Below are positions 1 through 31,905 of a stretch of 31,905 nucleotides of DNA, one piece after another. Source of the stretch: a virus. A model generated the notes under the pieces. The model ran no database searches, was not told where the DNA came from, and saw only the letters and a list, made by a program, of their open reading frames with translations. The position numbers and the translations under genes are program-made. The number at the start of each line of letters is the position of its first letter. The first letter of the stretch is position 1. Location of the stretch: positions 1 through 31,905 of the IMG/VR virus record IMGVR_UViG_3300050011_000089. One strand, 5' to 3'.

Positions 1-1077
1 GGCCGGGCGCGGGCTGGCGCTCGAGGCCGGGGCAGCCTCGTTCCAAGGAGCTGCCACCCGCGCCGCGTCCGCCGACGTCTGGCCGGCGTCGCTCGCCGGT
101 TCGGGCTGCTTCGTGACCTGCCCCTTCAGCTTGTCGATGAGCTCCATCGGCTTGCCCTTGAAGGCGCGGAGGTCCACGAGCTGCTGCGCGGGCGTGGCCT
201 TGATCGCCATGAACTTCGGCATGATGATCTGCTGGACGTCGGGGTCCTGGGTCACGGCGTCGAGCGCCTCTTGAATCGCGGTGGCGATGTCCTGCTCTTT
301 CGGCTTGCCGGTCGCGGCCGGGGCGTCGTCCCGGAACGCCTCGTCGACGCTGATGCTCTCCTCCCGGATGGCGCTGGCGAGGCCGAGGAGGTCCTCGAGG
401 ATCTCGAGCGTGATGTCCTGCTCGCCGACAATCGCAAACCGCGCGAAGACGCGCGCCGGCGGGATGCCGAGCTTACTGAAGAACTCGAGGGCCTTCGTCC
501 GGCGCTCGCCGAGCGTCTTCTGGTCGCCCACGGCCGTCTTGACCGCCGCCTGGTAGATCGGCTCCCAGAAGGCTTTCGGGATGATGTGGAGGATGGCGTT
601 GCGGAGCGCGATCGACGTGCCGGCGTTGCTCGTCACGGTGATCATGTCGTCGCTGTAGCGCCGCCCGTCCTTGTCGGTGATCTTCCGGCGCGTCCGCACG
701 GCGATGAAGGCGTTGTGCTCGACGTCGAGACAGGCACCCTCGCAGACGACGAACCCGTTCTCCTCGGAGATGGGCCGGCCGGCGGCGCGAATGTTCGTGT
801 AGGCGCCGAGCAGAATCTCGGCGAGCCGGATGCTCGGGCCCTTGATCGGCTTGTTCCCCCGCGGGAGGCTGTAGATGCAGCTGGCGGCGGTGTCGACGTT
901 CAACGTCGCCATGCTCAGGGCCGTCTTGACGAACTTCTGGATCGAGCGCGGGTACCGTTTGGCCGTGGCGATCTGGACGTCGATGTCCTCCCGGCCGATA
1001 GGCACGAGCTGGCTCGCGTCGAGGACCTCGGTGTCCGGGTCTTCAGCGGGTGACGAGGGTGAGGGTCGTTGCAGCAT
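1..1077 (-). CDS. Partial phage protein, possibly recombination-associated (C-terminus off left edge)
   Basis: The frame is open from the ATG at 1077 to the window edge, giving 359 codons without a stop, so the C-terminus is missing. Conserved-looking blocks are a YPRSIQKF stretch (residues 42-49), LPRGNKPIKGPSIRLAEI (71-88), a DVEHNAF segment (118-124) and SIALRNAILHIIP (155-167). The tail from about residue 255 is Ala/Pro-rich. From memory, this layout (a GPSxRLAEI block followed by SIALRNAI) recurs in uncharacterised phage proteins encoded with early recombination or nuclease genes. A single-strand annealing-like role is only an inference, since no RecT, ERF or Sak motif is certain. It is the last gene of the leftward early cluster. 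Its start overlaps the preceding gene by 35 nt, and a GAAAGGACGG purine stretch lies just upstream. Confidence 0.75.
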   Translation of the reverse strand, partial: MLQRPSPSSPAEDPDTEVLDASQLVPIGREDIDVQIATAKRYPRSIQKFVKTALSMATLNVDTAASCIYSLPRGNKPIKGPSIRLAEILLGAYTNIRAAGRPISEENGFVVCEGACLDVEHNAFIAVRTRRKITDKDGRRYSDDMITVTSNAGTSIALRNAILHIIPKAFWEPIYQAAVKTAVGDQKTLGERRTKALEFFSKLGIPPARVFARFAIVGEQDITLEILEDLLGLASAIREESISVDEAFRDDAPAATGKPKEQDIATAIQEALDAVTQDPDVQQIIMPKFMAIKATPAQQLVDLRAFKGKPMELIDKLKGQVTKQPEPASDAGQTSADAARVAAPWNEAAPASSASPRPA

Positions 1078-1348
1078 GGCGTCCGTCCGTCCTTTCAGGG
1101 AGGGTGAGCGAGAAGAACACGCGCCACGCATCGCGGCGCTCTTGTTCGGTGGTCCGTGCGCGAATCGCGCGGAGTGCGGGTTCCCAGCTGTGGGCGTTCG
1201 GGCACCACGCGGGCAGCTCGAGCACCCCGTAGAGGCGGAGCAGTTCCGAGCGGTCGACCGCGACCGCCGCGATGCGGACCTGCCGCTTCGCCTGTTCGGT
1301 GCGCTCGTCGACGATGGCGAGGTGGTTCGGGTTCGGGCGCGGGGTCAT
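1043..1348 (-). CDS. Hypothetical protein, 101 aa
   Basis: This 101-residue soluble protein has no recognised family. It is rich in Arg, Glu and Ala and mostly helical in character, with one PAWCPNAHSW segment near the middle. Its ATG overlaps the stop of the upstream HTH gene (ATGA), and its end overlaps the following gene by 35 nt, so all three are probably translationally coupled. The last 20 or so residues, which lie in the overlap, look less protein-like than the rest. Position between a regulator and a probable recombination gene suggests an early accessory function. Nothing in the sequence says what that is. Confidence 0.6.
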   Translation of the reverse strand: MTPRPNPNHLAIVDERTEQAKRQVRIAAVAVDRSELLRLYGVLELPAWCPNAHSWEPALRAIRARTTEQERRDAWRVFFSLTLPERTDGRHAATTLTLVTR

Positions 1349-1572
1349 GAGGCTTTCCGTCCTTTCGCCGGCACCGGCCGGAAGGTGACAAGCCGCTCGA
1401 AGCCGAGGGCCTCGTAAATCGCCGGGCCGATCTCCCGGCGCCCGTTCAGAATGTCGCTGAGATAGCCGCCGCTGATCTGAAAGTGGGCGGCGGCTTTGGT
1501 CTGCGATCCGCCGAAGTCGATCGTGATCGTGGCGCGCAGCCGGTCGAGTAGGTCCGTCGGGGTGATGTCCAT
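1345..1572 (-). CDS. Small Cro/CI-like helix-turn-helix DNA-binding protein
   Basis: This 75-residue protein contains an XRE-type helix-turn-helix. The SQTKAAAHFQISGGYLSDIL stretch (about residues 23-42) has the expected pattern: helix, turn at the QISGG segment, recognition helix with SDIL, then NGRREIG. There is no dimerisation or protease-sensing domain, so it resembles a Cro-like single-domain repressor. It sits 43 nt downstream of the methyltransferase gene. The gap holds a short dyad that could be its operator, which is inference. It is coupled by ATGA to the next gene. A plausible role is control of the divergent promoters near 2.8 kb or of the early cluster. Confidence 0.8.
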   Translation of the reverse strand: MDITPTDLLDRLRATITIDFGGSQTKAAAHFQISGGYLSDILNGRREIGPAIYEALGFERLVTFRPVPAKGRKAS

Positions 1573-1596
1573 CTCTCGCGTACCTTACACCTTTCC

Positions 1597-1618
1597 TATT
1601 CCGCTGACCAGCGAATTA
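1597..1618. promoter_or_regulatory. Short imperfect dyad between methyltransferase and HTH genes
   Basis: The core CGCTG-AC-CAGCG (1602-1613) is a perfect 5+5 inverted repeat flanked by partly symmetric A/T bases. It fills the short gap between the methyltransferase stop and the HTH gene. It could be an operator for the adjacent HTH protein or an RNA hairpin. No T-tract follows it on the minus strand, so it is not an obvious terminator. Arms of this length can occur by chance. Confidence 0.25.
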
Positions 1619-2800
1619 TCGATCCGGCTCGTCGGGGCCAGCGATTGGCAAAAAGAGCGGCGCGACGGCCGCGATCCGGCGTTCCGCCAACGCCACATAC
1701 TCCGGATTGAGTTCAATACCGAGGAACTGGCGTTGCGCCTTCGCGCAGACGACGCCGACGGTCCCCGCGCCGGCGAAGGGATCGAGCACGGAATCGCCGG
1801 CAATGGACCCGGCCAGGATACAGGGCTCGACGAGCGCCTCGGGAAAGGTGGCGAAGTGCGCCTCGGGATAGGGCGACGTGGCGATCGACCAGACGCTCCG
1901 CTTGTTCGCGCCTGCATATTCCGGCCTGGACTGCGCCTCTAGAATGCGGCGTTTAACATCGCTCGGATTTTGCGCGCCGACGGCCTCATAATCTTTCGTA
2001 GCCTGCCCGCGATATTTCGGCAAGGGGTAAGCGCCGGAATGTTCTCCCGCCTTCGTTCCCTTTGGCTGGTTTTCCGTGTGCGCCCAACTGCCCCCACTCG
2101 TCTCGTCCCAGATTCGAACATACGGCTCGCGGATCGCCGCCGCGTCGTAATAGTAGCGCGGGGATTTTGTCAGCAGGAACAAATACTCGTGCGCCTTCGT
2201 CGGCCGGTCCGTCACGCTCTCCGGCATCGGGTTCGGCTTCGCCCAGATGATGTCGCTCCGCAGATACCAGCCCGCCGCCTGCAGCGCGAAGGCCACGCGC
2301 CAGGGGATGCCGACGAGATCCTTCGGTTTGAGGCCAACTATTGATCGGTCATTGGGCCGTAGGCCGTGTCGCCTCGCAGGCTGTTTCGGATCGACCCCGT
2401 GCGCTTGTCCTTTCGCGCACTGGTAAGAATCGCCGAGGTTCAGCCAGACCGTCCCGTCGTCCCGCAGCACGCGCCAGACCTCCGCGAAGACGGCGACGAG
2501 GTTCGCCACGTACGCCTCAGGTGTCGGTTCTAGGCCGAGCTGCGCATCAATGCGTTGAGCGCCACAACGACAGTGACCGGCGTGGACGGAGACGGATCCC
2601 TTGTTCGATGCCTGTTTGGCCGTACCGGCAGCATTGGTCCTCGACTCGCTGCCAATGTGCGAGCATCCAGGATCGCCGCCGTCCCATCTTGCCGTCCCAT
2701 AATCCCGGAGCCCCCAATAGGGCGGCGACGTCACGACGCACTGGACCGAGGCGTCCGGGAGCGTCTGGAGCACGGTGCGCGCATCGCCGCAATGAATCAC
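1616..2800 (-). CDS. DNA methyltransferase, N4-cytosine/N6-adenine type, beta-class order
   Basis: This 394-residue protein should transfer a methyl group from S-adenosylmethionine to an exocyclic amino group in DNA. The catalytic motif TSPPYW is at residues 24-29 and the SAM-binding DPFAGAGT motif is near the C-terminus (340-347). Catalytic motif first and SAM motif last is the beta-class order. A Cys/His cluster (CSH near 46-48, CRC near 77-79) sits in an insertion after the catalytic motif and could bind zinc. The SPPY signature is common to N4-cytosine enzymes but does not prove the base. No restriction endonuclease lies beside it, so it is an orphan enzyme, probably protecting phage DNA from host restriction. 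It starts at ATG 2800 and diverges from the plus-strand pair. Confidence 0.93.
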   Translation of the reverse strand: MIHCGDARTVLQTLPDASVQCVVTSPPYWGLRDYGTARWDGGDPGCSHIGSESRTNAAGTAKQASNKGSVSVHAGHCRCGAQRIDAQLGLEPTPEAYVANLVAVFAEVWRVLRDDGTVWLNLGDSYQCAKGQAHGVDPKQPARRHGLRPNDRSIVGLKPKDLVGIPWRVAFALQAAGWYLRSDIIWAKPNPMPESVTDRPTKAHEYLFLLTKSPRYYYDAAAIREPYVRIWDETSGGSWAHTENQPKGTKAGEHSGAYPLPKYRGQATKDYEAVGAQNPSDVKRRILEAQSRPEYAGANKRSVWSIATSPYPEAHFATFPEALVEPCILAGSIAGDSVLDPFAGAGTVGVVCAKAQRQFLGIELNPEYVALAERRIAAVAPLFLPIAGPDEPDR

Positions 2801-2851
2801 CGTTCCCGCTCCGCGCCTGCGGTTGGGTGTATCCTAGCGTTTAACGCAACC
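2801..2851. promoter_or_regulatory. Divergent intergenic region with an 11-bp dyad
   Basis: This gap separates the leftward methyltransferase from the rightward zinc-finger gene and should hold promoters for both. It contains GCGTTTAACGC (2837-2847), a perfect 5-1-5 inverted repeat in the most AT-rich spot of the region. That is suitable for a small HTH repressor such as the one at 1345-1572, but the link is inference. I could not find a confident -35/-10 pair with standard spacing on either strand. Confidence 0.35.
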
Positions 2852-3079
2852 GTGGAGGCCGCTTTCGTCCAGCCCGTCGTCCAGCCTCTCCGGGAGCGCC
2901 CGTGCGCCCGGTCGGGCTGTAGCGTGGTCTTCACGCCGAAGCGGAAATGGGGGCGGTTCTGCTGCGATGCCTGCCGGATGGAACACTTCAAGCAGGCCCG
3001 CAACGCCCGCGTGCTCGAGGTCGTCGATCGCCTGAAGGCGGATATTCTTCGGGAGTTGAAGAAAGGGAGCCGATCATGA
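2852..3079 (+). CDS. Small zinc-finger-like protein, 75 aa
   Basis: This is one of only two convincing plus-strand genes. From the GTG at 2852 it encodes about 75 residues. A cysteine cluster CARSGC (residues 18-23), then FCCDACRMEHF (about 37-47), is arranged as in small treble-clef or zinc-ribbon proteins of phages. A charged helical C-terminus follows (VVDRLKADILRELKKG). The stop overlaps the start of the next gene (ATGA). The start is uncertain: an in-frame ATG at 2792 would lie inside the antisense start of the methyltransferase gene, so the GTG is preferred although its ribosome site is weak. The partner molecule is not evident. Confidence 0.6.
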   Translation: MEAAFVQPVVQPLRERPCARSGCSVVFTPKRKWGRFCCDACRMEHFKQARNARVLEVVDRLKADILRELKKGSRS

Positions 3080-3327
3080 TCACCGACGCGCAAGTCAAGG
3101 CGGCGCGGCATCTCGTCGGGCACCGCGTCCGGTTCGCCCACGAGGCGTGGCATCCGGGATACCTCGTCTTGATGGCGATCCCGAACGCGATGATCGAGAT
3201 CGAAGGCTTTACGGGCGTCTTCGCGCCGCATCTGGTCGTGCGCGTTGACCAGGCCAGCGTCGAGGAACTCGGCCCGGACCGCGAGAGCCGCCGCGACGGC
3301 TGGGGTCTCGTCGCGGCGGCGCGGTAA
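3076..3327 (+). CDS. Hypothetical protein, 83 aa
   Basis: This soluble 83-residue protein begins at an ATG overlapping the upstream stop (ATGA), preceded by a good GAAAGGGAG ribosome site. The N-terminal half (ITDAQVKAARHLVGHRVRF) looks helical. The middle (YLVLMAIPNAMIEIEGFTGVFAPHLVVRV) looks like beta strands, compatible with a small mixed alpha/beta fold. No family is recognised. It forms a two-gene rightward unit with the zinc-finger gene and converges on the leftward late genes, ending about 60 nt short of the 3388 gene. The context suggests an early accessory or regulatory protein. Confidence 0.6.
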   Translation: MITDAQVKAARHLVGHRVRFAHEAWHPGYLVLMAIPNAMIEIEGFTGVFAPHLVVRVDQASVEELGPDRESRRDGWGLVAAAR

Positions 3328-3387
3328 GTTACTCGTCGGTCTCGCCCAACACCACCATTTGAAACCGGCGCCGGAGCGCCTCGAGGT

Positions 3388-3696
3388 CTAGCTCGAGACG
3401 GGCGGCGCGTTTGGGTCGAGGGGCGGGGCGTCCGCCTGCGGGGCGGCGTTCGCCGTTTCCTCGGCGATGTCGGCGGCTTCGTCCAGCTCGAGCTGGGCGT
3501 ACTGCGCGGGCGTCAGGTTGCCCGTCAGCGCCGCGTTCACCGCGCTGGTCACCTTGCCGACCAGGTCGGCTCCAATCGCGGTCAGCTCGGGGCCGAGCTT
3601 CGCCGCCGCCGCGGCCGCCGCCGCGATCACGCTGTTCGCCGCACCCGAGAGGAGCGTGTTCTCCGCCTCGGTGAGCAGACTATTCACATCGACCAT
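3388..3696 (-). CDS. Ala-rich helical hypothetical protein, 102 aa
   Basis: I chose the ATG at 3696 because a GGAGGT ribosome site lies 6 nt upstream. An earlier in-frame ATG at 3708 overlaps that site and is less likely. The protein starts MVDVNSLLTEAENTLLSG, then has a run of eight alanines and a long amphipathic or hydrophobic helical stretch (KLGPELTAIGADLVGKVTSAVNAAL). It ends in an acidic, Pro-rich tail. No clear transmembrane segment or family is seen. It is the last gene of the leftward lysis/surface block. Confidence 0.65.
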   Translation of the reverse strand: MVDVNSLLTEAENTLLSGAANSVIAAAAAAAAKLGPELTAIGADLVGKVTSAVNAALTGNLTPAQYAQLELDEAADIAEETANAAPQADAPPLDPNAPPVSS

Positions 3697-3754
3697 CGGG
3701 ACCTCCATTTTTCTCTCAACACGCAGGTTTGACGGGACGCGCGCGCGGGGCGTT

Positions 3755-4483
3755 TTACCGCCCGAGCGCCGCCGTGATCTTCGCCACCGCCGACGTCAGG
3801 TCGCTGGTGATGTCCGCCAGCACGACGCCCGGGGCCATCGCCGCGAGCGCCGTCAGGGCCGATTGGACCTTCGACAAGAGCGCCTGCTCAAGCGGCAGCA
3901 CCGCCGTCCCGGTCACGCCGCAGGGCGCCGCCGCCGTGCTGGTCTGGCCGGCCGCGCACGGCGCGAGGGCGGTCGTCAGCGCCTGGTTCGTCTGCGAGAC
4001 GCCGAGCAGGACGGCGTTGACCTGCCGGAACTGCGCGTCGGTCAGGCTCGGGCTAGGCGCCGGCGCGTTGTGGAGCGTCTCGCTTTTCTTCGTCGCGTCC
4101 CGCGTCAGCTGCTCGACTTGCTGGCTCACATTGCCGGCGCAGCCCGCCAGACTCATCATCCCGATCGTGAGCAGTCCGATCAGGAGAAACGATTTGGTCG
4201 AGGTGCGGATCGTCCGGCTGGGCGCGATCCAGACCGCGCCGATCATCATCGCCGCCGGCGCGAGCGCCGCCACGCCGGCCGTCTTCACGCCGGCCATGAT
4301 CGTCGCCGTGATGAAGCCCTGCACCCACCGAAAGATCGCCGTCCCCCAATTGTAGGCCTTCACGTCGGCGACAGACTTCCATGTCACAAAGGCGTGGTAG
4401 TCAACGGCCGCCGCCGCGCCGGCCCCGTAGATGCCCGCTTGAAAGATCGTACTGTGAAACACCGCGAGAATGACTGCCCACAT
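3755..4483 (-). CDS. Membrane protein with internal lipoprotein signal (holin-like / lipoprotein fusion)
   Basis: The ATG at 4483 is chosen for its AAAGGAG ribosome site, which spans the upstream stop. The 242-residue protein has a moderately hydrophobic N-terminal part (residues 1-86) with candidate membrane helices around 55-85. A complete type-II signal follows: basic SRTIRTSTK, hydrophobic SFLLIGLLTIGMMS, then lipobox LAGC with Cys115. The remainder is periplasm-like (Gln/Thr/Ala-rich helices, two more Cys). A lipobox this deep in a protein is odd. The frame may fuse a small holin-like protein to a lipoprotein, or an internal start (ATG ATG at 4249/4246) may make the lipoprotein separately. 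Being near the lysozyme, an outer-membrane spanin-like role is possible but unproven. Confidence 0.7.
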   Translation of the reverse strand: MWAVILAVFHSTIFQAGIYGAGAAAAVDYHAFVTWKSVADVKAYNWGTAIFRWVQGFITATIMAGVKTAGVAALAPAAMMIGAVWIAPSRTIRTSTKSFLLIGLLTIGMMSLAGCAGNVSQQVEQLTRDATKKSETLHNAPAPSPSLTDAQFRQVNAVLLGVSQTNQALTTALAPCAAGQTSTAAAPCGVTGTAVLPLEQALLSKVQSALTALAAMAPGVVLADITSDLTSAVAKITAALGR

Positions 4484-4485
4484 CG

Positions 4486-4854
4486 TTAACGCTCCTTTGG
4501 TGCAATCGGGGCGGATTGGTCCGCCGCCGTGTAAGGGGTGACCGTCGGGGCGGCCACCGATCCGCGGACCCGGTATTTCCACGCCACGTTGGGGGCGGTC
4601 TCTGCGAGCGCATGCTCGACTTGCGAGATCCGCGGCTCGAACTGTTCGACTTTGCCGAGCCGGAGTTCCATGTCGGTGTCGTGCTGCTCGTGTGCGCCGA
4701 GGGCCTGGCCGATCTTCCCGATGCCGACGATGGCACCGATGATCATGCCGCAGATCGTCAACGCCCCGACGACGACGCCAATCGCGGCGGTCGGATTACT
4801 CTCGCGCCGATAAGTATCAGGCTGCCGCGCTGGAAGCCTTTCGTTCGAAGGCAT
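4486..4854 (-). CDS. Small membrane protein with coiled coil, holin/accessory lysis candidate
   Basis: This 122-residue protein has a charged N-terminus and one strong hydrophobic segment at about residues 24-46 (AIGVVVGALTICGMIIGAIVGIG). An amphipathic, probably coiled-coil region follows (EQHDTDMELRLGKVEQF onward), then a Pro/Ala-rich tail. The predicted topology is a short cytoplasmic N-terminus with the coiled coil on the other side, or the reverse. Its ATG overlaps the stop of the glycosidase-like gene (TGATG). The region resembles small phage membrane proteins near endolysins, but a holin versus virion-associated role cannot be decided from sequence. Confidence 0.7.
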   Translation of the reverse strand: MPSNERLPARQPDTYRRESNPTAAIGVVVGALTICGMIIGAIVGIGKIGQALGAHEQHDTDMELRLGKVEQFEPRISQVEHALAETAPNVAWKYRVRGSVAAPTVTPYTAADQSAPIAPKER

Positions 4855-6368
4855 CAGAGCGCCTCACCGCCAGGCCACTGGTTCCCGTTCCCGTAGCCGG
4901 TCCACGGTACGGGCCCCGGCGCGCAGCACGTCTCCCAGGAGCGGAGGTTGCCGTGCGCTTCGTCCGGCTGATCCTCGTCAAATTGGAGGTCCGCCACCAG
5001 CTCGAAGGCCCAGAGCGCGACGTCGCCGTTTACCCGGCCGAAGCACCGTTGCGCGTCGTTCCCGTGCGCCGCCATCGTGCCGGCGTTGTCCGCCGGGTTG
5101 CCCTGGTAGAGCAGGACGTCGACCTGATGCGGCGGCCCGAAGGCGTTTCCAATCTTGAGCTCGGTCCAGAAGTCGTCCTGCTCCTGGCCGTTGTTGCCCC
5201 ATTGGGTCACGTAGGTCGAGAAGTGCAGGCCGAGCTTAATGCCGGCCGCCTTACACTTCTGCGAGAGCCAGCCGATGATCGGATAGAAAGCACCGTCGCC
5301 GGGGATGTTCCAGAGGTTGCCCTCCCAGAAGGGCACGCAGACGTCCAGCGCCTTCGCGGCCACGAGGGCGTCGAAGATCGGCTCGAACTTCGCCTGGAAC
5401 TGGACGAGGGTCATGTTCGCCGGCGAGAAGTATTTCGAGGCCAGCATCACGACGGAGAAGCCGAGTTCACCCTTCACGCGCCCGCAGGTGGCGACAAACT
5501 GGTCAAGGGTCTGATCATTGCCCGGCGGCCCGATGGCCTCGGCTGGCGGCGGCGAGATGCGGCTCCGGTCGCTCGGTCCCATCGAGTCGTCGGCCGAGAG
5601 CAGCCCGTGCGTGAAGCCGTAGCGGGCGCAGGTGTCGAGCCAGCTCTGCTGGAACGCCGGCGGGTAGCGGTCGAAGAACCACGAGAGGAACCGTTGCGGC
5701 TGCTTACTCGAGCCGCCCGGCACGAACGGCAGGCCCGGCAGCGTGACCGCCCAGCAGCTCGCCCGCATCGTGAGGACGTCCGGCGCGTAGGGGAGCCAGC
5801 TGGCCATCGCGTTGGGCGGCAGCGTCGTGTGGACCTGGTTGCCGTCCGGGCCGGGCTCGTCGAACGGTGGCAGCGGCGGCCGGACGATGATTGGCGGCTT
5901 CGGCGGCACGGGCGGGGCCTCGCCGTAGACGACGAAGGTCTGCCACGCGGTCTGGTCGACGCCCTGCGCGGTCAAGATGGGCCGCGGCAGCGTCGTGTCG
6001 ACGCGCAGGTAGTGGCGCCCGTCGCTGCAGCGGTAGCAGGTCGGGATGCCGCCGTCCGGCTGCGCGGGCTGTCGGAGCGGTGTGAACTTCTCCCAGGCCC
6101 CGGCGACGGTCCGGTTCGTCGAGATGACGCCGCCCCCGCCGCCCTCGGCCGTCACATAGTAGCCGTTCACGCTCAGGGAGACGGTCCCGTCGTCGTCGTT
6201 CACCGTCTCGAGCGGCGACTCCCAGGCGCCTGGGCTCGCCACGTTGAAGACGATGGCCGACCCGCGCGGGTCCGTCGGCTTCTGGAGGGCGTTGATCCCG
6301 CCCCCGTACTGCCAGGACCCGAAGAGGCCGTTGGACGCCGCGAGTTGCACCGGACGGGGATCGCTCAT
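4854..6368 (-). CDS. Beta-trefoil (fascin-like) plus TIM-barrel-like protein, putative glycan-binding/hydrolase
   Basis: The ATG at 6368 is preceded by GAGGAGGCG, so it is preferred to an upstream in-frame start inside the lysozyme gene. The 504-residue protein opens with a domain resembling fascin/ricin-type beta-trefoils (about residues 20-100: SLSVNGYYVTAEGGGGGV, then TNRTVAGAWEKFTPL). A Pro-rich linker separates it from a C-terminal domain (about 210-500) with the rhythm of a (beta/alpha)8 barrel: FDRYPPAFQQSWLDTCARYG, LGFSVVMLASKYF, LDVCVPFWEGNLW and IKLGLHFSTYVTQWG. Acidic residues lie near strand ends. I infer surface-glycan binding with possible glycosidase activity. Catalytic residues cannot be assigned. 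Placement between lysozyme and membrane genes allows either a lysis or a virion role. Confidence 0.75.
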   Translation of the reverse strand: MSDPRPVQLAASNGLFGSWQYGGGINALQKPTDPRGSAIVFNVASPGAWESPLETVNDDDGTVSLSVNGYYVTAEGGGGGVISTNRTVAGAWEKFTPLRQPAQPDGGIPTCYRCSDGRHYLRVDTTLPRPILTAQGVDQTAWQTFVVYGEAPPVPPKPPIIVRPPLPPFDEPGPDGNQVHTTLPPNAMASWLPYAPDVLTMRASCWAVTLPGLPFVPGGSSKQPQRFLSWFFDRYPPAFQQSWLDTCARYGFTHGLLSADDSMGPSDRSRISPPPAEAIGPPGNDQTLDQFVATCGRVKGELGFSVVMLASKYFSPANMTLVQFQAKFEPIFDALVAAKALDVCVPFWEGNLWNIPGDGAFYPIIGWLSQKCKAAGIKLGLHFSTYVTQWGNNGQEQDDFWTELKIGNAFGPPHQVDVLLYQGNPADNAGTMAAHGNDAQRCFGRVNGDVALWAFELVADLQFDEDQPDEAHGNLRSWETCCAPGPVPWTGYGNGNQWPGGEAL

Positions 6369-6381
6369 CTGACTCGCCTCC

Positions 6382-6921
6382 TCATGGCAGGACCACAAAC
6401 CGAATCGCTCGATGGGCCACGCCCTCGGCGAACTTGGCCGCGACGAGAGTGCCGTTCCAGGCCTCGGCCGCTCGGAGCGCGGCGAGACTATTGTTCACCA
6501 ACAGCTTCCACATCGGGGCGGGCGGAAAGGTCGACAACGAGAGGATCACCTGGGGCCCGATGACGCCATCGATAGGGGCGCCGGCAAACCCGAACCCCAG
6601 CACCCGCTGGAGATATTTCACCGCCGTCACCGGCCCGCTATTGTACGCAAAGTCGAGGAGTTGAATCTGGAGATGCTCATCGCCGACCTGGTCGAATCGA
6701 AACTGCGTGGCATCGCGGGCGACTTTGCGGGTGATGATAGCACGGGCGTCGGGAATTGTCAGGGCCTTCAGATCGTCGACCGTACACGGCACGCCGCGGT
6801 CGGCCTCGAGCGTGGCGAGGATGATGCCGCCCGGGCCGGTCGGCTGGTCGATCTGCGGCGGCTCGGCGTACACCGATCCTTCCTCGACGAAGATCAGATC
6901 GACGAACTGGTCGAGCGTCAC
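6382..6921 (-). CDS. Endolysin, GH108-type N-acetylmuramidase (lysozyme)
   Basis: The gene begins at a GTG (6921) overlapping the stop of the upstream membrane gene (GTGA). The 179-residue product should cleave the N-acetylmuramic acid/N-acetylglucosamine bond of peptidoglycan at lysis. The N-terminus has the GH108 pattern: FVEEGSVY with the presumed catalytic Glu13 or Glu14, then PTGPGGIILATLEADRG, matching the family's Gly-rich active-site loop. The C-terminal half has FAYNSGPVTAVKYLQRVLG and DGVIGPQVILSL, typical of the peptidoglycan-binding part. The EGG motif reads EEGS, a mild deviation. There is no signal peptide, so release would need a holin, for which the neighbouring small membrane proteins are candidates. 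Confidence 0.88.
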   Translation of the reverse strand: MTLDQFVDLIFVEEGSVYAEPPQIDQPTGPGGIILATLEADRGVPCTVDDLKALTIPDARAIITRKVARDATQFRFDQVGDEHLQIQLLDFAYNSGPVTAVKYLQRVLGFGFAGAPIDGVIGPQVILSLSTFPPAPMWKLLVNNSLAALRAAEAWNGTLVAAKFAEGVAHRAIRFVVLP

Positions 6922-7349
6922 TGATCCTCCTCCCGTCGGCGTTCGCCGTGCGTCCTGGGGGCCACGATGCGGCGCCGCTCGACGAGGAGGTCCATCACCC
7001 CGCTGACCTTCTCGTCATGGGCTTTGAGTTTGGCGGCCGACTCCACCATTTTCATTTCCATCTCGCCAATCTTGACCTGCAACCGCGTCCCTTCCCGGCT
7101 CGCTTTATCGTGCAGATCCTCGATCCGATCCTGCATCGCCGACAGCCGCTGATCCACCTGGCTGGCCCGCTCGAGCCGGAGTCGTTCGCATCGCTCCTCG
7201 TGCCGATCGACCAGACGCTGGGCCTCGTCGGCGCTGAGGCCCTTCGTCTGCGATCCCATCTTCACGCCGCCCTTGAACGAGAGCAAGAGCGCCGTGGCGA
7301 CGGCACTCATGAGAAACTGCCCAAGGGAGAGCCAGTCGTGGGCGGTCAC
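6918..7349 (-). CDS. Single-span membrane protein with long coiled coil, holin/spanin-like candidate
   Basis: The GTG at 7349 overlaps the stop of the 34-residue membrane gene (GTGA), which decides the start over a longer upstream frame. The 143-residue product has an N-terminal hydrophobic segment (LGQFLMSAVATALLLSF, about residues 8-24). A long charged, heptad-like region follows (SADEAQRLVDRHEERC, then RLSAMQDRIEDLHDKASREG and beyond), ending in an Arg-rich tail. This topology fits an inner-membrane spanin or holin accessory protein with a coiled-coil domain. It precedes the lysozyme gene, to which it is coupled by GTGA. Confidence 0.75.
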   Translation of the reverse strand: MTAHDWLSLGQFLMSAVATALLLSFKGGVKMGSQTKGLSADEAQRLVDRHEERCERLRLERASQVDQRLSAMQDRIEDLHDKASREGTRLQVKIGEMEMKMVESAAKLKAHDEKVSGVMDLLVERRRIVAPRTHGERRREEDQ

Positions 7350-7450
7350 CGCACCCCGAACGCCGCCAAGACTATCTGCAGCGCGTGGAGCGTCAGGGCC
7401 ACCGCCAAACAGCGCCACGCGATCCGGAGCCGCCAATCATCACGGCGCAT
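7346..7450 (-). CDS. Tiny single-span membrane protein, 34 aa
   Basis: This short gene starts 3 nt after the stop of the fibre-like gene and ends in a GTGA overlap with the next membrane gene. The product has a basic N-terminus (MRRDDWRLRIAWR) and one hydrophobic helix (CLAVALTLHALQIVLAAFGV). The size and topology fit a minimal holin or a lysis-regulating peptide. The tight coupling on both sides supports its being translated, but the function is inferred from position alone. Confidence 0.6.
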   Translation of the reverse strand: MRRDDWRLRIAWRCLAVALTLHALQIVLAAFGVR

Positions 7451-7453
7451 CGC

Positions 7454-8929
7454 TTACCACTCCCAGCCGTGGACGAAGAACGCGCCCGTGTTAGCGGTCA
7501 CCGCCCAGTACACCGCCTGGTACTCTGTCAAGAGTGGCTCGAGTTCGTTGGAGGCCAGTGCGGCATTCGAGCTGACGGCGGGCTTCTGGGCGAGCCCTTC
7601 CACGCGGTCTGCCGTCGTGCCGAAGAAGTTTGGCAGGCCGCTCACCTGGGTAAAGTTCCCGTTCCCGCTGTTGCCGACACCGAGGTAGAGCATGATCGGG
7701 CCGGGCGGGATCAGTACCGACATGTCTTGAATCTGGAACGTGATCAGCGTGGTCGTGCCCGGGCTGTTGTCGTTCAGCGCATCGCAGATCACTGTGACGT
7801 GCCGATCTTTGGCCGTGAACCGGTCGAAGTTACTACCCGCATCGTTGTAGACGTAGCCGATTTTGCACTTCTGGTCATAACCAGATGGCATCGTGACGGC
7901 GGCATTGTTCTCCGTCACGAAGATCGTGAACCAGAAGTCGGCCGCCGACGCCGTGGCCGTCCAGGTCGTCCCGTCAAACTTCTTCGACGATCCGTTGGCG
8001 TAGGCGTTCGCGGTGTTCCCTTCCCACTGCATGTAGTTGGCACCGCTGGCCGCGTAGTCGCCTTGGAGCACCAGATGGTACTGGGTCGCCGTTGCCCCCG
8101 TAAAGGGGACGCGGAAGACCGCCCGCACTTCCTGATTCGTGCCGCCGGACTGCAGCAGTGCGACGTTCATCTTGTCGCTGGTCGCCACCGGCGTCCCGTT
8201 CGGGCTCCCCGCGTTGTCTCCTTCGATCGTGAACCAGAACGATCCCGTCGGGCTGCCTTGACGTTGAATAAGGACGTCGACGAACGGAATCACGCCAGCC
8301 GTCGCCAGTTGGAAGCCCTGCGCGAGTTTCACCCGATCCGTGGCCCCTTGCCGCAAGTTCTCGCGCGTGTTATCGACATGCTGGGTCTGGTCGGCTAAGT
8401 AATCCAGGGCGCGATGGAAGAGCAGGTTCTTCGTGCCGTCGCTCGATTTGCGAATCGCGTAAATTTCATACCACCGGGAGGCGCCCTCCGTGCCCGTGTC
8501 GAGGCCACCAGCCCCGCTGGCCGTGATGTCGGCCGTCAGCGCATCCCAGCTCGGGGCGCGCGTCCCGTCGTCCATGACGATTTCGTCGGCGTGGGTCAGC
8601 ATCACCTTGGAGTAGGCCACGACGTTGTCCGGGTGCGTCCGCAGCGCCAGGCCTCGGAACACCTGCTGCACGCCAGAGGCGGCGGGCCCGTAGGCCCCGC
8701 CGTTCAACGACACAAGGAGCGCGTTCAGGGTCGAATTGAAATAGGCGGTAGCATGGCCGGCGGTCGAGAGCGCCGGCGGCGTTCCGGTGCCAAGACAATC
8801 CAGCTGCGCGAAGCCGACGCCGACCAAGCCGGCGACGATGGCGATGATGTTCGCCACGATGTCGGTGTTCCAGATCGACGAGGTGATCAAGTCGCCCGTC
8901 GTCCGTACGGTCGGCGTGGTGTACGACAT
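7454..8929 (-). CDS. Fibre-like or distal-tail structural protein, 491 aa
   Basis: The N-terminus (VRTTGDLITSSIWNTDIVANI) matches a pattern common at the start of phage tail-tip or fibre proteins. The rest is beta-rich and Gly/Thr/Asn/Ser-rich, with strand-like repeats such as GSFWFTIEGDNAGSPNGTPVA and DFWFTIFVTENNAAVTMPSG. There is no enzymatic motif. It follows the minor tail genes directly, two nt after the zinc-ribbon gene stop. It precedes the lysis genes, the usual place for a receptor-binding or host-recognition protein. Host specificity cannot be read from the sequence. Confidence 0.72.
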   Translation of the reverse strand: MSYTTPTVRTTGDLITSSIWNTDIVANIIAIVAGLVGVGFAQLDCLGTGTPPALSTAGHATAYFNSTLNALLVSLNGGAYGPAASGVQQVFRGLALRTHPDNVVAYSKVMLTHADEIVMDDGTRAPSWDALTADITASGAGGLDTGTEGASRWYEIYAIRKSSDGTKNLLFHRALDYLADQTQHVDNTRENLRQGATDRVKLAQGFQLATAGVIPFVDVLIQRQGSPTGSFWFTIEGDNAGSPNGTPVATSDKMNVALLQSGGTNQEVRAVFRVPFTGATATQYHLVLQGDYAASGANYMQWEGNTANAYANGSSKKFDGTTWTATASAADFWFTIFVTENNAAVTMPSGYDQKCKIGYVYNDAGSNFDRFTAKDRHVTVICDALNDNSPGTTTLITFQIQDMSVLIPPGPIMLYLGVGNSGNGNFTQVSGLPNFFGTTADRVEGLAQKPAVSSNAALASNELEPLLTEYQAVYWAVTANTGAFFVHGWEW

Positions 8930-8931
8930 GG

Positions 8932-9471
8932 CTAGGGCGTCCCTTCAAAACTGGTGACGGGGGGCACGACCGGCTGGGGCGTGACGGCGCGCGCGAGCAG
9001 CGTGGCGTTCATATTCTCGGAAACCGGATCGGCCCGTTCGCCGTTCTCGATCACGAGCGTGGCGACGGTTGGGTTGCCTTGGGTGACGTCGCCCGGCCAC
9101 CAATTGCGGGTCGCCATCGCGGCTCGACTCAAGAGGACCTGCTCGGCCAGATCCCAATCCGTCGGGGGCGGCAGGTTCTGATAGATCGCCCCGCACTCGA
9201 AGCAGCAGGCGAGTTGCCAGTCCGGGTCATAGGCCGGCGCGTTCCCACAGGCATCGCAGACCACCTTCCAGCACCCACCGCTGATGACGGCACCGCTGGC
9301 GGGCGGCGCATCCGAGACGAAGGGGTCGCGCCAAGCCAGCCAGGGCCGGGCGGCTTGCATCCCGCGAATGAACGCCGCTTGCGCCGCGCGATAGACTTCG
9401 GGCGTCGAGACGCCGTGCGCCTCGAGCGGGCGACCAATGCGCGCGTAGGGCGTCCATTGACTCAGTGGCAT
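8932..9471 (-). CDS. Tail-region zinc-ribbon protein, 179 aa
   Basis: The start is the ATG at 9471, five bases after the stop of the minor tail gene. An earlier in-frame start would overlap that gene. The N-terminal part is aromatic-rich (QWTPYARIGRPLEAHGV). The centre carries a likely zinc ribbon, CDACGNAPAYDPDWQLACCF then ECG, with two CxxC pairs plus an extra Cys. The C-terminus is Val/Pro-rich. No family is recognised. Its place among tail-tip genes suggests a structural or assembly role in the distal tail. Confidence 0.7.
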   Translation of the reverse strand: MPLSQWTPYARIGRPLEAHGVSTPEVYRAAQAAFIRGMQAARPWLAWRDPFVSDAPPASGAVISGGCWKVVCDACGNAPAYDPDWQLACCFECGAIYQNLPPPTDWDLAEQVLLSRAAMATRNWWPGDVTQGNPTVATLVIENGERADPVSENMNATLLARAVTPQPVVPPVTSFEGTP

Positions 9472-9475
9472 CGTG

Positions 9476-11014
9476 TCAAATCCCCAGAAAAGTCGTGCTG
9501 CCAAGTTCCGAGGCGCCAGCCACCCCGATCAGCCAGTACTTCTGGCTGTCTCCGGGGACGGCGAGAAGCGTCACGTCGAGGCGATTGCGCTCGGTGAGCG
9601 TGAGCGTGATCGCGTTGGTGTAAAAGGTCTGACTCGTCGGAATCCCGTTGACAATGTCGCCGACCGCGAACTTGTCGCTGATGTCCCAATCCCGCGCCGC
9701 CTGCATCAGCGTGTCCGACTGGTTCGCGCAGAAGGTGATCGCGCTCAGGTTCGCCGCCGCTGGGCTGTAGAGCGTCGCGAGGTACTGGGCGAAGTTGGCG
9801 GCCTTCAACGGGTCGGACTGAAATGGCATGTCGAGCGTGCAGAGGGTGTCGCCCGCCGCCGCCGATCCGGCGCCGGTGACCGCCTGCAGCGCGTAGATGG
9901 CGTCTCCACGGACCTGAAGCTTCGTAATGAAGGCCGCCGTCGTCGTGCTCGTGTTCGTGACCACAATCGCAATCGAGGAGCCGTAGACGGTGCCCGTGAC
10001 GGTAAAACTGCCGGTCTGGTTGAACCCGCTGCCGTCCGCGACGGTGTTCATCAGATAATCGGTGCTTGCCACCAGCGGCGTGACCACATTCGCGGCGCCG
10101 ATAAAGGCCGTCCGGAGCGCCGGCGCGGTAAAGTTCAGGTTGAAGGTTTCCGACGTCATCGGCGCGATCGGCGTGGGTGAGGAACTCTGGACGAGGCTGG
10201 CGACGATGTCGGTTGCCCCGGTGTCGGCGAAGCGTGGATACACCGTGACGAGAAAATTGTTCAGAATGGCGTCGGCGGTCTGGAGCACCTGGACGTCATG
10301 GATTGTTTTGTTCAGCGTGGCGCGCAGGCTCATGATCGTCGAGCGATGATGCCGATCCTCGAAGAACACCGTCTGCCCGCTAATCGTGTCCCGCTTCTCC
10401 CCGCAGTACCCGAGTTCCGATCGCACGAGGTCGGCCATCGCGGCCGAGACCTTCGCATTCGACCAGATATTGTCGAAGGCGTAGATATAGGTGTCCGCGC
10501 CCACGTCGATGCTCGTCCGATCGGGCGGAGTCGCCACGGCCGCCACGAGGGCCGAGAAGGCCTGGCCGCTGCGCTGCATGCTCAGGAGCGCCACCTTCGC
10601 GGGAGAGCGGCCCGCATCGTCCATCCAGCCGTACGCCGTAACATGGGTCTCGAGCGAGGCCCACGGGTCGCTGTCGACCTTGATGCCGCGCACCTTGCCG
10701 ATGTAGTAGTTGGTCACCCCGCCGTACGTCAGGCCGTATTGGGCGCGGATATTGAACCCGAAGCCGGCGCGCGCACTCGCGGAGAACGGCGAGTAGTAGC
10801 CGACCGTCCCGGCGGAATTGTTCAGGCCGTTCCGCAAGCCGAAGGTCAACGTTCCGGGCAGCGCGCAGCGGTCACCCGGCGTCGGCGGGTTGGTCGTGAT
10901 GCCGTACTGGAGCACGATGTCCTCGTCCGTTAGGTCGTCCGTGACATCGGTCCAGCCGTTTCCGATCCCGGCCAGCTCGAGCTTCACCGTGGCGCTTGGT
11001 TCGACCCAGCTCAT
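9476..11014 (-). CDS. Minor tail protein (tail hub / distal tail), 512 aa
   Basis: It is coupled by ATGA to the tape-measure gene, as expected for the first tail-tip protein of siphoviruses. The N-terminal domain (about residues 1-190) has WVEPSATVKLELAGIGNGW, DEDIVLQYGITTNPPTPGDR and YYIGKVRGIKVDSDPW, a beta-rich pattern seen in minor tail proteins beginning with a distal-tail-like fold. The middle has TSIDVGADTYIYAFDNIW, and the C-terminus has another beta-rich section ending in LTLTERNRLDVTLLAVPGDS, like hub or baseplate subunits. I infer it caps the tail tube and anchors the tip. The exact homologue is not identifiable by eye. Confidence 0.75.
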   Translation of the reverse strand: MSWVEPSATVKLELAGIGNGWTDVTDDLTDEDIVLQYGITTNPPTPGDRCALPGTLTFGLRNGLNNSAGTVGYYSPFSASARAGFGFNIRAQYGLTYGGVTNYYIGKVRGIKVDSDPWASLETHVTAYGWMDDAGRSPAKVALLSMQRSGQAFSALVAAVATPPDRTSIDVGADTYIYAFDNIWSNAKVSAAMADLVRSELGYCGEKRDTISGQTVFFEDRHHRSTIMSLRATLNKTIHDVQVLQTADAILNNFLVTVYPRFADTGATDIVASLVQSSSPTPIAPMTSETFNLNFTAPALRTAFIGAANVVTPLVASTDYLMNTVADGSGFNQTGSFTVTGTVYGSSIAIVVTNTSTTTAAFITKLQVRGDAIYALQAVTGAGSAAAGDTLCTLDMPFQSDPLKAANFAQYLATLYSPAAANLSAITFCANQSDTLMQAARDWDISDKFAVGDIVNGIPTSQTFYTNAITLTLTERNRLDVTLLAVPGDSQKYWLIGVAGASELGSTTFLGI

Positions 11015-13536
11015 GTCCGCGCCCCCTGAGCGTTGGCGACGGCGTGCCCGAGCATCGTCGGCAGGCTTCCCATGAACCGATTAAAGCTTTGGTGCATCGC
11101 ATGGACGGCGCTGGCGGCATCGCCTCCGGTGCCTCCGCTGCGTTCAAACGCAGCATTCTGGTCTCGGCTAAGGACCCGCTCCCCTGGCGTCAGCCAGGCC
11201 GGCACGGTGTCCGTCCCCTGGGGGCCGAGGCTCACGCCCTGCGCGGCATAGACGACGTCACTCCGACCGCTGAACCCGGCGCTCGAGGACGGGCCTCGCT
11301 CGGGGACGACGCCGCCTTCGGAGAAAATGCTCCCGAGGAATCCGCCGATCGCGCCGATGATGCCGCCGCCGGGAATGAGCGAGAGGAGGCCCTTCGCCAA
11401 GCTGCCGAACACGCTCGAGGCCTTATCCATCAGGGGCTGGAGGAAGCCTTGGACCATACTGCCGAGCATGTCGGCGGCGATGCTCTCGACGTCGGTCTTC
11501 AATAGGTCAAAGACCCCTTTGAACGCCTTCCCGAAATCGTCGGTGGAGGCGAGGGTCTGATCGAACGTGGTCACCCACCCGCTCTGCAGATCCGTCTGGG
11601 TCTTCAACACCGCCTGGATCGTGGCATCGTTCGAGGCCCGCACCGCGAGGTCTTTCGCCTGCCAGTCGGCCAGCAGCGCGGCGTTATAGGCCGCATCAGC
11701 CTTCTCGGCGTCCGTCTCCTTCAGCACCTGGTCGTTGTACCAGCGGAGGTTCTGGGCAATCTTGAAGTCGATCGCAGACATGGTCACTTGATTCGTCGCG
11801 GTGGCGGCGTCCTCCTCTAGTTTTTGGGTCGCCTCAACCGTGGCGACATGGCTCTGCAACAGCTTCAGGTCGGCCTCGGCACCAGCTTTGTATTGGTCCT
11901 CGAACCGAGAGAGCGCCGCGGCGCTATAGCCGGCCTCGGTCTTGTCGAGGTCCTTCACCGCCTCCCCGACCGCCTTCGCCTGGTCGGCGTTCAAACCGTA
12001 GAGGATACCGACGTCCTTCAAGCTGAGACCCTTGCGTACGTCGGCTTCCGCCGAGGCGAGGGTGTCAGCCGAGATGCTTTTGAGGACGTCACCGTAGGCC
12101 TGGCCGAGGCTTTCCTGACGCTGCAGCGCCTCGGAGAAGTCCTTGGTCGCCGCGGCGAGCTCGTCCTGCTCCGTCTGCTGTTCTTTCAGCTGGGCGGTGA
12201 GTGACTTCGAGGATTCGCTATGCGCGGCCGTCGCGGTGGTCACCGCACCAGCGGCGTCCGTCTGCGTGGCCGTGGAGGCGGAGAGCGCGATCATACTGTC
12301 GCGGGTGATCAGAAGGCTGCCGCCGACGGCGTCGATGGTCTGGTTGAGGGCGGAATGGCCGGTCACCATGAGGGCGGCTTCGGCCGTCTGGTCGGCGAGG
12401 GCGCCGGTCGTCGCCTTCCAGGCCGTCGCATTGTCGTCGGCGGCCTTGGCGTTGTCCTTGGTGGCTTGGGTGGCGAAGGGCAAGAGCGCCGCCAGATCTT
12501 CAACCTTGGCGTACGCAATCAGGAGACCCGTGACGAATCCGGTCAGGCCCGTCGTGACGCCGAGCACGAGGGTATCGATCACGCCCCAGGCGGAGACGAA
12601 CACCGTCGCCACTTGCGTCGCACCGATGCCGGCGTCGACGAGGTCGATCGCAAACTTATTGATGGCGGTGATGATGCCGGTGATCAAGCCTTGTTGATCA
12701 GTCCCGAAGACCACCCCGAAGGCCTTACCCACCCCGTCCAAGGCGGCGGCGAGGACCGGCGACTGGTCGACGGCTCGCCCGAGATCATCGATGAAATTCG
12801 AGACCGCCGTTTCGCCTTGCTTGATGCGATCGGCGAAGGTGAGTTCCTGGTCGCCGGCGTCGGCCACCACTTTTTGCAGCGCCTCGAGGACCGCCGCACG
12901 GTCCGCTTCTTTCTTCTGGGTAGCATCGAGCGCCTGCCCAGTAATGCCGTGGGCTGTCGCATAGGCCGCCTCGGCCGCCACGGCGTCGATCGTCACGCCT
13001 TGCATCGCCAGCCGGCCCACGCGGCCCGTCTCGAGCGCCCGACTGACGGCGTTGATGGAATCCTGGGTGTCGCCCCCAAATTCTTTCGCCAGAATCATCG
13101 AGGCTTGCGTGAGAGTCCCGAGGTCGGCGGCGCCAGAGACCGCGCCCACCGCGAGCAGGTGGTTCGCGTCCGTCATCAAGGTGAGGTTGTCGACCGTGCC
13201 TTTGGTGCCGTCCTGCATGGCCTTGAGGGCCTCAGTGGCCGGCCCGATGCCCCCGGCGAGCCGATCAAATCCAGCGGTCACCGTGTCGATCTCGGACCCC
13301 TTCTCGCCCAGCTCGAAGACGGCGGCGCCGACCGCCGCGATGGCCGCCACGGCGATCGCGCCAACGGCGGCCACCCCTTCCGCGATGGTCGTCCAAGAGA
13401 CGAGAAAGTCGTCGCCTTTCCCCTTCGCCTCGTCGAGGCTCTCCCCCATCCCGCCGAGGGCTTCCTTGATCTGGGCGAAGCCCTCTGCCGTGAGGTCTTT
13501 CAGCGTGACGGCGATGTCGATCGAATTGTCAGCCAT
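11011..13536 (-). CDS. Tail tape measure protein
   Basis: This 841-residue protein determines tail length and is ejected with the DNA. It is the longest gene in the tail module and follows the frameshifted chaperone, the standard order. It is mostly helical with long Ala/Gln/Lys/Glu stretches. Hydrophobic segments lie near the N-terminus (AEGVAAVGAIAVAAIAAVGA, about residues 53-72) and in the middle (around 305-350). A Gly-rich segment (LIPGGGIIGAIGGFLGSIF) is near the C-terminus. With roughly 0.15 nm per residue, the known rule of thumb, the tail would be about 120-130 nm. The start overlaps the end of the frameshift extension by 8 nt. Confidence 0.9.
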   Translation of the reverse strand: MADNSIDIAVTLKDLTAEGFAQIKEALGGMGESLDEAKGKGDDFLVSWTTIAEGVAAVGAIAVAAIAAVGAAVFELGEKGSEIDTVTAGFDRLAGGIGPATEALKAMQDGTKGTVDNLTLMTDANHLLAVGAVSGAADLGTLTQASMILAKEFGGDTQDSINAVSRALETGRVGRLAMQGVTIDAVAAEAAYATAHGITGQALDATQKKEADRAAVLEALQKVVADAGDQELTFADRIKQGETAVSNFIDDLGRAVDQSPVLAAALDGVGKAFGVVFGTDQQGLITGIITAINKFAIDLVDAGIGATQVATVFVSAWGVIDTLVLGVTTGLTGFVTGLLIAYAKVEDLAALLPFATQATKDNAKAADDNATAWKATTGALADQTAEAALMVTGHSALNQTIDAVGGSLLITRDSMIALSASTATQTDAAGAVTTATAAHSESSKSLTAQLKEQQTEQDELAAATKDFSEALQRQESLGQAYGDVLKSISADTLASAEADVRKGLSLKDVGILYGLNADQAKAVGEAVKDLDKTEAGYSAAALSRFEDQYKAGAEADLKLLQSHVATVEATQKLEEDAATATNQVTMSAIDFKIAQNLRWYNDQVLKETDAEKADAAYNAALLADWQAKDLAVRASNDATIQAVLKTQTDLQSGWVTTFDQTLASTDDFGKAFKGVFDLLKTDVESIAADMLGSMVQGFLQPLMDKASSVFGSLAKGLLSLIPGGGIIGAIGGFLGSIFSEGGVVPERGPSSSAGFSGRSDVVYAAQGVSLGPQGTDTVPAWLTPGERVLSRDQNAAFERSGGTGGDAASAVHAMHQSFNRFMGSLPTMLGHAVANAQGART

Positions 13537-14553
13537 CAGATCCGCCCGCGAGGGCGCGTTGTTCCTTCAGCAAGTCGACGATGATGGCGTTGTGCTCCTC
13601 CCGGAGCACGCTCAGGGCCACCATCAACCACCGTGGCTGTCGTCCGATGCCGCCCGATCGCGGCAGGCCGTTCGGCTCATAGATCCACGCCGTCTGGCCG
13701 CCTCCGGTTAACCGATAGATCCGATCGAACCACTCGAGCGCCTGCCGCGTGTCGGCCGTCAGTCGGCGGACGGGGCAGCGGGTGAGGAAGAGGTCGCTGG
13801 CCCACCAGACGATGCCGTCGTCGGTGGCGCTGGGCTCGTCCTCGCCGGGCTCGTGGCATCGTCGGGTGCTGCAGAGCCCAAGGCTTCGGCAGGTCCCGCA
13901 GTCGTCGCCGGTGCGCTCCCATGCGCTGCCTCGGTCGACGGTCCTGAGGAAGTGCCGAAAGCGCGCAGCGACCCGAAGGCTTTTTTTTGGTCGGCCGTCA
14001 GATTGTTCTGGACGTAAATCTGCATCAGCAGACTGCCCAAGAGCGCCTTCTCGCTCCGAAAAGCCTGGACGATCGAGGCCCCGCTCGTGATCGAGACGCC
14101 GCCGACCGTGACTTCGCCCGGCTCGAGTTCGACGTGCGAACAGATCATGTCAGCCGTGAATTTGCGAGCCCATCGCTCCTCGGCGTCCTGGCGCGCGACC
14201 AGGCGCGCGGTCTCGTCGGCCGTCATCGAGGCCTGCTGCTCGCGGATCAACACGTCGTCGGGGATGACGAAGACCATCACGGGCTTCCCAGCGTCCGGGC
14301 CCGCTTGGATCAGCACGGGCGCCCCGTCGCGCAGCAGGGGCTGCTCGGCCTGTTCGGCCTCGGTCAAGCGAATCGGCCGGCGCTGGCCGGTGATGCGGTT
14401 CAAGCGATCCCACCCGAGATCGAATTCGGTATAGGTGTCGACGTCGAGCGCGTGGATGAGAAATTTCGTGAGGCGCCCGCGGACGCGCAGCTCGACCGGG
14501 TAGTGCGCGAGCGGGGCGTCGAGCGCCAAGGGCGGCGAGGTCGTCGGGTCCAT
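13529..14553 (-). CDS. Tail assembly chaperone, -1 frameshift fusion product (GT-like), 341 aa
   Basis: Reading starts at ATG 14553, slips -1 on the A8 run at 13981-13988, and continues in a frame with no stop until the TGA at 13531-13529, inside the tape-measure start. This gives 191 + 150 residues. The extension has no usable start codon of its own near its beginning. It nevertheless looks like protein: four cysteines spaced C-x2-C-x5-C-x4-C (residues 219-233), then DDGIVWWASDLFLTRCPV and ALEWFDRIYRLTGG, ending ALSVLREEHNAIIVDLLKEQ. The layout is the known lambda G/GT-type arrangement, in which a minor longer product helps load the tape measure. The cysteines suggest zinc binding in the T-like part. 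Confidence 0.82.
13759..14553 (-). CDS. Tail assembly chaperone, zero-frame product (G-like), 264 aa
   Basis: The ATG at 14553 follows a strong AGGAGGGA ribosome site. The N-terminal two thirds have LRVRGRLTKFLIHALDVDTY (about residues 20-40) and GKPVMVFVIPDDVLIREQ in the middle. The part just before the slip is LMQIYVQNNLTADQKKAFGS. After the slippery run the zero-frame tail is a low-complexity Ala/Ser/Thr/Pro sequence, in contrast to the structured -1 extension. It should be the abundant chaperone that keeps the tape measure soluble during tail assembly. It lies between the tail tube and tape-measure genes, the conserved siphovirus position. Confidence 0.82.
   Translation of the reverse strand: MDPTTSPPLALDAPLAHYPVELRVRGRLTKFLIHALDVDTYTEFDLGWDRLNRITGQRRPIRLTEAEQAEQPLLRDGAPVLIQAGPDAGKPVMVFVIPDDVLIREQQASMTADETARLVARQDAEERWARKFTADMICSHVELEPGEVTVGGVSITSGASIVQAFRSEKALLGSLLMQIYVQNNLTADQKKAFGSLRAFGTSSGPSTEAAHGSAPATTAGPAEALGSAAPDDATSPARTSPAPPTTASSGGPATSSSPAAPSAD
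13981..13988 (-). promoter_or_regulatory. A8 slippery sequence for -1 ribosomal frameshift
   Basis: On the minus strand the zero frame reads GAC CAA AAA AAA GCC, so the heptamer phrase A-AAA-AAA fits the X-XXY-YYZ rule, with lysine tRNAs able to re-pair after a -1 shift. It is the only run of this kind in the chaperone gene and lies where the two coding frames must join. I did not identify a specific downstream stimulatory structure. Confidence 0.82.
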
Positions 14554-14589
14554 CGGTCCCTCCTGAAGGGCAGACCACGGGAACGGGAA

Positions 14590-14605
14590 TGTTCCACGTG
14601 GAACA
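14590..14605. promoter_or_regulatory. Perfect 16-bp palindrome identical to a bacterial parS (ParB-binding) sequence
   Basis: TGTTCCACGTGGAACA is fully self-complementary and ends exactly at 16 bp. It equals a chromosomal parS form known from pseudomonads and differs at two symmetric positions from the TGTTTCACGTGAAACA consensus. It sits in the 161-bp gap between tail tube and chaperone, 37 nt upstream of the chaperone start. No ParA or ParB gene is in the window. Alternatively, as RNA it could form a 6-bp stem with an ACGU loop in the leader of the chaperone mRNA. Confidence 0.6.
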
Positions 14606-14634
14606 GGATCGCACCGATGCGCCAGCGGGGGGCG

Positions 14635-14676
14635 TCCGCCCGACCCGGCGAAGGCGGCCGGTGTCAGGCGGGCGGA
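14635..14676 (-). other. GC-rich hairpin in the tail tube / chaperone gap
   Basis: TCCGCCCG (14635-14642) pairs perfectly with CGGGCGGA (14669-14676). Inside the loop, CCGGC (14645-14649) pairs with GCCGG (14657-14661). No T-tract follows on the minus strand, so it is not a standard intrinsic terminator. It may stabilise the highly expressed tail-tube transcript or pause transcription. The rest of the gap apart from the palindrome at 14590 shows nothing recognisable. Confidence 0.4.
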
Positions 14677-14714
14677 GCGAGCGCGCAGAGAAAAGCCGTC
14701 CGAGGCCTGGGCGG

Positions 14715-15893
14715 TTAGCCCTGGCCGAGAATCAATTCGTCGTTGCCGGACGTCTCCATACAGACGCCCTTGAACGACCAGATCGGCACATCGTCCGGGT
14801 CCGGCGTCGTCGGCACGTCCCACTCGACGTTCGGCGCATGGAAGAGCCAGATCTTGCCCGTCGCCGTGCCAGCCTGAATCGTCAGCTGTTTGGCCGTCGG
14901 AACCGATCCGCTCTGCGGGTCGGCGAAGGCGTAGAGCAAGGTCTGGTCCTCGACGCGACAGTCGAGCGTGCAGGTCACCACGCGGCGCTTGTCTCGATAC
15001 GCTTCGGTGGCGAGCGGCGAGTTCTGGAAGTCCTCGTTCCGTACGATGAAGGCGTTCGAGACCTGGAAAGTCGCTTTGAGCGCCTTGACCGCCACGCCAG
15101 AGATGAGCACGCTCTGGACCTGAAACCCGGTCGGAATCGTCGTCCCGACCGTGGTGAAGCCCGCCGGTTGCGTCGGCGCCGGCCGGATCTGCTGCTGGGC
15201 GGGCCCGCTCGCGTTCCACTTGATTTCCTGCATCCCGTCGAGCAGGAAGTTCATCTTGTCGACCGCGCAGCCGGCCAGCTGGCGCATGAAGACGGTGCCG
15301 AGGTAATGGCCCCAGGTGACCGTCTTCACGAGGTCGGTCGTGAAATTGTACGTGACGCAACCCTTCACCACGTCGCTGGTATTCGGCGCGGATGGGAGGG
15401 CGGGGAGCCAGGTCGTGACGCCCGTGCCGGTGTTCACCGTCGCAATCACCACCATGAACGTGCCGGGCGTCGATCCGGTCGAGATGATCTCGAGCGTATC
15501 GCCGATTTGGAGGCCCGTCGCCGAGGTCAAGGTCGCGCCGGCCGTGGTCGGGCTGCTGGCGACCGTCGTCGAGAGCGCCACCGCGCGCTCGCTCCCGAAA
15601 CCGTTTTTCAGCAGGACCGACGCTTCCGGCTTCGTCTGGACCGTGCCGCTCGGGATCAGGTAACTGTCCTTGAGCGCCCAGCTCGCCTTCGCGCGCCGGC
15701 TGTACCGATCGAGGGTGCCGGGCGTGGCCTTCTTTTCGGCCGAGGCCACCCGGGCGAACGGGTCCCAGCTCAGGTCGAGATTCAAATGGCGATAGGCGTT
15801 CGTCACCACCTGCGGTGTGAGCACCGTGCCGAAGGCGGACTCCTCAGAGACGTAGGCTTGGCCTTTTCGGCCGACGGAGGCAGCAAGGGACAT
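14715..15893 (-). CDS. Major tail tube protein
   Basis: This 392-residue protein should polymerise into the tail tube. The N-terminus (GQAYVSEESAFGTVLTPQ) and the motif LKDSYLIPSGTVQTKPEAS are typical of siphovirus tube proteins. VTWGHYLGTVFMRQLAGCAVDKMNF is another family-like block, quoted here as key positions around residues 192-217. An inserted beta-rich domain at about residues 113-179 (TSATGLQIGDTLEI to TSDVV) resembles a domain in the connector gene at 17343. The ribosome site is AAGGAGAT. It lies immediately before the 161-bp gap and the chaperone, the usual order. The insert is probably exposed on the tube surface, which is inference. Confidence 0.85.
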   Translation of the reverse strand: MSLAASVGRKGQAYVSEESAFGTVLTPQVVTNAYRHLNLDLSWDPFARVASAEKKATPGTLDRYSRRAKASWALKDSYLIPSGTVQTKPEASVLLKNGFGSERAVALSTTVASSPTTAGATLTSATGLQIGDTLEIISTGSTPGTFMVVIATVNTGTGVTTWLPALPSAPNTSDVVKGCVTYNFTTDLVKTVTWGHYLGTVFMRQLAGCAVDKMNFLLDGMQEIKWNASGPAQQQIRPAPTQPAGFTTVGTTIPTGFQVQSVLISGVAVKALKATFQVSNAFIVRNEDFQNSPLATEAYRDKRRVVTCTLDCRVEDQTLLYAFADPQSGSVPTAKQLTIQAGTATGKIWLFHAPNVEWDVPTTPDPDDVPIWSFKGVCMETSGNDELILGQG

Positions 15894-15918
15894 GAACGGA
15901 TCTCCTTAAAAAATGCAG

Positions 15919-16200
15919 TTACTCCGTGACCGGCGGGGTGACAGGCCAAGGGTCGTGCTCCTCGATCACCCGGACGCCAGGGACGACGTCCTGGCCGGCT
16001 GGAGTCGCGGCGATCTCCGCAAAGAGATCCGCATGCATGCCGAGATGATCAGCGATCGTCATCGGCACCGCCGCGCCCTCGGGCGTCCGGTGGTGCGAGA
16101 CCACTTCATCGAAATCGACGACGCTGCCGACGCCGATGGCGCGCGAATAGTCGCCGGCACGCAGCGCCCCTTCAAAGCCGACGGATCGTCGCAGTCTCAC
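15919..16200 (-). CDS. Small head-tail or tail-region hypothetical protein, 93 aa
   Basis: I chose the GTG at 16200 because GGGAGG lies 7 nt upstream. A longer frame beginning inside the preceding gene is less likely. The product has a short beta-like beginning (VRLRRSVGFEGALRAGD) and YSRAIGVGSVVDFDEVV. The acidic/aliphatic middle includes IADHLGMHADLFAEI, and the end is Pro-rich (PWPVTPPVTE). No family is recognised. It sits between the tail-completion gene and the tail tube, so an assembly or connector role is likely. Confidence 0.65.
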   Translation of the reverse strand: MRLRRSVGFEGALRAGDYSRAIGVGSVVDFDEVVSHHRTPEGAAVPMTIADHLGMHADLFAEIAATPAGQDVVPGVRVIEEHDPWPVTPPVTE

Positions 16201-16213
16201 GAGGACGCCTCCC

Positions 16214-16705
16214 TTACGGTTGCCCAAACGATCGGTGGACCCAAATCAGCACGGGCACGATGACGACGACCATCAGCCCGGGCCACGGACTCTGCAGCGG
16301 CACGGCTTTCTCGGGACGGACGTCGGAGATCGGCAGGCCGCCGAGCGAGTTGTCGATCGCCAGCGCCCGCTCGATGTCGCCGATGAGATTCTCCTGGGCC
16401 CGACTTTTCTCCGCGTGCGGATAGCCGCCGTCGCCCGCCATCACATCGACGCGCGCGGTGATCGCGGCGTAGTAGGTCTCTTTCAGCTGGTTCGCCGGCT
16501 CGAAGCTGAACGCGCCGCGCTCGGTGGACTGGACCAGGAAGATCGGCAGGTCCGCCGCCGGCGCAATCAGAATGTTCTCCTCGTCGCGCCGCACGCTCGA
16601 GGGCTTCACGTCCCAGGTGTAGCCGCCGGCCACGGTCATCGACCGCAGATTGTTCGCCAGGGCGTCGAGAATCCGATCGCGGACGGTCGGGGCTGGGGCG
16701 GTCAT
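16214..16705 (-). CDS. Tail completion / terminator-like protein, 163 aa
   Basis: It is coupled by ATGA to the upstream gp10-like gene. The N-terminus VRDRILDALANNLRSMTVAG and the following YTWDVKPSSVRRDEE are typical of tail terminator-like proteins of siphophages, where a helix pairs with a beta-sheet. A central ETYYAAITARVDVMAGDG and helical SRAQENLIGDIERAL follow. The C-terminus has a hydrophobic segment (GLMVVVIVPVLIWVHRSF), unusual in this family but perhaps a final beta hairpin. Its place between the gp10-like protein and the tail tube matches proteins that close the tube at the head end. Confidence 0.72.
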   Translation of the reverse strand: MTAPAPTVRDRILDALANNLRSMTVAGGYTWDVKPSSVRRDEENILIAPAADLPIFLVQSTERGAFSFEPANQLKETYYAAITARVDVMAGDGGYPHAEKSRAQENLIGDIERALAIDNSLGGLPISDVRPEKAVPLQSPWPGLMVVVIVPVLIWVHRSFGQP

Positions 16706-17346
16706 CCATTCCCATTCACCGCCGCCGCGGCCCGGCTGCCGGCGTCCTGGAGGTCGGTCGTGATTTGGTCGCGCTGCTCGTCGAGCGTGGCCTGCATGTA
16801 GGACCGCGCCGGCAGCACGACGCTCGGCTTGAGCGCGAAGAGCGGCACGAGGTCGCCCGCGGCCGATCCGCGCGTGGCGGCTTTGCGCGCGCCGGCGACG
16901 ACGCCGAAAATGACGCCCTTGGCGATGAAGGTCGAGCTGAACCCGAAGCCGCTCGGGTCGGCCTTGACCTCGGCGGCACTGAACCGCGGCACGCCGTTCC
17001 CGGTGAGCGCGGCGGCCAGCGGAATCGCCAGCGCCGAGCCATGCGTCGGGCGAATCTCGCCCCCGAGTTCCTGGATGCGGCCGTAGATCGCTTTGTCGCT
17101 GTCCTGGGTGACCCGGACCTCGAGGGAGTGGTCCATCTCCTGCGCGGTGATCATGTAGCCGATGGATCGGCCCAAGGTGCCCGTACGGTAGCCGAGCGTC
17201 TCGCCGCGCAACCGCGCCATCACGCGGGATTGCAGGCGCAGGCCGATGGTCCGCATGGTGTCCAGAAAGGTCTGGAAGACGATCGGCTGGGCCCCGTCAA
17301 GATGGGCCGTCACCGCCGGCAGCGTGGTCGAAATCTCGAAGCTCAC
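16702..17346 (-). CDS. HK97 gp10-like head-tail / minor structural protein, 214 aa
   Basis: The GTG at 17346 overlaps the stop of the connector gene (GTGA), which fixes the start. The protein has the gp10-like pattern: an N-terminal helix (FLDTMRTIGLRLQSRVMARL), the Tyr/Gly/Arg segment YRTGTLGRSIGY (key residues TGxLxxSI), and YGRIQELGGEI followed by alanine-rich helices. LPARSYMQATLDEQRDQI at about residues 180-197 matches the C-terminal block RSYM...L typical of the family. It helps attach head and tail or complete the tail. Confidence 0.8.
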   Translation of the reverse strand: MSFEISTTLPAVTAHLDGAQPIVFQTFLDTMRTIGLRLQSRVMARLRGETLGYRTGTLGRSIGYMITAQEMDHSLEVRVTQDSDKAIYGRIQELGGEIRPTHGSALAIPLAAALTGNGVPRFSAAEVKADPSGFGFSSTFIAKGVIFGVVAGARKAATRGSAAGDLVPLFALKPSVVLPARSYMQATLDEQRDQITTDLQDAGSRAAAAVNGNG

Positions 17347-18149
17347 AGCAGCCCCCGGGTATCGACGAAGGCGGCGAGCTGCATCTTCAGCGTGTCGGGC
17401 AAGCCCGGCCGGATGGACGTGCCGAACGGGCCGGCGCTCAGGCTGGCGATCGTCAGCGTCCCATTCTGCACGCGGTCCCAGATCACTTTCATCAAGTCCA
17501 GTCCAAGGGCGAGATAGGCCTGCCCCTTGATCGTGCCTTCGAGCGCCGTCGTATAGACCACCTGGCAGTTCCCGATGCCCCACCGGAAGCAGCTCGTCTT
17601 CAGGTAGAGCACGCCGAAGTCCGGGTCGGTCCAGTAATCGCTCGCCGTCAAGAGCGTCGGCTGGTCATCAATCTGGACCGTCACGACGCTCGCCACCGGC
17701 CGGTACTTCAGCTTCCGAAAGACATCGCCCTTGCCGCTGAACGTGTCGGTGATCGTGCGCGCGTGATAGATCCGATTCGTCAGCGACTCGAGCCAGGCCG
17801 ACACGCCGTCGATGATCACGACCGCGTCAGCATCAAAGTTCGCATCGGCGACGACATCGCCCGTCTTCGGCGCTTCCGGCAGCGGCGGCGTCCAGGTGAG
17901 GGCCCCGGCCGCGTTCGTCAGCAGCCCGACCAGATAGGTGCCCGCGTTGGCCGGCACCGTGGGCGTGCCGAGCGTGATGGCGATCGACCGTCCGATCTGG
18001 AGCCCGGTGCCGGTCCCCGTGACCGTCGCCCCGGAGACGCCCGGGGCCGGCGAGGCCTGCACCGTCTGCTGGCTCGGCGTCGTCTGCCGGCACCACGTCC
18101 GAAAGGTCGGCAGGTCGCAAAGGCTCGTGCTCTGGGGGACGGCGTTCAT
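17343..18149 (-). CDS. Head-tail connector (adaptor-like) protein with inserted beta domain
   Basis: This 268-residue protein contains adaptor-like segments after residue 105 (DGVSAWLESLTNRIYHAR, then LKYRPVASVVTVQIDD and ASDYWTDPDFGVLYLK), as in gp6-type connectors that bind below the portal. At about residues 40-101 it carries a beta-rich domain (TGTGLQIGRSIAITLGTP to KTGDVV). That domain aligns by eye with one in the tail tube protein. The C-terminus is helical and may form the oligomer interface (AYLALGLDLMKVIWDRVQ). It is coupled by GTGA to the gp10-like gene. Confidence 0.72.
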   Translation of the reverse strand: MNAVPQSTSLCDLPTFRTWCRQTTPSQQTVQASPAPGVSGATVTGTGTGLQIGRSIAITLGTPTVPANAGTYLVGLLTNAAGALTWTPPLPEAPKTGDVVADANFDADAVVIIDGVSAWLESLTNRIYHARTITDTFSGKGDVFRKLKYRPVASVVTVQIDDQPTLLTASDYWTDPDFGVLYLKTSCFRWGIGNCQVVYTTALEGTIKGQAYLALGLDLMKVIWDRVQNGTLTIASLSAGPFGTSIRPGLPDTLKMQLAAFVDTRGLL

Positions 18150-18158
18150 CGCCGGCCC

Positions 18159-19106
18159 TTACTGCTCAAACGCCGTGCAATCGACGTTGGTGATCGTGGC
18201 GGTGCCGCCGGTGACGTCGGCCACTTGCAGATCAAACCAGATCGCGGTGCTCACCACCAGGCCGGTCACCGAAGCGATGATCGAAAGGCTCGTCGCTTCG
18301 TTGGCGACCTGCTGGGTCATCACCTGGGTCGCGCTGATGATCGTCCCCTGGGCCGCGTCGGTATTGTTCGGCGCCGAACCCGTGCCGTAGGCCAGGGCCG
18401 TCTTCACGCCGTCGGCGATCGTACCGTTCACCTGGTTCCCGGTGATCATCAGCACCACGCGTCCGGTATTCGTCGGCGTGATCGCGCACGCCAGCCCGTT
18501 CATCTTCAGCGTGCTCGTGCCGTTGCCGGTTTTGTTCGTCGGATTCGAATGGGTGAAGGCGTTCGTCTTGTAGGCGGGCAGCGTGCTCGTGCCCTGCGAC
18601 ATCAGGTACTGGCCCGTCGCCGCCGCCGTGATCACGCCGCCCACGCTCGCGGCGGTGGCCGCCATGATGTCGCCCTGGACCAGCGTGTTCGGTAGCGTCA
18701 GCGTGGAGCAGCCCGGGTCCGCGCCGGTCGCGCCGCGTACGTAGGTGCCGGTGCCGCAGACCGCCAGCGCCGTCGGGCTGCTCGCGGCGGCGCCCACGTA
18801 GAGCGCATGGGCGGTCAGCGTTTGTAATCCCGTGCCGCCCTGCCCGACGGGCAGGCCGGCGGCGAGATGGGTCGCCGTCACCTGCTGCGAGGTATTGATG
18901 TCGGTGCCGGTCTGCGCGATCGTCGAATTGACGTAGGCACTCGTGATCGTCGTGCACGTCGTCCCGCTCGCGGCAAGGGCGGTCACCACCTGGTTCGTAC
19001 AGCTGGCGAAAATCTCCCCCACCGGCGGCAGCGAAATCTGGCCGATCTGGGCCTGCGCAGGCACCGCCAGCAGCAGGAACGCAAGGACAAGAAGGAGGCG
19101 TTTCAT
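18159..19106 (-). CDS. Signal-peptide protein with fibre-like repeats, 315 aa
   Basis: The ATG at 19106 starts a textbook Sec signal (MKRLLLVLAFLLLAVPAQAQ), cleavable after AQA. An upstream in-frame start would hide it inside the preceding gene. The mature part begins like tail-fibre stalks (VGQGGTGLQTLTAHALYVG, TGQYLMSQGTSTLPAYKT), a Gly/Thr-rich repetitive beta pattern common in phage fibres. A beta-sandwich-like C-terminal part follows. It has six cysteines, an even number. A fibre-like protein with an export signal inside the head gene block is unusual. It might be secreted to the periplasm, or the N-terminus may be a membrane anchor. Confidence 0.75.
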   Translation of the reverse strand: MKRLLLVLAFLLLAVPAQAQIGQISLPPVGEIFASCTNQVVTALAASGTTCTTITSAYVNSTIAQTGTDINTSQQVTATHLAAGLPVGQGGTGLQTLTAHALYVGAAASSPTALAVCGTGTYVRGATGADPGCSTLTLPNTLVQGDIMAATAASVGGVITAAATGQYLMSQGTSTLPAYKTNAFTHSNPTNKTGNGTSTLKMNGLACAITPTNTGRVVLMITGNQVNGTIADGVKTALAYGTGSAPNNTDAAQGTIISATQVMTQQVANEATSLSIIASVTGLVVSTAIWFDLQVADVTGGTATITNVDCTAFEQ

Positions 19107-19111
19107 GGGGG

Positions 19112-19513
19112 TCAGTGAGAACAGGTGACGGGAATCGTGGCCGTGCCCGTGGCCGCAATCACCAGGAAACCGACGGCCGCGCCGTAGCTCTCGAGCGTGA
19201 AACTCTGCCCGACCTGGAAGAGGTGCCCGGTGCTCGAGGTCGGCACGGTGCCATCGAGCCAGATCCGGACGTTGTTTCCCTCGATCGGGCCGACGAGGCA
19301 CCCTTGAATCTTCCCGACACCGGCGGGGCTCAGGTCGGCGGCGCTCAAGCCGAGGGCGGTCGAGCTCACCGAGAGCGTGTCATGCGAGACCGGCTGGAAG
19401 GCGGCGGTCGTCCGGACCGGCGCCTGCGCGAGCATCGTGGCCTTCGGCATCAGCAGCGCCAAGGACACAAACAGGCCCACCGCGCCCGCCACCATCATCC
19501 GTTCGATCTTCAT
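19112..19513 (-). CDS. Signal-peptide protein, 133 aa
   Basis: A good AGGAG site precedes the ATG at 19513. The N-terminus (MKIERMMVAGAVGLFVSLAL then LMPKATMLAQA) is a likely signal peptide with AxA-type cleavage near residue 31. The remainder is a small beta-rich domain ending in GTATIPVTC, with two cysteines (QGC and VTC) that could pair. No family is recognised. It lies between two other genes, one of them also a signal-peptide gene, in the head module. Confidence 0.68.
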   Translation of the reverse strand: MKIERMMVAGAVGLFVSLALLMPKATMLAQAPVRTTAAFQPVSHDTLSVSSTALGLSAADLSPAGVGKIQGCLVGPIEGNNVRIWLDGTVPTSSTGHLFQVGQSFTLESYGAAVGFLVIAATGTATIPVTCSH

Positions 19514-19528
19514 GCTGGACTCCTGTGG

Positions 19529-19798
19529 TTATTTCTTCGTCCGCTTCGCCCGCTGGGCCGACTGAAACCGGTTCCCGCCATTGGGCGCCGCCTCTGCGAG
19601 GGGCCCGGCCACGGTGCCACGTTCCCGGAGGCCGATCGCCGCGCCGACCGCTTTCGGCAGGGCCACGACGCCGTCCTCGATCAGGTAGTGCTGGCCCTCA
19701 TGGGTCAGCGTCCCGTTCGCCAGGGGATGCTGGAAATGGACCAGATCCGGTTCGGTGGCGTCTTCCGCCCGCGCGTCGTCGTTCTCGTCGTTGAACAT
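19529..19798 (-). CDS. Small head-region protein, 89 aa
   Basis: The GGGAG ribosome site precedes the ATG at 19798. The acidic N-terminus (MFNDENDDARAEDATEPD) is followed by a compact beta section (LVHFQHPLANGTLTHEGQHY, LIEDGVVALPKAVGAAIG), then a flexible Pro/Gly region and a basic tail (RAKRTKK). The middle resembles small phage head proteins in which a short beta domain precedes a charged tail. It may be an assembly factor or capsid-associated protein. Unlike its neighbours it has no signal peptide and no cysteine. Confidence 0.65.
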   Translation of the reverse strand: MFNDENDDARAEDATEPDLVHFQHPLANGTLTHEGQHYLIEDGVVALPKAVGAAIGLRERGTVAGPLAEAAPNGGNRFQSAQRAKRTKK

Positions 19799-19807
19799 GG
19801 CGCTCCC

Positions 19808-20443
19808 TTACTTGATCGTGATCCCAGGGTCGGAGGCGACCAGGTCCGCCACCACGATCGCGCGGTGATTGGTCGCCAGACAGGCGTTATTCGAGATCGT
19901 TAGCTGAATCGTAAAGGTATCCGCCGCGCCCGTGCTGCCCGCCACGCTCGAGGCCCCCGACGTCAGGACGGCGGTACAGCCGCTCGCCACATGCGCCTCG
20001 GCCACCAGCGCCGCCGTGGAGGTCGAGACCACCGCCAGCGTGCCGCTCGTGCGGGTAACCGTGACAATCTCGAGCAGCGACTTCGTGCTCTCAAACGGAT
20101 TCACCGATCCGCCGGCCCCCAGCGATCCCATGATCTTGACTTCGATGATGGCGGACCCGTTGAAGGCCGCCGGCACCGTCACAGTGATCGCGTCGGTCGC
20201 CGTGTTTTCGGCGATGCCGGTCAGGGTCTTGACGAGCCGCTTCGTGGTCGTGCAGAGCCAGCCGCCGGTGGCGGGGTTGCGATCCACGTAGGGCGTCGTA
20301 CTGCCGGGATTGCAGACGGCGGGCTGCCGGGTCGCAATCGGCACATCGCTCTGCGCGCGCACCGGCGGCGGCCCTACGCTGGCCGCCATGAGGGCGATCG
20401 AGGCGATCAGGAGAACGCGCGTGCGGTGGGTCAGTGTCGGCAT
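19808..20443 (-). CDS. Signal-peptide protein, 211 aa, beta-rich
   Basis: The N-terminus has a basic start (MPTLTHRTR), a hydrophobic core (VLLIASIALMAASVG) and a probable AxA-type cleavage at VRA|QS (near residue 30). The mature part is beta-rich (DAITVTVPAAFNGSAIIEVK, LLEIVTVTRTSGTLAVVSTS, AADTFTIQLTISNNACL) and has four cysteines. The fold looks like a jelly-roll or Ig-like sandwich, which is inference. It is the first gene downstream of the capsid gene, across a 112-nt gap with a hairpin. An exported product in this place is unexpected for a virion protein. Confidence 0.7.
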   Translation of the reverse strand: MPTLTHRTRVLLIASIALMAASVGPPPVRAQSDVPIATRQPAVCNPGSTTPYVDRNPATGGWLCTTTKRLVKTLTGIAENTATDAITVTVPAAFNGSAIIEVKIMGSLGAGGSVNPFESTKSLLEIVTVTRTSGTLAVVSTSTAALVAEAHVASGCTAVLTSGASSVAGSTGAADTFTIQLTISNNACLATNHRAIVVADLVASDPGITIK

Positions 20444-20495
20444 GATGATCGGGCCCTCTCAGTGAAAACGATGTCTTAGCCTGCGGGTGAAGAAC

Positions 20496-20527
20496 CGGCG
20501 CCGAGCCTCCCCAGAGACCCGGCGCCG
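20496..20527 (-). terminator. Hairpin downstream of the capsid gene, possible weak terminator
   Basis: CGGCGCCG (20496-20503) pairs with CGGCGCCG (20520-20527) across a 16-nt loop. On the minus strand only a weak pyrimidine stretch follows, so full termination is doubtful. Being just after the most highly expressed gene, it could lower downstream transcription or protect the capsid mRNA 3' end. Confidence 0.35.
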
Positions 20528-20555
20528 TCGGTCACGTCCGTCGTCAGGTCGCCGC

Positions 20556-21950
20556 TTACGCCGAGGTCTTCGCGGAGCAGTTCCGAAGGACCCACGCGCC
20601 GCCGGGGAACTTCGGCCGCAGGCACTCGCGGCAGAAGACTTCGAAGTCGTACCGGCGCGCGGTCAGCGCGTAGTCGACCTGTTGGTAGTCCCGGCTCGTC
20701 TCGATGTCGATCCCGACCATGTCGCCGCCGGTCGGGAACGGGATCGTGTTCGAGTACGCCAGCATCGTCCCGCTCGGGAGATACGGGTGGACCCGGACGT
20801 TCTGGAGCCGGCCGGTGGACTTGTTGACGTATTTCGCCAACATGTAGCCGCCGGTCAGTTGCGCCATCTCGTCGGAGGCCGCCTGCACGAAGAGGGTCGG
20901 GGCGCCGTTGGCCGCGAGCACCAGATTCGTCGCCCGCATCAGCTGGGTCGAGTTCATCCAGATGTTCTCGGGATTGGCCTTCGCCGCGTCCCAGACCGCC
21001 TTGTTCGCCGCGTCGATGTTGTCGAGCGTGAAGTCGGTTCCGACGCCATCCGATCCGGCCGCCAGGGTCGTGACGCTGGCGCCGAGCGCCGCGGTGAAGT
21101 TCACGATGAGCCCGTTCATGCCCAGCGTGTTCGCCACGTTGTCGGCCGGCACGGCGATGTCTGTCGTGGTCAGCGCCGTCAGCGCCACGCTGTTGATGCC
21201 GGTGGTCGCCTGGCGGGTCGAGGTGCCCGAGGCGCCGTCATCGACGTACCACTCGTAGGCGATGGCCCCTTCCACCCAGGCCGTGTGGCCGGTCATCGAC
21301 CCGCTCGGGCCCGTGATGGCCGACTGGGTCGTGGCCGAGGACTTCTTGCCGCGGGTCCGCGTCCCATCGCCGAGGCCCGTGATGGCCCGGGCGATCATCT
21401 TGTAGGTGCCGGTCGCAATCGATCCGCCGCTGTTCGAGACCGTGCAGGTGGGCGCCGTGACGCTGCCGAGGTCGGCAATGCGGCCGAAGCCGATCGCTTG
21501 CTCCTCCATCTGCATCAGGGCGAACAGGAGATTCGTGACGCCGCGCGCCTTGAGGTCGCCCTCGAAGCCCATCGAGGCGTCCTGGGCCGCCCAGGTCACC
21601 GAGTCGCCGAGGCCCATTTCCGCGAAGGCCGCGGTGAAGGGCGTGGCACTGTAATTGATCTTGTTCGCCTTCGCCCCTTCGGACGTGACGAACGGATCGG
21701 TCGCGCCGGTCACGAGCGCCGAAATCGAGCGCCATTCGCTCGAGGTGCCCCCGCGCTTGTTCTGGACACGCGGAATGTTGTTGCGCCAGGGGGTGATCGT
21801 CGACGCCAAGAGGATCGCCAGCGGCTGGAGATCGTAGGCGTTGAACCCGCTGCCGGTCGTCAGGTCCTTCTCGATGCTGGTCGGCCCGGCTTTCATAATC
21901 TCCTGGGCCTTTTTGATGGCCGCTTCGGAGACGTCCTGCAGATTGATCAT
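20556..21950 (-). CDS. Major capsid protein, HK97-fold type with inserted domain
   Basis: This 464-residue protein follows the protease/scaffold gene and has a strong GAGGAG ribosome site. The N-terminal region (DVSEAAIKKAQEIMKAG onward) and the segments TPFTAAFAEMGLGDSVTWAA, ANPENIWMNSTQLM and VRVHPYLPSGTMLAYSNTIP fit an HK97-like capsid subunit of the XkdG-type group. TSRDYQQVDYALTARRYDFE near the C-terminus is typical. An insertion at about residues 165-260 (TGTYKMIARAITGLGDG to AYEWYVDDGASGTS) looks like an FN3/Ig-like domain that would face outward. CRECLRPKFPGG near the end has two Cys. Confidence 0.88.
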   Translation of the reverse strand: MINLQDVSEAAIKKAQEIMKAGPTSIEKDLTTGSGFNAYDLQPLAILLASTITPWRNNIPRVQNKRGGTSSEWRSISALVTGATDPFVTSEGAKANKINYSATPFTAAFAEMGLGDSVTWAAQDASMGFEGDLKARGVTNLLFALMQMEEQAIGFGRIADLGSVTAPTCTVSNSGGSIATGTYKMIARAITGLGDGTRTRGKKSSATTQSAITGPSGSMTGHTAWVEGAIAYEWYVDDGASGTSTRQATTGINSVALTALTTTDIAVPADNVANTLGMNGLIVNFTAALGASVTTLAAGSDGVGTDFTLDNIDAANKAVWDAAKANPENIWMNSTQLMRATNLVLAANGAPTLFVQAASDEMAQLTGGYMLAKYVNKSTGRLQNVRVHPYLPSGTMLAYSNTIPFPTGGDMVGIDIETSRDYQQVDYALTARRYDFEVFCRECLRPKFPGGAWVLRNCSAKTSA

Positions 21951-21983
21951 AGGTGCTCCTCTGTGTTGGGGCGCGCGCCGGTC

Positions 21984-23930
21984 TTAGCTCTTGCCGATCG
22001 GACGTCCCGTCACGGGGTCCATGCGGCCGATGCCGCGTTGACGCATATAGGTGAGTCGCTTCGCGGCGTAGTCCGCTTTCTCCTGCGGGGTCGTGGCCGC
22101 CAGCGCCAGGGTGTCGATGGCCTTGAGGTATTCGTCCTCTCCGGCCGCGACCGCCGATTGGTCCTGCTCGCCGCCGCCCTCGACGCCGCCGATGGTCTTC
22201 TGGACCGCCGTCGCCGTCGCGCGCGTCATCGGGCCGCCGGGGCGGGGGCTCTTGGCGAACTTCTCGACCGTCGCCTGCAGGTCCGCGATCGTTGCCGCCT
22301 GCGCGGTCATCGTCGCCTGGACACTGTCGACTTGGGTCTTCGAGGCCTCGAGCGCCTTCGTCACGTCGCCGATGAGCGCCTTGAGTGCTTTCACGTCCTC
22401 GCCGTCCGTCGTCTCGCCGGGTGCCGGCGGGTCGGTCTTGACCTCGCCGCCCTTGGTGCCTTCCGCCGCGTGGGATGCGTTGCGCGCAGCGATTTCCGCC
22501 GGAGTCAAGCCGTCATCGCCAGTCGGGGGATCGTCGTCCCCGGTGCCCTTGGCGACCTTCTCCTCGTCGTCCTTGCCATCGCAGTCGGCACCGAGGCCTT
22601 TGGCATCGTCGTGGATCGACTGGACCTTCTCGAGGTCGCCCTTCGAATGACGGGCGCCAGCCTTCGTCACGCTCTTTTCGGTGGCGCAGCTGCCGCCCAA
22701 GGCGTGCGCGGTGTCGTGAATCGATTGGACCTTTTTCAGGTCCTCGGCGGAATGCCGGGCGCCAGCCTTGGAGATGCCGGTGGCCGACAACAGCGTCTTG
22801 AGCCGTTTCGAGAAGACCTGGACGCGGGTGCGCCGGCCGCGCTGGCATTTGGCGACCATCTCGATCGCCGCTGGCGTGCCGGCCTCGGGTTCCGCGTCGT
22901 CCTCCTCGCCGTCCTCGAATTGGGCCTCGAACTCGCTCGTGATGAACTCGAGCAGCAGCTGGAAGGCCAATCGGAGGGCCTGGACTTCGGCCGCTTCCGG
23001 GCTGTCGGTGTCGCCCGCCGCCGCATCCTGATTCGCTTCCCAGGCTTCATTCGCCAGCAGCATCTCGAGCGCCGCCATAATCTGCAGCGCCTGGGCGAGG
23101 TCGTACGGCTCCGCACGGACCGCCTTGAGAATGGCGGCCAAGCTGCCGGTCACGAGCTTCTCGGCGGTCTGGTCTTCCTTCTTTTTCCAGTCCTCCGGGA
23201 GCGCCTTCACGAAGCTGTCGCCCTTGCGATAGGCGATGGCGATGATCTTCCGTTTCACGAGGTCGCGCGCGGCCTGGCTGGTCTTCACTTCGCCGACGGC
23301 ATGGGCCGCCGCCGTGATGTCCTCCGGCTTTTTGATGGGAAAACTCTGATGCGGCCCCGCGAAGTCCTCCGCCGGAATCGTGTCGCGCATCTTGTCGCTG
23401 ATCTCGCGCTTGGCGACCGGCGCGTCGTCCTCGGCGGCCAGCGCCTTCACGATGTCGAAATCGGCATCGGGGCACGCGCCGTTGTCGACCACCGAGGTCT
23501 CGAAGAGCTTTTTCATCAGCACCCGGAAGCAGTCGACGCCGTTGGCCTTGGCGGCGATCCGTTCGCCGGGCCCGGCAATCGAGAACATACTGAGGGTGCC
23601 GTCTTGAATCTTGAGCCAGGTGTCCTCGGCGCCCTTGGAAATCTGCGCCTCGAGGATGATGCGGCGGTTCACGTCATCGAACTCGACATCGACGCGCTTG
23701 CCGACCGCCTTGGTCTTGTCGTGCATTTCCCGGATGTTGCCCTTCCAGGTCTGCACCGCCGCCTTCGCGGCGTCGTAATCGACGATGTCGCCCTGCTGGT
23801 CGAGCACCTCGGAGGTCATCACCCCGCGGATGGTTCGCGTCTCGGCATCCTTTTTTTCGATCGGGAAGAACAGCGTCTTGATGACGTCGCCGAGGGGCGC
23901 CTTGGCTGCCGGGGGCGTGACCGTCTTCAT
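21984..23930 (-). CDS. XkdF-like prohead protease fused to scaffold-like C-terminal region
   Basis: The 648-residue protein opens with an XkdF-type phage serine protease domain: RTIRGVMTSEVLDQQGDIVD (residues 32-51), NIREMHD with the presumed catalytic His70, and GTLSMFSIAG with the presumed nucleophile Ser117. Residues 177-240 (ISDKMRDTIPAEDFAGPHQS and onward to IIAIAYRKG) match a domain often appended in such phage proteins. Helical and acidic linkers follow, then two near-identical GARHS...IHD repeats (388-450). A C-terminal Gln/Ala-rich coiled coil (QVDSVQATMTAQAATIADLQ) looks like a scaffold. No separate scaffold gene is present, so this protein probably supplies both functions and is cleaved during capsid maturation. 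Confidence 0.82.
   Translation of the reverse strand: MKTVTPPAAKAPLGDVIKTLFFPIEKKDAETRTIRGVMTSEVLDQQGDIVDYDAAKAAVQTWKGNIREMHDKTKAVGKRVDVEFDDVNRRIILEAQISKGAEDTWLKIQDGTLSMFSIAGPGERIAAKANGVDCFRVLMKKLFETSVVDNGACPDADFDIVKALAAEDDAPVAKREISDKMRDTIPAEDFAGPHQSFPIKKPEDITAAAHAVGEVKTSQAARDLVKRKIIAIAYRKGDSFVKALPEDWKKKEDQTAEKLVTGSLAAILKAVRAEPYDLAQALQIMAALEMLLANEAWEANQDAAAGDTDSPEAAEVQALRLAFQLLLEFITSEFEAQFEDGEEDDAEPEAGTPAAIEMVAKCQRGRRTRVQVFSKRLKTLLSATGISKAGARHSAEDLKKVQSIHDTAHALGGSCATEKSVTKAGARHSKGDLEKVQSIHDDAKGLGADCDGKDDEEKVAKGTGDDDPPTGDDGLTPAEIAARNASHAAEGTKGGEVKTDPPAPGETTDGEDVKALKALIGDVTKALEASKTQVDSVQATMTAQAATIADLQATVEKFAKSPRPGGPMTRATATAVQKTIGGVEGGGEQDQSAVAAGEDEYLKAIDTLALAATTPQEKADYAAKRLTYMRQRGIGRMDPVTGRPIGKS
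22581..22769 (-). repeat. Two tandem GARHS-IHD protein repeats in the protease fusion
   Basis: The first unit has KAGARHSAEDLKKVQSIHD and the second KAGARHSKGDLEKVQSIHD. Each is followed by an A-L-G/G-L-G segment and one Cys. The unit is about 35 residues (105 bp). The strong identity points to a duplication within the gene. The same motif occurs, from memory, in other phage protease/scaffold proteins. Confidence 0.75.
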
Positions 23931-23951
23931 GCTGAGGCTCCTTGGAAGGGT

Positions 23952-24560
23952 TTAGCTCTCGTCGCTCGCGGCGCGGTCGTCGAGATGCGGCGCAAAGTTC
24001 CGCGTGCAGTCCGGATGCTCGAGCGGATTCTCGAGCGCCTCCTCGACCGACCAAGTCTCCCCATTCGCGTCCGCGCACTTCTCGTCGTCATCGCCATCCT
24101 CGACGTCGACGTCGTTGACGTCGTTTGCCTTATAGCCGAGGACGTTGCCGTGGTTGTACGCGATGCCGGTCTCGGTGCGCGCGATACGGTCCGCCCGCCA
24201 CCGGGAGTACCCCTCGAACTGGTCGCGGACGACATCGAGGACCTTGGTGCCCAGGGCGAATGAGGAATGGGCACCGCCGTCCTCGAAGGTGTGTCGGATC
24301 AGCGTGGCGACCCGATCACGGGTGACGTCGTTCAGTTGGACAATGCGTTCGCCGACATAGCTTGTGAGGAAGTCTGAGATAAAGGGGTCAGTAATGTCAA
24401 AAGTTCCCCCGACTTCTGTGGCACCTAGGTCGCCCGCAATCGTCACGAGATCGCGGTTGATTTGCTCGAAGCCGTCATCAGCGAATTTCTCGCCCCAGGC
24501 TTTCCACGGGAACGATTGCATCCGGGCGATCAAGGCGGCCGATCCGGTCTGGTCCGGCAT
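23952..24560 (-). CDS. MuF-like head morphogenesis protein, 202 aa
   Basis: The ATG at 24560 overlaps the stop of the repeat protein (TGATG) and is chosen over an upstream frame inside that gene. The C-terminal half has the Mu gpF/SPP1 gp7 signature: WRADRIARTETGIAYNHGNV (residues 121-140) and NPLEHPDCTRNFAPHLD (178-194), with a single Cys where many relatives have HPNCRC. An acidic stretch (VNDVDVEDGDDDE) precedes it. The N-terminal half is helical. The family links to portal and capsid and is thought to help DNA packaging or ejection. It is short for the family, which often exceeds 250 residues. Confidence 0.82.
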   Translation of the reverse strand: MPDQTGSAALIARMQSFPWKAWGEKFADDGFEQINRDLVTIAGDLGATEVGGTFDITDPFISDFLTSYVGERIVQLNDVTRDRVATLIRHTFEDGGAHSSFALGTKVLDVVRDQFEGYSRWRADRIARTETGIAYNHGNVLGYKANDVNDVDVEDGDDDEKCADANGETWSVEEALENPLEHPDCTRNFAPHLDDRAASDES

Positions 24561-25684
24561 CAGGCGGCCTCGTCCAGGAGCAGCGCGATGATGGCCTCGA
24601 CATCTTCGTGGCACCCAGCGGCGCGGACCGTGGCCGGGGCCAGGGGTGCCGTGGCGCCGTGGCCGTGATGCGCGACCGCCCCGTGGCCGGCGGCGGCAAC
24701 GGACCGGCTGGCGACGGCCGCGCTGGCCGTCGTGAGCGCGCCGGGCGCGCGTCCCGCCGCCTGCAGCGGGCCGATCCGGCTGCGGCCCTGACCGCCGAAG
24801 ATCCGGGGAAGGACGACGACCGGGGCATCGACGGCGGTGGGGGCTGGCGTCTCGCGGACGCGCGGCTCAGGCTCGGCCTGGACGAACCACCAGGCCGGCG
24901 CGCCGCCGCCGGTCCGGCGCTTGAGGGCCGTGCGCTGTCCAGTGCCCGCCGCCTGGATCGCCGCGCAGCGGGCCGCGCCGGTGCCGGTGACATCGCCGGC
25001 GGCGGCCGTATGGCCGGTGCCCGCGGCCTGGGCGCTCGGCACGGTGGCGGCGCCCGTACTGGTGAAACGTTCGACGCCGGCACCGGCGGCCCGGACGGGC
25101 GCCGACATCGCCGCAGCGGTCGAGAGGAATCGCTCAAGGCCCGCCCCGCTGGCGGTGGCCTTACCGAGGGTCGCGGCGCCGGCCCCGACGAAGACCTCCG
25201 CGCCAGAGGTCCCGGTGCCCGAGGCATGGGCCGGGGCGGTCGTGACGGCACCAGCGGCGGCTACGAACCGCTCAACGCCGGCCCCCGCCGCCGCCATTTT
25301 ACCGGTGGTGGCGGCTCCGGTGGCGGCGATGAACTTGAGCAGCGCCGCCGCCGCGGCGGCCATCTTGCCCGTGGTCGCCGCCCCGCTGGCGGCCCGGAAG
25401 GTCTCAAGACCCGCGCCGGCCGCGCTCGGGTGCCCGAGGGTGGGGGCGCCCGTGGCCGCGACAAACTGCTGCAGGCCAGACCCGGTGGCGCTCGCGGCGT
25501 GGAGCGCGGCGGCGGCCGTCGCGGCGACAAACGTCTGCAGGCCGACGCCGCTCCCGCTCGTGATGGCCGCGGCCGTCGTGGCCGCCCCCGATCCGGTCAC
25601 GCCGGTAGATCGACGAACGGTTGGATCGGAAAGGGTAATATCGGAGGGATTCGCCGCGCCGGGATAGAGGAAAAAATCCGGCAT
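24560..25684 (-). CDS. Ala/Gly-rich protein of about eight 22-residue repeats, 374 aa
   Basis: It is coupled on both sides by TGATG overlaps. After a 40-residue start (MPDFFLYPGAANPSDITLSD...) come repeats with the core GxG(L/V)xxF(x)AxxGAATTGKMAA (residues 45 to about 220). The third and fourth copies are nearly identical. A Pro/Arg-rich section with WWFVQAEPEPRVRETPAP follows, then another Ala/His-rich part (AAAGHGAVAHHGHGATAPLA) and an acidic helical end. Repeats of GSG-AATx type are known in virion-associated proteins of environmental phages and may form beta-solenoid fibres. This is inference. No enzymatic motif is seen. Confidence 0.75.
   Translation of the reverse strand: MPDFFLYPGAANPSDITLSDPTVRRSTGVTGSGAATTAAAITSGSGVGLQTFVAATAAAALHAASATGSGLQQFVAATGAPTLGHPSAAGAGLETFRAASGAATTGKMAAAAAALLKFIAATGAATTGKMAAAGAGVERFVAAAGAVTTAPAHASGTGTSGAEVFVGAGAATLGKATASGAGLERFLSTAAAMSAPVRAAGAGVERFTSTGAATVPSAQAAGTGHTAAAGDVTGTGAARCAAIQAAGTGQRTALKRRTGGGAPAWWFVQAEPEPRVRETPAPTAVDAPVVVLPRIFGGQGRSRIGPLQAAGRAPGALTTASAAVASRSVAAAGHGAVAHHGHGATAPLAPATVRAAGCHEDVEAIIALLLDEAA
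25025..25552 (-). repeat. 66-bp imperfect tandem repeats encoding 22-residue units
   Basis: About eight copies are visible in the translation, each beginning with G-x-G-(L/V) and an aromatic two or three residues later, and usually containing GAATTGK or a variant. Copies of residues 90-111 and 112-133 share ten of the last eleven residues. The periodicity is strict in the middle and degenerates at both ends, as expected for repeat expansion and decay. Confidence 0.7.
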
Positions 25685-26022
25685 CAGGTGCCTGTGAGGG
25701 TGTTCACCGTGGTGCCGGCGACGTCAGGAGACCCGGGCAAATAGCCCACCGCATATTGTTGAATGACCGGCGAGGCGCCGAGGGCGTAATGCCCGCTGGC
25801 GTCTGAGGTGCCCACGGCCGCGACGGAATTGTCAGGGGTCCGAAAGATGACGACCGAGCAGTTCGGCAGCGGGTTGCCGGAGGCATCGCGGGTGACGCCG
25901 CTGATCGTAAAGGGATATTCGTACGGAGAATTGAGACCGTCTTCGTAGCTTCGCACCACCGGCATGGACCGCGGGACATACGGAACGCCATGCATCGCGT
26001 TGGACTGAAACGATCCCGGCAT
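25684..26022 (-). CDS. Carboxypeptidase-regulatory-like (Ig-type) domain protein, 112 aa
   Basis: Residues 36-80 (PFTISGVTRDASGNPLPNCS, then VVIFRTPDNSVAAVGTSDAS and GHYAL) match the carboxypeptidase regulatory-like beta-sandwich, with the usual GxVxDxxGxPLxxxxV...TxxDGxY pattern. This domain is common on phage surfaces and adhesins. The N-terminus (FQSNAMHGVPYVPRSMPVVR) may attach it to the head. It lies next to the repeat protein, with which it is translationally coupled. I infer a decoration or fibre accessory protein. Confidence 0.7.
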   Translation of the reverse strand: MPGSFQSNAMHGVPYVPRSMPVVRSYEDGLNSPYEYPFTISGVTRDASGNPLPNCSVVIFRTPDNSVAAVGTSDASGHYALGASPVIQQYAVGYLPGSPDVAGTTVNTLTGT

Positions 26023-26026
26023 CGGG

Positions 26027-26557
26027 TTAGTTGCCCGAATAAATGGCGACGTACTGCGGAACGACCGAATTGGTCGCCGAGAGCGTTTTGCGAATCGTGA
26101 TGTTGCCGTTGATCGTGCTATCGACGGAGGCTTGCGTGCCGCCGAACACGATCGTGTTCGGATTGGCGGTGCCGCTGGAGACGCCGCCGTTGAACGTCAT
26201 GAAGCCGCTCCCGGTGCATTTGCTGTTCGCGCCGGCCGCGCCGATGCTCTGGAACACCAGGGTAAACTCGAGGTACCAGGCGGCGATCGCGCACGTCACG
26301 GTGCCGACCGTCAGGCTGACGCCGAGCGTCGTGCCGGCCGGCCCCCATTGGGGCGTAATGATGGCCGTGCCGCCGGTCAGCGAGATGGTGCCGCCCGCGA
26401 AGACTTTGTAAATCTTTCCGGCCTTCGCATCGTTGGCGAAGATCGGCGTCCAGGTGATGCCGGCCCACATATCCTCGATCGAGGTCGACGAGAGCGTGGT
26501 GAGCGGCGCGACCGGCGGATCGATGTAGGGGCCGTCGGTGAAGAGTTGTCGTCCCAT
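26027..26557 (-). CDS. Beta-rich virion-like protein, 176 aa
   Basis: The N-terminus (MGRQLFTDGPYIDPPVAPLT) is followed by TSIEDMWAGITWTPIFANDA, then an all-beta section with alternating hydrophobic residues (GGTISLTGGTAIITPQWGPA, AAWYLEFTLVFQSIGAAG). It has two cysteines in the beta domain. It ends TLSATNSVVPQYVAIYSGN. There is no signal peptide. It resembles single-sandwich proteins of phage heads or fibres, including the C-terminal part of the 315-residue protein at 18159. A head decoration role is possible, but nothing decides it. Confidence 0.68.
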   Translation of the reverse strand: MGRQLFTDGPYIDPPVAPLTTLSSTSIEDMWAGITWTPIFANDAKAGKIYKVFAGGTISLTGGTAIITPQWGPAGTTLGVSLTVGTVTCAIAAWYLEFTLVFQSIGAAGANSKCTGSGFMTFNGGVSSGTANPNTIVFGGTQASVDSTINGNITIRKTLSATNSVVPQYVAIYSGN

Positions 26558-26558
26558 G

Positions 26559-26798
26559 TTAGCTCTGTACTCCTGCGGGCATCAGAACCCGCGTCATCTC
26601 CACGTCCAGCTGCCCGGTGATCTTGTCGATGCCGACCGCCTCGATCTTCCAGACCCGCCGACAGTCCGGGCACCCGAAGATCGTCCCAGGTTTTCCGAAG
26701 ACCATCAGCGTGCGTTTCGTCTCGCAGGCGCAGGCCAAGGCGATATTCACGACGAAGGCTTTCAGGGCGGGTTCACCGTCGAGAATCTGGATGGTCAT
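26559..26798 (-). CDS. Small zinc-ribbon-like protein, 79 aa
   Basis: This 79-residue protein starts TIQILDGEPALKAFVVN. It carries CAC (about residues 23-25) and CPDC (43-46), a probable Cys4 or Cys3 zinc site. The rest is a short beta strand pattern (GIDKITGQLDVEMTRVLMP). It lies in a run of small genes between portal and MuF-like protein. The function is unknown. The Cys spacing is compatible with structural zinc binding. Confidence 0.65.
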   Translation of the reverse strand: MTIQILDGEPALKAFVVNIALACACETKRTLMVFGKPGTIFGCPDCRRVWKIEAVGIDKITGQLDVEMTRVLMPAGVQS

Positions 26799-26802
26799 CG
26801 GT

Positions 26803-27219
26803 TTAGTGCTCCGGCAGAGTCAATGTCAAAGCCGACAGCGAGGCCTGCGCGTGAATCTGGAAGGCCACGCTGTCGAAGTTGATATCGGCGCCGCTCGTCG
26901 AGATGCTCATGTCGCACACCACCGTCGTGTGATCGCTCTTGTAGAGCCGCGCCCAAGTCGCCGTCCCCGTAGCGTTGATGTCCGTATCGGTGCCGATCGC
27001 GTTCGCGGTCGCCACGCCAGCCATCGCGTTCCCGAACGCCGGGCTGCCGAAGGTGAGGTTGGCGAGGTTCACCTGGGTCGTGATGGCGGTGTTCGCATTG
27101 GCGGGCTGCCCGGTGCCCGTGCTGTCGTAAATGTCAAGGAAGCCGCCGTTCAGCAGCGCCGTGATGGCGTTGACCGCCGCGTTGACGGTGGCGTCGGCTA
27201 GTTGGAGATCGTTCGCCAT
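26803..27219 (-). CDS. Hypothetical virion-like protein, 138 aa
   Basis: It begins 3 nt after the portal stop. The N-terminus (DLQLADATVNAAVNAITALL) is helical. The following residues are a beta-rich sandwich (NGGFLDIYDSTGTGQPANAN, TATWARLYKSDHTTVVCDMS, ADINFDSVAFQIHAQASLSA). Proteins of this type, with 'NGGFLxIYxGxxP' early on, are common near portals of environmental siphophages, in my recollection. A minor capsid or decoration role is the best guess. Confidence 0.68.
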   Translation of the reverse strand: MANDLQLADATVNAAVNAITALLNGGFLDIYDSTGTGQPANANTAITTQVNLANLTFGSPAFGNAMAGVATANAIGTDTDINATGTATWARLYKSDHTTVVCDMSISTSGADINFDSVAFQIHAQASLSALTLTLPEH

Positions 27220-27222
27220 CGA

Positions 27223-29310
27223 TTATGCCGTCCCTTCAAGGGTGCCGGTCGGAACCGCCGCGGCACCGAGAATTTCCCCCTGCGCGCCGCGCACGAGGCG
27301 GCGGTCGCTGGTCGGGGGCATGTTGATCGTGATCGGCGCATGGACGTGGACCGGCGCGGGAGCCTGTGCGCCCTCCGCCACCTTCGAGACCACCGCCTCG
27401 ATCCGGTCGAGCGTCAAATCGGCGGCGGTCTTCTCGAGCGGCGTGCCGTTGTCCTTCGGCAACCGGGCGACCTCGGGCGCGAGATGCTGGACGACCGCGG
27501 TGCCCATTTTGAGGAAGTGCTTCGCCGTGTGCGCGTGCAGCTTCTTCTCGAGGCCGCGGATCGCCGTGGTCGTCTTCCGGGCCTTCTGGACGGCGGACTC
27601 CGCGAGGTCGAACGTCTGGACCACCGCAGCGACGGTACTCAGCTGGTCGAGCCGCTTGGCGATCTCGGCGTGGACGAGGGGCGGAATCGCCACGGGCCGC
27701 CACGGCCGAACGGGCTGGTGTTTCTTGACGTCCTTGATCGCCGCGGCGCGCCATTTCTTCAGCTCGGCCCCGATCGCCGCCCCCTCGGGGCCTTGACCGC
27801 CCACGGGCGGCGTCCCGGCGGCCGGCGCCGCGCCGGCGGGCGGCACGAGCTCGTCATCGGTGGTGAGCGGGTCATCGTCGGGAATCCCGACCTCCTCGAC
27901 GAGCACGGGCCCGGCGCTGGTCATGATGTACGGGCCCATCCCGATCGGGGTCTCGCCGTCGCGCTCACGGAGCTCATCGACGCTCACCTTCCCCATGTTC
28001 ACATAGAGCTGGTCGGCGCGCGCCTGGATCAGCTTGTCCTCGGACTCGCCGCCCGCGAACATGAACCGGAAGTCGGGGGCGCCGAGGTCGCTGGCGATGA
28101 TCTCGTCAAAGATGTCCTGGAAGTAGTTCGCCAAGGGCCGTACGCCGACGCGGTAGACGACGTTCTCCTGTTGCTTGCCGGTGGCTTTGTTCACGTCGGC
28201 GGTGAAGCCGATCTCGGAGGGCGGCACGGCCATCGCCGCGCAGCGGATCTTCAGCAGCCACTCGTCGAACTTCGTCGTGAAGTCGGGCTCGGTGAACTGC
28301 TTCATGGTCGCCCCGCTGCCCTTCGGCACCATGCGGAGCCGCCGGCGCGCGGTGAGGTTGCCGGCCAGCGCGTCGTTGAGGAAGCGTTCGGCCTCCTCGA
28401 TCTGCTCGGGTGTCCAGTCGCCCGGCGCGTCGATGATGCCCTCGGGGATGTTCCCGTCGGTGTAGTACGCCAGGTTGAAGATGTTCCGGCTGATCGCCGC
28501 GTTCACCGACAGCAGCACGGCTTCGATCGGGCTCAAGCCGTAGGGCGTATCGGTGCGCTGGCACCGGGGGCGGTAGATGAGGTCGTCGGTCGAGCAATCG
28601 CCGCCCTCGAGGTACTGGCCGTTGATGATCTGGCGGTAGGCCACGTTGGGCGGCTCGGGAATGTCGCCGGTCTGGTCGAGCTGGATGACGAAGGTCGCGC
28701 CGTCCTTGATTTCGAGGGCGTGCAGGCTGTCGTCGTAATTCCGGCGCTTGTAGATCGAGAGCGCGTCGACGACGAGCACTTCCTCGATCGCCAGCCGCAG
28801 CCAATCATTGAACGATCGCCGCTTGTCCGGCTTCATGAAGAAGGCCTTGATCTCGGCGATCTTCTGCTCGTCCCCTTTGCTCCGCGTGGCCCCTTTTTTC
28901 TGGTCCCGGGTGGTGACGTCCCAATCGAGCGAGGTCATCTGGTTTTTGCGGGTCTCGATGCAAATACGGAAGACCTCATCGACCTGGGCGAGATCGCGCA
29001 GGATGCGGAAGGGCGTCTTCGCCTTTTGGCGCGGCGTATAGCTGAGGTTGTACCCGTACGGGGTATTGAACCGCATCGGGCCCGTCGGCTGGTCGGCCGG
29101 TGGCGGCTCGGTCGGCATCACCGCGAGGGCGCCGGGGTTCGGACGGATGCCCCGCGCCGGCGCCGCCGTGAAGAGCGGCGTGGCGAGGCCGGACGCCACG
29201 CGGGCCTGCTCGGTCATGTCGGCGCTGCCGACCACGGCACCCGGGGCCATCTTCTCGATGGGGTGGCCGATCTGAACTTTGAGCGGCCCGAGTTCCAGCT
29301 GGAAGTTCAT
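27223..29310 (-). CDS. Portal protein
   Basis: The ATG at 29310 overlaps the stop of the zinc-ribbon gene (ATGA), so an upstream in-frame extension is rejected. The 695-residue protein has a portal core at about residues 80-480: RFNTPYGYNLSYTPR, LAQVDEVFRICIETRKNQMT, IEEVLVVDALSIYKRRN, CQRTDTPYGLSPIEAVLLS and YYTDGNIPEGIIDAPGDWT, then a DVNKATGK segment. A long C-terminal region (490-695) with a Pro/Ala linker and charged helices is larger than usual and may extend into the head. Portal subunits form the dodecameric ring through which DNA enters. It lies near the terminase gene, as expected. Confidence 0.9.
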   Translation of the reverse strand: MNFQLELGPLKVQIGHPIEKMAPGAVVGSADMTEQARVASGLATPLFTAAPARGIRPNPGALAVMPTEPPPADQPTGPMRFNTPYGYNLSYTPRQKAKTPFRILRDLAQVDEVFRICIETRKNQMTSLDWDVTTRDQKKGATRSKGDEQKIAEIKAFFMKPDKRRSFNDWLRLAIEEVLVVDALSIYKRRNYDDSLHALEIKDGATFVIQLDQTGDIPEPPNVAYRQIINGQYLEGGDCSTDDLIYRPRCQRTDTPYGLSPIEAVLLSVNAAISRNIFNLAYYTDGNIPEGIIDAPGDWTPEQIEEAERFLNDALAGNLTARRRLRMVPKGSGATMKQFTEPDFTTKFDEWLLKIRCAAMAVPPSEIGFTADVNKATGKQQENVVYRVGVRPLANYFQDIFDEIIASDLGAPDFRFMFAGGESEDKLIQARADQLYVNMGKVSVDELRERDGETPIGMGPYIMTSAGPVLVEEVGIPDDDPLTTDDELVPPAGAAPAAGTPPVGGQGPEGAAIGAELKKWRAAAIKDVKKHQPVRPWRPVAIPPLVHAEIAKRLDQLSTVAAVVQTFDLAESAVQKARKTTTAIRGLEKKLHAHTAKHFLKMGTAVVQHLAPEVARLPKDNGTPLEKTAADLTLDRIEAVVSKVAEGAQAPAPVHVHAPITINMPPTSDRRLVRGAQGEILGAAAVPTGTLEGTA

Positions 29311-29636
29311 ACGTTGAGCCTCAACGGAGAATTGCCGGCGCGTGTCGTGAGGCCTGGCCCTCCGTGCCACCGCTGCTCGAACACCTGGCCGTCGTACGTG
29401 ACGGTCGGCGCATCGAGGTCGACGGAGGAGGGAGGAGGAGGCGCCGCCGCGGGCGGATCGGGCCACGCGCGACGGTCTGGATTGCTACGATAACACGCTA
29501 GGCAGAGAAACGTCGCGTGCTTCCGGTCACCTAGGCGCGGCTTTTTGCAGCCGCAGCGCCGGCAGCGCGACCACGTTACGCGGCGCCGACGGCGGCCAGA
29601 ACCATGCGGGCGGTGAGCCGGCGGTCCCGCGTCCAC
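29307..29636 (-). CDS. Zinc-ribbon protein, start uncertain (GTG 29636)
   Basis: This C-terminal stretch of a long open frame has a clear cysteine cluster, RCRRCGCKKPRLGDRK followed by FLCLACYRSNP, two CxC/CxxC pairs about 20 residues apart. A Pro-rich linker (PPAAAPPPPSS) and a short beta segment (TVTYDGQVFEQRW) follow. It is ATGA-coupled to the portal gene. The nearest credible start is the GTG at 29636, inside the end of the 81-residue gene, but no good ribosome site precedes it. The same frame is open upstream into the winged-helix region, so this may instead be the C-terminus of a longer protein. Confidence 0.5.
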   Translation of the reverse strand: MDAGPPAHRPHGSGRRRRRVTWSRCRRCGCKKPRLGDRKHATFLCLACYRSNPDRRAWPDPPAAAPPPPSSVDLDAPTVTYDGQVFEQRWHGGPGLTTRAGNSPLRLNV

Positions 29637-30008
29637 CGCAGCTGCAGCCGGAGCCGTGGCCCTGGGCTGAACGGCAGCGGCGTCCCGGCCGGGGTCACCA
29701 TCTCCCCCGCGTGGGGTCGGAACGTGTAGGTCGTTCCCTGGCTGGCGTAACTCGCTTGGCTCAACGGGCGGGGTGGCCCGTCCAGCGCCGGCTCCCACCA
29801 CGGATCGGTCGACGCGGCCATACTGGATCACTCCGCGAGGGTAGCGAGGATCAGGCAGGAACCCGCGGCGCTCGAGCAGCCCGTCCTCGACCAGGAGGCA
29901 CAAGTGCGCGCAGGCAATCGAGACCGTCCGTCCGATGATCATCGCCACCGCGAGGCTCGTCGTCGCCCCGGCATCGATCGCCGACAGGATCTCCGCGCGG
30001 ACCGTCAG
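29307..30008 (-). CDS. Winged-helix protein frame, probable CTG start overlapping terL stop
   Basis: After the terminase stop, a frame with G/C-rich third positions encodes a clear winged-helix domain: RAEILSAIDAGATTSLAVAM (about residues 4-23), a recognition-helix region VSIACAHLCLLVEDGLLERR and a wing near GVIQYGRV. Downstream the frame has no stop until 29307, but coding bias shifts to the 81-residue frame after about 29810. The start is unclear. The terminase stop overlaps a CTG as CTGA, with GGCGGAGGAG 5 nt upstream; a GTG at 30053 is the alternative. The domain could bind DNA as a regulator or replace a missing small terminase, both inference. Confidence 0.5.
   Translation of the reverse strand: MTVRAEILSAIDAGATTSLAVAMIIGRTVSIACAHLCLLVEDGLLERRGFLPDPRYPRGVIQYGRVDRSVVGAGAGRATPPVEPSELRQPGNDLHVPTPRGGDGDPGRDAAAVQPRATAPAAAAVDAGPPAHRPHGSGRRRRRVTWSRCRRCGCKKPRLGDRKHATFLCLACYRSNPDRRAWPDPPAAAPPPPSSVDLDAPTVTYDGQVFEQRWHGGPGLTTRAGNSPLRLNV
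29576..29821 (-). CDS. Small beta-rich protein, 81 aa (nested)
   Basis: The ATG at 29821 is preceded by GGAG at suitable distance. The third codon positions are strongly G/C-biased in this frame and not in the overlapping long frame, so this is the coding frame here. The product begins MAASTDPWWEPALDGPPRPL and continues with SYASQGTTYTFRPHAGEMVT, FSPGPRLRLQLRWTRDRR and LTARMVLAAVGAA, a compact beta-type pattern. No family is recognised. It occupies the gap between the winged-helix and zinc-ribbon sections, which share another frame. Confidence 0.65.
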   Translation of the reverse strand: MAASTDPWWEPALDGPPRPLSQASYASQGTTYTFRPHAGEMVTPAGTPLPFSPGPRLRLQLRWTRDRRLTARMVLAAVGAA

Positions 30009-31609
30009 GACGACTCCTCCGCCTTCTTTTTCTTCGCCGCCTGCGCTTTCCACATCTCGAGGACGTTGCTCGTGCTCGACTGGTAGTGCAGCAGCGCCAG
30101 CGTCAGCATCGACACGTCGTCGTCGTGGCCCCACTTCGGGTACCCGCAGACCTCCGCGAGGAAGTCCTCGATCCACGGCGCGATCTCGGGATGGGGCAGC
30201 CAGACGTTGCCGCTCTCGATCGACGGACTCGTGGCCGCGAGGCGCGAGTCGAGGTTGCCCAACCGCGCCGGCGGCACCCCGATCAAACCGCTGATTTTCC
30301 CCTTCAACGTGCTGATGACGGCGGGGCCATTCGCCGCGTCCTCGATCAGCTTCCGGGCGGTCATCGGGTACGCGGCGCTGACGGTCTCGATGGCCTTGAG
30401 CGTGGCGGGAAAGTCGAGGCGGTCCTTGACGCGGTGGATAAGGTAGATGTTCGCGCCGTGCCGCCCGAAGACGCCGCCGCTGACGTAGTCACTCGTGCTG
30501 AGGTCCTTGAACGTCAGGTCCCAGCTCTGCAGCCAGTCGGTGAGGGCGTCCGGGCGCACCGGCACGGGCCCCTCGCTCGTCGTGAGCGGGCGATCTTTCG
30601 TCGTGTAGAACTGGAACCACTTCCGTTGCACAAAGGCGCCCTCCGCGGGAATCGGCCGCTGCTGATGCTGGCCCTGCCAGCCGAAGCTGCCGAGCTTCGC
30701 CTTCAGGGAGCCGCGGACCGGCACGTCGGCCGTCCCGATGCGGCCGGTGTCCTCGTCGAAGCCGTAGAGCACTTTGGGATCGAAGACCGTCGGCCAGAGG
30801 AGCTCGCCGGGCTGCTGACGCGGGTCCTCGAAGAATAGTCGGCCCTGCAGAAACACGCGGCAGCGCCGGTCCGGCTCGAACGCGCTCGGCAGGGCGAGAT
30901 GGACCCACCCCGCTTCGCGCAGCGCGTGGCCGGTGAGGTCCTGTTCGTTCAGCCGCTGCATGATGATCAGCCGGCGCCCGGTCTGGGGATTGTTCAAGCG
31001 CGAGGAGAGCACCTTGTCGTAAATGTAGACCGCGCGCTCGAGCGCCTTGATGTTGGCCGAATCGGAGATGTCGGTCGGATCGTCGACCACGAGCCAGTCG
31101 CCGCGCTTGCCGGTCGTCCCCTTGAAGCCGGCGCTCATCCGAAAGCCGCCGACCTGGTTCGAATAGTAGCTCTTGACGTTCTGGTCGCTCGCCATCATGA
31201 AGCGGTCGCCCCAGCGCGCCTGGTACCACGGATCGTCCATCAGCCGGCGCGCGCGGACGGCATCGCGGATCGGGTTCTCGACCGAGTAGCTCGTGAAGAG
31301 CATCCGGGTCTTCGGGCGCTGGCGCGGGCCCCACTCCCAGCTGGGGGCCATCACCGCGGCAATCATCGACTTGGCGTGGCCGGGCGGGATGTTGATGGCG
31401 AGCCGGACGAACGCGCCGTCGGCCCACGCCTGGATATGGTCGCAGCAGGCTTGCAGGTGCCAGTTATCGAGGAGCGGAGCCGGGTCGGCGTAGGGCCAAG
31501 CGGTTTTGAAGTAGTGGTACAGGGTGCGCTCGCAGGCGCGGGTGTCCTGCTCGTCGACGACGAGCGGGAGCCGGCCAGCGAAGGGCGGGGCGAGGGCCGC
31601 GTGGAGCAT
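30005..31609 (-). CDS. terL: Terminase large subunit (packaging ATPase and nuclease)
   Basis: This 534-residue protein packages DNA into the prohead and cuts the concatemer. The ATPase domain has Walker A PPGHAKS (75-81), Walker B LVVDDPTD (173-180) and coupling motif IIMQR (215-219). The RNase H-like nuclease shows its acidic residues in SWDLTFKD (362-369), LIEDAANG (421-428) and HDDDVSM (495-501). The C-terminus is a Lys/Glu-rich tail. The small terminase gene is not visible; it may lie right of the window or be unrecognised among the small neighbours. The start ATG at 31609 overlaps the upstream stop (TGATG). Confidence 0.96.
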   Translation of the reverse strand: MLHAALAPPFAGRLPLVVDEQDTRACERTLYHYFKTAWPYADPAPLLDNWHLQACCDHIQAWADGAFVRLAINIPPGHAKSMIAAVMAPSWEWGPRQRPKTRMLFTSYSVENPIRDAVRARRLMDDPWYQARWGDRFMMASDQNVKSYYSNQVGGFRMSAGFKGTTGKRGDWLVVDDPTDISDSANIKALERAVYIYDKVLSSRLNNPQTGRRLIIMQRLNEQDLTGHALREAGWVHLALPSAFEPDRRCRVFLQGRLFFEDPRQQPGELLWPTVFDPKVLYGFDEDTGRIGTADVPVRGSLKAKLGSFGWQGQHQQRPIPAEGAFVQRKWFQFYTTKDRPLTTSEGPVPVRPDALTDWLQSWDLTFKDLSTSDYVSGGVFGRHGANIYLIHRVKDRLDFPATLKAIETVSAAYPMTARKLIEDAANGPAVISTLKGKISGLIGVPPARLGNLDSRLAATSPSIESGNVWLPHPEIAPWIEDFLAEVCGYPKWGHDDDVSMLTLALLHYQSSTSNVLEMWKAQAAKKKKAEESS

Positions 31610-31758
31610 CAGAGAAACTCGTCGTCGTCGGGTTCGTCCTCCTCGTCGTCCGGGTCGTCGGGGGCCTCGAGGTCCTCGTCGCTGCCGCGGGCACAGTCGG
31701 GATCATGGCGATCCTCGGGCCACGCGCCGCACTCTGGGCAGCTGTCGTCGACGCTCAT
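31609..31758 (-). CDS. Tiny acidic protein with Cys/His cluster, 49 aa
   Basis: The product begins MSVDDSCPECGAWPEDRHDP and has C7, C10, H18 and C22, a possible zinc knuckle (C-x2-C-x7-H-x3-C). A long Asp/Glu-rich tail follows (EDLEAPDDPDDEEDEPDDDE). The gene is coupled by ATGA to the upstream tiny gene and by TGATG to the terminase. It may be a cofactor or regulator of packaging, inferred only from position. Confidence 0.6.
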   Translation of the reverse strand: MSVDDSCPECGAWPEDRHDPDCARGSDEDLEAPDDPDDEEDEPDDDEFL

Positions 31759-31898
31759 TTCAGGGTCTCGATCGCGGCCTGAATGGTCGCGCGCGCGCTC
31801 GGGCTGACGTCGCCGGCCGGACTCGTGTAGCTGACGCTCCGGTACGGCGTGCCGCCGCTGACTATCAGCTGAAAGAGCGCAGGGCGGTTCGCCGGCAT
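31755..31898 (-). CDS. Tiny hypothetical protein, 47 aa, near right edge
   Basis: Starting at the ATG 31898, the 47-residue product reads MPANRPALFQLIVSGGTPYR and continues with VSYTSPAGDVSPSARATIQA, ending in a helix-like TIQAAIETLK. Its stop overlaps the next start (ATGA). The upstream edge is at 31905, so a longer N-terminus or a missed start cannot be excluded. No family is recognised. Confidence 0.5.
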   Translation of the reverse strand: MPANRPALFQLIVSGGTPYRSVSYTSPAGDVSPSARATIQAAIETLK

Positions 31899-31905
31899 CG
31901 CGCGC

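Follow-up and report, generated by a model that had tools for sequence, protein, structure and literature searches.

The window, by which we mean the whole 31,905-nt stretch of DNA analyzed, from an IMG/VR virus record, carries on its minus strand a run of genes in the order maturation protease, major capsid protein, D, C, B, A and head-tail adaptor (Table 1). The family matched by the capsid protein has no assigned function, and the protein aligns with those annotated as major capsid proteins in Arthrobacter phages Sonali and Mufasa8. The start of A was placed at the ATG at 19106, replacing a longer open reading frame with a GTG start at 19301. Intergenic gaps measure 112 nt between the capsid gene and D, 9 nt between D and C, 15 nt between C and B, 5 nt between B and A, and 9 nt between A and the adaptor gene. 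The GC content of the stretch from D to A is 0.67, and both its GC and its GC3 resemble those of the flanking head genes. A scan for sigma-70 types found no promoter within it, and terminator-like sites occur at chance level only. Together, the short gaps, the matching composition and the lack of a detected promoter suggest that D, B and A are genes of the late head operon. A separately controlled moron or lysogenic conversion gene is not supported: the sigma-70 scan gave no promoter, terminator-like sites do not exceed chance, and the gaps are 5-15 nt. An assembly chimera was rejected because the composition matches the flanks and the cassette encloses the resident gene C. PADLOC and NCBIfam searches returned no match, and the Pfam labels LbR_Ice_bind, Cupredoxin_1 and DUF2574 were discarded as below threshold.

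Table 1. Genes and N-terminal segments of the capsid-connector region (window positions).
Feature	Position	Strand	Basis
Maturation protease / scaffold-type protein	21984..23930	-	phrog_9427, E 2.1e-23; Pfam Peptidase_S78_2 over cut-off
Major capsid protein	20556..21950	-	phrog_13692, E 4.1e-71
D, 211 aa: Sec-type signal, two-cysteine hairpin, fibre/tailspike-like beta domain	19808..20443	-	
Signal sequence of D, residues 1-30, predicted cut VRA/QSD	20354..20443	-	sequence and rule score
C, 89 aa: no signal, no cysteine; small resident gene of the capsid-connector interval	19529..19798	-	
B, 133 aa: signal or N-terminal anchor, beta-type domain	19112..19513	-	
Signal or anchor of B, residues 1-31	19421..19513	-	sequence; lowest score of the three
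A, 315 aa: Sec-type signal, two close cysteine pairs, one GGTG fibre motif, fibre C-terminal domain	18159..19106	-	
Signal sequence of A, residues 1-19, predicted cut AQA/QIG	19050..19106	-	sequence and rule score
Head-tail adaptor (connector), closing the interval	17343..18149	-	phrog_442, E 3.7e-11

Elsewhere in the window, a phage DNA methyltransferase is encoded at 1616-2800 (minus strand; phrog_67, E = 1.7e-76). The head module also holds, at 24560-25684 (minus strand), a 374-aa Ala/Gly-rich protein with degenerate repeats of about 35 residues (GSGLQTFVAATA... and GAGVERFVAAAGA...), for which PHROG and Pfam gave no match. Residues 35-113 of the head-tail adaptor are 39% identical to part of a 392-aa tail-type protein encoded downstream at 14715-15893 (minus strand), the two structural genes apparently having one domain in common.

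The earlier note had proposed Sec-type signals on three of the four products encoded between capsid and connector, and such signals are indeed present on D, B and A, with none on C. They were scored using a home-made rule that asks for a positive n-region, a 9-residue uncharged core with a mean hydropathy of at least 2, and an AxA-like site. D begins with MPTLTHRTRVLLIASIALMAASVGPPPVRA/QSD and A with MKRLLLVLAFLLLAVPAQA/QIG (the slash marks the predicted cut), and by this rule both have the features of Sec and signal peptidase I substrates, that is a basic n-region, a hydrophobic h-region and an AxA-type site. B begins with MKIERMMVAGAVGLFVSLALLMPKATMLAQA/PVR; its sole AxA site (AQA) is followed by proline, and cleavage there is doubtful. 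The rule selects 4 of the 32 genes in the window, the fourth being a small membrane protein at 4486-4854. Among controls, it selects one of 56 annotated structural-module coding sequences, 3.2% of shuffled N-termini and 7 of 109 non-coding open reading frames. Set against these background rates, the scoring of three out of four adjacent genes is not background. The lone scoring control (L023:6283-6642, in phage MW202577) has a weak signal and no cysteines, and it lies directly after the relative of B described below, near the major head gene. Shine-Dalgarno-like sites stand immediately 5′ of the signal ATG in B (AGGAG) and in two of the contigs introduced below (L011 and L016). The first cysteines, at residue 44 of D, 72 of B and 36 of A, are far from the cut sites; since none of the three has a lipobox cysteine at the cleavage site, lipoprotein signals, and with them an exclusion lipoprotein of the T5 Llp type, were rejected. 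Judged from these N-termini, export of D, B and A is likely.

The cysteine counts claimed before (six in A, two in B, four in D) were confirmed. Even numbers in three proteins would arise by chance once in eight cases and on their own mean little. The suggestion that the cysteines fit disulfide bonds gained strength from a comparison of signal-bearing proteins with signal-less proteins that have related domains. The mature parts of ten signal-bearing proteins contain 39 cysteines in 2726 residues (1.43%), with an even number in nine of the ten, versus 23 in 5350 residues (0.43%) for eleven signal-less proteins, that is a roughly threefold density. Because this sample is small, includes related proteins and was put together post hoc, the associated P values (Fisher, 4e-6; Mann-Whitney, 3e-4) are descriptive only. 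The remaining structural genes of the window average 0.73% cysteine. In the tail region, a signal-less protein of 179 aa (8932-9471, minus strand) has six cysteines (3.35%), the highest density of any window gene other than D, B and A.

Relatives were obtained with a capsid profile and a three-row profile of D; single-sequence scans of viral contigs with D, A and B, as well as several searches of phage collections, found none. Searching with the capsid gave complete matches in two related viral contigs, as well as one contig from a metagenome-assembled genome. Capsid identity to the window is 71% in L002, 61% in L003 and 56% in L011. In L002 and L011, a relative of D lies 3′ of the capsid gene (37% and 35% identity, respectively; 33-37% overall), and both relatives keep an obvious signal and the hairpin C...PYxxxN...WxC. 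The connector gene directly follows the D relative in L011. L003 has a C-type gene alone at this locus, and relatives of C occupy the same place in L003 (2827-3090) and L011 (8481-8711). More distant relatives (L014, L015 and the isolates Sonali, THSA-485A and Strzyga) carry one or two small genes there. This pattern of presence and absence suggests that D is a variable insertion next to a resident small gene, with signal and hairpin kept wherever D occurs. Such conservation of the signal was seen for D only, B and A having no relatives at the same locus.

The C-terminal domain of D was also found in six further contigs (L016, L017, L018, L019, L020 and L022; L016 and L017 are almost identical), each time in a protein that sits among structural genes such as those for portal, major head protein or fibre, and each time without a signal. 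The possibility that homologues lack the signal, raised beforehand as an argument against export, thus does not apply to the two full-length relatives at the same locus and does apply to the domain relatives elsewhere. A signal kept at the locus and absent from the domain relatives is the pattern expected from the fusion of a signal to a virion domain.

An AlphaFold model of D, built on an 8-row alignment, has a mean pLDDT of 73.5, with most of the C-terminal domain at 85-93. Its best structural matches are phage chains: T4 gp9 (Z 10.1, rmsd 3.7, 115 residues aligned), the gp49 tailspike of phage Fri1 (Z 9.4, rmsd 3.0, 114 residues aligned) and five more at Z 8.1-8.9. The top Foldseek match is the AM24 tailspike (E = 2.5e-4). 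As modelled, residues ~61-211 of D share their fold with the beta domains of phage fibres, spikes and baseplates, a similarity that is not proof of homology.

Residues 40-127 of B are 33% identical to UOF78916 of phage MW202577, a signal-less protein of 95 aa encoded after the major head gene (phrog_267) with a single annotated 29-aa open reading frame between them. This relative of B thus has the position expected of a decoration protein, that is a small gene beside the major capsid gene. B itself matches no entry of PHROG, Pfam or NCBIfam and no curated decoration family, and gave a poor structure model (mean pLDDT 43). The last 130 residues of A match the terminal part of a collagen-like fibre of 1937 aa, encoded by a 642-kb phage, at 33% identity (E = 2e-8); a two-row profile of this C-terminus found no relatives among viral contigs. 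The earlier description of A as having fibre-like GTG repeats therefore holds for its fibre-like character, the C-terminus being that of a fibre, and is overstated for the repeats, as A contains one canonical GGTG motif (LPVGQGGTGLQTLTAHALYVG) and two scattered GTG triplets.

Signal-bearing proteins in structural modules recur in two further capsid families, both unrelated to that of the window. The contig L016, whose capsid belongs to another family (phrog_1005), encodes a signal-bearing protein of 142 aa with two cysteines shortly before a connector candidate (phrog_1732, function unknown). The same domain is found in Synechococcus phage S-SRP01, immediately upstream of the capsid gene and lacking a signal; in MW202554 (ctLwi270), a complete uncultured podovirus with a capsid of phrog_14242, it again carries one. 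Between the capsid assembly and capsid genes of S-SRP01 lies an RlpA-type protein with a hydrophobic start (L025:4565-4870), a further head-module gene whose product looks exported. The signal-bearing proteins of MW202554 include a 164-aa protein encoded after the capsid, a laminin-G-type lectin and an 846-aa protein that contains CxxxC pairs. Moreover, its Pfam Tail Collar protein (E = 1.7e-23) starts with a signal (MIVLVLLFLLLSISSADA/GTI), and between this gene and the phage stabilization gene upstream of it, start and stop overlap. The collar signal has no basic n-region and was missed by the rule and spotted by eye. Three contigs with related domains (L029, L030 and L031) have no signals in the genes examined, which indicates that the trait is lineage-specific.

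As for the host, one close relative of the capsid lies in a contig binned as Acidobacteria, and two genomes of the phylum contain weaker ones; these matches make a diderm host with a periplasm plausible. A search of the Acidobacteriota-type phylum for the collar domain gave mostly short tandem bacterial collar genes. Genomes L062 and L063 of this phylum encode proteins of 557 and 652 aa in which a clear signal is combined with a YQGRLTEAG module at the N-terminus and a Tail Collar domain. Secreted-looking proteins with fibre-type domains thus occur outside recognised phage modules as well.

The assembly of tailed phages is regarded as entirely cytoplasmic, and this makes export signals on surface-type proteins puzzling. 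The reading we favor, to which we give a probability of roughly 45%, is that D, B and A are Sec precursors of fibre or decoration type that are oxidized in the periplasm and docked on virions at lysis. They would be expressed late, alongside the capsid genes, as supported by their packing and orientation, and the N-terminal signals would carry them across the inner membrane. Signal peptidase I would trim the precursors, doubtfully so for B, and intramolecular disulfides, suggested by the cysteine enrichment, may lock the proteins in the periplasm. Lysis would then mix periplasm and cytoplasm, allowing the proteins to dock outside finished capsids or tails, and the payoff would be an oxidized, stabler outer layer on the free virion. 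In vitro, finished particles can accept decoration proteins and some tailspikes; a precedent for the docking of exported proteins at lysis was not found. In favor of this reading, the fold of D, the occurrence of the B core beside a head gene and the fibre end of A all represent virion-type domains, and like domains occur without signals in structural modules elsewhere. Against it stand the poor cut site of B and the secreted-looking Collar-domain proteins of some Acidobacteriota genomes, which imply that proteins pairing a fibre domain with a signal do not have to belong to the virion.

The signals and the fibre- or tailspike-like fold of D would also suit exported envelope factors whose receptor-binding-type domains mask receptors and block superinfection, or re-adsorption of progeny to debris, without ever joining the virion. 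Superinfection exclusion by exported phage proteins is of an established kind, as with Llp of T5. We nevertheless consider this explanation somewhat unlikely, since three different proteins, together with a collar protein at the normal tail-gene position in MW202554, exceed what masking needs, and since the core of B lies beside a capsid gene elsewhere and neither a lipobox nor a promoter of their own was found. The variety of folds per phage and the position of the collar gene favor a role in the virion over one in the envelope. With D resembling fibres and tailspikes, the B core next to a capsid gene elsewhere and A ending as a fibre, we prefer virion-type surface proteins with real Sec signals over a dedicated superinfection-exclusion factor.

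Virion proteins might also follow the usual cytoplasmic route, with the hydrophobic N-terminus serving as an anchor buried in the capsid or tail. Virion-type domains and the operon position fit such a location, and the proline that blocks the cleavage site makes it possible for B in particular. For the cassette as a whole it is unlikely: A and D have complete n-, h- and c-regions with good AxA sites, an enrichment in even-numbered cysteines has no reason in a reducing cytoplasm, and the domain relatives in virion modules do without such a segment. A further reading is that the three are captured host-type secreted proteins or morons that share fibre-type domains and alter the host rather than the virion. 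In its favor are the secreted-looking Collar-domain proteins of L062 and L063, and the late region of phage lambda does include exported genes (lom and bor). This origin is improbable, given a composition like that of the head genes, gaps of 5-15 nt, the D domain in the structural modules of all six other contigs and the lack of a match to the D profile in 396 genomes of the phylum, a search run without a positive control. That the hydrophobic ends arise from chance or wrong start codons, as might be allowed by a home-made rule that also accepts about 3% of shuffled N-termini, is very improbable in view of three scoring genes out of four adjacent ones, a signal kept in D relatives at 33-37% identity and the Shine-Dalgarno-like sites that directly precede the signal-bearing starts of B, L011 and L016.

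The domains and the signals are each known; the open-access literature searched yielded no case of the two combined in structural modules of several capsid families. That literature, a scope outside which most subscription journals lie, contained no report of signal peptides on the fibre or decoration proteins of tailed phages. A survey of phage DGR target proteins detected no signal peptides (PMC6199706), and a phage genome table lists them for two of 88 genes (PMC5735904). The general proposition that in several unrelated tailed-phage lineages fibre, collar and decoration proteins are Sec-exported, disulfide-bonded and added to the virion at lysis is put forward tentatively, being possible rather than probable. 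If true, it would amount to an undescribed two-compartment assembly route for the Caudoviricetes. Recurrence in unrelated capsid families, together with the cysteine enrichment, makes the assumption of wholly cytoplasmic assembly directly testable. Should the proteins become part of virions, there is a periplasmic branch to assembly; should they be absent from virions, phages use fibre-type domains as soluble envelope factors. For annotation, a signal peptide should not exclude a virion protein, nor should a virion domain imply cytoplasmic folding.

Several known systems share parts of this arrangement. Lom and Bor of lambda and Llp of T5 likewise carry export signals, some of them in late regions. 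They are, however, membrane proteins or lipoproteins that alter the cell, whereas the cassette proteins have no lipobox, contain virion-type domains and are interleaved with head genes. The tailspikes of Acinetobacter phages Fri1, AM24 and P1, gp42 of Klebsiella phage Kp9 and gp9 of T4 have the fold predicted for D (Z 8.1-10.1), at only 8-13% sequence identity. D lies in the head module and has a signal and a cysteine hairpin where those tailspike and fibre proteins have a tail-binding N-terminus. Capsid decoration and head fibre proteins are, like the cassette, encoded after the major capsid gene, as is the relative of the B core in MW202577. The cassette proteins differ from them in their signal sequences and in matching no curated decoration family. 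Another parallel is MW202554, in which UOF78508, UOF78515, UOF78518 and the 164-aa protein place Sec-type signals on fibre, lectin and tail-collar proteins with mostly even cysteine numbers, as in the window, in a phage with an unrelated capsid family and other beta domains.
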